This document shows positions 1 to 64,000 of a stretch of 64,000 bases of DNA, one piece after another (positions within the stretch are counted from its first letter, which is position 1; each line of letters starts with the position of its first letter). The translations under genes and the position numbers were made by a program. The notes beneath the pieces are model-generated. The model searched no databases and was not told where the DNA came from. It saw only the letters and a program-made list of their open reading frames with translations. The stretch covers positions 1 through 64,000 of the forward strand of contig VMTA01000018.1 in NCBI GenBank assembly GCA_013791855.1. The letters are read 5' to 3'. The DNA is from Sideroxydans sp. (lineage in GTDB: Bacteria > Pseudomonadota > Gammaproteobacteria > Burkholderiales > Gallionellaceae).

Positions 1-1
1 C

Positions 2-1174
2 AACATCCGTTCACCGCAGCAGCATGTGGGCGTGGTGCATAGTTCCAACTTGTGCACCGAGATCACCTTGAACACTTCGGCAGACGAGATCGCCGTATGT
101 AACCTTGGTTCGGTCAACCTGACGGCGCACTTGACCGCCGATGGCCAGATCGACCACGAGAAGTTGCAGCGTACCGTGCATACCGCCATGCGCATGCTGG
201 ATAACGTGATCGACATCAACTACTACGCAGTTGCCAAGGCGCGCAATTCCAACCTGAAACACCGTCCGGTCGGTCTGGGCATCATGGGCTTTCAGGATTG
301 CCTGCATACTCTGCGCATCCCGTATTCCTCGGAAGCAGCTGTCGAGTTCGCCGATCGTTCGATGGAAGCGGTCTGCTACTACGCCTACTGGGCTTCCACC
401 GAACTGGCCGAAGAGCGCGGTCGTTATGCCTCATATCGCGGCAGCTTGTGGGAGCAGGGCATCCTGCCGCATGACAGTCTGGATATGTTGCGCGAAGCGC
501 GCGGCGGTTATGTCGAGGTCGACACCTCGGTCACCATGGACTGGGATGCACTGCGTGCACGTATCCGTCAGCACGGCATGCGCAACTCGAACTGCGTGGC
601 GATCGCGCCGACCGCGACCATCTCCAACATCATCGGCGTCTCGGCCTGTATCGAGCCCACCTACCAGAACATCTTCGTCAAATCGAACCTGTCCGGCGAG
701 TTCACCGTCATCAATGAGCATCTGGTGACAGACCTGAAACAACTCGGCCTGTGGGACGAGGTGATGGTGGCCGATCTTAAATACTTCGACGGCAGCCTGA
801 CAAAGATCGACCGCATCCCGGCGGAACTCCGTAGCCTGTATGCGACGGCGTTCGAGGTCGAGCCGAAATGGTTGATCGAAGCGGCTTCCCGCCGCCAGAA
901 GTGGATCGATCAGGCGCAATCGCTGAACATCTACATGTCCGGCGTATCCGGCCGCAAGCTGGATGAGACTTACAAGCTGGCCTGGGTGCGCGGTCTGAAG
1001 ACCACGTATTACCTGCGCACCTTGGGAGCCACGTCTGCCGAGAAATCCACGTCGCGTGCCGGATCGCTGAATGCGGTATCGAGCGGGGGTGTGGGGGAGA
1101 TGTCGGCAGCACCGGCTACAGAAGAAACGCAGTTCTGCTCGATCGACAATCCAGAGTGCGAGGCTTGCCAGTAA
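2..1174 (+). CDS. nrdA: ribonucleoside-diphosphate reductase, alpha (R1) subunit, 3' part
   Basis: C-terminal ~390 residues of the cytosolic catalytic subunit of class Ia ribonucleotide reductase, which makes dNDPs from NDPs. The frame is open from base 2 and the 5' end lies outside the window. Visible landmarks: SNLCTE at bases 44-61, the Asn-x-Cys-x-Glu active-site triad (N437/C439/E441 in E. coli R1); the second redox cysteine in AVCNLGS; the paired radical-transfer tyrosines in KTTYYLR; and the mobile C-terminal thiol pair CEAC immediately before TAA. nrdB follows 97 bp downstream, giving an nrdAB operon. No internal break is seen in the visible part. Identification is secure; full length and N-terminal ATP-cone regulation cannot be judged from here. 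Confidence 0.96.
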   Translation, partial: NIRSPQQHVGVVHSSNLCTEITLNTSADEIAVCNLGSVNLTAHLTADGQIDHEKLQRTVHTAMRMLDNVIDINYYAVAKARNSNLKHRPVGLGIMGFQDCLHTLRIPYSSEAAVEFADRSMEAVCYYAYWASTELAEERGRYASYRGSLWEQGILPHDSLDMLREARGGYVEVDTSVTMDWDALRARIRQHGMRNSNCVAIAPTATISNIIGVSACIEPTYQNIFVKSNLSGEFTVINEHLVTDLKQLGLWDEVMVADLKYFDGSLTKIDRIPAELRSLYATAFEVEPKWLIEAASRRQKWIDQAQSLNIYMSGVSGRKLDETYKLAWVRGLKTTYYLRTLGATSAEKSTSRAGSLNAVSSGGVGEMSAAPATEETQFCSIDNPECEACQ

Positions 1175-1187
1175 TACTCAAATGACA

Positions 1188-1246
1188 CGGTTCGGCAGCC
1201 TGCCGAGCCGTGGCGTATAGAAATCACCACCCGCGCCCTGCGCGGG
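1188..1246 (+). other. two hairpins in the nrdA-nrdB intercistronic gap
   Basis: The first hairpin pairs 1188-1197 with 1201-1210 (10 bp with one G-T wobble, loop GCC). The second pairs 1230-1236 with 1240-1246 (7 bp, all G-C, loop CCT). Neither is followed by a T-run, so they are unlikely to terminate transcription. They may set mRNA processing or the relative stability of nrdA and nrdB messages (inference). Confidence 0.5.
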
Positions 1247-1271
1247 GGGTACAAGAAGAAAAGGACTACAC

Positions 1272-2411
1272 ATGCTGAATTTCGAAGATGAAGTGATGCC
1301 AACGGCCGCGCCTGCCGCTGCACGCATGGGTGCACTGGCAGCGGGAGCCGCACCTGTTGCCGAGCATGATTACACCATCGCTTCGGTGTCGACCGGTCGC
1401 ATCCGCGTGGAAGACAAGCGTTTGATCAATGGGAATGCGGACGTGAACCAGTTGGTTCCGATCAAATACAACTGGGCATGGGAAAAATACAATGCAGGTA
1501 ACGCGAACCACTGGTTGCCGCAAGAGATCAACATGTCGGCCGACATCGCGTTGTGGAAGAATCCGAATGGCCTGACCGAGGACGAGCGCCGTCTCGTCAT
1601 GCGCAATCTGGGCTTCTTCTCTACCGCCGACAGCCTTGCTGCGAACAACATCGTGCTGGGCACCTATCGCCATATCACCGCGCCTGAATGTCGCCAGTAT
1701 CTGCTGCGTCAGGCATACGACGAGGCGATCCATACGCATGCTTACCAGTACATCGTGGAAAGTCTGGGGATGGACGAGGGCGAAGTGTTCAATATGTATC
1801 ATGAGGTCAAGAGCATCCGCGACAAGGATGAGTTCTTGCTGCCCTTCATCGATACGTTGACCAATCCTGAGTTCAAGACCGGCACACCCGAGAACGACCA
1901 GAAACTGCTGGAATCTTTGATTGTCTTCGCGTGCATCATGGAGGGGCTGTTCTTCTATGTCGGCTTCGTGCAAGTGCTGGCGCTGGGGCGCCAGAACAAG
2001 ATGACGGGCGCTGCGGAGCAGTTTCAGTACATCCTGCGTGACGAGTCGCTACACCTGAACTTCGGGGTGGACATGGCTAACCAGATCAAGCTGGAGAATC
2101 CGCACCTGTGGACGCCGGAATTCAAGGAGCGCCTGAAAGGGCACTTCACCAAGGCGGTGGAGCTGGAATATCGCTATGCCGAAGACACCATGCCGCGCGG
2201 CGTGCTGGGTCTCAATGCCGGTATGTTCAAGGAGTATCTGCGTTTCATCGCCAATCGCCGTTGCCAGCAGATCGGTATCGATGCGCTCTATCCGGGTGCG
2301 ACCAACCCCTTCCCGTGGATGGCTGAGATGATCGATCTTAAGAAAGAGAAGAACTTCTTCGAGACGCGCGTCACTGAATATCAGACCGGCGGCGCACTCT
2401 CCTGGGATTGA
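1272..2411 (+). CDS. nrdB: ribonucleoside-diphosphate reductase, beta (R2) subunit
   Basis: Small subunit of class Ia ribonucleotide reductase; it carries the di-iron centre and tyrosyl radical that start catalysis in NrdA. 379 residues, normal for the family. The ligand and radical pattern EAIHTHAY is present (Glu-x-x-His, with the radical Tyr four residues after the His, equivalent to E115/H118/Y122 of E. coli), as is the second ligand set DESLH. A low-complexity Ala-rich stretch of about 35 residues precedes the conserved core. The ATG at 1272 is preceded by a purine-rich ribosome site (AGAAGAAAAGGA). It is co-transcribed with nrdA and ended by a strong terminator 24 bp after the stop. Confidence 0.97.
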
Positions 2412-2434
2412 TTGTCTGGGCCGGTTGATGCGGT

Positions 2435-2468
2435 AATAATTTCGCCCCTTTCAAGGGGCGAAATTATT
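2435..2468 (+). terminator. intrinsic terminator after nrdB
   Basis: Perfect 16-bp inverted repeat: 2435-2450 pairs with 2453-2468. The GC core GCCCCTT/AAGGGGC is flanked by A/T-rich ends that give a T-run on either strand. It closes the nrdAB transcription unit. Confidence 0.9.
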
Positions 2469-2972
2469 TATGCGCATATCACCGAGCTCGGGTTGCATGG
2501 CGTGCAAAGAAATATCAAAAAAACAACGATTGCTTATTGACATCAAACATATTTCGGATAAAGTTGCAACCGCAAGATGTAGTGAAAAAAATCCACAAAA
2601 ACTACTACTTATAGTGGGCGACGGATAAAAATAAGGGGGCTTCGCTTGCGCGAACTCGAAATTAAGGCAGCAACTACATTTCCGGCATCACCTTTTGCGC
2701 TGAATGCGCAATCGAAAAACGAGATTTCTCTCGGGGGCTTTCCTCCCTCAAAATTCACAGAACATGATTTTCGGCCGGCATTGATGTCTGGTTGTGGCGC
2801 AGTGCATCCAGTTATTCGCATAGAGACGAAAACTGGGCGTGCAAAACGCGAAAACGGATCGAAGGCGCATTGATGAATCGCGCCGTAAAGGCTTTGGTAT
2901 TGCTGCGAGGCAGCATGCTGGAGGAGTAGTAAGTGTTGTTCTTATTAACTTTCATATCTCAAGGAGGTTGAA
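2469..2972. other. 504-bp intergenic region upstream of the H1-like gene
   Basis: Visibly richer in A/T than its surroundings over about 2500-2640. No convincing gene is present: the one open frame (2646-2873, 75 codons) starts with TTG, lacks a ribosome site and resembles nothing known to me. A possible sigma70 promoter is TTGACA at 2537-2542, 16 nt, then TAAAGT at 2559-2564. A small hairpin pairs 2901-2906 with 2910-2915. An excellent ribosome site (AAGGAGG, about 2961-2967) serves the gene at 2973. The long A/T-rich leader suggests regulated expression of that gene (inference). Confidence 0.4.
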
Positions 2973-3389
2973 ATGGTAGCAGCAAAGAAAGCCAAACCAG
3001 CAGCAAAGAAGCCGGTAGCGAAGAAGGTCGTCGCCGCCAAGAAGCCCGCAGCGAAAAAAGTTGCAGCTAAGAAGCCGGTAGCGAAGAAAGCCGTCGCCGC
3101 CAAGAAGCCCGCAGCGAAAAAAGTTGCAGCTAAGAAGCCGGTAGCGAAGAAAGCCGTCGCCGCCAAAAAGCCCGCAGCGAAAAAAGTTGCAGCTAAGAAG
3201 CCGGTAGCGAAGAAAGCCGTCGCCGCCAAGAAGCCAGTTGCTAAAAAGGTTGTGGCTAAGAAGCCAGTGGTGGCAAGCAAACCGGTAGTAGCTCCAGTCG
3301 TTACAGCACCGGCACCTTCCGCGCCGCCGCCTGTACGTCCGGCTGCGACCTGGCCCTTTCCGACACCAGGTATCGGCAAGCCTAACTAA
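2973..3389 (+). CDS. histone H1-like Lys/Ala/Pro-repeat protein (AlgP/HctB-like)
   Basis: A 138-residue, strongly basic, low-complexity protein built of AAKKPAAKK/VAAKKPVAKK repeats over about residues 3-105, followed by a Pro-rich tail without lysine clusters (residues about 106-138). Such proteins bind nucleic acid non-specifically through their lysines and compact or coat DNA, or act as regulators (AlgP of Pseudomonas, H1-like HctB of Chlamydia, and many betaproteobacterial homologues). The ATG is chosen because it sits 5-6 nt after a near-perfect AAGGAGG. No neighbours share its direction within 500 bp, so it is probably monocistronic. The exact role is unknown; the family call is from composition alone. 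Confidence 0.75.
   Translation: MVAAKKAKPAAKKPVAKKVVAAKKPAAKKVAAKKPVAKKAVAAKKPAAKKVAAKKPVAKKAVAAKKPAAKKVAAKKPVAKKAVAAKKPVAKKVVAKKPVVASKPVVAPVVTAPAPSAPPPVRPAATWPFPTPGIGKPN
3033..3221 (+). repeat. three tandem 63-bp repeats in the H1-like gene
   Basis: Units 3033-3095 and 3096-3158 are identical base for base; 3159-3221 differs by one silent change (AAG to AAA). Each encodes 21 residues. A degenerate partial fourth unit follows. The near-identity at DNA level indicates recent duplication or ongoing copy-number change. Confidence 0.9.
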
Positions 3390-3925
3390 GGCTGCGGGAG
3401 GCTGTGAAAGCAGCCCCGACTCGTTGTATAGGTAGGGGCTGATTCACGTTTAATGTGCGAGCAGGTGCTTGCCGGCTAAATGCGCCCGGCGGTGGGGCTA
3501 GTCTTCGCCGATTCCGCGTGTGTGAGCTATTGCCACGCATATCAAGGCTGTCCTTTGCGTTCTGAGCCTGCGGCTCAGTGACGATATGCACGTATCATTG
3601 AGCATCGAGCAGATGCCGTTGATGTTGCTCGCATTCGCGATCGGCACAGTAATTCGACCGGACTCCTATGGAGTTCGTCTTTCTTCTTGCTACATGTGCA
3701 ATCAGTCCATTTTAAGAACAGCTGCGCTTGCGAGCGGATGGCGTGAGGATTCTGCACGCGCCGACATATCCAGTGCAGCCCTGTAGAATCATGCCATGTG
3801 AGCAGCGCGTGAAGTGTGCAGGCAAGCGTTCCGGGTATGCGGCCGTATGACTGCTCGTTTGGCAACGATGACGCTCGTCATTTGAATCATTCCTTTCTGA
3901 ATGCTGGTCATGGATCATATCTCTG
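3390..3925. other. 536-bp intergenic region between the H1-like gene and pabB
   Basis: No supported gene. Two hairpins are visible: CAGCCCC about 3411-3417 with GGGGCTG about 3435-3441, and a perfect 7-bp stem 3562-3568/3572-3578 with loop TGC. Neither has a T-tail. The small open frames on both strands have ordinary intergenic composition and no ribosome site. Confidence 0.35.
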
Positions 3926-5287
3926 ATGTTATATAGCGCACCCATCCCCTACCTGGAAGATGCTAGCCCCTACTTCGTGGCGGTTCGGGATTGGACGTGG
4001 GCTGCATGGCTGGATAGCGGCAATATCGGACGCTTTGACATCATCGTTGCCAATCCGGTCACCACACTGGTGACGCAAGGCGAGCAAACGACCATATGCA
4101 GAACATCCGGCATGCTGGAGTCCAGTGACGACCCATTCGATTTGATTCGCGCTGAACTGGGGGCAGTGGTCGAGCTGCATCCGGATATTCCGTTTGCGGG
4201 GGGCGCTTTGGGGTATTGGAGTTACGACCTTGCCCGGAGATATCAGCGTTCACCGGAATACACGCAAGACGCAGAGCAGTTGGCTCAGATGGCGGTTGCA
4301 ATCTATGACTGGGCGATACTCGTCGATCATCAGGAAAGGACGGCGCGATTGGTGTCGCGTTTGAGATATCCCCAGACCGAAGCCATGCTGGAGCAAGTGC
4401 TGCACAGAATAGGGATCGCTCAGTCTGCAGAGCAGAGATGCGCGCAATTTTCCGTGCAAGAAGCTGTTACCTCCAATATGTCGCCAGACGAATACAGGCA
4501 GGCCTATGAGAAGGTGCAAGCATATTTGCTGGAGGGAGACTGCTACCAAGTCAATCTGGCGCAGCGATTCACCGCCAAAGCATCGGGTGACGCATTCGCT
4601 GCGTACCAGGAATTGCGCAGGCTCAGTCCCGCCCCTTACTCGGCATTCATGGATTGGCCGCTCGCGCAGATACTCTGCGCGTCCCCGGAGCGTTTCCTGC
4701 AAGTCCAGCTGGGCAAGGTAGAAACAAAACCGATAAAAGGTACTCGCGCGCGGTCGCGCGACAATGAGGAAGATGAGCGCTTGGCGCATGACCTGCTGCG
4801 GAATCCCAAAGATCGCGCTGAGAACCTGATGATCGTCGACTTGCTGCGCAATGACTTGAGCAAGAGTTGCGAGGCAGGGTCGGTTCGAACGCCGAAACTG
4901 TTCGAGCTGGAAAGTTATGCAAATGTGCACCATTTGGTCAGCACCATCGAGGGCCGTCTGCAAGACGGCCGTGATGCCTTGCATGTATTGCGCAACTGTT
5001 TCCCTGGAGGTTCGATCACGGGTGCACCCAAGCAGCGTGCGATGGAGATCATCGAGCATCTGGAGCCGAATCTCAGAGGTGTCTATTGCGGCAGCATCGG
5101 CTATATAGGTTTTGACGGGCAGATGGATACCAATATCGCTATCCGGACCATGGTGTATTCGGACGGGGAGATATGCTGCTGGGCCGGAGGCGGGATCGTG
5201 GCAGACTCGCGTTGCGACGAGGAATATCAGGAGACATTTGATAAAGCCAGCGTGATGCTGGAGATCTACAAGCGTTTCTCGAGTTAG
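3926..5287 (+). CDS. pabB: aminodeoxychorismate synthase component I
   Basis: Uses ammonia from a glutaminase partner (PabA/TrpG type) to convert chorismate to 4-amino-4-deoxychorismate, the first step to p-aminobenzoate and folate. 453 residues, normal for PabB without a fused PabC lyase. The anthranilate/PABA synthase fold is clear: the PIKGT motif (near residue 270), LLRNDLS, GGSITGAPK, and the GGGIVADS C-terminal signature. The Lys in PIKGT is typical of PabB, whereas TrpE has Ala there, which argues against anthranilate synthase. The ATG has only a weak ribosome site, so the start is less certain. It converges on spoT with 8 bp between stops. Confidence 0.93.
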   Translation: MLYSAPIPYLEDASPYFVAVRDWTWAAWLDSGNIGRFDIIVANPVTTLVTQGEQTTICRTSGMLESSDDPFDLIRAELGAVVELHPDIPFAGGALGYWSYDLARRYQRSPEYTQDAEQLAQMAVAIYDWAILVDHQERTARLVSRLRYPQTEAMLEQVLHRIGIAQSAEQRCAQFSVQEAVTSNMSPDEYRQAYEKVQAYLLEGDCYQVNLAQRFTAKASGDAFAAYQELRRLSPAPYSAFMDWPLAQILCASPERFLQVQLGKVETKPIKGTRARSRDNEEDERLAHDLLRNPKDRAENLMIVDLLRNDLSKSCEAGSVRTPKLFELESYANVHHLVSTIEGRLQDGRDALHVLRNCFPGGSITGAPKQRAMEIIEHLEPNLRGVYCGSIGYIGFDGQMDTNIAIRTMVYSDGEICCWAGGGIVADSRCDEEYQETFDKASVMLEIYKRFSS

Positions 5288-5295
5288 TTACAGGT

Positions 5296-7413
5296 TTAAG
5301 CGATGTTCTTCAGGCGGGCGATGCGCACGACTTCGGGGATCTTGCGCAGATTGCGCATGATGTTGGCCAGATGCAGACGATTGTTGACCTGCAGCGTGAA
5401 ATAGGTCGCAGTATATTCACCTTCATTGCTGAAATTCACGTTTTCGATATTGGAATCCGCATCGGCGATCGCCGCAGCCACTTTTGCCAAAACGCCGCGC
5501 CGGTTGGCAACGATTAGCTTGATGCTGACATCGAAGGAGCGACTGATGTTCTTATCCCACATCACATCCAGCCATTGCTCGCTGCCGCGCCCCTTGCGCA
5601 AGGTCGGGCAGTCATGTGTGTGCACGATCAGGCCCTGGCCGCTCTTGATGATCCCGATGATAGGGTCGCCGGGGATCGGACGGCAGCACTTTGCGAATTG
5701 CACTGCCATGCCTTCCGTGCCCTGAATGGTGACCACGGCATTGCCCAAGGCATCGCTGGATATGGTGTCGCCAAGGCTGGCGAGTTGTTTGGCAACCACC
5801 ATGTTGAGGCGGCGTCCGAGTCCGATGTCGGCAAAGATATCCTGCTGCGATTTGACGCCGGTATCGCGCAATAATTTTTCCCAGTGCGATTCATCCATGT
5901 CCTGCAGCTTCAAACCGAGGGCACTGAATGCTTGGGACAGCAAACGCTCTCCGAGCCGCGCGGATTCGTTCAGGTGCATGGTCTTCAGAGCGTGGCGGAT
6001 CTCGCTGCGCGCTTTGCTGGTGACGACATATCCCAGCCATGCGGGATTCGGATGCGCCTGCGGTGCGGTGATGATCTCCACGCGGTCACCGTTGCGCAGC
6101 TCGGTGCGCAACGGGACCAGTTCGGAATTGACTTTGCAGGCCACGCAGCGATTGCCGATGTCAGTGTGTACGGAATACGCGAAATCGACTGTCGTCGCGC
6201 CGCGCGGCAGGGCGAAGATCTTGCCCTTGGGTGAGAACACGTAGACCTCGTCCGGAAACAGATCGATCTTGAGGTGTTCCAGGAATTCGACCGAGTCGCC
6301 ACTTTGTGCCAGGCTCTCCAGCAGGCTCTGCAACCACTGGTGAGTCTTCTGCTGCAACTCATTGATCTGGGTGTCGCTGGCTTTATACAGCCAATGCGAA
6401 GCCACGCCGCTCTCCGCAAGTTTGTCCATCTCATGCGTGCGTATCTGCACTTCGATCGGTGTGCCGAATGGGCCGAACAGGGTCGTGTGCAGCGACTGGT
6501 AGCCATTGGCCTTGGGAATGGCGATGTAGTCCTTGAACTTCCCCGGGAAAGGTTTGTACAGGCTGTGCAAAACACCCAGCGCAAAGTAACAGGACGGGAT
6601 GTCGTCGACCAGGATGCGGAAGCCGTAAATATCCAGGACCTGGGCGAATGCCAGCGACTTGCTTTGCATCTTCTGATAGATGCCGAACAAGTGTTTCTCG
6701 CGTCCCTTGACTTCGGCCTTGATATGGTTGGCGTCCAGGCGCTGCCCGATTGACTCGAGTATCTTGCTGACCACTTCGCGACGATTGCCGCGGGCGACCT
6801 TGAGTGCCTTGGAGAGCACGGCGTAGCGGTTGGGATGCAGATACTTGAAGCTGAGATCCTCAAGCTCCTGATAGATGGTGTTCAGTCCGAGACGGTTTGC
6901 GATGGGGGCATAGATGTCCATCGTCTCGCGCGCGATGCGCGCACTTTTGTGGGCGGAAACGGAATCAAGCGTTCGCATATTGTGCAAACGGTCGGCGAGT
7001 TTGATCAGGATCACGCGCACATCGCGCGCCATCGCCATCAGCATCTTGCGGAAGTTCTCCGCCTGGGCATCCTCCAGCGTATCGAACTTCAGTTTGTCGA
7101 TCTTGCTGAGGCCTTCAACCAAACCCGCCACGGCGGGCCCGAACCGTTCCGAGACTTCCTCGACGGTGACCGAAGTGTCTTCGACGACGTCGTGCAGCAA
7201 AGCGGCATTGATGGCGTGCACGTCCAGATGCAAAGGCGTAAGGATGCGTGCTACGGCGATTGGGTGGGTGACGTAAGGTGCGCCGGACTGGCGCATCTGG
7301 CCTGCATGGGCAGCGTGGCTGAAATCCAGCGCTGACTGGATCTGTGTTACGTCTTCCGCCTTGAGATAAGCGGAGACTTCCTGCAGGAGCGCTTCAGCAT
7401 CGGCTTGGGACAT
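5296..7413 (-). CDS. spoT: bifunctional (p)ppGpp synthetase/hydrolase
   Basis: Stringent-response enzyme of 705 residues that makes and degrades (p)ppGpp. Domain order: HD hydrolase (His50, His74-Asp75 in LLHDVVEDT, with Glu78-Asp79), synthetase (YGFRILVDD, KDYIAIPKANGYQSLHT, EVQIRT), TGS (about 385-450) and C-terminal ACT (about 630-705). All hydrolase residues are present, so this is SpoT/Rel-type rather than a RelA with a dead HD domain. The usual RxKD element reads KFKD, which keeps the basic character. It is the last gene of the yicC-gmk-rpoZ-spoT order known from proteobacteria; the gap to rpoZ is 36 bp. Confidence 0.96.
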   Translation of the reverse strand: MSQADAEALLQEVSAYLKAEDVTQIQSALDFSHAAHAGQMRQSGAPYVTHPIAVARILTPLHLDVHAINAALLHDVVEDTSVTVEEVSERFGPAVAGLVEGLSKIDKLKFDTLEDAQAENFRKMLMAMARDVRVILIKLADRLHNMRTLDSVSAHKSARIARETMDIYAPIANRLGLNTIYQELEDLSFKYLHPNRYAVLSKALKVARGNRREVVSKILESIGQRLDANHIKAEVKGREKHLFGIYQKMQSKSLAFAQVLDIYGFRILVDDIPSCYFALGVLHSLYKPFPGKFKDYIAIPKANGYQSLHTTLFGPFGTPIEVQIRTHEMDKLAESGVASHWLYKASDTQINELQQKTHQWLQSLLESLAQSGDSVEFLEHLKIDLFPDEVYVFSPKGKIFALPRGATTVDFAYSVHTDIGNRCVACKVNSELVPLRTELRNGDRVEIITAPQAHPNPAWLGYVVTSKARSEIRHALKTMHLNESARLGERLLSQAFSALGLKLQDMDESHWEKLLRDTGVKSQQDIFADIGLGRRLNMVVAKQLASLGDTISSDALGNAVVTIQGTEGMAVQFAKCCRPIPGDPIIGIIKSGQGLIVHTHDCPTLRKGRGSEQWLDVMWDKNISRSFDVSIKLIVANRRGVLAKVAAAIADADSNIENVNFSNEGEYTATYFTLQVNNRLHLANIMRNLRKIPEVVRIARLKNIA

Positions 7414-7449
7414 TTATTCGCTCCGCTGAGGTCCTGCAGGGATAAGGGA

Positions 7450-7656
7450 TCAGGCCATGCCGCGGTTCAGGATCTCGATGCCGACCTTGCCTTCGCTGAT
7501 CTCGCGCAGTGCGACGACGGTCGGCTTGTCCTTGCTGGTTTCGACCAGATGGTTGGCGCCGTTGGCCAGCTGGCGGGCGCGATAGGCGGCTGCCAGTGTC
7601 AGCTCAAAGCGGTTAGGTATATAAGCCATGCAATCTTCGACGGTGATACGTGCCAT
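7450..7656 (-). CDS. rpoZ: RNA polymerase omega subunit
   Basis: Small assembly subunit of RNA polymerase that binds the beta-prime C-terminus; in proteobacteria it also forms part of a ppGpp site, which fits its position beside spoT. 68 residues from the MARITVEDC start typical of the family; an in-frame TTG two codons upstream is less likely. The conserved [16 protein letters not shown] helix is present. It starts 2 bp after the gmk stop, so translational coupling is likely. Confidence 0.95.
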
Positions 7657-7658
7657 GA

Positions 7659-8279
7659 TCAATTCTCCGGTGTCTGTAATTGGTTGATAAGTTGCTGGTG
7701 CCTGGAGATCTGTCTCGATCCGCGCAGGCGGGCGGCCAGCACGACGGATTCAAGCTCGTGCAGTGCCCTGTTCAGGTCTTCGTTGATGATAACATAATCG
7801 AATTCAGCGACATGGGCGACGTCGTCACGCACAGCCGCGAGGCGCTTGGCGATCACGCTTGGATCATCCGTGCCGCGCCCGTTCAGCCGTTGCGCCAAGG
7901 CTTCCTGCGAGGGAGGCAGGATAAAGATGGATACGCAAGCGGGGAATATCTTGCGAACCTGCGCGGCACCCTGCCAGTCGATCTCTAGCAGGATATCGCG
8001 ACCTTTGGCGGTCTCTTCGGCGATCCATTTTTGGGAAGTGCCATAGAGATTCCCATAGACTTCGGCGCTCTCAAGAAACTCACCACGCTTGGCCATTTCG
8101 AGAAAAATCTCTCGACTGACGAAATGATAGTGTTTGCCGTCTATCTCGCCGTCACGTGGCGCGCGCGTCGTATAGGAAACGGACAGCCCGATCTGCGGGT
8201 CATGTTCGAGCAGGGCGTGCACCAGACTGGTTTTCCCCGCGCCTGAAGGGGCGCTGATGACGATAAGACTTCCTGGCAT
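7659..8279 (-). CDS. gmk: guanylate kinase
   Basis: Cytosolic enzyme phosphorylating GMP (and dGMP) to GDP with ATP. 206 residues, standard length. The P-loop [10 protein letters not shown] lies at residues 9-18; the GMP-binding segment [10 protein letters not shown] and the lid region follow in order. It is the second gene of the yicC-gmk-rpoZ-spoT unit, with 9 bp separating it from yicC. Confidence 0.97.
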
Positions 8280-8288
8280 GCTGTTCTC

Positions 8289-9155
8289 CTATTCGATGTT
8301 CTGTACTTGTTCGCGCATCTGCTCGATCAATAATTTGATATCCATCGCGCAACGCGAGACTTCTGTATCCACAGATTTGGAACCTAATGTATTGGCTTCT
8401 CTGTGCAACTCCTGCATCATGAAATCCAGACGCTTGCCGACGATGCCGCCCTTGTCTATGACGCGCCGGACTTCGGCAAGGTGGGTGTGCAGGCGGGAGA
8501 GTTCTTCATCCACATCGATTTTGCTGGCATACAGAGTGATCTCTTGCCGAACACGTTCGTCGTCTTCGCTGCCCAGCGCTTCAAGCAGGCGTGCACGCAG
8601 TTTGACTTCGTAGCCGGCGATGGCAGCGGGGATGCGTGGCGCGACATCCAGCCGCAGCTTTTCTATACCTTTCACACGTTCAAGCAGGAAACTCGCGAGT
8701 TTCTCCCCCTCGCGTTGCCGGGCAGCCGCGAAATCCTGCAAAGCTTGCCGCAGCGCAGTTGCTACAGCGGCATGCAGCGACTCACTGGAAACGGAGGGGC
8801 TTTCGGTCACGCCGTTCCATTTCAGTATTTCGGAGATCGTCAATTCACCCGCTGCAGGGAGCACCTCGCGCACCTGAGCGCTCCAAGTGGAAAGTTGTTT
8901 GACGACCTCAAGATTGATTCCGCTTCCCGGCTGAACAGAGGTGCGAGAGAGGAGATTGATGCGGCATTCGACCTTGCCGCGGCTGATCTGGGCAGATATC
9001 TGCTCGCGCAACATGGGTTCGAGTGCGCGTAATTCGTCCGGCATCCGCAATTGCAGATCCAGATAGCGATGATTGACCGAGCGCAACTCAAGCGAGAGCG
9101 AGCCGACATCAAGTTCGGCGGTGGCTACGGCATAGCCGGTCATGCTGAAAATCAT
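8289..9155 (-). CDS. yicC: YicC-family endoribonuclease
   Basis: 288 residues. YicC proteins are conserved endoribonucleases linked to decay of small RNAs and stationary-phase survival. The N-terminal SMTGYA signature and the C-terminal block (GKRLDFMMQELHREANT, about 238-254) are both intact. The ATG at 9155 is preferred over an in-frame TTG one codon earlier because a GGAG motif lies 5 nt upstream. It heads the operon with gmk, rpoZ and spoT, and diverges from the PP2C gene across 114 bp. Confidence 0.93.
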   Translation of the reverse strand: MIFSMTGYAVATAELDVGSLSLELRSVNHRYLDLQLRMPDELRALEPMLREQISAQISRGKVECRINLLSRTSVQPGSGINLEVVKQLSTWSAQVREVLPAAGELTISEILKWNGVTESPSVSSESLHAAVATALRQALQDFAAARQREGEKLASFLLERVKGIEKLRLDVAPRIPAAIAGYEVKLRARLLEALGSEDDERVRQEITLYASKIDVDEELSRLHTHLAEVRRVIDKGGIVGKRLDFMMQELHREANTLGSKSVDTEVSRCAMDIKLLIEQMREQVQNIE

Positions 9156-9269
9156 CAAAACTCCAAGCGGGAGGAAAAAAGACGGACTGAACCACGCGCA
9201 TTATATTACGATTGCGCCCAGTCGCCGTGCACGCACATCGTTGCGGGCAGGCAAACAGCGGGAAAATGA

Positions 9270-10073
9270 ATGAAGTTCGCTATCCACCAAGCCAACCATA
9301 TCGGCGGGCGCAAATACAATCAGGATCGTGTGGGCTATGCCTATACCAATGATGCCTTGCTGCTCGTGCTGGCGGACGGGATGGGCGGGCATCTGCATGG
9401 CGAGATCGCTGCGCAGATCGCGGTCTACACCTTCATGCGCGCATTCAGCCGTTTGGAGTCGGGGCGGGTGAAAGAGCCGGAAGTGTTTTTGCGCGCGACC
9501 ATGCGCGCAGGTCACGATGAGATCATCGATTATGCCCGCGAGCAGAATCTGGGCGGGAATCCCGGCACCACCTGTGTGGCGGCGCTGGTACAGGATGGCA
9601 AGGTATGGTTCGCGCATGCGGGCGACTCGCGCTTTTACCTGTTGCGCCAAGGTGCGGTGCAGAATGTCACGCACGACCACTCGGTCGTTCAGCAATGGGC
9701 GGATTGGGGCATCATCAGCCCGGAAGAGATGCGTACCCATCCCGACCGCAACAAGATAACCAATTGTCTGGGTGGGGTGGAAGATATGTTCTACGCCGAG
9801 GTCGCACCCAGCGTCGACGTGCAGGATGGTGATATGTTGTTGTTATGCAGTGACGGTTTCTGGAGTCCCCTAGAAGAGACCGAAGTGACCAAGCTGCACG
9901 CAAGCCGTTATCTGCAAACCACACTGGGCGAATTGATCGATGTAGCCATCTACCGCGAAGGCGCGCGCGCCGACAACACCACGGCCGTGGTGGCCAGACT
10001 GGGTACGGCAGAGCAGGACCATGCGACCGAATCGCCGGTGTGCGTGATACTCGAAGAAGGGGCGCCCGCATAG
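9270..10073 (+). CDS. PP2C-type serine/threonine protein phosphatase
   Basis: 267-residue soluble, metal-dependent phosphoprotein phosphatase of the bacterial Stp/PrpC type. All core PP2C motifs are visible in order: LADGMGGH (first metal Asp and Gly-Gly), AGDSRFYLL, LLCSDGFW and the final ADNTTAVV Asp. No regulatory or membrane domain is attached. In relatives a Hanks-type kinase gene often sits next to it; here rph follows at once and no kinase is present in the window. The ATG follows a GGGAAAA purine stretch. Confidence 0.92.
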   Translation: MKFAIHQANHIGGRKYNQDRVGYAYTNDALLLVLADGMGGHLHGEIAAQIAVYTFMRAFSRLESGRVKEPEVFLRATMRAGHDEIIDYAREQNLGGNPGTTCVAALVQDGKVWFAHAGDSRFYLLRQGAVQNVTHDHSVVQQWADWGIISPEEMRTHPDRNKITNCLGGVEDMFYAEVAPSVDVQDGDMLLLCSDGFWSPLEETEVTKLHASRYLQTTLGELIDVAIYREGARADNTTAVVARLGTAEQDHATESPVCVILEEGAPA

Positions 10074-10090
10074 ATCGCCGTGCGAGGCGG

Positions 10091-10096
10091 TATAAT
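10091..10096 (+). promoter_or_regulatory. candidate -10 element (TATAAT) for rph-rdgB-hemW
   Basis: A perfect TATAAT lies 31 bp before the rph ATG, just after the PP2C stop. I see no good -35 hexamer at 16-18 nt upstream, so it is only a candidate. Confidence 0.35.
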
Positions 10097-10127
10097 CCGC
10101 CTTCGATTTCTCTCACGGATTCATGCC

Positions 10128-10844
10128 ATGCGCCCTAGCCAAAGACAGCCGGATCAACTCCGCGATATCCGCATCACCCGCCACTACACCAAACATGCCG
10201 AAGGTTCTGTGCTCATCGAGTGCGGCGATACCAAAGTCATTTGCACCGCCAGCGTGGAAGAGCGTGTACCGCCGCACAAGAAGGGCAGCGGCGAAGGCTG
10301 GGTGACGGCCGAATACGGCATGTTGCCGCGCTCGACCGGCAGTCGCATGGGGCGCGAAGCAGCCAAGGGCAAGCAATCCGGACGTACGCAAGAGATCCAG
10401 CGCCTGATCGGGCGCAGTCTGCGTGCCGTGGTCGACCTCGCCAAGCTCGGCGAACGCACCATCACGCTGGACTGCGACGTGATCCAGGCCGATGGCGGTA
10501 CGCGCACCGCCAGTATCACCGGTGCCTACGTCGCTTTGCATGACGCAGTGAGCAGTTTGCAGCAGCAGGGGTTGATCAAAGAGAATCCGCTCAAGGATTC
10601 CGTCGCGGCCATCTCGGTCGGCATCTATCAAGGCATACCCGTGCTTGATCTCGATTACCCGGAAGACTCCGATTGCGACACCGATATGAACGTGGTGATG
10701 CTGGGGAGCGGCCACTTTGTAGAAGTGCAGGGTACGGCCGAGGGCCATCCTTTCTCGCGCGAGGAGATGGATACGCTGCTGGAGCTGGCCAAGCTTGGTA
10801 TCGGGCAACTGGGTGAGATGCAACGCACGGCTTTGGCGCAATGA
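10128..10844 (+). CDS. rph: ribonuclease PH
   Basis: Phosphorolytic 3'-5' exoribonuclease that trims tRNA 3' ends and other RNAs. 238 residues from [12 protein letters not shown], the family's usual N-terminus; a longer reading from 10080 would add 16 atypical residues. Conserved blocks [28 protein letters not shown], the Arg-rich [10 protein letters not shown] and the [14 protein letters not shown] catalytic segment are intact. It overlaps rdgB by 4 nt (ATGA), so the two are co-translated, as in many proteobacteria. Confidence 0.96.
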
Positions 10845-11431
10845 ACAAGCTGGTCATCGCTTCGAACAATGCCGGCAAGTTGCGCGAATTCCAGCGCATG
10901 TTGTCGCCGCTAGGCATCGAGGTGCTGACGCAATCCCAGCTTGGCATCGCCGAGGCGGAAGAGCCGCACTGCACTTTCGTCGAGAATGCACTGGCCAAGG
11001 CGCGGCATGTCAGCCGCGCGAGCGGCTTGCCTGCGCTGGCCGACGATTCCGGCATCTGTGTGGAGGCATTGGGTGGTGCGCCCGGCGTGATATCGGCGCG
11101 TTATGCAGGCGACAACCCGAGATCCGATGCGCGCAACAATGAGAAGCTGATGCTGGATATGCAGGGTGTGACGAATCGTCGTGCCCATTATTATTGTGTG
11201 CTGGTGTTGGTGCGCTACGCCGATGACCCGCAGCCTTTGATCGCCGAGGGCGAATGGCAAGGTGAGATATTCCACGAGGAGCGCGGCGAAGGCGGCTTCG
11301 GCTACGACCCGATGTTCTGGCTGCCAGAATTCGGCAAGACCGCCGCTGAGCTCTCGCATGACGAAAAAGCAAAGGTCAGCCATCGCGCCAAGGCGCTGCA
11401 AGTGTTGATGCAGCGCTTTCCGCGCGCATGA
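10841..11431 (+). CDS. rdgB: dITP/XTP pyrophosphatase
   Basis: House-cleaning nucleotidase that hydrolyses dITP, XTP and related non-canonical purine triphosphates to monophosphates. 196 residues, normal length. The [10 protein letters not shown] substrate-binding motif lies at the N-terminus, [10 protein letters not shown] and [10 protein letters not shown] follow, and the SHRAKAL C-terminal motif closes the fold. It overlaps both rph upstream and hemW downstream by 4 nt. Confidence 0.96.
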
Positions 11432-12627
11432 ATTCACAGACACTACAGCCATTCGGTATCAAATCGCAGCCGGTGAATTTCCGGGCGCTGCCGCCCCTCT
11501 CGCTCTACATCCATATCCCTTGGTGTGTACGCAAATGTCCTTACTGCGACTTCAACTCGCATGAGGCGTCAGGTACGATCCCGGACCGAGAGTACGTAGA
11601 AGCCTTGTTGCGTGATCTGGACTCGGCATTGCCCTTGATCTGGGGGCGCAAGGTCTACTCCATCTTCATCGGTGGTGGCACGCCCAGTTTGTTATCGGGC
11701 GATGCGCTTACGCATCTGCTGACACAGGTGCGCATGCGCTTGCCGTTGGCGCATGAGGCGGAGATCACCCTGGAGGCGAATCCGGGCACGGTCGAGGCGG
11801 ACAAATTCTCGGCATTCCGCGAAGCCGGGGTGAACAGATTGTCTCTCGGCATCCAGAGTTTTAACGATAGCCATCTGCAGGCCTTGGGTCGCATCCACAC
11901 AGGTGACGAAGCGAAGCGCGCGATCGATATCGCGCAGACCCACTTCGATAACATCAATCTGGACCTGATGTACGCTTTGCCCGGCCAATCGCAGGAGGAG
12001 GCATTACTGGATGTGCGATCTGCCCTGTCTTTTGCCCCGCAACATCTGTCCTGCTATCACCTGACGCTGGAACCGAACACACTTTTCGCACACAACCCAC
12101 CCCAACTGCCGGACGATGATGCGAGTAGCGAGATGCAGTTGGGGATCGAAACACTATTGGCTGAGCATGGCTACCAGCACTACGAGACCTCAGCGTTCGC
12201 CAAACCTGGTAAGCACTCCCGCCACAATCTGAATTACTGGCAATTCGGCGATTACCTCGGCATCGGTGCGGGTGCGCACAGCAAGCTGAGTTTTCACGAC
12301 AAGGTGATACGCCAAGCTCGGCATAAACAACCCAAGACATACATGGATGATGTGGTGCATGGAAAGCAGGTGCAGAGTGAACAGGTGCTGGGCAAGGATG
12401 ACCTTGCTTTTGAATTCATGATGAATGCCTTGCGGCTGAACGGCGGATTCGAAGAGCACTTGTTTCAGGAGCGCACCAGTTTGCCCTTGCTGTTGATTCG
12501 GCATGAGCTGGGGCAGGCGGAGCAAAAAGGATTGCTGACGCGCGAGGCGAGGCGCATCGCGCCGACCGAGCTGGGGCGGCGCTTCCTGAATGATCTGCTA
12601 CAGGTCTTTCTTGCGGCGGAAAACTAG
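11428..12627 (+). CDS. hemW: radical SAM haem chaperone HemW
   Basis: 399 residues. A HemN-like radical SAM protein thought to deliver haem to respiratory enzymes rather than to oxidise coproporphyrinogen. The 4Fe-4S motif CVRKCPYC follows IHIPW near residue 30; GGGTPSLL and LEANPGT are also present. HemW lacks the HemN N-terminal PRYTSYPTA region, and so does this protein, which separates it from the true hemN at 25112. Its 3' end overlaps the convergent trmB by 30 bp. It is translationally coupled to rdgB through ATGA. Confidence 0.93.
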
Positions 12628-13293
12628 ATCCCAGACGCCGTGACCGAGGCGCAAGCCGCGCTGCTCGAATTTGGTGAGCGGGCGATATTCGGGGCGGGGC
12701 GCATAGTCGGCGGCGGTATTTTGCAATCGTTGCTCGGTGTTGAAGACATCGAGTATCTGCTCCGCATACTCCTGCCAATCCGTTGCCGCGTGGATATATC
12801 CGCCGGGTTTGAGTTTAAGCGCCAACTTTTCAATGAATGGTGACTGGATCAGGCGACGCTTATGGTGGCGCGCCTTATGCCAAGGGTCGGGGAAGAAGAT
12901 GTGCACGCCGTCCAGCGAATTGTCGGGAATCATGTCACGCAGCACTTCGACCGCGTCGTGCTGGATGATGCGGATATTGTCTATCGATTGCGCTTCGATC
13001 AGCTTGAGCAGGTTGCCGACGCCCGGTGTGTGCACTTCCAGTGTTAGATAATCGATCTCCGGGTGGGCGGAGGCAATGGTCGCCGTGCTGTCGCCCATGC
13101 CGAAACCGATCTCGAGCACCTTCGGTGCGCTGCGTCCAAAAGCCTGATCCAGATCGAGTGGTCGTGCCACATAAGGGATGCCGTAGCGCGGCAACAGCGT
13201 ATCGACCGCACGTCGCTGGGCCGTTGAAAGGTGGCCCTGCCGCAGGACGAAACTTCTGATGTGCCGCTGGCGCAGGTCTTCGGGTGCAGTCAT
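12598..13293 (-). CDS. trmB: tRNA (guanine-N7-)-methyltransferase
   Basis: SAM-dependent enzyme forming m7G46 in the tRNA variable loop. 231 residues, standard length. The SAM-binding EIGFGMGDS and the family signature [14 protein letters not shown] are present. Its start codon overlaps the thiG stop by one base, so it is probably co-transcribed with thiS-thiG. The last 30 bp run antisense to the end of hemW. Confidence 0.96.
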
Positions 13294-14087
13294 CAGCTAC
13301 GGGCCGAAGCGATGATGCCTGCGGTCGGTGAGCTGGGGCTGGCGCTATAGAGCTTTTTGGGCATGCGTCCGGCGAGATAGGCTTCGCGCCCGGCTTCCAC
13401 GCCTTTCTTCATGGCCGAAGCCATCAACACGGGATCCTTGGCAGCGGCAATGGCCGTGTTCATCAGCACGCCGTCGCAGCCCAGTTCCATGGCGATGGCG
13501 GCATCGGAAGCAGTGCCCACGCCGGCATCCACAATAACCGGCACTTGCACGCGCTCCATGATCAGTTGCAGGTTCCACGGGTTCAGGATACCCATGCCAG
13601 AGCCGATCAGAGAGGCCAGCGGCATGATCGCTGCGCAGCCGATGTCTTCCAATTGCTTGGCAACGATGGGATCGTCCGAGGTGTAGACCATGACCTGGAA
13701 TCCTTCGGCGACCAAAATCTTGGCTGCGGCAATGGTTTCGATCACATTGGGGTAGAGGGACTGCGGGTCACCCAGTACTTCCAGTTTGACCAGCGAATGG
13801 CCATCCAACAATTCGCGCGCCAGACGCAAAGTGCGCACCGCGTCATCGGCACTGTAGCAACCGGCCGTGTTGGGCAGGTAGGTGAATTTGGAAGGTGGCA
13901 CGGCGTCGAGCAGGTTGGGCTCGTTGGCGTTCTGCCCCAGGTTGGTGCGCCTGATCGCAACCGTGACGATCTCGGCGCCACTGGCATCCAGCGCTGCACG
14001 AGTCTCGGTGAAATCCTTGTATTTGCCGGTGCCGACCAGAAGCCGGGAAGAATAGCGCTTGCCTGCAATGGTTAAAGTGTCATTCAT
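13293..14087 (-). CDS. thiG: thiazole synthase
   Basis: Condenses deoxyxylulose 5-phosphate, dehydroglycine and ThiS-thiocarboxylate sulfur into the thiamine thiazole phosphate. 264 residues, normal. The TIM-barrel features [17 protein letters not shown] (with the Schiff-base Lys region), [18 protein letters not shown] and [15 protein letters not shown] are all visible. It lies 23 bp after thiS, its sulfur carrier. Confidence 0.97.
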
Positions 14088-14110
14088 ATATATATGTTCC
14101 AGAATTGTGC

Positions 14111-14314
14111 TTACCCGCCGCCTACGGCAGCCACTATTTCAATCGTATCGCCATCTTCGAGTGCTTGAGAGGCGAACTGACTACGCGGGACGATCTCGCC
14201 GTTCCGTTCAAGCGCGATGCGCTTGCCGGTCAGGCCCATCTCTTCGATCAAAGCGGCGATGCTGAGGTTTGATGTTAATTGGCGAGCTGCGCCGTTGATA
14301 CTGACTGTGATCAC
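14111..14314 (-). CDS. thiS: thiamine biosynthesis sulfur carrier protein ThiS
   Basis: 67-residue ubiquitin-like protein whose C-terminal Gly-Gly is adenylated and thiocarboxylated to carry sulfur to ThiG. It ends AAVGGG, giving the required diglycine. The GTG at 14312-14314 is used; no in-frame ATG or clear ribosome site is seen upstream. The 48 bp between its start and the divergent tRNA-Gly are too short to hold a TPP riboswitch. The MoeB at 27837-28589 is a candidate activating enzyme, because no separate ThiF is seen here (inference). Confidence 0.93.
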
Positions 14315-14341
14315 TTGATTGAATGATGCCCGTGTTAGAAT
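14315..14341 (+). promoter_or_regulatory. candidate promoter of tRNA-Gly
   Basis: TTGATT at 14315-14320, 15-nt spacer, TAGAAT at 14336-14341 (5 of 6 to TATAAT). The tRNA begins 21 nt after the -10 element. The spacer is shorter than ideal. Confidence 0.4.
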
Positions 14342-14362
14342 CCGCGCCGCATTCTACACCAT

Positions 14363-14436
14363 GCGGGTGTAGCTCAATGGTAGAGCAGAAGCTTCCCAAG
14401 CTTACGACGAGGGTTCGATTCCCTTCACCCGCTCCA
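14363..14436 (+). tRNA. tRNA-Gly (CCC anticodon)
   Basis: 74 nt including encoded CCA. The acceptor arms GCGGGTG/CACCCGC pair perfectly, followed by discriminator U and CCA. The D-arm GCTC/GAGC, anticodon loop TTCCCAA (anticodon CCC) and T-arm AGGG-TTCGATT-CCCT are clear. The outermost anticodon-stem pair is a mismatch (G27-A43). Confidence 0.95.
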
Positions 14437-14739
14437 GTCATAGTCCCCATCTCATCTTGTCGGGAACATCCGCACGACGAGCAAGGTTGCTTTTTGACTT
14501 ATATCAAATCGCGCGTAGCCAAAATTCCATAGTATCCGCCCCGCTTTCGCTGCGAAGCAACCCGACGGTTTTAGTGGGGTATGCTTGGCTCGGAACCAAT
14601 TTAGGCTTTACTTGTCGCGCTCGCACTGCGACAATTTGCCGCGCTGTAGGTTTGCAACAAAGTGTGCGTCCGGTACGCAGGAATATTTGGGTACTTGGCG
14701 CATTGGTATTTTTAATTTCGCTCTGGGGAGGAGACTACT
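14437..14739. other. 303-bp leader between tRNA-Gly and ccoN
   Basis: Holds a weak hairpin followed by T's just after the tRNA (about 14480-14495, only 4 bp), the FNR box at 14494-14507 with its -10, and a leader of about 200 nt before ccoN with no open frame I would support. The ccoN ribosome site GGGGAGGAG ends the region. Confidence 0.5.
14494..14533 (+). promoter_or_regulatory. FNR-dependent promoter of the cco cluster
   Basis: The FNR/ANR box TTGACTTATATCAA (14494-14507) matches TTGAT-N4-ATCAA at 9 of 10 defined positions. Twenty nt later CATAGT (14528-14533) is placed as a -10 should be for a class II site centred near -41.5. The predicted start is near 14541, giving a 5' leader of about 200 nt. 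The window encodes FNR at 24285-25022. Confidence 0.85.
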
Positions 14740-16173
14740 GTGGAAGCTAATCAAGCGACACCAGTAAAGTACGATATGGAGGTTGTGCGTTGGTTCACCA
14801 TCGCTGCCGCCATTTATGCATGTGTAGGTACGCTCATCGGTGTGTACGTCGCATCGGAGCTGGCTTGGCCGTTCCTGAACTTTGACATCGCCGAAATTAC
14901 TTTCGGCCGTCTGCGTCCGCTGCATACCAACGCCGTGATCTTCGCGTTCGGTGGTTGTGCACTGATGGCGACAGGCTTCTACATCGTGCAGCGCACAGGC
15001 GCTACCAAGTTGTGGAGCAACGGACTGGCATGGGCAACTTTCATCGGTTGGAACCTGATCATCGTTTCCGCAGTGATCACGCTGCCGCTGGGCTGGACTT
15101 CCGGCAAGGAATACGCCGAGCTGGAGTGGCCGATCGATATCGCGATCGCAGTTGTCTGGCTGATGTACGGTTTCAACTACATCATGACCATCGGCATCCG
15201 CAAAACCTCGCACATCTACGTTTCTAACTGGTTCACCATGGGCATGATCGTGATGATCACGTATCTGCATGTGGTCAACAGCATGGCGATCCCTGTCAGC
15301 ATGACTAACTCCTTCTCCATCTACTCTGGCGTTCAAGATGCCATGATCCAATGGTGGTGGGGTCACAATGCGGTTGGTTTCTACCTGACTGGCGGCTTCT
15401 TGGCGATCATGTACTACTTCGTTCCGAAGCAGGCTGGTCGTCCGGTGTTCTCCTATCGTCTCTCCGTGCTGCACTTCTGGGCGCTGACATTCGGCTATGT
15501 TTGGCTGGGTGCGCACCACCTGCAGTACACCGCTTTGCCTGACTGGACCGGCTCCTTGGGCGCCGCTGTCTCTCTGGCTATGATCATCCCGTCCTGGGGT
15601 GGTGCGATGAACGGCATGATGACCTTGTCCGGCGCTTGGGACCGTCTGCGTACCGACTACATCCTGCGCTTCCTGGTTGTGGCTTTGGCGTTCTACGCGA
15701 TGTCCACTTTCGAAGGTCCTGTGATGTCCATCAAGACCGTTAACGCTCTGTCTCACTACACCGACTGGACTGTTGGTCACGTGCACTCCGGTGCGCTGGG
15801 CTGGATGGCGATGGTTGCCTACGGCGCGATGTACCACATGGTCAAAAAGCTGTGGGGCGTGGAGAAGATGTACTCCGAAGGCCTGGTGAACGTTCACTTC
15901 TGGCTGGCTACCATCGGTACCGTGGTCTACGTCGTGGCGATGTGGGTCTCCGGCATCATGCAGGGCCTGATGTGGCGCGACTACGATGAGTACGGCACGC
16001 TGACCTATACCTTCGTTGAATCTGTTTCCGCCATGCATCCGTACTACGCGATGCGTGCGATCGGCGGTCTGATCTTCAACATCGGTACCTGGATCGCTCT
16101 GTACAACATCGTGATGACTGTGCGCACTGCAAGTTCTGCACGCAGTGCCAGCGCTGTTCCGGCTAATGCATAA
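14740..16173 (+). CDS. ccoN: cbb3-type cytochrome c oxidase subunit I
   Basis: Catalytic haem b/b3-CuB subunit of the high-affinity C-family oxidase; reduces O2 to water and pumps protons at the inner membrane. 477 residues, about 12 membrane helices. Haem and copper histidines are visible in [28 protein letters not shown] and [11 protein letters not shown]; the Tyr of HYTDWTVGH is the expected cross-linked tyrosine of C-family oxidases. The start is GTG at 14740, 6 nt after GGGGAGGAG. It is the first gene of ccoNOQP and is preceded by an FNR box. Confidence 0.97.
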
Positions 16174-16187
16174 GGGGAGTGAATAAT

Positions 16188-16985
16188 ATGTCTGATCACG
16201 ACAAAATCTACTCGACACAACTTCAGGACAAGACAGAGCGCAGTACGCTCCTGATGTTCGTGTTGACCGCAATCGCCGTGGCAATCGGCGGTATCGTGGA
16301 AATCGTGCCGCTGTTCTATCTGCCGAACACGGCGATGTGCCAGAACGATCCTACCTGCAACAACACGCAGCACAAGGATCTGAACGGCAACGTCATCCCG
16401 ATGGACAAGATCATCTGGAATCCGGCTACTTCAGCAAGCAAGACGCTGAACGACTGGCAACCCGGTGACGGCGTTCGTCCATATAAGACGCTGGAGCTGG
16501 CAGGTCGTAACGTCTACATCCGCGAAGGCTGTTTCCTGTGTCACTCGCAGATGATCCGTCCGTTCCGCGACGAGAAAGACCGTTATGGCCACTACTCCAT
16601 CGCTGAAGAGTCCATGTACGACCACACCTACCAGTGGGGTTCCAAACGTACCGGTCCTGATCTGGCCCGTTTGGCAGGCAAGTACTCTGACGAGTGGCAT
16701 CGTCGCCATCTGATGTATCCGCGCGATGTGGTGCCCGAGTCCGTGATGCCTAACTACTTCTGGCTGGCTGACAAGAAGGTGGACATCGCTGAGACTGTGG
16801 AAACCATGAAGGTTCTGACCATCATGCCGTTCAACCCGGTGCCGAAGACTATCTATACCGACGAGTACATCGCCGGTGCGGCGGCCGAGCTGGAAGGCAA
16901 GACCGACTTGGACGCTCTGATCGCCTACCTGCAGAGCATGGGTAACCACGTCAAGTTCGAAGAAGGCGTGAACTACCGTGATTAA
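16188..16985 (+). CDS. ccoO: cbb3-type cytochrome c oxidase subunit II (monohaem cytochrome c)
   Basis: Membrane-anchored monohaem c subunit passing electrons to CcoN. 265 residues from the ATG at 16188, which follows AAGGGGAG; an in-frame GTG nine bases earlier is unlikely. A single N-terminal helix (about 20-45, ending EIVPLFY) is followed by the haem motif CFLCH (residues 115-119) and QMIRPF. Compared with typical CcoO proteins there is an extra periplasmic segment of about 40 residues (about 51-95) between helix and haem motif, containing CQNDPTC and no known domain. The axial Met region and the RTGPDLARLAGKYSD block are normal. Confidence 0.95.
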   Translation: MSDHDKIYSTQLQDKTERSTLLMFVLTAIAVAIGGIVEIVPLFYLPNTAMCQNDPTCNNTQHKDLNGNVIPMDKIIWNPATSASKTLNDWQPGDGVRPYKTLELAGRNVYIREGCFLCHSQMIRPFRDEKDRYGHYSIAEESMYDHTYQWGSKRTGPDLARLAGKYSDEWHRRHLMYPRDVVPESVMPNYFWLADKKVDIAETVETMKVLTIMPFNPVPKTIYTDEYIAGAAAELEGKTDLDALIAYLQSMGNHVKFEEGVNYRD

Positions 16986-17187
16986 ACTGTTGGAACACCT
17001 TGGTATGGATGTGCAGACCATGACGACCAATGACTGGCTGGGGGTGTTCTTTGCCCTGGTCGCCGCGATCGGCATGGTAGTGACCTACGTCATGGTGTTC
17101 CGACCGTCCAATAAGCAAAATTTCGAAGCCCAGAGCCGCATGGCTCTGGACGACGAGGACCCTATCAAATTGGGAGAAAAAAGATGA
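16978..17187 (+). CDS. ccoQ: cbb3 oxidase small subunit CcoQ/FixQ
   Basis: 69 residues with one membrane helix (about 21-42, VFFALVAAIGMVVTYVMVF) and the FRPSNKQ stretch that follows the helix in CcoQ proteins. CcoQ stabilises the assembled cbb3 complex. The start is taken as GTG at 16978, overlapping the ccoO stop by 8 bp; an internal ATG at 17005 is a plausible shorter start. It overlaps ccoP by 4 nt. Confidence 0.85.
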   Translation: MIKLLEHLGMDVQTMTTNDWLGVFFALVAAIGMVVTYVMVFRPSNKQNFEAQSRMALDDEDPIKLGEKR

Positions 17188-18047
17188 GCGACAAACACGA
17201 TGCAAGCAGCGTGCCAACGACTGGGCACGTCTGGGATGACGATCTGGGTGACTATATCAATCAGCCGCCCAAGTGGTGGATGCTGGGCCTGACAGCCAGC
17301 GCGATCTGGTGTGTGGTGTACTGGCTGTATTACCCGGCATTCCCGATCTCAAACGCGGGTTACTTCACCAAGGGCCTTGGTGGCTGGACAGCGATCGGCG
17401 AGATGGAAGCTGACAAGAGCGTGGTGGACGAAGTGCGCGGCAAGTATGAAGCCAAGCTGAAGGACATGACGCCTGCTGCAATCCTGGCAGACAGCGAATT
17501 GACAGAGTACGTGACGCGTTCCGGTAAAGTGCTGTTCGGCGACAACTGTGCAGCATGCCACGGCACCAACGGTGTCGGCACACACGACAAGTTCGGCCTG
17601 TTCGCACCTGTCCTGAATGACGATGACTGGCTGTTCGGTGGCACTATCGACACTATCCATGAGACCATAGCAGGCGGTCGTCAGGGCATGATGATGGCGC
17701 ACGCTGACATACTGTCCGAAGCCGAGATCGACACGCTGGCAAACGCAGTTGCAGCCGGCAAGCCGACCTCTACACCGCTGTTCGCCGAGAAAGGCTGTAC
17801 TGCCTGCCACGGTGAAGACGGCAAGGGTATGCAAGCCATGGGTTCTGCCAACCTGACCGACAGCGTGTGGCGTTTCGACAGCTCCGTCGAAGGCATCAAG
17901 TACACTATCAAAAATGGTGTGAATGCCGGTACGCCAGAGACTCGAGTGGCAGTGATGCCTGCGTTCCAGGGCGGCAAGCTGTCTGATGCAGAGATCAAGA
18001 AGCTGGCTGTGTATGTTTACAAGTTCGGCGGTGGTCAAGCGCAGTAA
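17184..18047 (+). CDS. ccoP: cbb3-type cytochrome c oxidase subunit III (dihaem cytochrome c)
   Basis: Dihaem c subunit that accepts electrons from soluble cytochromes. 287 residues. N-terminal PPKWWMLGL leads into the membrane helix (about 31-50), followed by two cytochrome c domains with CAACH (122-126) and CTACH (205-209). The conserved GGRQGMMMAH and VMPAFQG axial-Met regions are present. Translation is coupled to ccoQ by an ATGA overlap. A newly recognised small gene follows 55 bp downstream. Confidence 0.97.
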   Translation: MSDKHDASSVPTTGHVWDDDLGDYINQPPKWWMLGLTASAIWCVVYWLYYPAFPISNAGYFTKGLGGWTAIGEMEADKSVVDEVRGKYEAKLKDMTPAAILADSELTEYVTRSGKVLFGDNCAACHGTNGVGTHDKFGLFAPVLNDDDWLFGGTIDTIHETIAGGRQGMMMAHADILSEAEIDTLANAVAAGKPTSTPLFAEKGCTACHGEDGKGMQAMGSANLTDSVWRFDSSVEGIKYTIKNGVNAGTPETRVAVMPAFQGGKLSDAEIKKLAVYVYKFGGGQAQ

Positions 18048-18102
18048 TCTTGTGAGGCCTGCATGAGGGACTTGTGCAGGTCATAACGTAAGGAGAGCAG
18101 CT

Positions 18103-18237
18103 ATGAATCAGGATATGGTTTTTTGGGGTGTGATCATTGCACTGGTAGGTTCCATCATTGTTCCGCTATGGCTGTTCTACAAAGCCTATACCAACGCAGT
18201 CAAAGCAGCCGAAGAGAAAGAGAAAGAGAAGCGCTAA
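18103..18237 (+). CDS. 44-residue single-helix membrane peptide in the cco cluster
   Basis: A short gene with a strong ribosome site (AAGGAG, about 18090-18095) 7 nt before ATG. The product begins MNQDMVFWG, has a hydrophobic helix at about residues 7-26 and a highly charged tail ending EEKEKEKEKR-like (EEKEKEKR). It lies between ccoP and a strong terminator in the same direction, so it is probably the last gene of the ccoNOQP transcript. It is not CcoQ, which is present separately. By position and form it resembles small cbb3 accessory subunits such as CcoM of Pseudomonas stutzeri, but I cannot show homology. A role in cbb3 assembly or stability is inference. Confidence 0.75.
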   Translation: MNQDMVFWGVIIALVGSIIVPLWLFYKAYTNAVKAAEEKEKEKR

Positions 18238-18251
18238 CAATGGCTTCATGC

Positions 18252-18288
18252 AAAAAGGAGGAGAGTTCGCTCTCCTCCTTTTTCTTTG
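18252..18288 (+). terminator. intrinsic terminator after ccoNOQP and the small gene
   Basis: A perfect 14-bp stem (18252-18265 with 18270-18283), stable TTCG tetraloop and a T-rich tail. It separates the structural cco genes from ccoGHIS. Confidence 0.95.
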
Positions 18289-18394
18289 TATGAAAAATCA
18301 CTGAACTGCATGGGCTAAAGCAGTAAAATCACGCGCTCACGAGACAGATGTCCCGGTTGTTGTCCGGCGACATAATGCGCATTCAGGAGGCGGT

Positions 18395-19825
18395 ATGAAT
18401 CAGGAAGTCGGCAAGAAAGAGCCTGGTGAAGTCACCACGCTGTATAACGAGTTTGAAACCTGGACAGTCAACACGGGTGGGCAAACTATCCACGCCAAGC
18501 GTATGCCAGGCTTCTTCCGCACTTTTAAGGATAGAGCGCAACTGGCATTGTGGCTGCCTTTCTTTCTGCTTCCTTACCTGCGCTGGAATGGAAAGCAAGC
18601 CATCTTGTTTGACATTGACCACAATCAGTTCCACTTCTTCAGTTTGACGGTGTTGCCGCAAGATATATGGATGCTGTCGCTGGTGCTGCTGGTGGCCGCG
18701 ATGACGCTCTTCGCCGTGACTTCGGTGGCTTCGCGCGTGTGGTGCGGCTATTTCTGCTTCCAGACTGCATGGACTGACTGGTTCACTTGGCTCGAAGACA
18801 AGATAGAGGGGAATCCGACGGCCAGGCGCAAGCTTGATAGCGCGCCTTGGGGATTGGATAAGCTGCGCAAGAAAGTACTTAAACACACACTTTGGGCGTT
18901 GATTGCGCTTCTGACAGGGATAAGCTTCTCGATCTGGTTTGTGGATGCCTTCGACTATTGGAATCGGTTGATCCATTTGCAATTGCCGATGGTGGGCTGG
19001 GTTGTCCTCGTCATGTTCTTCGTTGGAACCTACATCCTGGCGGGCTTTCTGAGAGAGCAGACCTGTTTCTGGCTATGCCCATATGCACGAATCCAGGGGG
19101 TGATGACTGACAATCAGACCATATTGCCGACCTATGACTACACGCGTGGCGAGCCGCGCGGAAAGATCCGCAAGGGAGGCGAGGCAGTAGCGCCACAAGG
19201 GGACTGTATCGACTGCTTCCAGTGTGTGCAGGTCTGTCCGACCGGGGTGGATATCCGCAACGGTCAGCAATTGGGCTGTATCACCTGCGGGCTTTGCATT
19301 GATGCCTGTGATGTGGTGATGGACAAGATCAACAAGCCGCGCGGTTTGATCCGCTATGCGTCGCTGGACGAGCTCTCGGGACAGCCCGCCAAGAAGATCT
19401 ATCAGCATCCGCGTACGCTGGTATATCTCAGCATCATTTTGATTGCGCTAGCCGGCATCGTATGGGGTTTGACTCATATGGGTTCAATGATGCTGAAGAT
19501 CGTACACGAGCGTCAGCCGTTGTACGTGCAGATGAGCGATGGGTCCATCCAGAACAAGTTCGACTTCAAAGTGCTGAACAAAACCGACAAGGACTTCAGA
19601 GTCAAGGTCACTGCAGAGGGTGGCGTGAAAGATCAGATCATCATCGGGGCAGAACAAAGCCCGATGACACATCATGGCCGGCAAACATCCTTTACGATCT
19701 TTGTCAAAGCACCCTCCACCAACATCGTGAAAGATGTCGTGCCGATACAGTTCAGAGTCGAGAGCGTGGAAGATCCAAATGTATTTGCTGAGTACACCAG
19801 CAAATTCTACGGCCCTAACAAATAA
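18395..19825 (+). CDS. ccoG: cytochrome c oxidase accessory protein CcoG (FixG)
   Basis: Membrane-bound ferredoxin-like protein needed for cbb3 assembly, linked in other bacteria to reduction of Cu(II) for CuB insertion. 476 residues with about five membrane helices, two 4Fe-4S ferredoxin motifs (CIDCFQCVQVCP and CITCGLCIDACD, near 270-310) and a C-terminal periplasmic Ig-like FixG domain (about 365-476). The ATG at 18395 has AGGAGGCGG upstream. It starts the second half of the cluster, with ccoH 12 bp after it. Confidence 0.95.
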   Translation: MNQEVGKKEPGEVTTLYNEFETWTVNTGGQTIHAKRMPGFFRTFKDRAQLALWLPFFLLPYLRWNGKQAILFDIDHNQFHFFSLTVLPQDIWMLSLVLLVAAMTLFAVTSVASRVWCGYFCFQTAWTDWFTWLEDKIEGNPTARRKLDSAPWGLDKLRKKVLKHTLWALIALLTGISFSIWFVDAFDYWNRLIHLQLPMVGWVVLVMFFVGTYILAGFLREQTCFWLCPYARIQGVMTDNQTILPTYDYTRGEPRGKIRKGGEAVAPQGDCIDCFQCVQVCPTGVDIRNGQQLGCITCGLCIDACDVVMDKINKPRGLIRYASLDELSGQPAKKIYQHPRTLVYLSIILIALAGIVWGLTHMGSMMLKIVHERQPLYVQMSDGSIQNKFDFKVLNKTDKDFRVKVTAEGGVKDQIIIGAEQSPMTHHGRQTSFTIFVKAPSTNIVKDVVPIQFRVESVEDPNVFAEYTSKFYGPNK

Positions 19826-19837
19826 CGGAACAGACAG

Positions 19838-20350
19838 ATGATTTCTCAAGATCACAAATCGGGGCTGCGTAACCCTTGGTTACTTGGCATGCTGGGCCTC
19901 ATCGTGGTGGTGCTTGCGGTCAATGCAGCCTTTATCTGGTTCGCGACACATGACCAGTCATCGCTGATAGACCGCGAATACAAAACCAAGGACCGCAAGA
20001 GCAATACACAGTTACTCAGTGAATTGGGCAGGCAACAAGCATTGGGATGGAAGGCCACCATCAATAAGCCAAAATCCTTGATCCAGGGACAGCCTACGAT
20101 GTACGAGATATCGGTGATGGACAAGGACGGCATGCCTGTAAGCGGCGAGATGGAGGTAGAGGCATATCGCGCATCGGATGCCAGCAAAGACTTCATCACC
20201 GCATTCAAAGAAGTCGCAGCAGGGAATTACCAGGGTTACGTAAGCTTTCCGTTAAAGGGCTACTGGGAGTTGCATATTCATCTCAAGCGCGGCAACGATG
20301 AGATCGCAGTAGATACAGAGCGATTCATGGTTGTAGAGGCGGCTCATTGA
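19838..20350 (+). CDS. ccoH: FixH/CcoH-family cbb3 assembly protein
   Basis: 170 residues: an N-terminal membrane anchor (about 17-40) followed by a periplasmic beta-sandwich with the FixH pattern [14 protein letters not shown] and [16 protein letters not shown] near the C-terminus. FixH proteins act with FixG and FixI in maturation and stability of cbb3 oxidase. It lies 12 bp after ccoG and 13 bp before ccoI. Confidence 0.9.
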
Positions 20351-20363
20351 TAGCGCTCTATCG

Positions 20364-22820
20364 ATGAGCCACGGTAACAACGTTTCGGCAGGCTGCTTCA
20401 ATTGCGGCCTGCCGATTCCGGCAGATGCCGAATTCGCGGCAGTACTCGAAGGCAAGCATAGGGATTTTTGCTGTTTTGGTTGTCAATCGGTATGCGGCGC
20501 CATCTATGAAGCAGGCTTGCAGGGCTATTATCAGCGCACGCCGGAAGGTGTTTTGCTGGCGCCGCCACCCGAGCCCCCCAAAGACATCGACATCTACGAC
20601 TTCGATGAAGTCCAGCAGGAATTCACTTCTTGCTCGGGTGACGCGCGCGCCATCCACTTATTGGTTGAAGGTATCCACTGTGCGGCATGCGTATGGTTGA
20701 TCGAGAGAGGCCTGAAAAAAGTGCCGGGTGTGCTCTCGGCTGAAGTCAATCTGGCAACCAAGCGCTTGCACGTGAAGTGGGATAACAGCAAGACCAAGTT
20801 ATCAGACCTGATCAAAGCGCTGGTTCGTATCGGCTACTCGGCGGTGCCCTACGACCCTGAAAGCGCAGAAGGTGCCATAAAGAAAACCAACCGCGCCATG
20901 TTATTCAGGCTGTTCTTCGCCGGTTTTGCAGCAATGAACATGATGTGGATCGCCATCGCGCTCTACAGCGGTGCCAATCAGGATGAGTTCCGCGGCTTTT
21001 TCCACTGGATGGGCCTGCTATTGGCAACGCCGACGCTGTTCTATTCGGGTTATCCCTTCTTCAAAGGCGCGGCTGGCGGACTCAGGGCGGGACATCTGAC
21101 CATGGATCTGCCGATCGTGCTGGGATTGTCGGTCACTTTTGCTTACTCACTCTATGTCACGTTGACCAATAATCAGCACGGCGAAGTCTACTTCGACACC
21201 GTCACGAATCTGACCTTTGTCATTTTGATTGGGCGCTACCTTGAGGGTATGTTCAGGCACCAGGCGCTGTCAGCAACCAAGCGCCTGATGGAGCTTCAAC
21301 CAAGAGTGGCAATGGTGATCAAGGAAGGCGTGGAAAAGATGACACCCATCCGCGCAGTGATGCTCGGGGATCAGGTGCTGGTAAAGCCGGGCTACACCGT
21401 CCCGGTCGACGGTGTGGTAATGGAGGGCAGCAGCGCAGTGGACGAATCGATGTTGAGCGGAGAGTCGGCGCCGGTAAACAAGTGTGTGGGCGACACTGTC
21501 TCCGCAGGGACCGTCAATACATCGGGGGCCTTGCTGGTTGAAGTGCGTAGCCAGCTGCAAGACACGACGCTCTCCAAGATCATCCGCCTGGTTGAGGAGG
21601 CGCAATCTTCGAAAGCGCCTATACAGCGACTGGCCGACACGATAGTGCCCTGGTTCGTGCTGGTGACGCTGTTGTGCGCATGTGTGACTTTCTTCATCTG
21701 GAACACGCAAGACTTTGAATTGGCGCTGATGGCGGCAACATCTGTGCTTATCATCACTTGTCCGTGTGCGCTTGGCATGGCTACACCTATGTCGATTGCG
21801 GTCGCATCCGGTCTTGGGGCCAAGCATGGCATCCTGGTAAAGAACGGGCTCGTGTTGGAAACCCTCTCCAGGGTGACGCACTTTGTTTTCGACAAGACCG
21901 GGACGCTGACAGAAGGAAAGATGAGTGTGGCGCAATCCGAGATCGTGGCGGGGGTGGATGCCGGGGCGATGATAGCCAGGGCGGCGGCGGCAGAACGTTA
22001 CAGCGAACATAGCACTGCGCGCGCTATCGTTAATTTTGCAGAGGATCATCAATATCCTTTCCGCGCCATCGAAGTGCATGGTTTTCACGCAACTGCCGGC
22101 CTGGGGATCGCCGCTACGGTCGGCGGACAGGAGGTCCGGCTTGGCAGCGCGGGCTGGCTGACACAGTGTGGTGTGGAGCTGGACGAGACATTGCAGTCGC
22201 AGGCGCATCGCTGGGAGTCTCAGGCGATGAGTTGTGTTTATATGGCCTGCGCCGGTCGACATGTGGCGATATTCGGACTGGCAGACCAGTTGCGCGCAGA
22301 TGCACAGCTGATGGTGGATGCCTTGCGTGAGGCCGGTATAGGCATGACTTTGCTGAGCGGCGACCGTCGTCCGGTGGCAGAAGCCATCGCCAGTCAATTG
22401 GGCGGGATGGAAGTGATCGCCGAGGTGATGCCACAGGACAAGGATCGGGTCATCCAGGGACTGCAACAGCGGGGCGAGATCGTGGCGATGGTGGGAGATG
22501 GCGTCAATGACGCGCCTGCCCTGATCCGATCCAATGTGGGTATCGCGCTGGGATCGGGAACCGATGTGTCCATCGATAGTGCGGATATCGTGCTGATGCA
22601 CAATGAATTAAGCAAAGTGCTGCAGGCCACTCAACTGTCGCGGCGTACCTTGCTCACAATCAAGCAGAATATCGGTCTATCATTCGTATATAACCTGATC
22701 ATGGTGCCTTTGGCCATGATGGCAAAGGTCAGTCCACTAGTGGCGGCGATCACCATGCCGATCAGTTCATTGATCGTGATCGGTAATGCAGCACGTATAC
22801 GCACAATGTTCAGGAAGTGA
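20364..22820 (+). CDS. ccoI: copper-exporting P1B-type ATPase CcoI (FixI)
   Basis: Low-rate Cu(I) export ATPase that supplies copper for cbb3 CuB. 818 residues. N-terminal CxxC/CC cluster (CFNCG at 11-15, CCFGC at 36-40), then an HMA domain with GIHCAAC (103-109). Eight helices include the metal-site CPC (466-468), with the phosphorylation motif DKTGT (510-514) and hinge GDGVNDAP (near 711). The extra Cys-rich N-terminal segment before the HMA domain is the mark of FixI/CcoI as opposed to detoxifying CopA. ccoS follows at once. Confidence 0.96.
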
Positions 22821-22827
22821 GGCAGAT

Positions 22828-23022
22828 ATGGAAGTGATCTACAGTTTGATTCCGGGCATGATGTTCTTCGGCGTCCTCTTCGTGATCGTACTGATCATAG
22901 CCGTGAAAAAAGGGCAATACGAGGATATGGAAGGGGGCGGCCAACGCATCCTGATGGATGACGACGAAGACATGATGCCGCATCCGACCAGAAAGCCGGA
23001 TGCGGATGAAAAGGCTACTTAG
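22828..23022 (+). CDS. ccoS: cbb3 oxidase assembly protein CcoS
   Basis: 64-residue single-helix membrane protein (helix about 3-27) with the acidic cytosolic tail typical of CcoS (GQYEDMEGGGQRIL then DDDED). CcoS is needed for cofactor insertion into CcoN. The ATG at 22828 is chosen because residues from here match the family; an upstream in-frame reading overlaps ccoI. The 3' end overlaps the convergent gene at 23015-23692 by 8 bp. Confidence 0.92.
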   Translation: MEVIYSLIPGMMFFGVLFVIVLIIAVKKGQYEDMEGGGQRILMDDDEDMMPHPTRKPDADEKAT

Positions 23023-23692
23023 TACTTGCTGCAGTTTGGGCTTGTAGCGGCTTCACCAGCTTGTCGAACTCCGTGGGTGAGACGTACTGCAAGATTGGCT
23101 TCTCGCCCTCGCCCATGGTGATATCCAAACCGTGTTGCGGATAGAGCCAGTGGGTGGTGCCGTGCTTCTCTTCCTTGATGACCTGTGCGGGCTCGCCGAA
23201 ACGCTTGAGAAACAGCGTTTCATCGACCCTTACTCCGGGCATGTAGGTCAGGCTGCTGATGGGCGCATTGCGCAGAATGGAAATGTCATCGGGGGTAAGG
23301 GTGATCTTCTTGCCGCTACCTGTTCCTGCCATGCGCAAACCGCGCTCGTACATCACTTTCAGCTCGGCATCCGGAATGTCTGCAGTCAGCACCACGCGGG
23401 AACGCAAGCCCGCCAGATTAATCTGCTCGAAGAACAGCTCGGCGGACAATGCACCCGCCGGCGATTTGAACAGACTGGGTTCCCCCTCTTCCTTGAAACG
23501 CGTCTCCGCATCACCGAGTTTCGATTGGCCCAAGGTCAGTCCGAACACCTTTACAGCATTCGGCGCTGGATGTTCGATATGCCAAGGCAGGTCCTCTCTG
23601 TCCGGGCGATCACCCGGGATCAGGAAAGAGCCGAAAATGATAACGACGGAAAAAATTCCGACGCCCCAGTAGATCTTTTTCTCAGTTGTCAT
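23015..23692 (-). CDS. membrane-anchored protein of unknown function
   Basis: 225 residues, no recognised family. One N-terminal helix (about 8-25) leaves a largely soluble, probably periplasmic domain of about 190 residues without cysteines in obvious motifs. Recognisable internal text includes VKVFGLTLGQSKLGDAETRF near 48-67 (a segment resembling ligand- or peptide-binding lipocalin-like anchors only loosely) and DITMGEGEKPILQYVSP near the end. It lies convergent to ccoS and 21 bp downstream of another unknown membrane gene in the same direction. Position suggests a link to respiration; function unknown. Confidence 0.8.
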   Translation of the reverse strand: MTTEKKIYWGVGIFSVVIIFGSFLIPGDRPDREDLPWHIEHPAPNAVKVFGLTLGQSKLGDAETRFKEEGEPSLFKSPAGALSAELFFEQINLAGLRSRVVLTADIPDAELKVMYERGLRMAGTGSGKKITLTPDDISILRNAPISSLTYMPGVRVDETLFLKRFGEPAQVIKEEKHGTTHWLYPQHGLDITMGEGEKPILQYVSPTEFDKLVKPLQAQTAASTK

Positions 23693-23713
23693 TGCGCTCT
23701 AATTTGAATTCGT

Positions 23714-24220
23714 TCAGGCAGTAGTGGCGGAGTTAGAAGTGACCGCCCCCTTGGGAAGCTTGCTGCTCTTGGCTTGATGCACAGCATCGTTGCCCAGCAC
23801 GATCAGTATCAGCAGGGAAACCATGAAGGGGAGCAAGCCAACGCCGCCCAGCAAGGCGATTGTCGCAATCTTGGACCAGCCCATGGCGCTGGAAAGCCAT
23901 AATCCGCCGGCCATCACGCAACAAGCCACGATCAACAGCCACATGAAATGCGAGTTGCGTTTGTGTGCGAGTGCCCAGTGGGCTTTGACGAATACGGTTT
24001 CATCGCTGGCAGCGATCGTGCGCGCCTTGAAGAGGATGTAGCCGGTGATCGCAAACGATGTGAAGGGCACGATCAGTACCATCAGCGGAAAGGTGCTGAA
24101 CACGCCGAACGTGGATGCAAATACCAGGATATGGTTGAACACCAGATTGATCAGGAATATCTCGTGTGGCCACTTGGCACGCACGATCTCGTCGGGAGTG
24201 GCAATATATTTTTCGCTCAT
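23714..24220 (-). CDS. four-helix membrane protein of unknown function
   Basis: 168 residues with four predicted membrane helices (about 22-45, 46-66, 91-113, 117-141) and short cytosolic ends. I recognise no family. The ATG at 24220 lies 62 bp after the fnr stop in the same direction, so it may share the fnr transcript. Together with the next gene (23015-23692) it fills the space between the cbb3 assembly genes and fnr. Confidence 0.8.
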   Translation of the reverse strand: MSEKYIATPDEIVRAKWPHEIFLINLVFNHILVFASTFGVFSTFPLMVLIVPFTSFAITGYILFKARTIAASDETVFVKAHWALAHKRNSHFMWLLIVACCVMAGGLWLSSAMGWSKIATIALLGGVGLLPFMVSLLILIVLGNDAVHQAKSSKLPKGAVTSNSATTA

Positions 24221-24284
24221 GGGATGCCTCTGGATTGAAGTGAAGTTGCGGGGTATCGGTCTTGGGAAGTAAATGTGGAAGCCG

Positions 24285-25022
24285 TCATTTGCCGACCATC
24301 GCGCGCAGCTTGGGTAAGGCCAGGATCTCTACTGCACGCGCCTTGACCTGTATCAAGCCTTCTTCCTGGAAATGGGAGAAGGCGCGGCTGACGGTCTCCA
24401 GTTTGAGGCCAAGATAGCTGCCGATCTCCAGTCGCGACATGCGCAGCCGGAGCTGGGTGGCGGACATGCCGTGTATGGCGTTGCGCTGCGACATGTTGAG
24501 CAGAAAAGCTGCCAAACGTTCTTCGGCGCGCATGGAGCCCAAGAGCAGCATGATGCCTTGGTCGCGAACGATCTCGCGGCTCATGATCTTGTAAAGATGG
24601 CGCTGCAGGCTGGGGATCTCGCGGCTCAGCTCAGCAAGCCTTGCATAGGGGAGTTCGCAAACTTCGCTGTCTTCCATGGCCAGCGCTTCGCAGGTATGGA
24701 CATCGGTACTGATCGCTTCCAGACCGATGATCTCGCCGGCCATCAGGAAGCCGGTGACCTGCTCGCGTCCGTCCTCATGTAACACGCGGGTCTTGAAAGA
24801 GCCACTACGGATGGCGTGCAACGATTTGAACCGGTCTCCGGAGCGATAGAGGTAGTCGCCCGTCTCATAGCTGCGTTTCTGGTTGCTCAATTCCTCCAGA
24901 CGCGCCATTTCGTCCGGCGTCAGGTCGACGGGGAGGCACAACTCGCGCAGATTGCAATTGGAGCAGGCGACCCGCAGACGTGTGATCTCGGTTTGGTTTA
25001 TGTCGTTCAAAGCCACGTTCAT
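24285..25022 (-). CDS. fnr: FNR-type oxygen-sensing transcriptional regulator
   Basis: 245 residues. N-terminal cysteines at 20, 23 and 29 (CSNCNLRELC) plus Cys111 reproduce the four ligands of the oxygen-labile 4Fe-4S cluster of E. coli FNR. Then come a cyclic-nucleotide-like beta-barrel, a dimerisation helix, and a winged helix with the recognition sequence ETVSRAFSHF, which reads TTGAT half-sites. The ATG at 25022 gives the family-typical Cys spacing; the TTG one codon earlier is less likely. A matching FNR box lies 23 bp upstream of the start, between it and the divergent hemN, so autoregulation is likely. Confidence 0.95.
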   Translation of the reverse strand: MNVALNDINQTEITRLRVACSNCNLRELCLPVDLTPDEMARLEELSNQKRSYETGDYLYRSGDRFKSLHAIRSGSFKTRVLHEDGREQVTGFLMAGEIIGLEAISTDVHTCEALAMEDSEVCELPYARLAELSREIPSLQRHLYKIMSREIVRDQGIMLLLGSMRAEERLAAFLLNMSQRNAIHGMSATQLRLRMSRLEIGSYLGLKLETVSRAFSHFQEEGLIQVKARAVEILALPKLRAMVGK

Positions 25023-25045
25023 CAAAGGGTTGATACGGGGCTATT

Positions 25046-25086
25046 TTGACATATATCAAGTCAAACGGGCAGCAAACTGGCATAGT
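25046..25086 (+). promoter_or_regulatory. FNR box and promoter between fnr and hemN
   Basis: TTGACATATATCAA (25046-25059) with CATAGT as -10 at 25081-25086, 21 nt after the box, the same layout as before ccoN. The predicted hemN start point is near 25094, 18 nt before its ATG and just before a strong AGGAGGAGAGG. For the divergent fnr the box lies at the start of the gene and could repress it (inference). Confidence 0.85.
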
Positions 25087-25111
25087 TACGCCCTTGCTAG
25101 AGGAGGAGAGG

Positions 25112-26506
25112 ATGAACGAGGCAGTAAATCAACTGGTTGTGGACTTGGAACTGATACGCAGGCTGGACAAGAACGGGCCTCGCTACACTTCATATCCCAC
25201 TGCGGACCGGTTCGTCGAGGCGTTCAACGCCGAGAGTTATAGTCATTGGCTGGCAAAGCGTGAGATAGGCGGTGTAGGACGCCCGCTTTCACTTTATATC
25301 CATATCCCGTTCTGCAACACACTGTGTTTCTATTGTGCTTGCAACAAAGTCATCACGAAGGATCGCAGCAAATCAGCAGAATATGTGCGCTACCTGATCA
25401 AGGAAATGGCGATGCAGGCAGAGCTGCTGGGGCCTAGTCAGGTCGTGGAACAGCTGCATTTTGGCGGCGGTACGCCGACGTTCATGAGCGATGACGAGAT
25501 CCGTGAAGTGATGGCAGCGATAGGCAAGTACTTCAAGCTGGTCGATGACGGTGAATACTCCATCGAGATCGATCCGCGCAAGGTCAGCGACGAGACCATC
25601 GCCCTGCTTGGAGCGACCGGTTTTAACCGTATCAGCATCGGCGTACAGGATTTCGATGATGATGTGCAAAAAGCGGTCAATCGTATCCAGAGCGAGGAAG
25701 AGACGCTGCGCATCATCAACGCGGCACGCGCCAACGGATTCAAATCGGTCAGCATCGATCTGATCTACGGCTTGCCGAAACAGACGCTGGAAGGTTTCGG
25801 GCGCACGCTGGATCGTGTGATCGCGGCCGATCCGGATCGACTGTCGATCTATAACTATGCGCACATGCCCACCATCTTCAAGCCGCAGCGTCGCATCCAT
25901 GAAGAGGATCTGCCGGCGGCGCAGGTGAAGCTGGACATCCTGAGCATGGCGGTCAACAAGCTGACCGGTGCCGGTTACGTGTATATCGGCATGGACCATT
26001 TTGCCAAGCCTGAGGACGAGCTTGCCGTGGCACAACGCGAAGGCCGTTTGCACCGGAATTTCCAGGGGTATTCGACCCATTCCGATTGCGACCTGGTTGC
26101 CCTCGGTGTGAGTGCTATCGGCAAGATAGGCCCGACCTACAGCCAGAACTACCGGGAGTTGGAGCCCTATTACGATGCGCTGGATCGTAACGAGCTTCCC
26201 ATCATGCGTGGTCTGGAATTGAACTCGGACGATCTGGTGCGGCGCGCGATCATCCAGGCGCTGATGTGCCACTTCGAGATATCCAAGGAATCGTTCAATA
26301 TCTCGTATCTGATCGACTTCGATAGCTACTTTGCGGCCGAGATGAAGGAGCTGGAGGAATATGCGAGTGAAGGATTGCTCGAGTTATCCCCGCAGTGGAT
26401 CACCGTCACGCCCAAGGGGCGCATGCTGATACGCAACATTTGTATGGTGTTCGACAAGTATCTGCGCACACGTCAGGAACACGCACGTTACTCTAAGGTA
26501 ATATAA
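25112..26506 (+). CDS. hemN: oxygen-independent coproporphyrinogen III oxidase
   Basis: Radical SAM enzyme making protoporphyrinogen IX without O2, for haem synthesis under low oxygen. 464 residues from the ATG at 25112, which follows AGGAGGAGAGG. The N-terminal PRYTSYPTADRF segment found in true HemN is present, followed by IHIPFCNTLCFYCACN with the cluster cysteines, GGGTPTFM and IEIDPRKV. An FNR box lies upstream, which fits demand for haem by the cbb3 oxidase in the same regulon. Confidence 0.96.
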   Translation: MNEAVNQLVVDLELIRRLDKNGPRYTSYPTADRFVEAFNAESYSHWLAKREIGGVGRPLSLYIHIPFCNTLCFYCACNKVITKDRSKSAEYVRYLIKEMAMQAELLGPSQVVEQLHFGGGTPTFMSDDEIREVMAAIGKYFKLVDDGEYSIEIDPRKVSDETIALLGATGFNRISIGVQDFDDDVQKAVNRIQSEEETLRIINAARANGFKSVSIDLIYGLPKQTLEGFGRTLDRVIAADPDRLSIYNYAHMPTIFKPQRRIHEEDLPAAQVKLDILSMAVNKLTGAGYVYIGMDHFAKPEDELAVAQREGRLHRNFQGYSTHSDCDLVALGVSAIGKIGPTYSQNYRELEPYYDALDRNELPIMRGLELNSDDLVRRAIIQALMCHFEISKESFNISYLIDFDSYFAAEMKELEEYASEGLLELSPQWITVTPKGRMLIRNICMVFDKYLRTRQEHARYSKVI

Positions 26507-26585
26507 GTCCGGAATGCAGCCTGTGCCTCGCAATCGAGCGAGCGCGGGCAGCTCTATGGAGGAGACCCCGTAATCAGGGGAAGAC

Positions 26586-27833
26586 ATGACAATAAAAGTA
26601 GATGATTTTCGCCTGAAGCTCGGCCAGCACGAGCTGGTCCCCATCATGATCGGCGGCATGGGGGTCGATATCTCCACGGCTGACCTGGCTCTGGAAGCTG
26701 CCCGCCTGGGTGGTGTCGGCCATATCTCCGATGCGATGCTGCCGACCGTATCCGATCGCCGATACGACACCGGTTTCGTCAAAGAGAAGCTGCAGCAGTA
26801 CAAGTACAACATCGAGAACTCGGACAAGACATCGGTCAAGTTCGATCTTGGGCACATCGCCGAATCGACCCGTTTGCACGTGAGCAAGACCATGGAGCGC
26901 AAGCGCGGTAGCGGCATGGTATTCATCAACATCATGGAAAAGCTGACCATGAACTCGCCCCGCGATACGTTGCGGGTGCGCTTGCATGAGGCCTTGTCCG
27001 CCGGCATCGATGGCATCACCCTGGCGGCGGGTTTGCACCTTGGCTCATTCACCCTGATGGAAGATCACCCGCGTTTCCGCGAAGCGAAGCTGGGCATCAT
27101 CGTCTCGTCGGTGCGCGCGCTGCAATTGTTCCTGCGCAAGAACCTCAAGACCAAGCGTCTGCCTGATTTCGTTGTCGTTGAGGGGCCGCTGGCTGGCGGT
27201 CATCTGGGCTTCGGCATGGATTGGGCGCAATATGATCTGCGTACCATCGTCAACGAGATACATGCGTTCTTGCGAGCGGAGAGCCTTGATATCCCGGTGA
27301 TCCCGGCGGGCGGCATCTTCACCGGCAGTGACGCCTCGGCTTACCTGCAGGAAGGTGCAGGCGCTGTGCAGGTGGCGACACGCTTCACTGTGGCTAAAGA
27401 ATGTGGTTTGCCGCCGGATGTGCAGCAGGAATACTTCAAGGCCAGCGAAGACGATATCGAAGTGAACGGCACTTCGCCCACCGGATATCCCATGCGCATG
27501 TTGAAGAACAGCCCCTCCACCGGTTCGGGCATCCGTCCCGGATGCGAGTCATACGGCTATCTGCTGGATGCCAACGGTCGCTGCGACTACATCGACGCTT
27601 ACAACCGCGAAGTCGCCGCGCATCCCGGCGAGAAGAAGATCGTGGTGTTCGACAAGACTTGTCTGTGCACCCACATGCGTAACTTCAAGTGCTGGACCTG
27701 CGGGCAGACCACCAGTCGCCTGAAAGACACCACGCACAAGCTGGCGGACGGGAGCTACCAGTTGCTGAGCGCCGAGCACGTGTTCAAGGACTACCAGTTC
27801 AGTACCGGCAATAAGATCGCCCTGCCAGAATGA
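26586..27833 (+). CDS. nitronate monooxygenase-like flavoprotein with a Cys-rich C-terminus
   Basis: 415 residues. The first ~320 form the FMN-binding TIM barrel of the nitronate monooxygenase/2-nitropropane dioxygenase family: PIMIGGMGVDIS at the start, GPLAGGHLGFG with the family His, VIPAGGIFTG, and the phosphate-binding GAGAVQVATRF. The last ~90 residues carry an unusual cluster, CLCTHMRNFKCWTCG, suited to bind a metal or Fe-S centre. The real substrate is unknown; relatives include nitronate oxidases and enoyl reductases. It lies 79 bp after hemN in the same direction and may share its FNR-controlled transcript. It converges on moeB with a 3-bp gap. Confidence 0.8.
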   Translation: MTIKVDDFRLKLGQHELVPIMIGGMGVDISTADLALEAARLGGVGHISDAMLPTVSDRRYDTGFVKEKLQQYKYNIENSDKTSVKFDLGHIAESTRLHVSKTMERKRGSGMVFINIMEKLTMNSPRDTLRVRLHEALSAGIDGITLAAGLHLGSFTLMEDHPRFREAKLGIIVSSVRALQLFLRKNLKTKRLPDFVVVEGPLAGGHLGFGMDWAQYDLRTIVNEIHAFLRAESLDIPVIPAGGIFTGSDASAYLQEGAGAVQVATRFTVAKECGLPPDVQQEYFKASEDDIEVNGTSPTGYPMRMLKNSPSTGSGIRPGCESYGYLLDANGRCDYIDAYNREVAAHPGEKKIVVFDKTCLCTHMRNFKCWTCGQTTSRLKDTTHKLADGSYQLLSAEHVFKDYQFSTGNKIALPE

Positions 27834-27836
27834 TCC

Positions 27837-28589
27837 TCAGGTAGCTCCGGAACAGACTGCACATTGCGGGTCGCGCGCCAGTTTCATGACGCGCGGCTGC
27901 ATAGTCAGCGCATCCAGCGTAAGCAGTCTGCCATGCAGCGTATGTTCCATCCCCGCCAGCAACTTCAATGCTTCGGCAGCTTGCATGCTGCCCACGATGC
28001 CGACCAGCGGCGCGAACACGCCCATCACCGCGCAACGCGTCTCTTCCGCTTCGCTGTCTTCGGGATAGAGGCAGTTGTAGCAGGGGCTGTCCGGACGGCG
28101 AAAATTAAATACAGACACTTGGCCATCGAAGCGCGTGGCGGCACCTGACACCAGCGGTTTCTTGGCTGCGGCACAAGCGCGGTTCAAAGCGTAGCGCGTG
28201 GGGAAATTGTCGCTGCAATCCAGCACGATGTCCGCCTCTGCCACCAGGGCGGTCAGGCGTGCCTCGTCGGCCCGTTCTTGCACAGTTTTTATGCTTACTT
28301 CGGGATTGATTGCATTCAACGTTTGCCGGGCAGATTCGACTTTTGCTATGCCGATACTCGCGGTGCGATGTGCCAGTTGGCGTTGCAGGTTGGTGAGGTC
28401 GACCTGGTCATCGTCGCACAAGGTAAGCGTGCCGACGCCGGATGCAGCGAGGAACATGGCGGCAGGCGAACCCAGTCCACCGGCGCCGAGGATCAGTACA
28501 TGGGCATCGAGGAACGACTGCTGGCCTTCTATGCCGATCTCGGGCAGCAGGATGTGGCGGCTGTAGCGCAGCAGCTGGCTATCGTCCAT
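27837..28589 (-). CDS. moeB: MoeB/ThiF-family adenylyltransferase
   Basis: E1-like enzyme that adenylates the C-terminal Gly of a ubiquitin-like sulfur carrier (MoaD, possibly also ThiS). 250 residues, normal. The nucleotide-binding GAGGLGSPAAMFLAASG, the DD at the strand end, DCSDNFPTRYALN, and two zinc CxxC pairs (CYNC and CAVC) are present. There is no C-terminal rhodanese domain. It is the last gene of the gpmI-envC-ctpA-orf-moeB series, 7 bp after the preceding stop. Because thiS-thiG lack a nearby thiF, this protein could serve both pathways (inference). Confidence 0.92.
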   Translation of the reverse strand: MDDSQLLRYSRHILLPEIGIEGQQSFLDAHVLILGAGGLGSPAAMFLAASGVGTLTLCDDDQVDLTNLQRQLAHRTASIGIAKVESARQTLNAINPEVSIKTVQERADEARLTALVAEADIVLDCSDNFPTRYALNRACAAAKKPLVSGAATRFDGQVSVFNFRRPDSPCYNCLYPEDSEAEETRCAVMGVFAPLVGIVGSMQAAEALKLLAGMEHTLHGRLLTLDALTMQPRVMKLARDPQCAVCSGAT

Positions 28590-28596
28590 CCCGGCG

Positions 28597-29004
28597 TCAC
28601 TTCGCTGCGCCGGATTCGGGCGGAATGTCTACGTGATCGCCGTGCGGATGTTGTTCGTAGGCCTTAACGAATACTTCCTGGGAATTGTTCTTGGTGCGCG
28701 GTTCCGGTGTCTTCAGGTTGTGATATTGCACGTCTTCGCAATAGTGGATGAGGGTATGCCTGATGCGATCCAGCAAACAAAAATCGAAGACGAAACCTTC
28801 CTTCAGTAGTGCCTTTTGCAGGCCTTCGAGTGAATAGTGCGCAATGCTGTAGCGTATGCGCAATGATTTGGGGGCAGGCCCGCGCTCTACTTCGAAGTTC
28901 TTCAAGCCATCCAGCAACAGATGAGCCTGCTCGACCTGGTCGGCAGGCTCATCTGAAAAAACCAGAATGCGTTCCTTGTGCAGTTCAAACGGATTCATGA
29001 TCAT
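28597..29004 (-). CDS. conserved hypothetical protein between ctpA and moeB
   Basis: 135 residues, no signal peptide or membrane helix, no family I recognise. Residues about 25-80 look like a compact alpha/beta fold (LLLDGLKNFEVERGP, then a hydrophobic strand and a helix). The C-terminal third is polar, with a His-rich end. The ATG at 29004 overlaps the ctpA stop as ATGA, so translation is coupled. A cytosolic protein expressed with a periplasmic protease and MoeB; function unknown. Confidence 0.8.
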   Translation of the reverse strand: MIMNPFELHKERILVFSDEPADQVEQAHLLLDGLKNFEVERGPAPKSLRIRYSIAHYSLEGLQKALLKEGFVFDFCLLDRIRHTLIHYCEDVQYHNLKTPEPRTKNNSQEVFVKAYEQHPHGDHVDIPPESGAAK

Positions 29005-30392
29005 TTCCCCCGCAGAATGCTCATCCCCTTCAATAGATTCAGTGCCTGATTCAGCTGATAGTCGTTCTTGGCGCCGAATTCTGCCACCTCTATCTTGTCG
29101 GTACTCTCGTCCTTGTTCTTGGGCGCTGCTTTGCGCGCTGGCTTGGTCACATTGCCGGGTTGCTCCAGTTGACCGTTGCTCAGGTGCTTGTCCAGATCGG
29201 CCTCGCGCAAACGCAAAGTGCTGTCGAAGGCGGCTGTCGCCGGATCTTCCACGATGATATCCGGCTCGATACCCTTGGCCTGGATGGAACGGCCGCTTGG
29301 GGTGTAATAGCGTGCGGTGGTCAGCTTGATGGCGGTGTTGTTGCCGAGCGGCAGGATGGTCTGCACCGAGCCTTTGCCGAACGATTGTGTGCCCATGATG
29401 ACGGCGCGTTTATGATCCTGCAACGCACCGGCTACGATCTCCGAAGCGGAGGCAGAGCCGCCGTTCACCAGCACTACCATCGGTACATTGCCGAATTCTC
29501 CCGGCAGATCTTTCAGATAGTCCTGCTTGTTGCCGCGCAGATAATAATCGGGGCTGGCCAGCAGGCGCATGCGCGCATCGTCGGTACGTCCTTCGGTGTA
29601 GACCACCAGCGCATCCTTGGGCAGGAAGGCGGCGGAAACGCCGACTGCTGCGGTCAATAAGCCGCCCGGATCGTTGCGCAGATCCAAGACCAGGCCTTGC
29701 AAGGGGGCTTTGTTCTGCTTGCTCAGGTCAGCAAGTGCGGCAGCGAGGTTCTCGCCGGTGTGCTCCTGGAACTGTGTGATGCGCACGAATCCATAGCCTG
29801 GCTCGGGCAGCTTGTATTTCACACTTTGCACTTTGATCACTGCGCGCACGATGTCGACCTGGAAAGGCTTGGGCTCGCTCTTGCGCACCACGGTCAGGCG
29901 GATGGTGCTGCCGGGTTTGCCGCGCATACGCTTGACCGCGTCGTTCAGCGTGAGGCCTTTGACCAGCGTGTCATCCAGTTTGATGATCAGGTCGCCGCTC
30001 TGGATGCCTGCCTTGAATGCGGGGGTATCTTCTATCGGTGAAATGACCTTGACCAAGCCGTCTTCCATGCCGACCTCGATTCCGAGGCCGCCGAACTCGC
30101 CCTGCGTGCCGACTTGCAGTTCCTTGAAGCCTTCGGCATCCAGATAGGCCGAGTGCGGGTCGAGCCCCGACAGCATGCCGTTGATCGCTTCGGTGATCAG
30201 CTTCTTGTCGCTCACCGGTTCTACATAGTCGCTCTTGATGCGTCCGAACACGTCGGAGAAGGCGCGCAGTTCTTCCACGGGTAACGGCAGTGGCATCTCC
30301 TTCTCGGCCACGGCGGAGAAATGCAGGCTGACAGCGATGCCGGCCACCAAACCGATACTGATCAGACCCAGTTCCTTGAAGCGACGACTCAT
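29001..30392 (-). CDS. ctpA: carboxy-terminal processing protease (S41)
   Basis: Periplasmic serine protease that trims C-termini of envelope proteins, often controlling cell-wall hydrolases. 463 residues from the ATG at 30392 (MSRRFKE), which overlaps the envC stop as ATGA; a longer start at 30422 is possible. An N-terminal anchor (about 10-30) is followed by a PDZ domain (about 85-165; GGLGIEV and GDLIIKLDD) and the S41 core with Ser in GSASASE and Lys in GKGSVQT. Its place directly after envC, whose product activates amidases, fits a septal-murein role. Confidence 0.95.
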   Translation of the reverse strand: MSRRFKELGLISIGLVAGIAVSLHFSAVAEKEMPLPLPVEELRAFSDVFGRIKSDYVEPVSDKKLITEAINGMLSGLDPHSAYLDAEGFKELQVGTQGEFGGLGIEVGMEDGLVKVISPIEDTPAFKAGIQSGDLIIKLDDTLVKGLTLNDAVKRMRGKPGSTIRLTVVRKSEPKPFQVDIVRAVIKVQSVKYKLPEPGYGFVRITQFQEHTGENLAAALADLSKQNKAPLQGLVLDLRNDPGGLLTAAVGVSAAFLPKDALVVYTEGRTDDARMRLLASPDYYLRGNKQDYLKDLPGEFGNVPMVVLVNGGSASASEIVAGALQDHKRAVIMGTQSFGKGSVQTILPLGNNTAIKLTTARYYTPSGRSIQAKGIEPDIIVEDPATAAFDSTLRLREADLDKHLSNGQLEQPGNVTKPARKAAPKNKDESTDKIEVAEFGAKNDYQLNQALNLLKGMSILRGK

Positions 30393-31525
30393 CTTGATTT
30401 TCCTCGTGGATGCTTGATCCATGTGTCGGGGTTGAATGGACTGCCTTTATAGCGCAGTTCAAAGTATAAACCGGAATCCGCGTTGCCGCCGCTGTTGCCC
30501 ACGCTGGACACGATGTCGCCGGTCTGTATGGTGTCGCCGACCTGTTTGTACAGTGTCTCGTTGTTGCCGTACAGGCTCATGAAGCCCTGTCCGTGATCGA
30601 TGATCAGCAGATTGCCGAAGCCGCGCAACCAGTCGGCATACACCACGCGACCGGCAGCGACGGCCAACACCGGTTGGCGCGCCGCCGCGCGCACGAACCA
30701 TCCGGTCCATGGCAGATTGCTTTCAGTGCGACGTTCGCCGTAGCGGTTGCTTACTTTTCCGCTGACAGGCAGTGCCAGTTTGCCTTTGAGTGCTTTGAAC
30801 GCGGAGCCGTCACCGGCGCTGGAGAGCTGCCCCAGTTCGCCGACCAGCTTGGTCAGGCGCGCTTCGTTGCGACGCAAACGCTCGATCTCGTGCCGCTGCT
30901 GTTTCAGTTGCTTGGCGATCTTGCCTAAAGTCTTGCGGCGCTTGTCCTGCTAGCGCTCCAGCTGGGACAACTCTTTTTTTTCCGAGTCTTGCAGCGCGAC
31001 GATCTCTTGTTGCTTGTCCCGGGTTTCGCGGGTCGCTGCCTGTAGTGCGGCAAGCCCGCTACGCAACTGCTGCAAAGTATCCGCCCGTTCGCGTGCGATG
31101 TAGTCGTAATAGCGCAACTCGCGTGCAAGCTGGTTCGGTTCTTGGCTATTGAGCAGAAGTTTGAGGTAATCCTGATCGATGCCGCCGATATATTGCCGGT
31201 AGAGCAAGCGCCCCAGCAAAGATTGCTGTTTGTCGTAGTCGGCGCTCAACGCGACAGTGCGCTGCTGCAAGCGGTCGAGATCGCGGTCGGCCTGGTGGCG
31301 TTGGCGTGTCAGCTGGGACAGATTGCGATTGCTGTCACTGATCGCCCGCTCGGAATCGCGCAGGGCATCGGCGACTTCGGAGCGGGATTCGCTGGCTTGT
31401 TCGAAGTCGCGCTGGATAGCGGCCAAGCGCTGGCGCAATTTCTCCAAGTCGGACTGCTGTGATGCAAGCACGCTTGTGGGCAGCAGTAGTACTGCCAGCA
31501 AGCACGAATGCAGTCTGCGTATCAC
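30389..31525 (-). pseudogene. envC: EnvC-type murein hydrolase activator interrupted by an in-frame TAG
   Basis: EnvC-like protein: signal peptide (about 1-21, ending VLAS), long coiled coil, then a LytM/M23 domain. A single TAG at 30952-30950 falls after residue 191 (LER-stop-QDKRRK). The frame continues without any shift through the remaining coiled coil and the complete LytM domain to TGA at 30389; with the stop read through the product is 378 residues, near the family's usual size. The LytM domain is degenerate (YFELRY in place of an HxH metal motif), as expected of an amidase activator rather than an enzyme. Both ends keep ATGA overlaps with gpmI and ctpA. It may be a recent nonsense mutation (CAG to TAG), a sequencing error, or suppression; the downstream part alone lacks a signal peptide. 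Confidence 0.8.
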
Positions 31526-33072
31526 TTGAACCGGATCAGGGAGCGGCCGGTCATTTCCGGCGGTTGTGACAGGCCCATCATAGCCAGCAAGGTCGGTGCG
31601 ACATCCTGCAGTGCACCCTCACCAACGGGTGCCATGTCGGCCTTGCGGCCTATGTAGAGGAAGGGCACATGGTTGAGCGTGTGGGCGGTGTGTGCCTGGT
31701 GGGTGATGCGATCTATCATCTGTTCGGCGTTGCCGTGGTCGGCGGTGATCAGCACCTCGCCGCCGCATTCCAGCATCGCATTCACCACGCGTCCTATGCA
31801 TACATCCAATGCTTCCACCGCTTTGACTGCGGCTTCCATCACGCCGCTGTGGCCGACCATGTCGCCGTTGGCGTAATTGCACAGGATGGCCTGATACTGC
31901 CTGCTATGGATCGCCTCCTCCAGTTTGTCGGTCACCTCGAAGGCGCTCATCTCGGGCTGCAGATCGTAGGTGGCGACTTTGGGTGAAGGCACCAGCACGC
32001 GGTCCTCGCCGGGGTAGGGCTGTTCGCGTCCGCCGCTCATGAAGTAGGTGACGTGCGCATATTTCTCGGTTTCGGCGATACGCAGTTGTTTCAAGCCGAG
32101 ATTGGACAGGTACTCACCGATACCGTTATGGATGGTGTCCGCGCTATAGGCGCTGGGCAGATGGAAATCCGCGCCGTAGCTGCTCAAGGTGGTGTAGTTG
32201 GCCAGCTTGGGGAAGCGGGTGCGCACGAAGCCGTCGAATGCCTCGTCTGTCAGTGCACGGGTGATCTCGCGGGCGCGGTCGGCACGGAAGTTCATGAACA
32301 CCGCCACATCGCCGTCCTGCATCGCACAGGGCGCGCCGATCACGGTGGCCTGCACGAATTCGTCGTTCTCGCCGCGTGCGTAGGCAGCTTCCAAGCCAGC
32401 CTGCGCATCGGTGGCGCTGAACGGGGCGGTGGCGGAGGTCAGCAGGTCATAGGCGATCTGCACACGCTCCCAGCGATTGTCCCTGTCCATCGCAAAGTAG
32501 CGACCGACGATGCTGGCGATACGTCCGGCGCCGAGTTGTTTGCATTGTGCATCCAGCGCCTGCAAGGACAGGGCTGCACTGCGCGGTGGTGTGTCGCGAC
32601 CGTCCAGGAAGGCGTGGACACAGATATTCTCCAGTCCGGCTTGGGCGGCCATCTTCAACATGGCATGGATGTGCGTCTCGTGGCTGTGCACGCCGCCGGG
32701 CGAAAGTAGGCCCATGATGTGGAAGGCGCTGCGATTACGCTTGGCGGCCGCTACAGCCTCCGTGAATACGGGATTGGTATAGAAACTGCCATCCTCGATG
32801 GCCAGATCCACCTTGGTCAATTCCTGATAGACCACGCGTCCGGCACCGATGTTGAGATGGCCGACCTCGGAGTTGCCCATCTGTCCGCGCGGCAGGCCGA
32901 CATGCAACTCGGAAGTGTTGATCAGGGTGTGCGGGTACTCACGCCACAACCGGTCCCAGTTGGGCTTGCGGGCTTGTGCCACGGCATTGAAGTCGCTGTC
33001 TTCGCGATAGCCGAAGCCATCCAGGATGAGCAGGAGGACGGGCGTGATTGCTTGAGTAGAATGGTCGGTCAT
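31522..33072 (-). CDS. gpmI: 2,3-bisphosphoglycerate-independent phosphoglycerate mutase
   Basis: Manganese-dependent glycolytic/gluconeogenic enzyme interconverting 3- and 2-phosphoglycerate. 516 residues, standard. Alkaline-phosphatase-type features: [11 protein letters not shown] at the N-terminus, the phosphoserine loop [27 protein letters not shown], and metal ligands in ADHGNAEQM. First gene of the minus-strand series; its stop overlaps the envC start by 4 nt. It diverges from the ArsR gene across 138 bp, which hold a perfect 7-bp hairpin at 33169-33188. Confidence 0.97.
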
Positions 33073-33210
33073 GCTGGCTTTTTTCTCACCAAAATATCAG
33101 AATATGAGCGGTTGCTAATTTACTGCGATGCGATAACATCGTTGCGAGTCGCGATTTTAGCCGATTTCGGCTGGCGAAGCCGCCAGCCATCCAAATGATG
33201 GCAGATAAAT

Positions 33211-33513
33211 ATGACGAACAAACTGATCGATAAAGACGAAGACATCCTGCAGGCATCGCTGGCGATGAAAGCCATCGCCCACCCCTTGCGTCTGAAGGTG
33301 CTGTGCGTATTGAGCGACGGCGAACTCAGTGTGCAGGAGATCGTTGACAGCGTCGGCACCTCACAGAGCAATATCTCCCAGCACCTTGCCATCCTGCGCG
33401 ACAAAGGCGTGCTCGCTACACGCAAGGACGCCAATCGAGTGTTCTATCGCATCGGCGACCCGCGCACCGTCAAGCTGGTGGGTATGATGCGTGACGTGTT
33501 CTGTTCTATTTGA
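33211..33513 (+). CDS. ArsR/SmtB-family repressor, possibly of the thiol-sensing YgaV/BigR type
   Basis: 100 residues forming a winged helix: HPLRLKVLCVL, recognition helix SQSNISQHLAILRDKG and wing RKDANRVFYRI. No arsenic or zinc CVC-type site is present. Two cysteines remain, Cys32 in the first helix region and Cys98 near the C-terminus, the arrangement used by persulfide/redox sensors of the BigR/SqrR/YgaV group. The downstream DUF2892 gene supports the YgaV comparison, since E. coli YgaV controls the DUF2892-containing YgaP. It probably represses the RND genes that follow; the sensed signal is inference. Confidence 0.85.
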   Translation: MTNKLIDKDEDILQASLAMKAIAHPLRLKVLCVLSDGELSVQEIVDSVGTSQSNISQHLAILRDKGVLATRKDANRVFYRIGDPRTVKLVGMMRDVFCSI

Positions 33514-33524
33514 AACTCGCTTAA

Positions 33525-33574
33525 CCTACTAATAAAGTAGGACTTGCCAAGCATATTAGGATTCGCTAATATGC
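33525..33574 (+). promoter_or_regulatory. two inverted repeats before the RND operon, likely ArsR-type operator
   Basis: The first dyad is CCTACT-N5-AGTAGG (33525-33541). The second is a perfect 9-bp dyad GCATATTAG-N6-CTAATATGC (33551-33574), A/T-rich and placed 27 bp before the adaptor ATG. The second looks like a winged-helix dimer site; the first could be an operator or a weak hairpin after the regulator gene. Confidence 0.6.
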
Positions 33575-33601
33575 GCACATTCTATTTTCCGAGGTGGTGA
33601 C

Positions 33602-34639
33602 ATGAAGCTTGATTCCCGTGTGTTGTTCGGTCTTTCGGCTTTGTTATTGGGTGTTTCGGTGCAGGCGGCCGAGCCGCTGGCGTTGGCACCGGTGCAGTAT
33701 CGCGAGGTGGAGCAGACCTACAGCGTCGACGGCGTGGTCGAAGCGACGCGCCAGTCCACCGTGTCGGCACAGATATCCGGCCGCGTGAAAGCGATCTTCT
33801 TCGATGTGGGTGACCGCGTCAGCAAAGGGCAGATCCTGCTCAAGATCGATGAACGCGAAGCCGAGCAGGCGCTGGCGGGCAGCCGCGCGCAACTGTCGCA
33901 GGCTCAGGCCGCTTTGCAGAACGCCCGTCTGAACTACGAACGTTCGCAAGAGTTGTTCAAACAGAAATTCATCAGCCAGGCCGCCCTGGACAAGGCCAAG
34001 TCCGACTATGAGATGGCCAAGGCGCAGGCCGAAGCCAGCGCAGCCGGTGCGCAGCAATCGGCTTTGGCGCAAAGCTACACCTCCGTCATCGCTCCCTACG
34101 CGGGCGTGGTGTCGGCACGCATGGTCGAGATGGGCGAGATGGTCATGGTCGGCAAGCCGCTGATGACAGGCTTCGATCCTTCGCAGTTGCGTGTCATCGC
34201 CAACGTGTCGCAGGACCGCCTGAAAGACATCGGCACGCGCCCCGAGGTGACGGTGGAAGTGCCTGCGCTGCAACGCTGGGTCAAAGCCGCATCAGTCACC
34301 GTGCAACCTTCCGCCGACCTGCGCACGCACAGTACTCAAGTGCGCATCGACCTGCCTTCCAATCAGTCCAATCTGTATCCCGGTATGTTCGTGCGCACCC
34401 ATTTCGTGGTGGGCAAGGAGAACAAACTGCTGATCCCAGCCAGTGCCGTGGTGCGCCGTAGCGAAGTGGTGGCCGTGTACGTGGTGGATGAGCAAGGTAC
34501 GCCGCGCCTGCGCCAGGTGCGTCTGGGCGAAGCGAACGCGCAGAACGAGATCGAAGTGCTGGCCGGCTTGAACATCGGCGAGCGCGTGGCGCGTGATGCA
34601 ATCAAGGCCGGCATGGTCGCCTCGGAGATGAAGCGATGA
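33602..34639 (+). CDS. RND efflux periplasmic adaptor (membrane fusion protein)
   Basis: 345 residues: signal peptide (about 1-22, ending VQAAE), barrel-sandwich hybrid halves (SGRVKAIFFDVGDRVSKGQILLKID and the matching SYTSVIAPYAGVVSARMVEMGE), an intervening alpha-hairpin (about 80-145), beta-barrel and membrane-proximal domains. It links the inner-membrane pump to an outer-membrane channel. No lipobox Cys, so probably soluble/periplasmic. The stop overlaps the pump start by 4 nt. No TolC-like gene is in the operon. Confidence 0.93.
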   Translation: MKLDSRVLFGLSALLLGVSVQAAEPLALAPVQYREVEQTYSVDGVVEATRQSTVSAQISGRVKAIFFDVGDRVSKGQILLKIDEREAEQALAGSRAQLSQAQAALQNARLNYERSQELFKQKFISQAALDKAKSDYEMAKAQAEASAAGAQQSALAQSYTSVIAPYAGVVSARMVEMGEMVMVGKPLMTGFDPSQLRVIANVSQDRLKDIGTRPEVTVEVPALQRWVKAASVTVQPSADLRTHSTQVRIDLPSNQSNLYPGMFVRTHFVVGKENKLLIPASAVVRRSEVVAVYVVDEQGTPRLRQVRLGEANAQNEIEVLAGLNIGERVARDAIKAGMVASEMKR

Positions 34640-37600
34640 GCATGGGCATCTCCGGTCGTATCGCGCGCGTCTTCCTGCATTCGCAGATGACGCCGCTGCT
34701 GGCGCTGGTCGCCCTGCTGCTCGGCGTCTTTGCTGTCGCGGTCACGCCACGCGAGGAAGAGCCGCAGATCAACGTGACCATGGCCAATGTGCTGATCTCC
34801 TATCCCGGCGCTTCGGCGCAGGATGTGGCGAACACCGTGGCCACGCCGGCCGAGCAGGTACTGTCGCAGATCGCGGGCGTCGACCATGTCTATTCCGTGT
34901 CGCAGCCCGGCATGGCTGTGCTCACCGTGCAGTTCAAGGTGGGCGAGCAGCATGTGCCCTCGCTGGTGAAACTGTATGACGTTATCTGGTCGCATGCCGA
35001 CTGGTTGCCTGCCACGCTGGGCGTGGCACAACCTATCATCAAAGCCAAAGGTATCGACGATGTGCCGATGCTGGCACTGACCTTGTGGCGCGATCAGGGC
35101 GCCGGCAATGCAGTCGAACTGTCGCAGGTCGCGCATGCCATCGAATCCGAACTGAAGCGCGTACCGGGTACGCGCGAGGTGAGCACGCTGGGCGCAACGC
35201 CGCGCGTGGTGCGTGTACTGCTCGATCCGGAAGCGTTGAATGCGCATCAATTATCGGTGCAGGAAGTGCGTGCCGCGTTGCAGGCATCGAATGTCTCGCA
35301 CAGTGCCGGCACGCTGGTGCAGAACAATCGCGAAGTGCTGGTGCAGACCGGCACCTTCCTCAGCGATGCGGGTGAAGTGAGCCAGCTGGTGGTGGGTGTC
35401 ACGGCAGGCAAGCCGGTGTTCCTGCGCGACGTGGCGGAAGTGCGCGATAGTGCCGATCAGCCCAAGAGCTATGTGTGGATGGGAACCGGCGCGGCTGCGG
35501 CCGACAAGCAGATCGCCGCACAGGGTGAATACAGCGCCGTGACATTGGCCGTCACCAAAAAGCCGGGCGAGAACGCGGTGGAAGTCGCCGACAAACTGCT
35601 GCAGCGCGTGGAGGAACTGAAGGGCAGCGTGATACCCGACGACGTGCAGGTCACCGTCACCCGCAACTATGGCGAGACGGCCAACGACAAGGCGATGAAG
35701 CTGATCCAGAAGCTGTTCTTCGCCACCTTTGCCGTGGTCGCGCTGGTGTGGTTCGCATTGGGCCGCCGCGAAGCCTTCATCGTCGGCGTGGCCGTGTTGC
35801 TGACACTGGCCGTGACGCTGTTCGCATCCTGGGCCTATGGCTTCACACTGAACCGCGTGTCGCTGTTCGCGCTGATCTTCTCCATCGGTATCCTGGTGGA
35901 CGATGCCATCGTGGTGGTGGAGAACATCCACCGACGCCGCGAACTGTCGCAGCATCAGCCACTGTCGGAGATCATCCCGGAGGCGGTGGACGAGGTCGGT
36001 AGCCCGACCATTCTCGCAACCTTCACCGTGATCGCCGCCTTGTTGCCAATGGCGTTCGTCAGCGGTCTGATGGGGCCGTACATGAGCCCGATTCCGATCA
36101 ACGCCAGCATGGGCATGCTGATCTCGCTGGCCGTCGCGTTCATCGTCACGCCGTGGTTGGCGCACAAATTCGCGGGGCCGCACCATGCGGTGGTCAAGAA
36201 CGAAGAAGACACCGCCATCGCACGCTTCTTCCGTATGCGCCTGGGGCCGTTCCTGAACAAGGAACACGGCAAGTCCGCGCGCCGCAAACTGTGGCTGGGC
36301 ATATTGGGCGGACTGCTGATCGCGGTGTCGCTGACGGTGGTGAAGCTGGTGGTGCTGAAGATGCTGCCCTTCGACAACAAATCAGAGTTCCAGGTGGTGG
36401 TGGATATGCCGTCCGGGACGGCCGTGGAGCAGACCGCCGGCGTGATGCGCGAGATCGGTGCCTATCTGGCAACCGTGCCCGAAGTGACCGATTATCAGGC
36501 CTATGCGGGCACCGCTTCGCCGATCAACTTCAACGGTCTGGTGCGCCAGTACTATTTGCGCAGCGCACCTGAGCAGGGCGACATCCAGGTCAATCTGCAG
36601 GACAAGCACCAGCGTGACCGTAGCAGCCACGAGATCGCCAGCGCAGTGCGCGTGCCGGTCGAGGAGATCGCCAAGCGCTGGAACGCCAAGGTGAAAGTGG
36701 TGGAAGTGCCGCCGGGGCCGCCGGTGATGTCGCCCATCGTGGCGGAGATCTACGGTCCGGATTATGAGGGTGCACGCCAGGTGGCGAACAAGGTGCGCGA
36801 GCAATTCGTCGCCACTGAGGACATCGTAGGCATCGACGATACGGTGAGCGAAGATGCGCCCAAGATGATCCTGCGCGTGATGCAGAGCAAGGCGGCCCTG
36901 CTCGGTGTGGCGCAAAGCGACATCGTGGATGCGGTGCAGATCGCCTTGTCCGGTCAGGATGTGACGGCGTTGCACGCGATCGATGCGAAATATGCGCCGC
37001 CGTTGCGCCTCGGCCTGGCGGCGGAGAAGCGCAGCCGTATCGATGATGTGTTGAAACTTAAAGTGCGTTCGCGTGATGGCGCATTGGTGCCGTTGTCGGA
37101 AGTGGTGCAAGTGGTGAAGACGCAGCGTGATTACCCGATCTATCACAAGGATCTGCTGCCGGTGGTGTATGTGACCGGTGACATGGCGGGCGATCTGGAC
37201 AGTCCGCTGTACGGCATGTTCGATATCCACAGCAAGACCGGCGACATGGCGCTGGAGCAGGGCGGTACTTTGCAGCCCTACTTCTTCAAACAGCCGTCCG
37301 ACCCGTATGCGGGTTATGCGCTGAAGTGGGACGGCGAATGGCAGGTGACCTTCGAGACCTTCCGCGACATGGGCATCGCCTATGGCGTCGGGTTGATCCT
37401 GATCTATCTGCTGGTGGTGGCGCAGTTCAAGAGCTACGTGGTGCCGCTGGTGATCATGGCACCGATCCCGCTCACCATCATCGGCGTGATGCCCGGCCAT
37501 GCCCTGTTTGGCGCGCAGTTCACCGCCACTTCGATGATCGGCATGATTGCGCTGGCCGGTATCATCGTGCGCAACTCCATCCTGTTGGTGGACTTCGTCA

Positions 37601-37842
37601 ACCTGCAACTGCGCGACGGCGTAGACCCGCAGCATGCGGTGGTCAACGCGGCGGCGGCGCGTGCCAAACCCATCATCCTGACCGGACTGGCGGCGATGCT
37701 GGGTGCGCTGTTCATTCTGGATGACCCGATCTTCAACGGTCTGGCGCTGGCCTTGATCTTTGGCATCCTGGTCTCGACGGTGCTGACCCTGATCGTGATC
37801 CCGGTGTTGTATTACGCCACTTTGTACAAGAAATTCCCGTAA
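34636..37842 (+). CDS. RND-family efflux pump (AcrB/MdtB-like)
   Basis: 1068-residue inner-membrane proton-driven pump with the duplicated RND plan: helix 1, large periplasmic loop, helices 2-7, second loop, helices 8-12. The proton-relay helix 4 reads FSIGILVDDAIVVVENIH, with the two Asp of hydrophobe/amphiphile exporters rather than the heavy-metal CzcA pattern. Substrate unknown. The last helix ends YYATLYKKFP, shorter than AcrB. It is coupled to the adaptor and followed 23 bp later by a DUF2892 gene. Confidence 0.93.
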   Translation: MSMGISGRIARVFLHSQMTPLLALVALLLGVFAVAVTPREEEPQINVTMANVLISYPGASAQDVANTVATPAEQVLSQIAGVDHVYSVSQPGMAVLTVQFKVGEQHVPSLVKLYDVIWSHADWLPATLGVAQPIIKAKGIDDVPMLALTLWRDQGAGNAVELSQVAHAIESELKRVPGTREVSTLGATPRVVRVLLDPEALNAHQLSVQEVRAALQASNVSHSAGTLVQNNREVLVQTGTFLSDAGEVSQLVVGVTAGKPVFLRDVAEVRDSADQPKSYVWMGTGAAAADKQIAAQGEYSAVTLAVTKKPGENAVEVADKLLQRVEELKGSVIPDDVQVTVTRNYGETANDKAMKLIQKLFFATFAVVALVWFALGRREAFIVGVAVLLTLAVTLFASWAYGFTLNRVSLFALIFSIGILVDDAIVVVENIHRRRELSQHQPLSEIIPEAVDEVGSPTILATFTVIAALLPMAFVSGLMGPYMSPIPINASMGMLISLAVAFIVTPWLAHKFAGPHHAVVKNEEDTAIARFFRMRLGPFLNKEHGKSARRKLWLGILGGLLIAVSLTVVKLVVLKMLPFDNKSEFQVVVDMPSGTAVEQTAGVMREIGAYLATVPEVTDYQAYAGTASPINFNGLVRQYYLRSAPEQGDIQVNLQDKHQRDRSSHEIASAVRVPVEEIAKRWNAKVKVVEVPPGPPVMSPIVAEIYGPDYEGARQVANKVREQFVATEDIVGIDDTVSEDAPKMILRVMQSKAALLGVAQSDIVDAVQIALSGQDVTALHAIDAKYAPPLRLGLAAEKRSRIDDVLKLKVRSRDGALVPLSEVVQVVKTQRDYPIYHKDLLPVVYVTGDMAGDLDSPLYGMFDIHSKTGDMALEQGGTLQPYFFKQPSDPYAGYALKWDGEWQVTFETFRDMGIAYGVGLILIYLLVVAQFKSYVVPLVIMAPIPLTIIGVMPGHALFGAQFTATSMIGMIALAGIIVRNSILLVDFVNLQLRDGVDPQHAVVNAAAARAKPIILTGLAAMLGALFILDDPIFNGLALALIFGILVSTVLTLIVIPVLYYATLYKKFP

Positions 37843-37865
37843 ACTTTAAATAGGAGCTTTAAAAC

Positions 37866-38075
37866 ATGAATGCAGAACGTATCGTCCGTATCGTCGCCGG
37901 TTTCTTTGTCATGCTGTCGTTGGCGCTGGGAGCGCAGGCGAGTCCGCTGTTCGTCAGCGAGTACTTCCTGTTGTTCACCGCCTTCGTCGGTCTGAACCTG
38001 TTCCAGAGCGGCTTCACGCAGATCTGCCCGTTGAACAACATCCTCGCCAAGTTCGGCGTCAAGGGCAGTTGCTGA
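37866..38075 (+). CDS. DUF2892 (YgaP-type) membrane protein
   Basis: 69 residues, two hydrophobic helices (about 8-27 and 31-50) with the DUF2892 pattern NAERIVRIVAG at the start and FTQICPLNNILAKFGVK at the end. In E. coli YgaP this domain follows a rhodanese; here it stands alone. Conserved Cys in QICPL and a final Cys are present. The likely partner genes are the upstream ArsR and RND genes. An RBS-like AGGAG precedes ATG. A role in sulfur or redox stress is inference from YgaP. Confidence 0.88.
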   Translation: MNAERIVRIVAGFFVMLSLALGAQASPLFVSEYFLLFTAFVGLNLFQSGFTQICPLNNILAKFGVKGSC

Positions 38076-39862
38076 ACCGACTCTTAAACCTTCCAGCTAA
38101 ATCCGCCCACATCAGTCTGGCCTTCGTCGGCCTGATGTGGGTTTTTCCATTTCTGTACTATCACCACGCCTACCCGCTTACCACTTTTTATCAGGAATGG
38201 TTGGCGGCACTGTTGGGCGTGTGTGCGCTGCCGTTGCTGCTGACCCGGCGCTATTGGCAGGCCCCGCAAGTCCCCGGCATCGTATTGCTGCCGATCGGTC
38301 TGATGTTGATATTGCTGCTGCAATTCATGCTTGGGATCATCATCCATTTCGACCATGTGTTGATGTTGTCGCTGTATCTGCTGTTCGCGGCATTGCTGAT
38401 GATGCTGGGGCAGCATCTGCGCGAAGAGATCGGCATGCAGAGATTAGCGACGGTATTGGCAGTCTGTCTGTTGATCGGCGCTGAGTTGAACACTCTGGCG
38501 GGCGTGCTGCAGCATTATCGCTGGGATACGTTTTTGAATTCGGTGGTGACCGTCAAGACCTCCAGCGCTGTGTACGGCAACATCGCTCAGCCCAATCACT
38601 ACGCCAACTACGTGGCGCTGGGTCTACTCTCGCTGGGCCTGTTGCAGCACCGCTTCGCATTGCGGATCTGGCAAACGGTGCTGCTGGCCTCTCCCATGCT
38701 GTTCGTGATGGTGCTGTCCGGGTCGCGTAGCGGATGGTTGTATCTGGTCGCCGCATTGACATTGGCATGGTGGTGGCAGCGCAAGGAGCCCGCGCTGCGT
38801 TCGCTACTTCGTTATACCGTTGCCCTGTGCATCGCGTACGCGCTGATGCATGGTCTGGTACAACTGCCATGGTTGCAAGGCAGCACGGGCGGCGTGACTG
38901 CGGCTGAGCGCTTGTTCGGCGAAGCGGGCAGCAAAAGCATCCGCCTGCATCTGTGGAAAGAGTCGCTGTTGATCTTTGCCCAGTTCCCATTGCTGGGTGC
39001 CGGCTTTGGTCAGTTCGCCTGGCAGCATCTGCAGCTGGCGTCTGAGTTGCGCAATCCGGAGATTGTCGGCTTGTACAACAACGCGCATAACATCGTCATG
39101 CAGCTGGCGGCCGAGACCGGTCTGGCTGGATTGCTGGTGCTCTTTTCCACCGCAGGCATTTGGATATGGAACTCGCTGCTGCGGCAAGCACGCTACACGC
39201 TTGAACAATGGTGGGCGGTCGCGGTATTGGCGGTGCTGGGCATCCACTCACTGCTCGAATATCCCCTTTGGTATCTGCATTTCATCGGTGTGGCGGCCAT
39301 CCTGCTGGGTGCGCTCGACGCTGGTGCGCATCGTCTCGAGTTGCGCGGCGTGGGAAGATTGTCCGTAGTGGCCATCCTGTTGCTGGGGGCGCTGTCGTTG
39401 TTTCAGGGCTTACAGGCGTATCGTCATCTGGAAGCCTCGACAAATATGCGCGGGCTGGCCGCCAGAGATGCCCGCTATGCAGAACGGGCGCGGGATGAGC
39501 TGTTGGAGACTTTGAAATATCCCCTGTTCAACGGCTATGCGGAGCTGTTCATCGCGCACATGATGGCGCCGGACGAAGACCATCTGGCGGAAAAACTGGC
39601 ACTGAACACGCGTGCTGTGCGCTACATCCCCACCGGTATCGTGAGCTATCACCAAGTCTACTTGCTGGCCCTGTCAGACCAGCCGCAGGCCTCTATGGAT
39701 ATGCTGGAGAAGACGATCTGGAACTATCCGGGCCAGTATGAAGCTGCAAGGACGGAGATGGAGGCGCTGGCCGTGCGGCATCCCGCACAGTTCCAGCCTC
39801 TGTTAGAATCCGCAGCCCGGAATTATGAGGAGTACCGTCGTGCAGCAGTTCCTGCTAGATAA
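38069..39862 (+). CDS. PglL/Wzy_C-type O-oligosaccharyl ligase
   Basis: 597-residue polytopic membrane protein with about 11-12 helices, the QPNHYANY motif of the O-antigen-ligase/PglL superfamily (about residues 173-180), an ALSGSRSG-like loop (VLSGSRSGW), and a C-terminal soluble helical region (about 450-597) of the type found in betaproteobacterial pilin glycosylases. Such enzymes transfer lipid-linked glycans to Ser/Thr of pilins. The TTG at 38069 overlaps the DUF2892 stop; without it the first helix would be cut, though ATG 38135 is the first ATG. A terminator-like hairpin lies between these two starts. Pilin as substrate is inferred from the MSHA locus 5 kb away. Confidence 0.82.
   Translation: MLNRLLNLPAKSAHISLAFVGLMWVFPFLYYHHAYPLTTFYQEWLAALLGVCALPLLLTRRYWQAPQVPGIVLLPIGLMLILLLQFMLGIIIHFDHVLMLSLYLLFAALLMMLGQHLREEIGMQRLATVLAVCLLIGAELNTLAGVLQHYRWDTFLNSVVTVKTSSAVYGNIAQPNHYANYVALGLLSLGLLQHRFALRIWQTVLLASPMLFVMVLSGSRSGWLYLVAALTLAWWWQRKEPALRSLLRYTVALCIAYALMHGLVQLPWLQGSTGGVTAAERLFGEAGSKSIRLHLWKESLLIFAQFPLLGAGFGQFAWQHLQLASELRNPEIVGLYNNAHNIVMQLAAETGLAGLLVLFSTAGIWIWNSLLRQARYTLEQWWAVAVLAVLGIHSLLEYPLWYLHFIGVAAILLGALDAGAHRLELRGVGRLSVVAILLLGALSLFQGLQAYRHLEASTNMRGLAARDARYAERARDELLETLKYPLFNGYAELFIAHMMAPDEDHLAEKLALNTRAVRYIPTGIVSYHQVYLLALSDQPQASMDMLEKTIWNYPGQYEAARTEMEALAVRHPAQFQPLLESAARNYEEYRRAAVPAR
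38106..38146 (+). terminator. terminator-like hairpin overlapping the 5' end of the ligase gene
   Basis: A perfect 10-bp stem CCCACATCAG (38106-38115) with CTGATGTGGG (38132-38141), 16-nt loop, immediately followed by five T. It would end the ArsR-RND-DUF2892 transcript but lies inside the ligase reading frame if the TTG start is used. Confidence 0.75.
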
Positions 39863-40259
39863 CCTGTTCACCCTGTCGATCACGCTGATCAGCGGCTATA
39901 TGCTGTTCTGGAGCTATTTCGGCAACCGCATCCTTGGCATCAAGGAAGCAGACACCCTGCAAGCGATGAATCTGATTAACCGTAACGATGCGCTATTGGT
40001 CGATGTGCGCGAGCAAAGCGAGTTCGACAGCGGCCATATCATCAACAGTAAATTATTCCCTGCCGGCAAACTGAAAGAGCGTGTCGGTGAGCTGGAAAAG
40101 TATCGCGAGCGCCCCATCATCCTGGTGTGTCGCAGCGGCGCACGCGCAACGCCCATCGCTTCGTGGCTGGGCAAGCAGGGTTTCGCCCAGGTTTATCTGT
40201 TGTCGGGCGGTGTGCAAGCCTGGCAGAAAGCCAAGCTACCGCTGGAAAAGAAAAAATAG
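39840..40259 (+). CDS. membrane-anchored rhodanese-like protein (YibN type)
   Basis: 139 residues: N-terminal helix (about 5-25), then one rhodanese domain with active-site loop CRSGAR and LLVDVREQSEFDSGHI. Catalytic Cys is present, so sulfurtransferase activity is possible. The GTG at 39840 is preferred over the ATG at 39825 because GAGGAG lies 7 nt before the GTG; the ATG itself would be part of that ribosome site. It heads the rhodanese-grxC-secB-gpsA order known from E. coli (yibN-grxC-secB-gpsA), and overlaps the ligase gene by 23 bp. Confidence 0.9.
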   Translation: MQQFLLDNLFTLSITLISGYMLFWSYFGNRILGIKEADTLQAMNLINRNDALLVDVREQSEFDSGHIINSKLFPAGKLKERVGELEKYRERPIILVCRSGARATPIASWLGKQGFAQVYLLSGGVQAWQKAKLPLEKKK

Positions 40260-40267
40260 GAACTGCC

Positions 40268-40525
40268 ATGGCCAAAGTCGTGATGTATTGCACCGCCGTT
40301 TGTCCGTATTGCATCAATGCAGAACGCCTGCTGAAGAATCGCGGCGTCACCGAGATCGAAAAGATCCGTATCGATCTGGATGATGAACAACGCGTCATCA
40401 TGGAATCGCGCAGCAAGCGACGCACCGTGCCGCAGATTTTCATCGACGATCGGCATATCGGCGGATTCGATGACATGGCCGAACTCGATCGCGAAGGCGG
40501 CCTGCTGCCCTTGCTCAACAATTAA
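40268..40525 (+). CDS. grxC: glutaredoxin 3
   Basis: 85-residue cytosolic dithiol glutaredoxin reducing disulfides with glutathione. Active site CPYC at residues 12-15, the cis-Pro loop TVPQIF and the glutathione-binding GGFDDM are intact. It starts 8 bp after the rhodanese stop, with a usable AGGAA ribosome site. Confidence 0.95.
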   Translation: MAKVVMYCTAVCPYCINAERLLKNRGVTEIEKIRIDLDDEQRVIMESRSKRRTVPQIFIDDRHIGGFDDMAELDREGGLLPLLNN

Positions 40526-40542
40526 CCAACCAAGGAAAAGAA

Positions 40543-41031
40543 ATGACTGAAAAGACAGAATCCGCGCCTCAGAACGACGCGCCCATCTTTAACATCGAGA
40601 AACTCTATGTGAAAGACCTGTCGCTGGAGATCCCCAATGCGCCCGCGATCTTCCTGCAGCGCGAGAATCCCCAGATCGATCTGCAACTGCAAACCAAGGC
40701 TGGCCAATTGGAAGAAGGCGTGTTCGAGGTGGAAGTGACCGTTACCGTGACGGCAAAGGTGTCCGAGAAAGAGCAAGTGATGTTCCTGATCGAAGCCAAG
40801 CAGGCCGGCATCTTCCAGGTGCGCAACATGCCCGCATCCGAGATGGAAGGCATACTGGCCGTGATGTGCCCGAACATCCTCTATCCCTATCTGCGCGAAG
40901 TCGTTTCCGATGTGGCAGTGCGCGGCGGCTTCGCACCGGTGCTGCTCAATCCGATCAACTTCGAAGCGATCTACCAGCAACAAAAGCAGCAGGCGCAAGC
41001 GCAGGCTGAGGGCGCAGCGGTCAAACACTGA
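40543..41031 (+). CDS. secB: protein-export chaperone SecB
   Basis: 162-residue tetrameric chaperone that keeps preproteins unfolded and passes them to SecA. The typical beta-strand block FNIEKLYVKDLSLEIPNAP is near the N-terminus and the ANILYPYLREVVSD-like segment (CPNILYPYLREVVSDV) near residue 110. It follows grxC by 17 bp, with the AAGGAAAAG ribosome site. Confidence 0.97.
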   Translation: MTEKTESAPQNDAPIFNIEKLYVKDLSLEIPNAPAIFLQRENPQIDLQLQTKAGQLEEGVFEVEVTVTVTAKVSEKEQVMFLIEAKQAGIFQVRNMPASEMEGILAVMCPNILYPYLREVVSDVAVRGGFAPVLLNPINFEAIYQQQKQQAQAQAEGAAVKH

Positions 41032-41462
41032 TGGCGAGGTTGCTGGCAACGCTATGGTTGTCCGCTCTGTGCTTTATGGCACAAGCTTTGGAGTTCGTCT
41101 CGGTGGCCGAACCGGCGATCCTGTACGACGCCAATTCGCTTAAAGCCAAAAAGCTCTATGTCGCCACGCGCTTCCTGCCATTGCAACAATTGGTGGTATT
41201 GGAAGCCTGGGTCAAGGCGCGCGACTCCACCGGCAAGGTGTTCTGGATCGAGAAACGCAATCTGAGCAGCAAACGTTACGTCGTTGTCACTGCACAGACA
41301 GCCATGGTGCGAAGCAGCTGGAGCAACAGTGCGCCGGTCGCATTCATCGCGCCGCGCCAGCTGGGAATGGAATGGCAGGGAAACAGCGGTGAATGGGTCA
41401 AGGTGCGTCACCGTGACGGTTCCACCGGCTATATCAAGGCTTCGGAAGTCTGGGGTGACTAA
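41031..41462 (+). CDS. secreted SH3-domain protein
   Basis: 143 residues with a signal peptide (about 1-19, ending AQAL) and two SH3-like halves, the second clear at AMVRSSWSNSAPVAFIAPRQ...WVKVRHRDGSTGYIKASEVWG. Bacterial SH3 domains bind peptidoglycan or envelope proteins. The start shares one base with the secB stop. Sandwiched between secB and gpsA in a shared transcript; exact role unknown. Confidence 0.85.
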   Translation: MARLLATLWLSALCFMAQALEFVSVAEPAILYDANSLKAKKLYVATRFLPLQQLVVLEAWVKARDSTGKVFWIEKRNLSSKRYVVVTAQTAMVRSSWSNSAPVAFIAPRQLGMEWQGNSGEWVKVRHRDGSTGYIKASEVWGD

Positions 41463-41465
41463 AGC

Positions 41466-42482
41466 ATGAATATTGCGGTATTGGGTGCCGGCGCATGGGG
41501 AACTGCGCTGGCGATCAGTCTGGCGGAGCGCCACGACGTCACGCTCTGGGCCAGAGATGCCGCACAAGTGGCGGCGATGCGCGAGACGCGGCGTAACCGC
41601 CGCTATCTGCCGGACATCGCATTACCCGACAATCTGGCGCTGGATGAAGATCTGCAAGCGGTATTGCGTGATGCGCAATTGATCGTTGTGGCAGTACCCG
41701 TGTCCGGCCTGCGTGCCACGTTACAGCAAATAGCAAAACTGCAATCGCCTGTTGGCGTGATCTGGTTGTGCAAGGGCTTCGAGACCGAGACCTCGCTGCT
41801 GCCGCATCAGATCGTCAACGAGATATTACCTGCCGCATTCCCGCGCGGTGCGCTGACCGGCCCCAGCTTCGCACAGGAAGTGGCGCGCGGCCTGCCGACT
41901 GCATTGACGCTGGCGTCGAACGACGGCGAGTTCGCGCAACGAACTGCCAAGGCCTTGCACCATTCGCGCTTGCGCATCTATTCCAGCACCGATGTAGTCG
42001 GCGTCGAGATCGGCGGGGCGATCAAGAACGTACTGGCGATCGCCGCGGGCATCTGCGATGGCATGCAGATGGGCTTGAACGCACGTGCAGCATTGCTGAC
42101 TCGAGGCTTGGCCGAGATGACGCGCTTGGGTCTGCTGATGGGCGGCAAGGCGGAGACGCTGGGCGGCTTGTCCGGTGTGGGTGACCTCATCCTGACCTGT
42201 ACCGGCGACCTGTCGCGCAACCGCCAGGTCGGCATGCTGTTGGCCCGTCACCAATCCCTGCCCAATATCCTCAAAGAACTCGGTCATGTGGCGGAAGGTG
42301 TGTACACCGCGCGCGAAGTGCAAACCGTTGCACGCCGATATCAGGCGGACATGCCGATCTGCCAAGCGGTGTATCGCGTGCTGTATGAGAACCTCGATGC
42401 CGATAAGGCTGTTGAGATGCTGCTGAGCCGTGAGCCTGGTGAGGAATTCTCTACCAGTGGCAAACATCCTGTATTGAACTAA
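41466..42482 (+). CDS. gpsA: NAD(P)-dependent glycerol-3-phosphate dehydrogenase
   Basis: Reduces dihydroxyacetone phosphate to sn-glycerol 3-phosphate, the phospholipid head-group precursor. 338 residues. The Rossmann motif GAGAWGTALA is at residues 7-16; GPSFAQEVARGLPTA, the catalytic Lys in GGAIKNVLAIA and the GLGD-type GLSGVGDLILTC are present. Gap to the upstream SH3 gene is 3 bp; it overlaps the convergent trmL by 4 bp. Confidence 0.97.
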   Translation: MNIAVLGAGAWGTALAISLAERHDVTLWARDAAQVAAMRETRRNRRYLPDIALPDNLALDEDLQAVLRDAQLIVVAVPVSGLRATLQQIAKLQSPVGVIWLCKGFETETSLLPHQIVNEILPAAFPRGALTGPSFAQEVARGLPTALTLASNDGEFAQRTAKALHHSRLRIYSSTDVVGVEIGGAIKNVLAIAAGICDGMQMGLNARAALLTRGLAEMTRLGLLMGGKAETLGGLSGVGDLILTCTGDLSRNRQVGMLLARHQSLPNILKELGHVAEGVYTAREVQTVARRYQADMPICQAVYRVLYENLDADKAVEMLLSREPGEEFSTSGKHPVLN

Positions 42483-42940
42483 CTTCCCGCGAATCCGTTC
42501 TGCCGCCAGGCTTCGAACACGGTCACTGCCACCGCATTGGACAAGTTGAGGCTGCGATTGTCCGGGCGCATCGGCAGGCGCACGCGCCGCTCGGGTGGCA
42601 GGGAATCCAGAACATCCACAGGTAAACCGCGGCTCTCCGGGCCGAACAGAAAAGCGTCCCCCGCCTTGAATTCCATCTCAAAGAACGGCTGCGATCCTTT
42701 TGTCGTCAGCGCGAACAAGCGCGGATGGCCCAGTGCGCTCAAACATTGCGGCAGGCCATCGTGCACCTGCATAGCGGCATACTCGTGGTAATCCAGACCG
42801 GCGCGGCGTAACTGTTTGTCGTCCAGGTCGAAGCCGAGCGGGCGGATCAGATGCAAATGCGCACCGGTGTTGGCGCAGAGGCGGATGACGTTGCCGGTGT
42901 TGGGCGGGATCTCGGGCTGAAAAAGAATGATGTTGAACAT
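42479..42940 (-). CDS. trmL: tRNA (cytidine(34)-2'-O)-methyltransferase
   Basis: SPOUT-class SAM enzyme methylating the wobble ribose of tRNA-Leu. 153 residues, standard for TrmL. NTGNVIRLCANTGA lies at residues about 14-27 (Asn-Thr-Gly-Asn motif), FGPESRGLP and the knot signature MRPDNRSLNLSNAVAV near the C-terminus. It is divergent from mshE across 105 bp. Confidence 0.95.
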   Translation of the reverse strand: MFNIILFQPEIPPNTGNVIRLCANTGAHLHLIRPLGFDLDDKQLRRAGLDYHEYAAMQVHDGLPQCLSALGHPRLFALTTKGSQPFFEMEFKAGDAFLFGPESRGLPVDVLDSLPPERRVRLPMRPDNRSLNLSNAVAVTVFEAWRQNGFAGS

Positions 42941-42960
42941 GTGAAAAGTTGTGAAAGGTC

Positions 42961-42989
42961 TTGTCAGATATAGGGAAAACGGCTAACTT
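42961..42989 (+). promoter_or_regulatory. candidate sigma70 promoter for mshE
   Basis: TTGTCA (5 of 6 to consensus) at 42961-42966, a 17-nt spacer, then TAACTT at 42984-42989 (weak). Leader about 50 nt with CAGGGGG before ATG. Confidence 0.4.
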
Positions 42990-43045
42990 CCGCTCCCATC
43001 GTTGGTGCACTCGGCTACGCATCGCAGAAAACTTCAGGGGGAATT

Positions 43046-44749
43046 ATGGCGCGTCCGGAGAAAGTTCGCCTCGGCGACTTGCTGGTACAGCAAAAACTCA
43101 TCTCGCTCGACCAGTTGCAATTCGTGCTGGAACAGCAAAAACGCAGCGGCCGCAAATTGGGGCGCGTGCTGGTGGACAACGGCTTCATCAGCGAAGACCA
43201 GATCTCCGAAGCGCTGGCCAAGCAGCTCAACGTTCCTTACATCAACCTCAAGTACTACAACGCCAATCTGGAGATCGTGCGTCGCCTGCCCGAGAATCAG
43301 GCGCGCCGCTTCCGTGCTTTGGCACTGGAAGAGCGCAACGGCGCCATCCTGGTCGGCATGACCGACCCCACCGATCTGTTCGCATTCGACGAGATCGCGC
43401 GCATCCTCAAGCGTGATATCGATGTGGCGGTGGTGACGGAAGGTCAGTTGCTGGAGACCATCGACCGTGTCTACCGTCGCACCGACGAGATCAGCGGTCT
43501 GGCGAAAGAGATATCGGAAGACCTGGGCGAAGGCTACATCGACTTCGGCGCGCTGAGCGACACCGTCGGCACCGAAGAAGCCCCGGTGGTCAAATTGCTG
43601 CAGACCATGTTCGAGGATGCCTCGCAGGTCGGTGCTTCCGACGTGCACATCGAACCGCAGGAGACGCGCCTGCAGATCCGTTTCCGTATCGACGGAGCAT
43701 TGCACCTGCAAACCGAGGCCGACAGCAAGATCTCCAGCGCGATCGCCTTGCGATTGAAGTTAATGTCCGGTTTGGACATCTCCGAAAAACGCCTGCCACA
43801 GGACGGCCGATTCAACGTTCGCGTGCGCGAACAGGCCATCGATGTGCGTATCTCCACCATGCCGACGCAGTACGGCGAATCGGTGGTGATGCGTCTGCTC
43901 AACCAGAGCAACAGCTTCCTCACGCTGGACAAACTGGGCATGCCGCCCGACATGCTCAAGCGTTTCCGCGAAATCATCCAGCGCAGCAACGGCATGGTGC
44001 TGGTCACCGGCCCGACTGGTTCCGGTAAAACGACCACGCTGTATGCGGGCCTGTCCGAGATCAACACCATCGACCAGAAGATCATCACCGTGGAAGACCC
44101 GGTGGAATATCGCCTGCCCGGCATCAATCAGGTGCAGGTGAACGAAAAGATCGAACTCAGTTTCTCCAAGGTGCTGCGTGCCGCTTTGCGTCAAGACCCG
44201 GACGTGATCCTGGTCGGCGAGATGCGCGATGCGGAAACGGCACAGATCGGTATGCGCGCCGCCATGACCGGTCACCTGGTGTTCTCCACGTTGCACACGC
44301 GCGACTCCGCCGGTACCTTGTTCCGTCTGGTCGACATGGGCGTGCCGAAATACATGGTGGCTTCTTCAGTGCAGTGTGTGCTGGCGCAGCGCCTGTTGCG
44401 CCGTGTCTGCGAAAGCTGCCGCGAAGCGCACGTGCCTACCCCGCAGGAAACCGAGTGGCTGCAGGTCGAGGGCGTGGAGCGCGGAGCCTGGGGTGAATTG
44501 GTGCATGGTCGTGGCTGTTCGCACTGTAACGGCACGGGCTACCACGGGCGTATGGGCGTCTACGAGATGCTGGAGATGACGCAGGATCTGGTGGACGCTG
44601 CCGCGCACGACGACAACACACACTTCATGCAGGCTGCCCGTAACTATCTGAAAGACCGCACCCTGCTGGATGCGGCATTGCGCGAGATGAAGCTGGGACA
44701 TACCAGCATCGCCGAAGTGATGCGTATCAGTAATCAGGTTGAGGATTAA
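43046..44749 (+). CDS. mshE: MSHA pilus assembly ATPase MshE
   Basis: Hexameric extension ATPase powering polymerisation of the MSHA type IV pilus at the inner membrane. 567 residues. The N-terminal MshEN domain holds two successive c-di-GMP-binding motifs, RLGDLLVQQ (about 8-16) and KLGRVLVDN (about 37-45), each followed by the spaced Leu pattern. The core shows Walker A GPTGSGKTT (about 322-330), the Asp box and Walker B PDVILVGEMRD, and the zinc tetracysteine CESC (454-457) with CSHC (491-494). First gene of the msh cluster; 2 bp before mshG. Confidence 0.93.
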   Translation: MARPEKVRLGDLLVQQKLISLDQLQFVLEQQKRSGRKLGRVLVDNGFISEDQISEALAKQLNVPYINLKYYNANLEIVRRLPENQARRFRALALEERNGAILVGMTDPTDLFAFDEIARILKRDIDVAVVTEGQLLETIDRVYRRTDEISGLAKEISEDLGEGYIDFGALSDTVGTEEAPVVKLLQTMFEDASQVGASDVHIEPQETRLQIRFRIDGALHLQTEADSKISSAIALRLKLMSGLDISEKRLPQDGRFNVRVREQAIDVRISTMPTQYGESVVMRLLNQSNSFLTLDKLGMPPDMLKRFREIIQRSNGMVLVTGPTGSGKTTTLYAGLSEINTIDQKIITVEDPVEYRLPGINQVQVNEKIELSFSKVLRAALRQDPDVILVGEMRDAETAQIGMRAAMTGHLVFSTLHTRDSAGTLFRLVDMGVPKYMVASSVQCVLAQRLLRRVCESCREAHVPTPQETEWLQVEGVERGAWGELVHGRGCSHCNGTGYHGRMGVYEMLEMTQDLVDAAAHDDNTHFMQAARNYLKDRTLLDAALREMKLGHTSIAEVMRISNQVED

Positions 44750-44751
44750 GC

Positions 44752-45993
44752 GTGCCGGTTTTCTCCTATAAGGGCAGAAGCAACCGCGGTGGGGAACTGG
44801 TGCAAGGCACACTGGAAGGCGCGGACAGCGGTGTCATCGCCGACCAGTTGCTGAACACGGGCATCACGCCGATCGAGATCAAGGTTTCCTACAATTCCCG
44901 TACCACCAAGGCGAACGAACCCTCCTTGTGGCAGCGCCTCAATCAGGAAAGATCAGTCGATCCGCTGGAATTGATGCTGTTCTCGCGCCAGATGTATACC
45001 CTGCTCAAATCCGGCGTGCCCATCATGCGCGCCCTGGCAGGCTTGCAGGAATCATCGCAGAACCCGACTTTCGCCGCCATGTTGCAGGATCTGCGCGAAA
45101 GTCTGGACAGTGGTCGTGAGCTTTCCACGGCGATGCGTCGCCATCCCAAGATATTCTCGCCTTTCTATCTCAGTATGGTGCAGGTCGGCGAGATGACCGG
45201 CATGCTGGACCAGACCTTCTTGCGTCTGTACGACCATCTGGAATTCGAAAAGGACATGCGCGAGCGCATCAAGGGTGCGGTGCGTTACCCGATGTTCGTG
45301 GTGATCGCGATGGCAATCGCCATCGTCATCGTGAATATCTTCGTCATTCCTGCGTTTGCCAAGGTTTTCGAAGGTTTCCATGCCGAGTTGCCACTGATGA
45401 CCAAGATACTGATGGGTTTCTCCAACTTCATGGTGAACTACTGGCCGCTGCTGCTGGCGATGATCATCGGCGCTGTGGTGGCTTTTCGCGCGTGGATCAA
45501 CACGCCGGATGGCCGCTATAAATGGGATCGCTATAAATTCAAGTTGCCGATCGCGGGCAAGATCATCCTCAAGGGGACATTGGCGCGTTTCGCGCGCAGT
45601 CTGGCGCTGTCGTTCAAGAGCGGCATCCCCATCGTGCAAGGCCTGAACACGGTGGGCATGGTGGTGGACAACGAATACATGCGCAGCAAGATCGAGCAGA
45701 TGCGCGACGGTGTGGAACGCGGCGAATCCATCCTGCGTACCGCGCATGCAACGGGCGTGTTCAATCCGACCGTGATGCAGATGATCGCGGTGGGTGAAGA
45801 AACGGGTGATCTGGATGGCCTGATGTTCGAGGTCGCGGGAATGTACGAACGCGATGTGGAATACGAGGTCAAGACCCTGAGTGCACAGATCGAACCCATC
45901 ATGATTGTTCTACTGGGGGGATTGGTACTGGTGCTGGCGCTCGGCATCTTCTTGCCGATGTGGGACTTGGGCAAGGCGGCGTTGGGCAAATGA
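44752..45993 (+). CDS. mshG: MSHA inner-membrane platform protein MshG
   Basis: GspF/PilC-family polytopic protein that couples the ATPase to pilin assembly. 413 residues, three or four helices (about 182-205, 227-247, 385-405) and two repeated cytosolic four-helix domains (EFLMLFSRQ-type LELMLFSRQMYTLLKSGVPI and ARFARSLALSFKSGIPI). The start is GTG at 44752. It overlaps the next prepilin gene by 4 nt. Confidence 0.93.
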   Translation: MPVFSYKGRSNRGGELVQGTLEGADSGVIADQLLNTGITPIEIKVSYNSRTTKANEPSLWQRLNQERSVDPLELMLFSRQMYTLLKSGVPIMRALAGLQESSQNPTFAAMLQDLRESLDSGRELSTAMRRHPKIFSPFYLSMVQVGEMTGMLDQTFLRLYDHLEFEKDMRERIKGAVRYPMFVVIAMAIAIVIVNIFVIPAFAKVFEGFHAELPLMTKILMGFSNFMVNYWPLLLAMIIGAVVAFRAWINTPDGRYKWDRYKFKLPIAGKIILKGTLARFARSLALSFKSGIPIVQGLNTVGMVVDNEYMRSKIEQMRDGVERGESILRTAHATGVFNPTVMQMIAVGEETGDLDGLMFEVAGMYERDVEYEVKTLSAQIEPIMIVLLGGLVLVLALGIFLPMWDLGKAALGK

Positions 45994-46523
45994 TGAATAG
46001 CTCTCTGCGGCGTTCGCATGGCTTCACGCTGATCGAATTCATCGTCGTCATCATCATCATCGTGGTGCTGGCTGGCTTGTTTCTGGTGCGCATCCCACTC
46101 TATCAGGAGCGCGCGGAGAAGGCTGCCATGCAACAGGTGGAAGGCGCGCTGCAAAGTGCGTTGGTGATGCGCTTCGGCGCGTTGCAGACTCGCGGCGTAG
46201 CCAGCGAGAAGGAGTTGAGCATCCTTGCCACCGATAATCCCGTCACCTGGCTGCAGAAACTGCCGCCTAACTACAGGGGCGAATATTACGACCCCACACC
46301 GCGCAGCGTCGCGCCCGGCAACTGGATGTTTGATCTCAAGTCGCGCGAACTGATCTACGTGCTCAACCAGTCGGACAACTTCACGCCGGGGCCGGACGGT
46401 AACAAGTGGATACGCTTCCGTGTGAGGCTGGGATACGAGCCCAAGCTGGGGCAGCCCGAGTCCGGCAAAGAGTTGGCTTCCACCCTGTTCGAACCGACCC
46501 ACCCCTATCGCTGGCTGGACTGA
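45990..46523 (+). CDS. type IV prepilin-like protein (MshB/MshF position)
   Basis: 177 residues with the prepilin signature SHG-FTLIEFIVV: short basic leader, Gly before Phe, Glu5 of the mature protein, and a hydrophobic helix. The mature domain is about 165 residues without a Cys pair. Position after mshG is that of mshF in Vibrio, but the prepilin character is closer to MshB-type minor pilins. The start ATG overlaps the mshG stop (ATGA). Confidence 0.85.
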   Translation: MMNSSLRRSHGFTLIEFIVVIIIIVVLAGLFLVRIPLYQERAEKAAMQQVEGALQSALVMRFGALQTRGVASEKELSILATDNPVTWLQKLPPNYRGEYYDPTPRSVAPGNWMFDLKSRELIYVLNQSDNFTPGPDGNKWIRFRVRLGYEPKLGQPESGKELASTLFEPTHPYRWLD

Positions 46524-46528
46524 AAACC

Positions 46529-47146
46529 ATGAATCCACTTATCCAATCCTGGCTGGTGCAATCGGCCGTCATCTTTCTCATCCTCGGCAGTGTCGCCGGC
46601 ATGGTGATCGGTGCATTGTTACTGTTCGGGCGCGACCGTTTGCAAAACATCAGCACCCTGCTGGATCGCTGGATATCCACGCGCCGCTTTGATCGCGCGC
46701 TCGAGCGCCGCATCACGCTCGACCCGTGGTTCTATCGCCACCGTCAGGCGACCGGCACGCTGATTCTGGCCGGTGCGCTGTACATCCTGTATTTCTTTGG
46801 CGTGCAACTGGATCGTGCAGAGACCGTGGCCGGTTTGGCCAGACGTTTTGCCTATCCGCAGGCGCTGGCGGAAGCCCTGCTCGATGCCATGGTGCTCAGC
46901 GCCTTGCTGGGCGCGCTCGGTGCCATTGTGGCGGCACTGTTCATTCTGTTCCGTCCCAGCATGATGCGCGGCTTCGAGGAAGGCGCGAACCAATGGCTCT
47001 CTCTGCGCAAGTCATTGAAAACGCTGGAGGTCCCGCGCGACGGACTGGAAGTGTATGTCGAACGGCATGCACGCCAGGTCGGCATCTTCCTGATGTTGGG
47101 CGGGCTTTACACGCTGGTGCTGCTGCTGGCATGGCTGGGAAGATAA
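46529..47146 (+). CDS. three-helix membrane protein in the msh cluster, unassigned
   Basis: 205 residues: helix 1 about 12-34, helix 2 about 75-95, helix 3 about 120-142 and a final helix about 185-203. No prepilin motif, no known domain. The first ATG with a usable context is at 46529, 5 bp after the prepilin gene, which makes co-translation likely. I know no MSHA protein of Vibrio that it matches; it may be a lineage-specific assembly factor (inference). Confidence 0.8.
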   Translation: MNPLIQSWLVQSAVIFLILGSVAGMVIGALLLFGRDRLQNISTLLDRWISTRRFDRALERRITLDPWFYRHRQATGTLILAGALYILYFFGVQLDRAETVAGLARRFAYPQALAEALLDAMVLSALLGALGAIVAALFILFRPSMMRGFEEGANQWLSLRKSLKTLEVPRDGLEVYVERHARQVGIFLMLGGLYTLVLLLAWLGR

Positions 47147-47222
47147 GCCGCCTTGCTCTGCACCAAGCCGCTTGCCGCTCGTCGACAGCTGCCTGCCGTT
47201 CGTAGAATCAGCTTAATTTTTG

Positions 47223-47247
47223 CTTGATAAGTCCGTGTTTTATCAAG
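47223..47247 (+). promoter_or_regulatory. 8-bp dyad upstream of mshA
   Basis: CTTGATAA (47223-47230) and TTATCAAG (47240-47247), 9 nt apart, 105 bp before the mshA ATG. No T-run follows. The symmetry suits a dimeric regulator; the spacing is wrong for FNR. Confidence 0.5.
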
Positions 47248-47307
47248 TATAGTTCTCAGAACTTGTGGAGGGATGGGTTGCGACCTTTTGCGAAGCAAGT
47301 GATTCGG

Positions 47308-47330
47308 TATAAAAACGGGGCTGCGGCCCC
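47308..47330 (+). promoter_or_regulatory. candidate -10 and leader hairpin of mshA
   Basis: TATAAA at 47308-47313 is the best -10 candidate, though the -35 is poor. A GC-rich hairpin (47317-47321 with 47326-47330, loop TGCG) follows at the predicted 5' end of the message, where it could protect the pilin mRNA. The ribosome site AGGAGAG is at 47341-47347. Confidence 0.4.
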
Positions 47331-47352
47331 ATCAATCTCTAGGAGAGACATT

Positions 47353-47733
47353 ATGAAGAAACAACAAGGTTTTACACTGATCGAACTGATCGTGGTGATT
47401 GTGATTCTGGGTATTTTGGCTGCGACTGCATTGCCTCGTTTTGTTGATTTGGCGGCAGATGCAAGAACGGCAGCTCTGAATGGTGTGGTGGGTGCAATCA
47501 ATTCTGCAAACTCCATGAATACGGCTGCTTCAAATCTGGCAGGCAGGGGAGTTACTACAACTGGTTTGACATGTACTACCGGGATTGCTGCGATTATGGA
47601 CGGCGGGGCTATGCCGAATGGTTATACATCTACAGCAGTTGCCCTGGCTGCAGGAGCTAATACATGTGTTGTTACGCAGACAGATGGCGGCGCAACTGCA
47701 AACGTTGTTGTGAATGGTGTGACAGCCCTGTAA
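47353..47733 (+). CDS. mshA: MSHA-type major pilin
   Basis: 126-residue type IV pilin: leader MKKQQG, then FTLIELIVVIVILGILAA, with Glu5 and the N-terminal assembly helix. The C-terminal domain is short, Ala/Gly/Thr-rich, with two cysteines (in GLTCTTG and GANTCVV) able to close the D-region loop. An excellent ribosome site precedes the ATG. It is bracketed by an upstream promoter/dyad and a strong terminator, so probably transcribed alone and strongly, as expected of the major pilin. The numerous Ser/Thr could be glycosylated by the ligase at 38069-39862 (inference). Confidence 0.9.
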   Translation: MKKQQGFTLIELIVVIVILGILAATALPRFVDLAADARTAALNGVVGAINSANSMNTAASNLAGRGVTTTGLTCTTGIAAIMDGGAMPNGYTSTAVALAAGANTCVVTQTDGGATANVVVNGVTAL

Positions 47734-47820
47734 TTTTCGGAAATTAAAGGGGTCGGGTTCGATATATGTCTGACTGACTCCAAGCCCTCAACTCACCGAG
47801 GGTGAAAACAGTACAAGTAA

Positions 47821-47854
47821 TAAAACAAAGGAGGCCGTGGCCTCCTTTGTTTTA
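47821..47854 (+). terminator. intrinsic terminator after mshA
   Basis: Perfect 16-bp stem (47821-47836 with 47839-47854), GC-rich at the loop side and T-rich at the 3' end. It separates mshA from mshCDOP. Confidence 0.93.
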
Positions 47855-47950
47855 TGAGCGTATTCAACTCGTACGACTGTACGACATGGTTTATCAAACA
47901 ATCGCGGTATGCAACTGGCATCCTGCACACGGATCGCAATTTTGGTCGAA

Positions 47951-48424
47951 ATGAAGTTACAAACAAACCAGTACGGTTTCACACTGACAGAATTGATCAC
48001 TGTCATCGTGATCGTTGGCATCATTTCCGTTGCTGCCTTGCCGCGCTTCTTTGATCAGAGTGGTTTTGAAAGCCGCGGTTTCCGCGATCAGGTGGTAGCA
48101 ACGTTGCGGCATGCTCAGAAAGTGGCAATTGCCCAACACCGCTTCGTATGTGTCGCATTCACGGCTAATACAATCACGCTGACCTATGATCCTGTCCCGC
48201 CCAGTGCGGCCCATGCGACTGCGACTTGTCCGGGCAATGCGCTCACCAGCCCGACAGGGGCTACGCCATATACCGTTACTGCGCCGGGAGGCGTGGCGCT
48301 GAGCGGCTTTGCAAGTCCAATGAACTTCAATGCTTTGGGCAGGCCGAACGCAGCGCAATCCATCACAGTGAGTGGGAGTGCGGTGGCGATTATCATCGAG
48401 GCGGAGACGGGTTATGTACATTGA
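47951..48424 (+). CDS. mshC: MSHA minor prepilin MshC-like
   Basis: 157 residues. Leader MKLQTNQYG, cleavage before FTLTELITVIVIVGIISVAALPRF. The GFRDQVVATLRHAQKVAIAQHR segment is typical of GspH/FimT-type minor pilins. Cys pair in the beta domain. The start at 47951 is chosen from the prepilin leader; an upstream in-frame reading is spurious. It overlaps mshD by 11 bp. Confidence 0.85.
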   Translation: MKLQTNQYGFTLTELITVIVIVGIISVAALPRFFDQSGFESRGFRDQVVATLRHAQKVAIAQHRFVCVAFTANTITLTYDPVPPSAAHATATCPGNALTSPTGATPYTVTAPGGVALSGFASPMNFNALGRPNAAQSITVSGSAVAIIIEAETGYVH

Positions 48425-48908
48425 TCTTGCACGCTTAAAGCAGGCCGGCATCAGCTTGATCGAGCTGATCATCTTCATCGTCATCATCAGTGTGGCGCTC
48501 ACTGGCATCCTGTTGGTGATGAACCAGGTCACGGCGCACAGTGCCGACCCGCTGGTGCACAAGCAAGCCATTGCGGCAGGGGAGTCGCTGCTGGAAGAGG
48601 TGGCGCTGCAGGATTTCATCGACAGGAACGATGGCGTGACCACGGTTTGTCCGCCGGCCAGCGCGGTCACGGCAGCGAACCGGGCAACGGACTATCACAT
48701 CGTGGATTGCTATAACGGCTTTGCCATGACCGGCATCACCGACCTGAACGGAGCCGCGACGGGTTTGGCCGCCTATAACGCCAGCGTGGCGATCACTGCC
48801 GAAGCTTTGGGTGGGATTGCGGCCGGTAGTGCGGTGCGCATCGCGGTCACGGTGACCGATCCGCAGGGCAATGACATCGTGATTGACGGTTACAGGACGA
48901 AATACTGA
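48414..48908 (+). CDS. mshD: MSHA minor prepilin MshD-like
   Basis: 164 residues. Leader ends KQAG, then ISLIELIIFIVIISVALTGIL, a GspI/PilV-type prepilin with Glu5 present. Conserved GESLLEEVALQDF lies near residue 60. The start codon lies within the end of mshC in another frame, and the stop shares one base with the mshO start, so all are translated together. Confidence 0.85.
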   Translation: MYIDLARLKQAGISLIELIIFIVIISVALTGILLVMNQVTAHSADPLVHKQAIAAGESLLEEVALQDFIDRNDGVTTVCPPASAVTAANRATDYHIVDCYNGFAMTGITDLNGAATGLAAYNASVAITAEALGGIAAGSAVRIAVTVTDPQGNDIVIDGYRTKY

Positions 48909-49747
48909 TGCGCAAGTCCATCCAACAGGGGTTCACCCTGATCGAGATGATCGTGGTGATCGTCATCACCGGCATCATCGCCGGCATCGTGGCTATTTTC
49001 ATCCAAGCGCCGGTGCAGGGCTATGTGGATAGCGCGCGGCGGGCCGACTTGACCGATATCGCCGACACGGCCGTGCGCCGCGTGGCGCGCGATGTGCGCA
49101 TGGCGGTGCCGAACAGTGTGCGCCTGTCGGGTGCATGCCCGGCATGTGCGATCGAATACATACCGACCAAGGATGGCGGACGATATCGAGCTGTTCTTGA
49201 TAATCTGGGTGCAGGGGATGTGCTGGTTTTTGGCGCGGCAGACAGTAGTTTCGACATCGTCGGTGGGGGGATTGATTTTGCGGCGGGCGACTTTATCGTC
49301 GTGGGTAGTCGGGAATCGACCGCGACCTGGCCATATGACCAGACTGCGACGGGTGTGCTGCGTGCCTATAACGGGGGGGCAGGCGTTCAGACCAATGTAG
49401 CCATCACCAATGCGGTGGGACTGCGCGTCGAGGCCGAGCTGGATTCGCAACGTTTTGATGTGGTGAACGGTGCAGAGCAGGCGGTGACTTATGCCTGTGA
49501 AGGTGTAGGTACCGATGCGGCCGGCAATGGGACGGGCAGGCTGGTGCGTTACTGGGGCTACGGTTTTGACCATGCATACACCGTTGCCGACCCGAATGCC
49601 GATTTGGCCGACCGTGTCAGTGCATGCACCATGACTTATGACATCGCCAACCAGCGCTTCGGGCTGGTGACGATCAGCCTGACGCTCACCCGCGAGAACG
49701 AGAGCGTGAGCCTGTACAACGAGATCCATGTGAATAACGCGCCATGA
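48908..49747 (+). CDS. mshO: MSHA minor prepilin MshO-like
   Basis: 279 residues. Leader MRKSIQQG, then FTLIEMIVVIVITGIIAGIV; followed by ADLTDIADTAVRRVARDVRMAVPNSVRL, the pattern of GspJ-type pseudopilins and MshO. Long beta-rich C-terminal domain. A run of seven G lies at 49373-49379 within the gene. It overlaps mshP by 4 nt. Confidence 0.87.
   Translation: MRKSIQQGFTLIEMIVVIVITGIIAGIVAIFIQAPVQGYVDSARRADLTDIADTAVRRVARDVRMAVPNSVRLSGACPACAIEYIPTKDGGRYRAVLDNLGAGDVLVFGAADSSFDIVGGGIDFAAGDFIVVGSRESTATWPYDQTATGVLRAYNGGAGVQTNVAITNAVGLRVEAELDSQRFDVVNGAEQAVTYACEGVGTDAAGNGTGRLVRYWGYGFDHAYTVADPNADLADRVSACTMTYDIANQRFGLVTISLTLTRENESVSLYNEIHVNNAP
49373..49379 (+). repeat. G7 tract in mshO
   Basis: Seven consecutive G inside the coding region near codon 156, encoding Asn-Gly-Gly. 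One-base slippage would truncate MshO. Confidence 0.6.
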
Positions 49748-50172
49748 GAATCATGCAAAAGGGATTCAGCATCGTCACCGCCATCTTCCTGCTGGTGGTG
49801 TTGTCTTTCCTGGGCGTGGCGATGGTCACGTTCTCCACCACCCAGCATCAGAGTTCCGCCATGGATGTGATGGGTTCACGCGCATATCAGGCTGCGCGCG
49901 CCGGCATCGAATGGGCGGCCTATAACGTTTCGGTCACTGGTGCTGGAGTGCAGTGGGCGGGTTGTGTCGCCAACACCGGGCCGGGCGCGTTGGGCGGCAC
50001 GCTGGCGCCGTTCGCTGTGGACGTGGATTGCACAGCCACGGCGTTCAGCGAAGGTACCGCCACGATTTGGGTATACGACGTCACCGCGACAGCCACGACC
50101 GGTGGGGCGCCGGGTGATGCGGGGTATATTGAGCGCGTCATCAGCGTCAAACTGGGCGGTTCGCCCGGTTGA
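49744..50172 (+). CDS. mshP: MSHA biogenesis protein MshP-like
   Basis: 142 residues. Short basic leader MRIMQKG then FSIVTAIFLLVVLSFLGVAMV; Glu5 of ordinary pilins is absent, as in PilX/GspK-like minor pilins and MshP. TTQHQSSAMDVMGSRAYQAARAGIEW is the family-typical helix continuation. The ATG overlaps mshO. A weak intrinsic terminator follows about 90 bp downstream. Confidence 0.85.
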   Translation: MRIMQKGFSIVTAIFLLVVLSFLGVAMVTFSTTQHQSSAMDVMGSRAYQAARAGIEWAAYNVSVTGAGVQWAGCVANTGPGALGGTLAPFAVDVDCTATAFSEGTATIWVYDVTATATTGGAPGDAGYIERVISVKLGGSPG

Positions 50173-50262
50173 GCGACGAGGCTTCGTCGCCTGTTGGCGA
50201 TGCGCCGTCATTATCCCCTCGGCGCATTCGTATCGTAGCGGGTATCGCTAGCGATCACGGTG

Positions 50263-50286
50263 CGGGTTGGGGATGGCCCGTTTTTT
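50263..50286 (+). terminator. intrinsic terminator between mshP and mshQ
   Basis: Six-pair stem CGGGTT (50263-50268) with GGCCCG (50275-50280), two pairs being G-U, loop GGGGAT, and six T at 50281-50286. Confidence 0.6.
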
Positions 50287-50352
50287 GCAATCGGCATTGG
50301 GATAGAGCTATGTATGGTGCGGCGCTGGGTACTCTGAGGGGAGTCGGTGCTG

Positions 50353-50358
50353 TACAAT
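50353..50358 (+). promoter_or_regulatory. candidate -10 element of mshQ
   Basis: TACAAT (5 of 6) lies 67 bp before the mshQ ATG and downstream of the mshP terminator. No good -35 is visible. Confidence 0.3.
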
Positions 50359-50424
50359 CGCGCGCGTTTTGCGCTTAGAGGGCGCGCAGGTATCAACGAA
50401 TAAGAAAAACTTGGAGAAAGAGTG

Positions 50425-53400
50425 ATGGCTGGATCGAGGAAGTTGCGCAATTTGTGGTGGGTATTGCCGGTATTGTCGATGTTCACAGGAGAGGCTGTGG
50501 CGGCGGTTTGCACCAGTGTCAGTACAGGGCGCTGGGATCAGGCGGCCCGCTGGGATTGCGGTCGAGTGCCGTTGAGTACGGATACGGTAGTCATCGCGCA
50601 TAACAATGTGCAGATGCGCGGCAACGAAACCGTTGCTGGGCTGACCATCAATGCCGGCGCTGTGTTGGACGATGCTGGCAATCGACTCTCCTCAACTGGT
50701 GATGTGGTCATCAACGGCACCTTTGGGGTCAATGGCGGTGGCGGCGATCTGAGGATGGCAACCAGCGGTACGACGATCTCGGGTAACGGGAATATCGATG
50801 ATGCACGCTTGCAGATCGACGGCAATATCACGCTCTCGGCTGGCTCTGTGCTGAACTTCATGAATGGCGCCGATATCCGCGTCGGAAGCAACGCAGTCTC
50901 CACTTTCACTATCGACGGCGCGATCACTGCCGTAGGCATTCAAGCCGGTAGTCGCCTATTGCGTGTTGATAATAACAACGCCTCCACGGTCGTGATCAAT
51001 GGCAGCATCGATGCGCCGACCGCAAACATCGAGATCCAGCGGAACGGCACCATCCAGAATAACGGCAGCGTCACCATTGCATTTCTGGACGGGAATGGCG
51101 ATACGAATGTGACCTGGACACAGGGTGCCAATTCCACTTTGACGCTCAGTCAGCCTGCCCAAGGTTGGAACAATGGCACTTTTACAGCAAATGCTGTCGG
51201 CAATACGGTGATCTTCAACGGTACGGCGACCCCGTTCGACCCGGCCACTTATTACAATGTTGGCGGAACAAATTTCACCTGCCCTCACTCTGCAACGATC
51301 ACTGTGGCAGGCTCGACACCCTGCGGCCCGGGCGCACCTACAGTGACGACTGCAACCGCTACAGCGATGACCACGGTGGATGCGACGCTCAACGGTACGG
51401 TCAGTAGCAATCAGGCGGTCACGACCGTGAACTTCCAGTATGGCCTGACAGGTGCTTACGGCATGACGGTGGCAGCTGCACAGAGTCCGCTCGCGGCCAA
51501 TGCCGTTGGCACACCCGTGTCTGCTGCGATCACCGGCCTCACCTGCGGCACGCTCTACCATTTCCGTGCGGTCGGCACCAACACCTACGGCACCACCAAT
51601 GGTGCCGATCTGACGTTCACAACATCGGCTTGTCCGCCGGCGCCGGGCGTGGTGTCGATCAATACCGCCAGCACCAATCCGACTGCTGCGAATACGGTGG
51701 TGACTTGGGCTGTAACTTTTAATACGTCGGTCACGGGCGTGGATCTGGGTGATTTCACACTGACTTCGACAGGCGGTGTTGTTGGCGCTACGCTGACCTC
51801 CATATCTGGCACTGGTGCAAACTACACCGTGACGGCGAACACCGGCACCGGCACGGTAGGTACATTGACACTGAGAGTGGTCGACAACGACTCCATCATC
51901 GACGGCACAACTATGCCGCTGGGCGGTGTCGGAGCAGGCAATGGCAATTTCACAGGGCAGGCCTATACGCTGGTGTTGCCGACATGTACGCCGGGTTTGC
52001 TGTTCTGCGACGACTTCGAGCGGACCGTAGTGGTCGGTGGGGCCAATGCCGCCACTTCGGTCGGCACTGCTCCCGGCTACGGGGCATGGACTGTGTCTGG
52101 TTTGAATGGGGGGGCTTTAGGCACTATTTGCAATGGCATAGTAGGGAATCAAGGTTGTGCGGGCATTGATTCCGATATCCCGCCTTTTAATGTGGTAACC
52201 AACCCGCGTGCCAATGCAACAAAATCCTTGTATACGCGTTGGTCTGCAGTGACCGTGACCAGCCCGGTCATCAATCTGGCGGGCAAGGGGGGGGCACGTC
52301 TGAGTTTCTGGCTGCGTCGCGGTTCCGACTGCTTCAGCGAATGGCCGAGTAACAATACTTGGCATACCTTTGCACGTTGCGGCCAAGTCATCCCGAACTT
52401 CACGCCCACCGCGGGGGAAGAGTTCCAGGTGCAATACCTGAACAACGTCGGTGCTTGGGTGGTGATCGCGCAATATCCGATGGACGATGCGCCCGGCCAG
52501 ATCTTCGTTCCGGTGATCGGTCTGCCGGAGGATGCCCTGCATGCGAATTTCCAGTTCCGCTTCGCGCAACCGGGCGGTAGCGGCAGCAATGCCACGACTG
52601 GCGGCGCACCGGGCGTGCGCGGTTACGATTACTGGCATGTGGACAATGTGGTGCTGGAAGAAGTGCCTAGCGTCTCGTTCTCCGGCCCGTTCTGTGACAC
52701 CTTCGAAGGCGACCTGTCGCGTTGGGATATGGCCGGCACGGGCAACGTGCGCATCGGCTCGACCTGGTTCCAGAACGGCATCCACGGTATGGATCTGCGC
52801 TGGAACACGGTCAGTGCGACCACGCGCGCGACCGACCTGTCGGTGGATTCGGGTAACAATCTGATCACGTTCTGGGTCAAGCGCGGTACCGGGGTGATGA
52901 CGCAAGTGCCGAATGGAACTGGCAGCGAATATCCAGACACGGTGGCGAAAGGGTTGAAGGTCGAATACCTGAACAATCTCGGCGCATGGGTGCAGCTCGG
53001 CACGACCTTCCCCGGCGCCGGTACGCAAGGACAAGTGTTCGACCCGGTCGGCACTCCGGCGACGAATAGCTTCGCTATCCCAGCGAATGCAAAGCATGCC
53101 AACTTCAGGTTGCGCATCAGTATGCTCGCAGGTTCCGGCCTGTTCGACCAGGACTACTGGCATGTGGATGACGTGTGTGTCGGCTCCAGCGTGGGGGCGA
53201 CCGACCTGTCCATGACCATGAGCAGTGCGGGTGTCTTCTCGCCGGGACAGTATGTGACCTACACCATGACGGTGACCAACAACGGACCGAACAGCGATCC
53301 AGGCCCGATCACCATCACTGATACCTTGCCGGTCGGATTGACCTTCGTCGGCGGCAGCGCGGGCTGGGCATGCAGTGCGGCCGGTCAGGATGTAACCTGC

Positions 53401-55293
53401 ACCCAGACAGGTGCGCTGGCCAACCTAGCATCGACGACGTTGACCATCACTGCCACGGTCGATGCCGGGGCTTCGGGCTCTATCACCAACACGGCAACCG
53501 TGGGCGGGCAGACCAATGACATCAGTCAGGCGAACAACACAGCGACCAAGACCGATACATTGTTCGTGCCGGGCTATGTCTTCACCGACAAGGCCTGTGC
53601 GATGGACGGCACTGCGGTCGGCGTCGGGGCGCAATGCAGCGAGATCGCTTGGAACCCGCAGACTGCGGGGACTCCGCAGACCAATGTCTACATCACTGCC
53701 GTGAACGCGGCTATGGTGCCGACACAGTTGCACGGCACCAATCCCACCACGGTGAGTATGCAGTTCGGCTTGTCGTGCCACGACCCCGTCGCGAATGCGG
53801 GTGTGCAAGCCACGTTCTATGACGGGGCTACTACCAAGGTGTTGCCGCTGTGTACGTCCAACGGTGCAGTACCGGCATCATGGTCTACTGCCTGGGCGAT
53901 GAGTTTCCCTGCCGCGACGGCCAGCGTGGGCCCGTTCAACTTCAACTACAACGATGTAGGCGCGGTAGAGCTATTCGTACGAAACAACGCGGTGACAACC
54001 CAGGTCGGCAGCAGCGGCAAGTTCGTCGTGAAGCCGGCGGGATTCAGTTTTGTGTTTGAGAATGCTGCCGGTACGCTTACGAATCCGTCTGCTGCGGATG
54101 CCACCGGGGCAGCGTTCGTCAAGGCGGGTGAGGCATTCAAGGCGACAATCTCGGCTGTCACGGCAGGCGGAGCGGTCACGCCCAACTTCGGCAATGAAGT
54201 GACGCGCGAGCTCATCGGGTTGTCGCATGCCCTGGCGCCGGGATTGGGGCTGGTCAATGCAGGCACCCTGACCGGTACGTTGGGCGCACCGGTGAACGGG
54301 GTGGCGACAGCAGATGGGGTTTCGCTGCTGGCCGACGGCGTCACAACCAGCGCCATGCTGGCATGGAGCGAGGTTGGCATACTGCAGTTCACGGCGAGCT
54401 TCGCGGACGGCAACTACAATCCGGGCGGATTCGTTGGGCCGTATCCGGTGAGCGCGGTCAGTGGCAATGTAGGCCGTTTCTATCCGGATCATTTTGATAC
54501 AGTGGTCACAGCGCCGATGGACTGCACCGGCCTGACGCTGGTCTGCCCTGATAACGGGCTGGTGTATTCCGGTCAGGCGTTGCCGGTGAGCGTGGAGGCC
54601 AGGAACGCAAACGATCAGGTCACGCAGAACTATCGCTACTCGGCGACTGCATCTCAGAATTTCGCACGAGCAGCAGTGTTGTCTGCGGTCGATGCGGTTA
54701 ATAGCGGTACCGCAGTAGCCGGAGGCAACCTGAGCGTGACGGCTGTCGCAGCCTCGGCCTTCAGCAACGGCACAGCGAATGCGGTTCCGGTATTCACTTT
54801 CGCAGCGGTACCGAGCGCACCAACGGATGCCTACATCAGTGCGATCGAGTCGGGCGGCGATGGCGTCACGTCTACCGCCCATGAGCAAGGAACCAAGGTG
54901 GTGAGCGGCCGCATCAAGGTCGGCAATGCCTACGGCTCCGAGAAGCTGCCTCTCACGGTACCGGTGACCATCCAGTACTGGGATGGCGCAAGGTGGGTGT
55001 TGAGCTCGACAGATGGTGTAACACAGGTCAACACAAATCTGAGCACGGCTGGCGGCAATCTGGTGGCGGGCATCGTCAGCGGTCTGGGTAGCGGAGTGAG
55101 TGTATCCGGTGCCGGCTTGAAGACAGTGGCGAACGGGCAGTTGCAGAATTTCACTCTGAATCGCCCCAATGTTTCGGGTGTGGTGGATCTGAGCTTCAAT
55201 GCACCGATCTGGCTGTCACTTCAGGCAGGGCAAGTGACGTTCGGCATCTACAAGGGCGGCAAGGAGTTCATCTATCTGCGCGAAGCGTATTGA
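50425..55293 (+). CDS. mshQ: MSHA biogenesis protein MshQ-like giant surface protein
   Basis: 1622 residues, exported (signal peptide about 1-26, ending AVAAV). Architecture: right-handed beta-helix-like Asn/Gly-rich region (about 30-265); Ig/fibronectin-like repeats with the FQYGLTGAYG and YHFRAVGTNTYG patterns (about 300-510); two related lectin/MAM-like domains, each opening FCDxFE and closing WHVDxV (about 526-740 and 755-915); a DUF11 domain (about 925-1045, TVTNNGPNSDPGP); and the MshQ-specific C-terminal DUF6701 (about 1050-1622) ending KGGKEFIYLRE. MshQ is thought to sit at the pilus tip, stabilised by minor pilins. Two G tracts (G7, G8) lie in the first lectin-like domain. It forms its own unit between two terminators. 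Confidence 0.88.
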   Translation: MAGSRKLRNLWWVLPVLSMFTGEAVAAVCTSVSTGRWDQAARWDCGRVPLSTDTVVIAHNNVQMRGNETVAGLTINAGAVLDDAGNRLSSTGDVVINGTFGVNGGGGDLRMATSGTTISGNGNIDDARLQIDGNITLSAGSVLNFMNGADIRVGSNAVSTFTIDGAITAVGIQAGSRLLRVDNNNASTVVINGSIDAPTANIEIQRNGTIQNNGSVTIAFLDGNGDTNVTWTQGANSTLTLSQPAQGWNNGTFTANAVGNTVIFNGTATPFDPATYYNVGGTNFTCPHSATITVAGSTPCGPGAPTVTTATATAMTTVDATLNGTVSSNQAVTTVNFQYGLTGAYGMTVAAAQSPLAANAVGTPVSAAITGLTCGTLYHFRAVGTNTYGTTNGADLTFTTSACPPAPGVVSINTASTNPTAANTVVTWAVTFNTSVTGVDLGDFTLTSTGGVVGATLTSISGTGANYTVTANTGTGTVGTLTLRVVDNDSIIDGTTMPLGGVGAGNGNFTGQAYTLVLPTCTPGLLFCDDFERTVVVGGANAATSVGTAPGYGAWTVSGLNGGALGTICNGIVGNQGCAGIDSDIPPFNVVTNPRANATKSLYTRWSAVTVTSPVINLAGKGGARLSFWLRRGSDCFSEWPSNNTWHTFARCGQVIPNFTPTAGEEFQVQYLNNVGAWVVIAQYPMDDAPGQIFVPVIGLPEDALHANFQFRFAQPGGSGSNATTGGAPGVRGYDYWHVDNVVLEEVPSVSFSGPFCDTFEGDLSRWDMAGTGNVRIGSTWFQNGIHGMDLRWNTVSATTRATDLSVDSGNNLITFWVKRGTGVMTQVPNGTGSEYPDTVAKGLKVEYLNNLGAWVQLGTTFPGAGTQGQVFDPVGTPATNSFAIPANAKHANFRLRISMLAGSGLFDQDYWHVDDVCVGSSVGATDLSMTMSSAGVFSPGQYVTYTMTVTNNGPNSDPGPITITDTLPVGLTFVGGSAGWACSAAGQDVTCTQTGALANLASTTLTITATVDAGASGSITNTATVGGQTNDISQANNTATKTDTLFVPGYVFTDKACAMDGTAVGVGAQCSEIAWNPQTAGTPQTNVYITAVNAAMVPTQLHGTNPTTVSMQFGLSCHDPVANAGVQATFYDGATTKVLPLCTSNGAVPASWSTAWAMSFPAATASVGPFNFNYNDVGAVELFVRNNAVTTQVGSSGKFVVKPAGFSFVFENAAGTLTNPSAADATGAAFVKAGEAFKATISAVTAGGAVTPNFGNEVTRELIGLSHALAPGLGLVNAGTLTGTLGAPVNGVATADGVSLLADGVTTSAMLAWSEVGILQFTASFADGNYNPGGFVGPYPVSAVSGNVGRFYPDHFDTVVTAPMDCTGLTLVCPDNGLVYSGQALPVSVEARNANDQVTQNYRYSATASQNFARAAVLSAVDAVNSGTAVAGGNLSVTAVAASAFSNGTANAVPVFTFAAVPSAPTDAYISAIESGGDGVTSTAHEQGTKVVSGRIKVGNAYGSEKLPLTVPVTIQYWDGARWVLSSTDGVTQVNTNLSTAGGNLVAGIVSGLGSGVSVSGAGLKTVANGQLQNFTLNRPNVSGVVDLSFNAPIWLSLQAGQVTFGIYKGGKEFIYLREAY
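52108..52114 (+). repeat. G7 tract in mshQ
   Basis: Seven consecutive G near codon 562, encoding Gly-Gly. Confidence 0.6.
52287..52294 (+). repeat. G8 tract in mshQ
   Basis: Eight consecutive G near codon 622, the longest homopolymer G run I found in the window; loss or gain of one base would truncate MshQ after about 620 residues. Confidence 0.65.
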
Positions 55294-55311
55294 TGGAAGT
55301 CGGTAATTCGT

Positions 55312-55348
55312 CAAACGGCCATGCTATGGGTGTGGCCGTTTGTTTATT
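55312..55348 (+). terminator. intrinsic terminator after mshQ
   Basis: A perfect 10-bp stem (55312-55321 with 55333-55342), 11-nt loop, followed by TTTATT. Confidence 0.88.
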
Positions 55349-55457
55349 GAGCGTCGAAAAAGCGACAAAATCGACAGAGAAATGCCGGAAGTTGGACGTG
55401 TTGAATTGAAATTTATCCTTGACGGCAATGGGTTAGTGGATTAAGTTCGCCTAAATT

Positions 55458-56414
55458 ATGGAATTCACCCGATTATTCTCGATGTTTCAGCGCAGTAGCC
55501 GCGAGGCTGGCTGGACTGCTGTGACCCTTGGCAGCAGGGGTATCTATGTCGCACAAGCCAAATATGTCGGTCCACGTCCGCAGATCACGCGCTGTGCATT
55601 CCTGCCGTTCAGCGAAGTGAACTCCGCTGCGCTGGAGAAGATGCGCAGGGAGATGCAACTCGAAAATGTGCGCTTCACCACGCTGCTGTCTGCCAATGAA
55701 TATCAGATGATGATGGTCGAGGCACCGAATGTGCCGGTGGATGAATTGAAGACGGCCATCCGCTGGAAGATCAAGGATTCGCTTAATTACCATGTGGACG
55801 ACGCAACCATCGATGTGTTGCAGATCCCCATCGGCAAATATGGCAGCGAACGCCCGCAATCACTGTATGCCGTGGCCGCCTCGAACGATACGATACGCAA
55901 ACGTATCAATCTGTTCGACAAGGCGAAGATAGACCTTTCGGTGATTGATATCCCCGAGACGGCGCAGCGCAACATCGCTGCGCTCTACGAGACCGAAGGT
56001 AGAGGATTGGCACTGCTTTCGTTCGATGATGAGGGCGGTATGCTCACGATCACCAGCGATGGTGAGTTGTTCCTGGCGCGCCGTATAGAGATATCTGTCG
56101 GACAACTGTCGGATGCGGACGAGACCTTGCGCCAGCAATATCAGGATCGTGTCGAGCTGGAAGTGCAGCGTTCGCTCGATTACTTCGACCGGCAGTTCCA
56201 TCACCTGTCGATCAACCGCATGCTGGTATCGGCCCCGGAGGAATTGGGCTTGGTCGCGCTGCTTGGCGGTACGCTGGGTATGCCGGTCGAGGCGCTCGAT
56301 CTGGCACAGGGGATGGATATCGTTGGGGTGCCAGAGTTGGCCGATAGCGAGTTCGCCAGTTACGCCTTGCATGCGTTGGGCGCGGCACTGCGTCTGGAGA
56401 AGAAGGCGCTATGA
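55458..56414 (+). CDS. mshI: MSHA biogenesis protein MshI (PilM-like)
   Basis: 318 residues, cytosolic actin-like fold related to PilM/GspL. MshI signatures: TAVTLGSRGIYVAQAKY at the N-terminus, VDELKTAIRWKIKDSLNYHVDDA, DIPETAQRNIAALYE and VQRSLDYFDRQFHHLSINR. No clear ribosome site precedes the ATG; a possible promoter (TTGACG, 17 nt, TAAGTT, 55419-55447) would give a nearly leaderless message. It overlaps the next gene by 4 nt. Confidence 0.88.
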   Translation: MEFTRLFSMFQRSSREAGWTAVTLGSRGIYVAQAKYVGPRPQITRCAFLPFSEVNSAALEKMRREMQLENVRFTTLLSANEYQMMMVEAPNVPVDELKTAIRWKIKDSLNYHVDDATIDVLQIPIGKYGSERPQSLYAVAASNDTIRKRINLFDKAKIDLSVIDIPETAQRNIAALYETEGRGLALLSFDDEGGMLTITSDGELFLARRIEISVGQLSDADETLRQQYQDRVELEVQRSLDYFDRQFHHLSINRMLVSAPEELGLVALLGGTLGMPVEALDLAQGMDIVGVPELADSEFASYALHALGAALRLEKKAL

Positions 56415-57037
56415 GCCAGCAGATCAACCTGTTCAACCCGGTCTTCCTCAAGCAGAAGAAACATTTCTCTGCAGTGACCATGCTGCAGGCATTGCTGCTC
56501 ATCGTGCTGGGATCGATGCTGTTTTACGGCTATGCGATGTATCAGGTGAAGATGCTGGCAAAACAGACGGCCGAGATGAACGTACGCTACGAGGCGGAGC
56601 AAAAGCGCCTGCTCAATTACATCAACGAGTTCTCGCCGCAGCGCGCCCAGAAATTGCTGAGTGATGAATTGCAGATGGTGGAAGCGCAGGCTAGCATGCA
56701 GGAGGCACTGCTTACGACACTGAAGAGCGGCGCATTCGGCAATACGCAAGGCTATTCGGAATACCTGCGTGCATTCGCGCGCCAGACGGTCAAGGGCCTG
56801 TGGCTGACGGGTTTCAACATCAATGGCGACGGCGCGCAGATGAGTTTGCATGGCGCTGTGGTCAACCCTAGACAGCTACCCGAGTATATTCAGCGCTTGA
56901 ACCGCGAACCGGTGATGCGAGGCAAGTCTTTTGCGGCATTACAAATGAAACTGCCAGCAGCGGTTAAAGATCAGCCGGTAGCGGGATATGTAGAGTTCAG
57001 CCTGAGATCTGTTGCAGCCGAGGAGGTTGGGAAATAA
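56411..57037 (+). CDS. PilN-like inner-membrane alignment protein
   Basis: 208 residues, PilN-type: N-terminal INLFNPVF motif (residues 5-12) that binds the MshI/PilM groove, one membrane helix (about 22-44), periplasmic coiled coil and ferredoxin-like domain. Vibrio MshI carries this as a C-terminal part or separate ORF; here it is separate and coupled by ATGA to mshI. The stop shares one base with mshJ. Confidence 0.85.
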   Translation: MSQQINLFNPVFLKQKKHFSAVTMLQALLLIVLGSMLFYGYAMYQVKMLAKQTAEMNVRYEAEQKRLLNYINEFSPQRAQKLLSDELQMVEAQASMQEALLTTLKSGAFGNTQGYSEYLRAFARQTVKGLWLTGFNINGDGAQMSLHGAVVNPRQLPEYIQRLNREPVMRGKSFAALQMKLPAAVKDQPVAGYVEFSLRSVAAEEVGK

Positions 57038-57705
57038 TGAAGGAGCGCTGGGACCAACTCGTTGCAAAAATTGACGCGATGTCATTGCGCGAACGCGCTT
57101 TGATCTTTGCGGCAGTCGCGTTCGCGCTGGTGGCCATGATCGACTCATTTTTCCTCAATCCGCTGCTGCAGCAGCAAAAGCGGCTTTCGTCGCAAGTCGT
57201 GCAGCAGCAGGAAAAGATGAAAGAGATTCAGGGGCAGTTGGCGGCCTTGCTGCAGGCCAAGCAAGCCGACAAGGATGCGCCGCAGCGCGAGCGTATCCGC
57301 CAGTTGCGCGAGCAGATCGCCCAAGGCGATTCGTTCCTGAAGGAGACCCAGGACAAGTTGGTGGCGCCCGAGCGCATGGCACATCTGCTAGAGCAGGTGT
57401 TGGCAAAGAACAGCCGTCTGCAATTGGTTTCCCTGGATACGTTGCAGGTGTCGAATTTCATTGAGCAGGATGCCAAGGATCCTCAGCCCGAAACTGCTGC
57501 AGGCAAGCAGATATACAAACACGGCGTCAAGATCACGGTGCGCGGCAGTTATGCCGACCTGACACAATATCTGCAGATGCTGGAAAAGTTGCCCACCCAG
57601 ATGTTCTGGGGAATGGCCAACCTGAACGTGGTGAAATATCCTCAGGCGGAATTGACTCTGACGCTGTATACACTGAGTTTGGACAAGACATGGCTACAGG
57701 TATGA
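57037..57705 (+). CDS. mshJ: MSHA biogenesis protein MshJ (PilO-like)
   Basis: 222 residues: cytosolic LSLRERALI-like start (AMSLRERALIFAA), one membrane helix (about 25-42), long periplasmic coiled coil (about 45-115) and an alpha/beta domain with GSYADLTQYLQMLEKLP typical of PilO/MshJ. It forms the periplasmic ring linking the platform to MshK and the secretin. It overlaps mshK by 4 nt. Confidence 0.87.
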   Translation: MKERWDQLVAKIDAMSLRERALIFAAVAFALVAMIDSFFLNPLLQQQKRLSSQVVQQQEKMKEIQGQLAALLQAKQADKDAPQRERIRQLREQIAQGDSFLKETQDKLVAPERMAHLLEQVLAKNSRLQLVSLDTLQVSNFIEQDAKDPQPETAAGKQIYKHGVKITVRGSYADLTQYLQMLEKLPTQMFWGMANLNVVKYPQAELTLTLYTLSLDKTWLQV

Positions 57706-58202
57706 AGCGACTCGCGATGACTTTGCTGTTCTGCATGCTGCCGGCCATGAGCGTATGGGCGGCTACCGGTCTGGATGATCCGACACGTCCGGCATTCGAT
57801 ATGGTGCCGGGCCTTGATGGACAGGCTGTGGATACCAACGCTACAACGACAGCACCGAGCGGGTTGCAATCCGTGATCCTTTCCGGGACGCGCGAGTCGG
57901 CCATCATCAACGGCGTGGAAGTGGAAGTCGGCAAGAAGTATGGCAACGCGACGCTTACAGTTGTGAACGAGACATGCGTGGTACTGATGGGGCCGGAAGG
58001 GCGCCAGGTGATGCACATGTATCCGACGGTGAATCTGTCCAAGACCGAGATGGCCTGTGTCGGCCGCAGCGGTCTCCAGACGATCCGCAAGGTGGAGCGC
58101 AAACCACCCGCAAAAAAGAAGCCCATTAAGAAAACTGCCCAGGCGAAGAAGAAGCCAGTGACCTGCGCGGATGACGACACCAAGGATGGGAGTGGAAAAT
58201 GA
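57702..58202 (+). CDS. mshK: MSHA biogenesis protein MshK (PilP-like)
   Basis: 166 residues from the ATG at 57702, which overlaps the mshJ stop; a start four codons earlier is possible. Signal peptide (about 1-21, ending VWAA), LDDPTRPA near the mature start as in MshK/GspC-type clutch proteins, and a small HR domain (AIINGVEVEVGKKY, about 68-81). An unusual Lys/Pro-rich tail (about 130-155, KKKPIKKT) follows. It probably connects MshJ with the secretin MshL. Confidence 0.83.
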   Translation: MKRLAMTLLFCMLPAMSVWAATGLDDPTRPAFDMVPGLDGQAVDTNATTTAPSGLQSVILSGTRESAIINGVEVEVGKKYGNATLTVVNETCVVLMGPEGRQVMHMYPTVNLSKTEMACVGRSGLQTIRKVERKPPAKKKPIKKTAQAKKKPVTCADDDTKDGSGK

Positions 58203-59857
58203 GGCAATTATTAATCGTGCTGAGTCTGTTAGCGTTCGCCGGTTGCGCGACGAATGGCGCCAGCCAGAACGTCAAGAATCAGATAGACACTGAACTCGAT
58301 GCGGCAGTCAAAGCCAGCACTCAGACAGAAGTCTATGACGCGCTGTTGCCACCCATGCCTGCCCCGACTGCGCCTGTCGATTCCGCCGCATCGGAAGCCA
58401 AGTTCGACCTGGCCGTGAATAACACGCCTGCGCAGCAGGTGTTCATGGCAATCGTATCCGGCACGCGCTATAGCATGCTGCTGCATCCCGATATCGAAGG
58501 CAATATCTCGCTCAACCTGAAAGATGTGACCGTATTCGATGCACTGGAATCCATCCGCGAGATGTACGGCTACGAATACAAGATAGACGGCACGCGCATC
58601 TACATCCAGCCACTGGGCCTGCAGACACGCATCTTCCACGTGAACTACCTGACCGGACAGCGCGAAGGTAAATCGAGCCTGCGCGTGAGCTCCGGTTCCG
58701 TATCGGATACCCCCACTTCCTCTACCGGTGCGACGGGTGTGGCGACAAATTCGACTAGCAGGGCAGCGGCACTGGACAGCAGCAAGGTGAGCATGACAAG
58801 CAGCGCAGATTTCTGGGACGAATTGAGCAAGTCGCTGGCAGCCATCGTCGGTAACGAAAAAGGTCGTAGCGTGGTGATCAGTCCTATGTCCGGTGTGATC
58901 GTGGTGCGCGCGATGGCCGAAGAGATGAAGAATGTGTCCGCCTACCTCAAGGCTTCGCAGATATCCATCGAGCGCCAAGTGATCCTGGAAGCGAAGATCG
59001 TGGAGGTGCAGTTGAATGAATCGTTCCAGTCCGGCGTCAACTGGGGGGCGATCAAGAACACAGCCAACAGCGGACTCAGTGTCGGGCAGCTTTCAAATGG
59101 CACGAGCTTGGGCGTGCGAACCAGTTCCATCACCAACGGCATCGTGACTTCAACACCCGGTACGGATCTCGCACTGGCCGCCGCCGGATCGCTACCGGCG
59201 GGAGCTATCGCGGGCAGCATGTTCGGTTTGGCCTTTCAAACCAGCAACTTCGCCGCTTTGCTGAACTTCCTCGAGTCGCAGGGTGATGTGCATGTGCTGT
59301 CCAGCCCACGCATCGCTACGCTGAACAACCAGAAGGCAGTGCTTAAAGTGGGCACGGACGAGTTCTTTGTGACCAACGTGACCAACACCACGACCACCGG
59401 CACGGCCACCACCAGCACGCCTAGCGTGACCCTGCAGCCTTTCTTCTCCGGTATTGCACTGGATGTGACGCCGCGTATAGACGAGAACGACGAGATCATT
59501 CTGCATGTGCATCCGTCTGTCAGCTTGGTCACAACCGTCAACAAGTCCATCAATGTGGGCGGTGTGGGCGGCACACTCAATCTTCCGTTGGCTTCCAGCT
59601 CGGTATCCGAGACAGACAGCATCGTGCGTGCAAAGGACGGGCAGATCGTGGCCATCGGCGGCTTGATGCGTCAGGCGACCTATGAAGATCAATCAGGCCT
59701 TCCTGGGTTGCCCAAATCGATATTCGGCCAGACCAGCCAAGTGTCGCAGAAGCGCGAGTTGGTGATCCTGATCAAGCCGACGGTCGTGAACAGTGAAAAA
59801 GACTGGTCAGACGACATCACGCGCAGTCGTGACCGCATCAAGAGCATGACCCGCTAA
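58199..59857 (+). CDS. mshL: MSHA outer-membrane secretin MshL
   Basis: 552-residue lipoprotein secretin (lipobox LLAFAGC; Cys at about residue 16) forming the outer-membrane pore for the pilus. STN/N0 domain with FDALESIREMYGYEYKI, an N1 domain, a Ser/Thr-rich linker (about 160-200), then the secretin core: QVILEAKIVEVQLNESFQSGVNWG, the VHVLSSPRIATLNNQKAVLKVG signature and the VPLLGDIP-like GLPGLPKSIFG near the end. ATGA overlap with mshK. Confidence 0.94.
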   Translation: MRQLLIVLSLLAFAGCATNGASQNVKNQIDTELDAAVKASTQTEVYDALLPPMPAPTAPVDSAASEAKFDLAVNNTPAQQVFMAIVSGTRYSMLLHPDIEGNISLNLKDVTVFDALESIREMYGYEYKIDGTRIYIQPLGLQTRIFHVNYLTGQREGKSSLRVSSGSVSDTPTSSTGATGVATNSTSRAAALDSSKVSMTSSADFWDELSKSLAAIVGNEKGRSVVISPMSGVIVVRAMAEEMKNVSAYLKASQISIERQVILEAKIVEVQLNESFQSGVNWGAIKNTANSGLSVGQLSNGTSLGVRTSSITNGIVTSTPGTDLALAAAGSLPAGAIAGSMFGLAFQTSNFAALLNFLESQGDVHVLSSPRIATLNNQKAVLKVGTDEFFVTNVTNTTTTGTATTSTPSVTLQPFFSGIALDVTPRIDENDEIILHVHPSVSLVTTVNKSINVGGVGGTLNLPLASSSVSETDSIVRAKDGQIVAIGGLMRQATYEDQSGLPGLPKSIFGQTSQVSQKRELVILIKPTVVNSEKDWSDDITRSRDRIKSMTR

Positions 59858-59860
59858 GCG

Positions 59861-60811
59861 ATGTATCTGCAGCATTTCGGACTGCGCGAACCGCCCTTTT
59901 CGCTGACACCGGATACCAGCTTCTTTTTTGCCTGCACGAACTATCAGGAGGGGCTGAATACCCTGTTGGTCGCGGCCCGCAACGGCGAAGGATTCATCAA
60001 GATCACCGGTGAGGTGGGCAACGGCAAGACCCTGCTGTGCCGCAAGTTCCTTTCCTCGCTGAGCCAGGGCAGACAAGCCACTACACTGATCGGCACGCAG
60101 GATGCCGGCAGCCAATCTGCCGGCACACACTTCGTCACCGCTTATCTGCCCAATCCCTATCTGGAGCCGCGCAGCTTGTTGCTGGCGTTGGCGGACGAAT
60201 TCCGTATCGAACTGGCGCCCGATGTCGATCAGCACATGCTGCTGAAAGAACTGACGCGTGCCTTGCTCAACTTCGCGCGCGAAGGCAAGCGTGTGCTGGT
60301 CTGTCTGGATGAGGCGCAGGCGATGCCGCTGGAAAGTCTGGAAGTGCTGCGTCTGCTGACCAACCTTGAGACCGAGAAGCGCAAGTTGCTGCAGGTGGTG
60401 TTGTTCGGGCAGCCGGAGTTGAATGAACGTCTGCGCCACCATTCCATCCGCCAGTTGCGGCAACGCATCAGTTTCCAGTACGAACTGAAAGGCCTGCGCC
60501 GTGACGAGTTGGAACGCTATCTGCGTCATCGTGTCGCCGTGGCGGGATATGCGGGCGAGACGCTGTTTGCCGGTAGTGCGGTGGGCAAGATGCATCGTGT
60601 GACCGGCGGCACGCCACGGCTGGTGAACATCCTTGCACACAAGGCCTTGATGCTGGCGTTCGCAGAAGGACGGCAACAGGTCGGCAGCAAACATGTCGCC
60701 AGTGCGGCAGCCGACACGCCCGAAGTGAAGCGGGACTGGCTGCCTTGGGCGTTGTCAGGCTTGGTGATTGCAGTGGCTCTGAGCGTCATCGCGCTGGTGC
60801 TCTGGTCATGA
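59861..60811 (+). CDS. mshM: MSHA biogenesis AAA ATPase MshM (ExeA-like)
   Basis: 316 residues. MYLQHFGLREPPFSLTPDT is the ExeA/MshM N-terminus. Walker A GEVGNGKT (about 48-55) and Walker B VLVCLDEAQ (about 145-153) are present. A C-terminal membrane helix (about 290-314) anchors it. Relatives use ATP to help secretin insertion or assembly. It lacks the periplasmic peptidoglycan-binding domain of ExeA. It overlaps mshN by 4 nt. Confidence 0.9.
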   Translation: MYLQHFGLREPPFSLTPDTSFFFACTNYQEGLNTLLVAARNGEGFIKITGEVGNGKTLLCRKFLSSLSQGRQATTLIGTQDAGSQSAGTHFVTAYLPNPYLEPRSLLLALADEFRIELAPDVDQHMLLKELTRALLNFAREGKRVLVCLDEAQAMPLESLEVLRLLTNLETEKRKLLQVVLFGQPELNERLRHHSIRQLRQRISFQYELKGLRRDELERYLRHRVAVAGYAGETLFAGSAVGKMHRVTGGTPRLVNILAHKALMLAFAEGRQQVGSKHVASAAADTPEVKRDWLPWALSGLVIAVALSVIALVLWS

Positions 60812-61857
60812 GTCTGATCAATCAGGTTCTGAACCAGCTGGAGCAGCGCGGCGCACACACCGCACCTGAACAGACGCAGATCCGCGCCGTCCCTGCATTG
60901 CCGGAGCGGGACTGGATCAAGCCTCTCGCGCTAGGCGCGGGTTTACTGATACTGGCGAGTGTGGGCGGTTGGCTGTGGATGCATAAATCAGAAAGTCTGG
61001 AGCCGGAAGCGCATGGCAACATCGTCCCAGCACTCCCGGTGGTAGTGATCGAACCGGGTGTGGAGGTTCAACCTGCCCCGGCTACGCGACTCAGCTATGA
61101 ACTCAGTGTGTTGCCGCTGCCTGAATCGTTGCGTGAACGCGAACCTCAATCCGACGCAGGAGGGTTATCGAGCCGTCCCTTGGTGGCTGACATAGCAGCC
61201 GAGCCGGAGCCGATGCGCAAGCAGGAAGTGATCAACAGTCCGCCTGTCATCACACGCAGGGAGGCACCGCTTCCAATCAAACAAGTCAGCCCGATGCAAC
61301 GTGCCGATGCGGACTATCGCAAAGGCGTGCAAGCGCAGCAGCAGGGCAAGGTGCCGGAGGCGATGGCCGCTTATGAAGCTGCGCTGAAGGCGAATGATCA
61401 GCATGAGGCGGCCAGGCTCGCGATGGCTGCCTTGTTGCAGGAGAACGGTCAGCAAGCCGCTGCCGAGCGGATCCTGCAAGCGGGCCTGCGCCTGAAGCCC
61501 GTGCATTTGCCCTATGCGATGGCGCTGGCGAGGATGCAGCTCGGACGCGATCAACTGGATCTGGCAGTTGATACGCTGCAAACCCATCTGACCGCGGCGG
61601 ATAACAATGCCGACTATCAGTCTTTCTATGCCGCACTGCTGCAAAGACAAGACAGGCACAAAGAGGCCGTGAACCACTATCAGATCGCCCTGCAGATCGC
61701 ACCCCGCAACGGTGTGTGGCGTGTGGGTTACGCGATCTCGCTACAGGCACTGGGGCGTCTGGAAGATGCCAAGCTGGCCTATAAACAGGCATTATCGACA
61801 CGCACGCTCTCTCCTGAACTGACTGCATTTGTGCAGCAGAAACTCTCGGGTCTCTAG
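60808..61857 (+). CDS. mshN: MSHA biogenesis TPR protein MshN
   Basis: 349 residues: MSLINQVLNQLEQRG is the family start, a membrane helix (about 36-56), a Pro/Glu-rich linker, then four to five TPR-like repeats (about 165-349) ending ALSTRTLSPELTAFVQQKLS. The periplasmic TPR region probably contacts the secretin. The ATG at 60808 overlaps the mshM stop (ATGA). Last gene of the msh cluster; its stop overlaps the convergent comF by 4 bp. Confidence 0.88.
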   Translation: MSLINQVLNQLEQRGAHTAPEQTQIRAVPALPERDWIKPLALGAGLLILASVGGWLWMHKSESLEPEAHGNIVPALPVVVIEPGVEVQPAPATRLSYELSVLPLPESLREREPQSDAGGLSSRPLVADIAAEPEPMRKQEVINSPPVITRREAPLPIKQVSPMQRADADYRKGVQAQQQGKVPEAMAAYEAALKANDQHEAARLAMAALLQENGQQAAAERILQAGLRLKPVHLPYAMALARMQLGRDQLDLAVDTLQTHLTAADNNADYQSFYAALLQRQDRHKEAVNHYQIALQIAPRNGVWRVGYAISLQALGRLEDAKLAYKQALSTRTLSPELTAFVQQKLSGL

Positions 61858-62591
61858 GTTTTCCCCCGATGCGGAACGGTGCGCGCCACCACCCAGGCGC
61901 TGACCTGTCTTGCGCCTGCATCCAGCAGCAGTTGCGCCAGGGCATCGATCGAAGCGCCGCTGGTCATCACGTCATCCACGATAGCGATATGTTTGTCTCG
62001 TACGTCGAGGCCTGGCGATAAGGCGAAGGCCTTGCGCATGTTGCTGCTCCGCGAACGCCAGGGCAAAGTGGATTGCGGAGGCGTGTCGCGCACGCGGGAT
62101 GCCGCAGCGGTGAGCGAAGGCAACTGCAACACGGCGGCGATGCGCGACGCGAGGAGCTGCGACTGATTGAAGCCGCGCTCGCGCAAACGCGCCGGATGCA
62201 GCGGCAAGGCGAGCAGGCAGTCGGGGCGCGAACTGATGCGTGCAGCCAGTGTGTCGGCGAGGAAGTTGGCAAGGATCAATTGCTCGTCGAACTTGAGCGC
62301 CTTGATCAGACCGTCTAGGGGGAACTCGTAGCGGAAGGCTGCTATGGTCCGCGTATAGGCGGGCGGATGCTGCAGGCAGCGTCCGCAGACCCCGCCCGAG
62401 GGGAGTGGCGCAGCGCACACGCTGCAACTTGGTCCCGCATGATGAGGCAGGTCGCCGACGCAAGCGGCGCAGCACAATCCGTCGTGACTTGAGGCGCCGC
62501 ACAGAAAACAGGGCTGTGCGGGCAGCTGGCGAGCAATATATGGGCGGATGTTCAGCAATTTAGCAGTCAAAATTGACAACACGACCTCCAT
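61854..62591 (-). CDS. comF: ComF/GntX-family phosphoribosyltransferase-like protein
   Basis: 245 residues. N-terminal zinc-type cysteines ([22 protein letters not shown]) and a PRTase fold with [15 protein letters not shown]. The group is linked to DNA uptake and use of imported DNA. The start at 62589-62591 is preferred over a much longer reading that would run across the bioB leader. Divergent from bioB, with starts 55 bp apart. Confidence 0.9.
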
Positions 62592-62646
62592 CAACGAACA
62601 TGCGTGCCGCAATTTAGCGCCGAATTCCCTGAAAGCAAACATCAAA

Positions 62647-63648
62647 ATGCAAAGCCAGCCCATCACGCTCGTTCGTTCCGCCAAAGCTAATACGCCGACC
62701 ACGCCGCAACGCTGGAGCGTTGAAGCTATCGAAAAGTTGTTCAAGCTGCCGTTCTCGGACTTGCTGTTCCAGTCGCAGCAGGTGCACCGCGAGCATTTCG
62801 ATCCTAATGCGGTGCAGCTTTCCACCCTGCTCTCGATCAAGACCGGAGGCTGTTCCGAGGACTGCGGCTACTGTCCGCAATCCGCCTTCCACGATGCGGG
62901 TGTAGAGAACCGCAAGATGCTGGAAGTGCAGGAAGTGATCAAGGCAGCCAAGGCCGCACAGGACGCCGGTGCCGACCGCTTCTGTATGGGCGCGGCCTGG
63001 CGCGAGCCGAGCAAGGAAGATATGGCAGCCGTGGTGGAGATGGTGAAAGAGGTCAAGGCGCTGGGCATGGAGACTTGCGCCACGCTGGGCATGCTCAATG
63101 ACGAGCAGACCGAGCAGCTGCGCCAGGCCGGACTCGACTACTACAACCACAATCTGGACACCGCGCCTGAGTTCTACGGCGACATCATCAGCACGCGCGA
63201 TTATCAGGATCGCATCGATACGCTGGAACGCGTCCGCAATGCCGGCATGCATGTGTGCAGCGGCGGTATCGTGGGTATGGGTGAGAGCCTGACGCAGCGC
63301 GCCGGACTGATCGCGCAACTGGCCAACATGGAGCCCTATCCCGAGAGCGTGCCGATCAACAACCTAGTAAAGGTGGAAGGCACGCCGCTGGCGCAGCAGG
63401 AAGATATCGACCCGCTGGACTTCGTGCGCACCATCGCCGTCGCGCGCATCACCATGCCCACAGCGCGCGTGCGCTTGTCCGCCGGCCGTCAGCAGATGAG
63501 CGATGCCGTGCAGGCCCTGTGTTTCCTCGCGGGTGCGAACTCCATCTTCTACGGCGAACAGTTGCTGACCACCGGCAATCCGGACGTCGAGCGCGACCGT
63601 GCGCTGATGGACAAGCTGGGCATGTACCCCTTCGCCGAGAAACACTGA
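62647..63648 (+). CDS. bioB: biotin synthase
   Basis: Radical SAM enzyme inserting sulfur into dethiobiotin. 333 residues from MQSQPI at 62647; a longer frame from 62548 is unlikely. The cluster motif [37 protein letters not shown] and the Arg in RVRLSAGRQ are present. It shares one base with the bioF start. No clear BirA operator is seen upstream. Confidence 0.96.
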
Positions 63649-64000
63649 TGATCTTTGCGGCGCTGCAACGTGATCTAGACGAGCGCGCCGCACAGGGCCT
63701 GCTGCGCCAGCGCCGCACGCTGCAGTCGCCGCAGTCGCCGCACATCATCGTCGACGGGAAATCCTATCTCGCGTTCAGCAGCAACGACTACCTCGGCCTC
63801 GCCAACCATCCGCAACTGATAGCCGCCTTTCAGCAGGGCGCGGCAGCGTGGGGCGTGGGGGCAGGGGCGGCCCATCTGGTGAACGGACATTTCACGCCGC
63901 ACCATCAGCTCGAACAAGAACTGGCTGCCTTTGTCAGTAAGCCTGCAGCATTGTTGTTCTCGACAGGCTACATGGCCAATCTGGGTGCGGTGCAGGCGCT
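63648..64000 (+). CDS. bioF: 8-amino-7-oxononanoate synthase, 5' part
   Basis: PLP enzyme condensing pimeloyl-ACP with alanine at the start of biotin ring assembly. Only the first ~117 codons are inside the window. [13 protein letters not shown] near residue 43 and [14 protein letters not shown] near 65 identify it. The ATG at 63648 overlaps the bioB stop (TGATG), so a bioBF operon. Confidence 0.93.

What the first reader, a model, noticed from the sequence alone, without database searches (positions are those of the whole stretch)
30389..31525. envC split by a single in-frame amber codon
Reading on the minus strand, one TAG (30952-30950) interrupts an otherwise intact EnvC-like frame. Codons on both sides continue the same coiled coil and the LytM domain is complete. 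The next codon is CAG, and CAG to TAG is a one-base change. The downstream fragment has no signal peptide or ribosome site, so without read-through the amidase activator would be lost, with an expected effect on cell separation. Both flanking ATGA overlaps are preserved, so the break looks recent, is suppressed, or is an assembly error.
Basis: partly seen in the sequence, partly recalled or inferred. Interest (0 to 1): 0.75.

Follow-up and report, generated by a model that had tools for sequence, protein, structure and literature searches.

The report
Division gene with private stop codon
A single stop codon interrupts an otherwise well-kept cell-division gene in one bacterium related to Sideroxydans; the relatives examined have the gene whole, so this is most likely an ordinary recent loss of function (or a base-call error), not a new way of reading the code.

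Summary
In detail: on the minus strand one in-frame TAG (30952-30950) interrupts a 378-codon EnvC frame, without frame shift. In the 30 relatives' sequences aligned the codon is Glu (9) or Asp (21), never Gln or a stop. All 80 genome contigs EnvC loci kept read through the site in one frame.

I found no sign of amber recoding: none of 42 tRNA genes found has a CUA anticodon, release factor 1 is intact, 27 of 160 genes end in TAG, and no pyrrolysyl-tRNA synthetase reaches cut-off. On 191 kb of one contig, envC is the only mid-gene stop I accept as lying in a real gene. The half after the stop shows no relaxation: 1 private amino-acid change against about 12.7 expected if neutral.

Best reading: a very recent private nonsense allele, leaving an exported stub with the FtsX-binding coiled coil but no LytM activator. 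An assembly error cannot be excluded without reads. FtsE, FtsX and AmiC- and NlpD-like proteins remain intact, so the effect may be mild.

The parts
30389..31525 (-). envC frame, 378 codons plus TGA, GTG start, one internal TAG
   Evidence: orthologues aligned
30950..30952 (-). the in-frame TAG (codon 192)
   Evidence: Glu/Asp in 30 of 30 aligned relatives' sequences
30950..31525 (-). ORF upstream of the stop, 191 aa: hydrophobic N-terminus (about residues 1-22, signal-peptide-like, judged by eye) and most of the coiled coil
   Evidence: NCBIfam EnvC profile 2-169, 47.2 bits
30389..30949 (-). remnant after the stop, 186 codons: end of coiled coil, restraining-arm-like region (by alignment to E. 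coli EnvC), LytM domain; first in-frame ATG/GTG/TTG is a TTG at 30877
30428..30709 (-). LytM (Peptidase_M23) domain, intact
   Evidence: PF01551, 88.3 bits, 86.9 bits
31522..33072 (-). gpmI (2,3-bisphosphoglycerate-independent phosphoglycerate mutase), intact; its TGA overlaps the envC GTG (GTGA)
   Evidence: TIGR01307, 707 bits
29001..30392 (-). S41 C-terminal processing peptidase, intact; ATG at 30392 overlaps the envC TGA (ATGA); a longer ORF starts at 30422
   Evidence: TIGR00225, 332.3 bits for the ORF from 30422

Best explanation
The window carries a private, very recent nonsense allele of envC in a bacterium related to Sideroxydans (Gallionellaceae; inferred from the nearest relatives). 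One base change turned what was most likely a Glu codon of the second coiled-coil helix into TAG. Translation should end after 191 residues. The stub would be exported and keeps both regions that match the FtsX contacts of E. coli EnvC, but it lacks the restraining arm and the LytM domain that switches on the amidase. The part after the stop has no export signal and should not be made usefully. Septal amidase activation would then rest on the NlpD-like and AmiC-like proteins, which are intact, with FtsEX left without a working EnvC. Shown: the stop, intact relatives, intact partners, no recoding machinery found. Inferred: that the base is real, that no read-through occurs, and the phenotype.
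For: Single in-frame TAG. Glu or Asp in 30 of 30 aligned sequences, and 80 of 80 genome-contig loci kept are open across the site. No second EnvC copy found in the genome: the N-part has one match and the 251-bp stretch has one. The only interrupted frame that I accept as a real gene among 161 (G015) and 96 (G003) coding-like matches on 191 kb of one contig (the one other mid-gene flag with signal on both sides is a shadow of an intact gene). No CUA tRNA among 42 found, RF1 528.7 bits, TAG terminates 27 of 160 genes. No unusual fold after the stop (z = 0.89). The stop maps to about residue 204 of E. coli EnvC, beyond the FtsX contacts 114-128 and 141-160 and before the restraining arm 222-278 (passages of PMC7668044). 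NlpD-like, AmiC-like, FtsE and FtsX proteins intact.
Against: No reads or second genome of the same species are at hand (nearest relative in the genus set 82% DNA identity over 251 bp), so the base itself is unverified. EnvC is otherwise kept: 33 of 34 genomes of the genus, own included, have an EnvC-level match (the other, G031, is 79% complete). The part after the stop shows no decay, which an error or read-through would also give. The assembly lacks 16S rRNA, so a tRNA gene could be in a missing piece.
Confidence: 0.62

Rival explanations
1. A consensus or assembly error, or a minority strain variant fixed in the consensus; the organism's envC is whole.
For: The genome looks like a draft (47 contigs; no 16S). 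The half after the stop is under constraint, and no other gene of those surveyed on 191 kb is accepted as broken. A single wrong base would look exactly like this.
Against: The gene shows no excess of private changes: 9 own singletons in both parts together against 19 to 51 in the six relatives (sums by hand). No frame shift that I accept as real in the surveyed genes (by eye; the one near 101500 is unclear).
Confidence: 0.27
2. The amber is read through at some level, by near-cognate misreading or an unseen suppressor tRNA, so some full-length EnvC is made.
For: Downstream half conserved. In-frame stops with purifying selection are reported to be widespread in bacteria (PMC7918605, abstract and first part of the Results).
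Against: No CUA tRNA among 42 found, RF1 intact, TAG is an ordinary terminator in 27 of 160 genes, no stable structure after the stop, and the stop is not shared by any relative examined.
Confidence: 0.08
3. The stub is selected: it occupies FtsX without activating an amidase, a decoy that damps septal hydrolysis.
For: The stub keeps the regions matching both FtsX contacts and would be exported.
Against: One genome only, no sign of conservation of the truncated form, and part of the paired coiled coil is missing.
Confidence: 0.03

Closest known systems
EnvC, murein hydrolase activator (NCBIfam NF008644; structures 6tpi, 8hd0, 8tzk, 8i6o)
   Same: Coiled coil followed by LytM domain, in the order gpmI, envC, S41 peptidase; FtsE, FtsX and an AMIN-Amidase_3 amidase present in the genome.
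   Different: This copy has an in-frame TAG at codon 192, so the encoded product lacks the restraining arm and LytM domain.
In-frame stop codons in bacterial genes under purifying selection (PMC7918605; abstract and first part of Results read)
   Same: A stop within a gene whose downstream part is still constrained. [quoted passage not shown]
   Different: Their main set was limited to stops shared by two or more species; this one is seen in one genome only.
NlpD amidase activator
   Same: Partly redundant LytM activator of septal amidases in E. coli (PMC5533458, abstract and passages); an intact LysM-LytM NlpD-like protein is in this genome (best NCBIfam match NlpD at 216.9 bits, below its cut-off of 311).
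   Different: Separate locus (contig C23); in E. coli an outer-membrane lipoprotein; not broken here.

Membership tests
EnvC | Match to the EnvC profile over coiled coil and LytM | tested here: inconclusive
   Pieces match profile 2-169 (47.2 bits) and 261-383 (122.4 bits), EnvC being the best NCBIfam family for both. Cut-off 270 is not reached, but three intact orthologues also score only 163.6-173.6, so the cut-off looks too strict for this clade.
EnvC | Homology to structurally solved EnvC over the full length | tested here: met
   Intact orthologue L008 aligns over residues 3-371 to 8tzk_E (5.4e-45) and in two stretches to E. coli EnvC 8hd0_E; the own downstream piece matches the same chains.
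EnvC | Degenerate LytM without metal ligands | tested here: met
   By eye: the positions aligned with E. coli EnvC read WTGW and YFELR; the active M23 motifs (HxxxD, HxH) are recalled, not from a call.
EnvC | FtsEX and amidase partners in the genome | tested here: met
   FtsX 312 bits and FtsE 283.5 bits, both above cut-off; one Amidase_3 protein with AMIN domain (AmiC is its best NCBIfam match at 461.5 bits, below the cut-off of 700).
Functional EnvC | One uninterrupted reading frame | tested here: not met
   TAG at 30952-30950.
Amber recoding or suppression | tRNA with CUA anticodon | tested here: not met
   None among 42 tRNA genes found by Rfam (E up to 0.01) and typed by ARAGORN; assembly lacks 16S rRNA, so not absolute.
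Amber recoding or suppression | RF1 lost, TAG rare as terminator, or TAG within many genes | tested here: not met
   prfA 528.7 bits; 27 of 160 genes end in TAG; no other interrupted gene accepted on 191 kb of one contig.
Amber recoding or suppression | Pyrrolysine synthetase | tested here: not met
   TIGR02367 best 22.6 bits, cut-off 178.15.
Amber recoding or suppression | Full-length protein observed | not testable with these tools
   Needs proteomics.

The most novel reading that the evidence does not exclude
The amber is a tolerated, selected low-expression switch: most ribosomes make an exported FtsX-binding stub without an activator domain, and a little read-through makes full EnvC, so the stop sets the ratio of decoy to activator at the septum.
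Probability: 0.03. Interest if true: 0.6.

Novelty: new member of a known kind. Interest (0 to 1): 0.13.

Why it matters
If the base is real, it is a natural envC null in a genus that otherwise keeps the gene, with an NlpD-like protein, the single Amidase_3 amidase found and FtsEX left intact. That would be a small natural test of how dispensable the EnvC branch is when one amidase serves two activators. It says nothing new about the genetic code.

Tried and rejected
Recoding, suppressor tRNA and pyrrolysine: no support. Structure-driven read-through: the RNA fold after the stop is weaker than the shuffles on average (z = 0.89). A second EnvC copy in the genome: none found.

Widespread decay or poor assembly: further stops and frame shifts were flagged. 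The stops at 26571 and 17112 lie upstream of the likely true starts (inspected). 84665-85006, the only other flag with a third-position excess on both sides of a mid-frame stop, is a shadow of an intact plus-strand frame. The other stops lie within the first 78 codons of the relatives' ORFs or matches, without a third-position excess before the stop, or within the last four codons; I took them as start and end differences from the counts, without inspecting each (at 154521 there is only one difference before the stop, too few to tell). Flags that failed the third-position filter were dropped as shadow frames. The frame changes at about 24250, 101500 and 188129 lie in frames that look non-coding or shadow-like (by eye; the one at 101500 is the least clear). 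The survey saw only relatives' ORFs of 100 aa or more, at 60% identity or more, on 190,999 bases of one of 47 contigs.

The first alignment was wrong because minus-strand loci were not reversed; one search replaces it. A paper search for 'Sideroxydans' with 'nonsense mutation' gave one paper, seen as a listing only and on another subject.

Full report
What is there. On the minus strand, 31525-30389 is one frame of 378 codons with a single internal TAG at 30952-30950. The upstream piece (191 aa) and the downstream piece (186 aa) match the beginning and the end of the same EnvC profile, and the downstream piece holds a complete LytM/M23 domain. The gene lies between gpmI and an S41 C-terminal processing peptidase. 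Its start is GTG, overlapping the gpmI stop as GTGA; its stop overlaps the peptidase start as ATGA.

Whose genome. The window is part of a 2.55-Mb, 47-contig, 99.74% complete genome. The six nearest relatives of the downstream piece (86-90% identity) are four assemblies labelled Sideroxydans and two labelled only Gammaproteobacteria; further down the list come many Gallionellaceae and Nitrosomonadales. No second genome of the same species was found: the best match to a 251-bp stretch around the stop in the other 33 genomes of the genus is 82% identical.

What relatives have. Of the 34 genus genomes searched, 33 (own included) have an EnvC-level match (best E of about 1e-34 or lower); the exception, G031, is 79% complete. 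I aligned 30 sequences besides the own one: 29 loci, one for each of 29 of the 33 other genomes, plus L012. G013 and G027 (no locus returned), the contig-split G010, and G031 were not aligned. Nine sequences have Glu (six GAA, three GAG) and 21 have Asp at the position of the stop; none has Gln or a stop. All 80 genome-contig loci kept (80 of 176 relatives found) have both halves in one open frame. Many of these 80 are the same records as the genus genomes, so the two counts are not independent. They were also chosen by similarity to the downstream half, which favours intact genes.

Is the genome recoded or decayed? The whole-genome tRNA search gave 42 matches; ARAGORN typed all 42 (30 as loci, the other 12 in the regions) and none has a CUA anticodon. 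RF1 is intact. There is no pyrrolysyl-tRNA synthetase above cut-off. Among 160 own genes with coding signal against G015, 27 end in TAG. I compared 191 kb of the contig with ORFs of two relatives. By third-position excess there were 161 coding-like matches to G015 and 96 to G003. envC is the only one that I accept as interrupted in mid-gene; the other flags were put down to start or end differences and shadow frames, some by inspection and some from the counts alone (see Tried and rejected). So this looks like an isolated event. The limit: the assembly lacks 16S rRNA, and no Ile-GAT or Ala-TGC tRNA appears, so a piece with tRNAs is probably missing.

Age. Against six close orthologues, pairwise dN/dS of the own sequence is 0.075-0.176 before the stop and 0.063-0.123 after it; among the relatives themselves it is 0.063-0.154 and 0.051-0.153. 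The part after the stop has 4 synonymous and 1 non-synonymous changes private to the own sequence, where about 12.7 non-synonymous would be expected if neutral; the Poisson chance of 1 or fewer is about 4 in 100,000 (hand arithmetic, treating 12.7 as exact although it rests on 4 changes). There is no sign of long decay. This fits a recent mutation, an error, or read-through alike.

What it would do. Aligned to E. coli EnvC (8hd0_E), the stop falls at about residue 204 (by way of the intact orthologue L008). From passages of PMC7668044: FtsX contacts are at residues 114-128 and 141-160, the restraining arm is 222-278, and the LytM construct is 278-419. The stub thus keeps both FtsX-contact regions but loses the arm and the activator. 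The rest has no signal peptide that I can see, and its first in-frame common start is a TTG at 30877. The genome has intact FtsE, FtsX, one AMIN-Amidase_3 amidase (best match AmiC) and a LysM-LytM protein (best match NlpD); the last two score below the cut-offs of those NCBIfam models. In E. coli, NlpD and EnvC are partly redundant and loss of one alone does not cause a significant separation defect (PMC5533458, abstract and passages). Whether the same holds with a single amidase is not known here.

Verdict. The sequence feature is real as given, and ordinary in kind: a private in-frame stop in a known gene. A true recent nonsense allele is the best reading (0.62), an assembly or consensus error the main rival (0.27). 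Read-through has no positive support beyond the conserved downstream half, which the other two readings also predict. In-frame stops of short persistence are described in general in PMC7918605 (abstract and first part of Results). On checking, the range of private changes in the relatives was corrected to 19-51 and labels of partner proteins were softened; the odds did not need changing.

Noticed in passing
L012 (JAQUAD010000088.1), 630-1178: The Sideroxydans STC_76 assembly holds two EnvC genes: this one (76% identical, contig coverage 2.3 in its title) and L007 (90%, coverage 6.5). The low-coverage one may be a contaminant contig from another organism.
   Followed up: no
whole genome G000: No 16S rRNA gene, and no Ile-GAT or Ala-TGC tRNA, was found; probably the rRNA operon is missing from the assembly.
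   Followed up: partly
window 47278-55290: 50653-55290 aligns only in pieces at 28-34% with ORFs of 2173 and 2543 aa at the same place in two relatives, and the short genes before it (47278-50157) are 37-85% identical, while most other genes of the window are above 85%: a fast-changing block with a large gene.
   Followed up: no
window 30974-30981: A run of eight A lies about 20 bases before the stop; two of six close orthologues (L119, L120) have the same run. A slip there would change the frame and not bypass the TAG usefully.
   Followed up: partly
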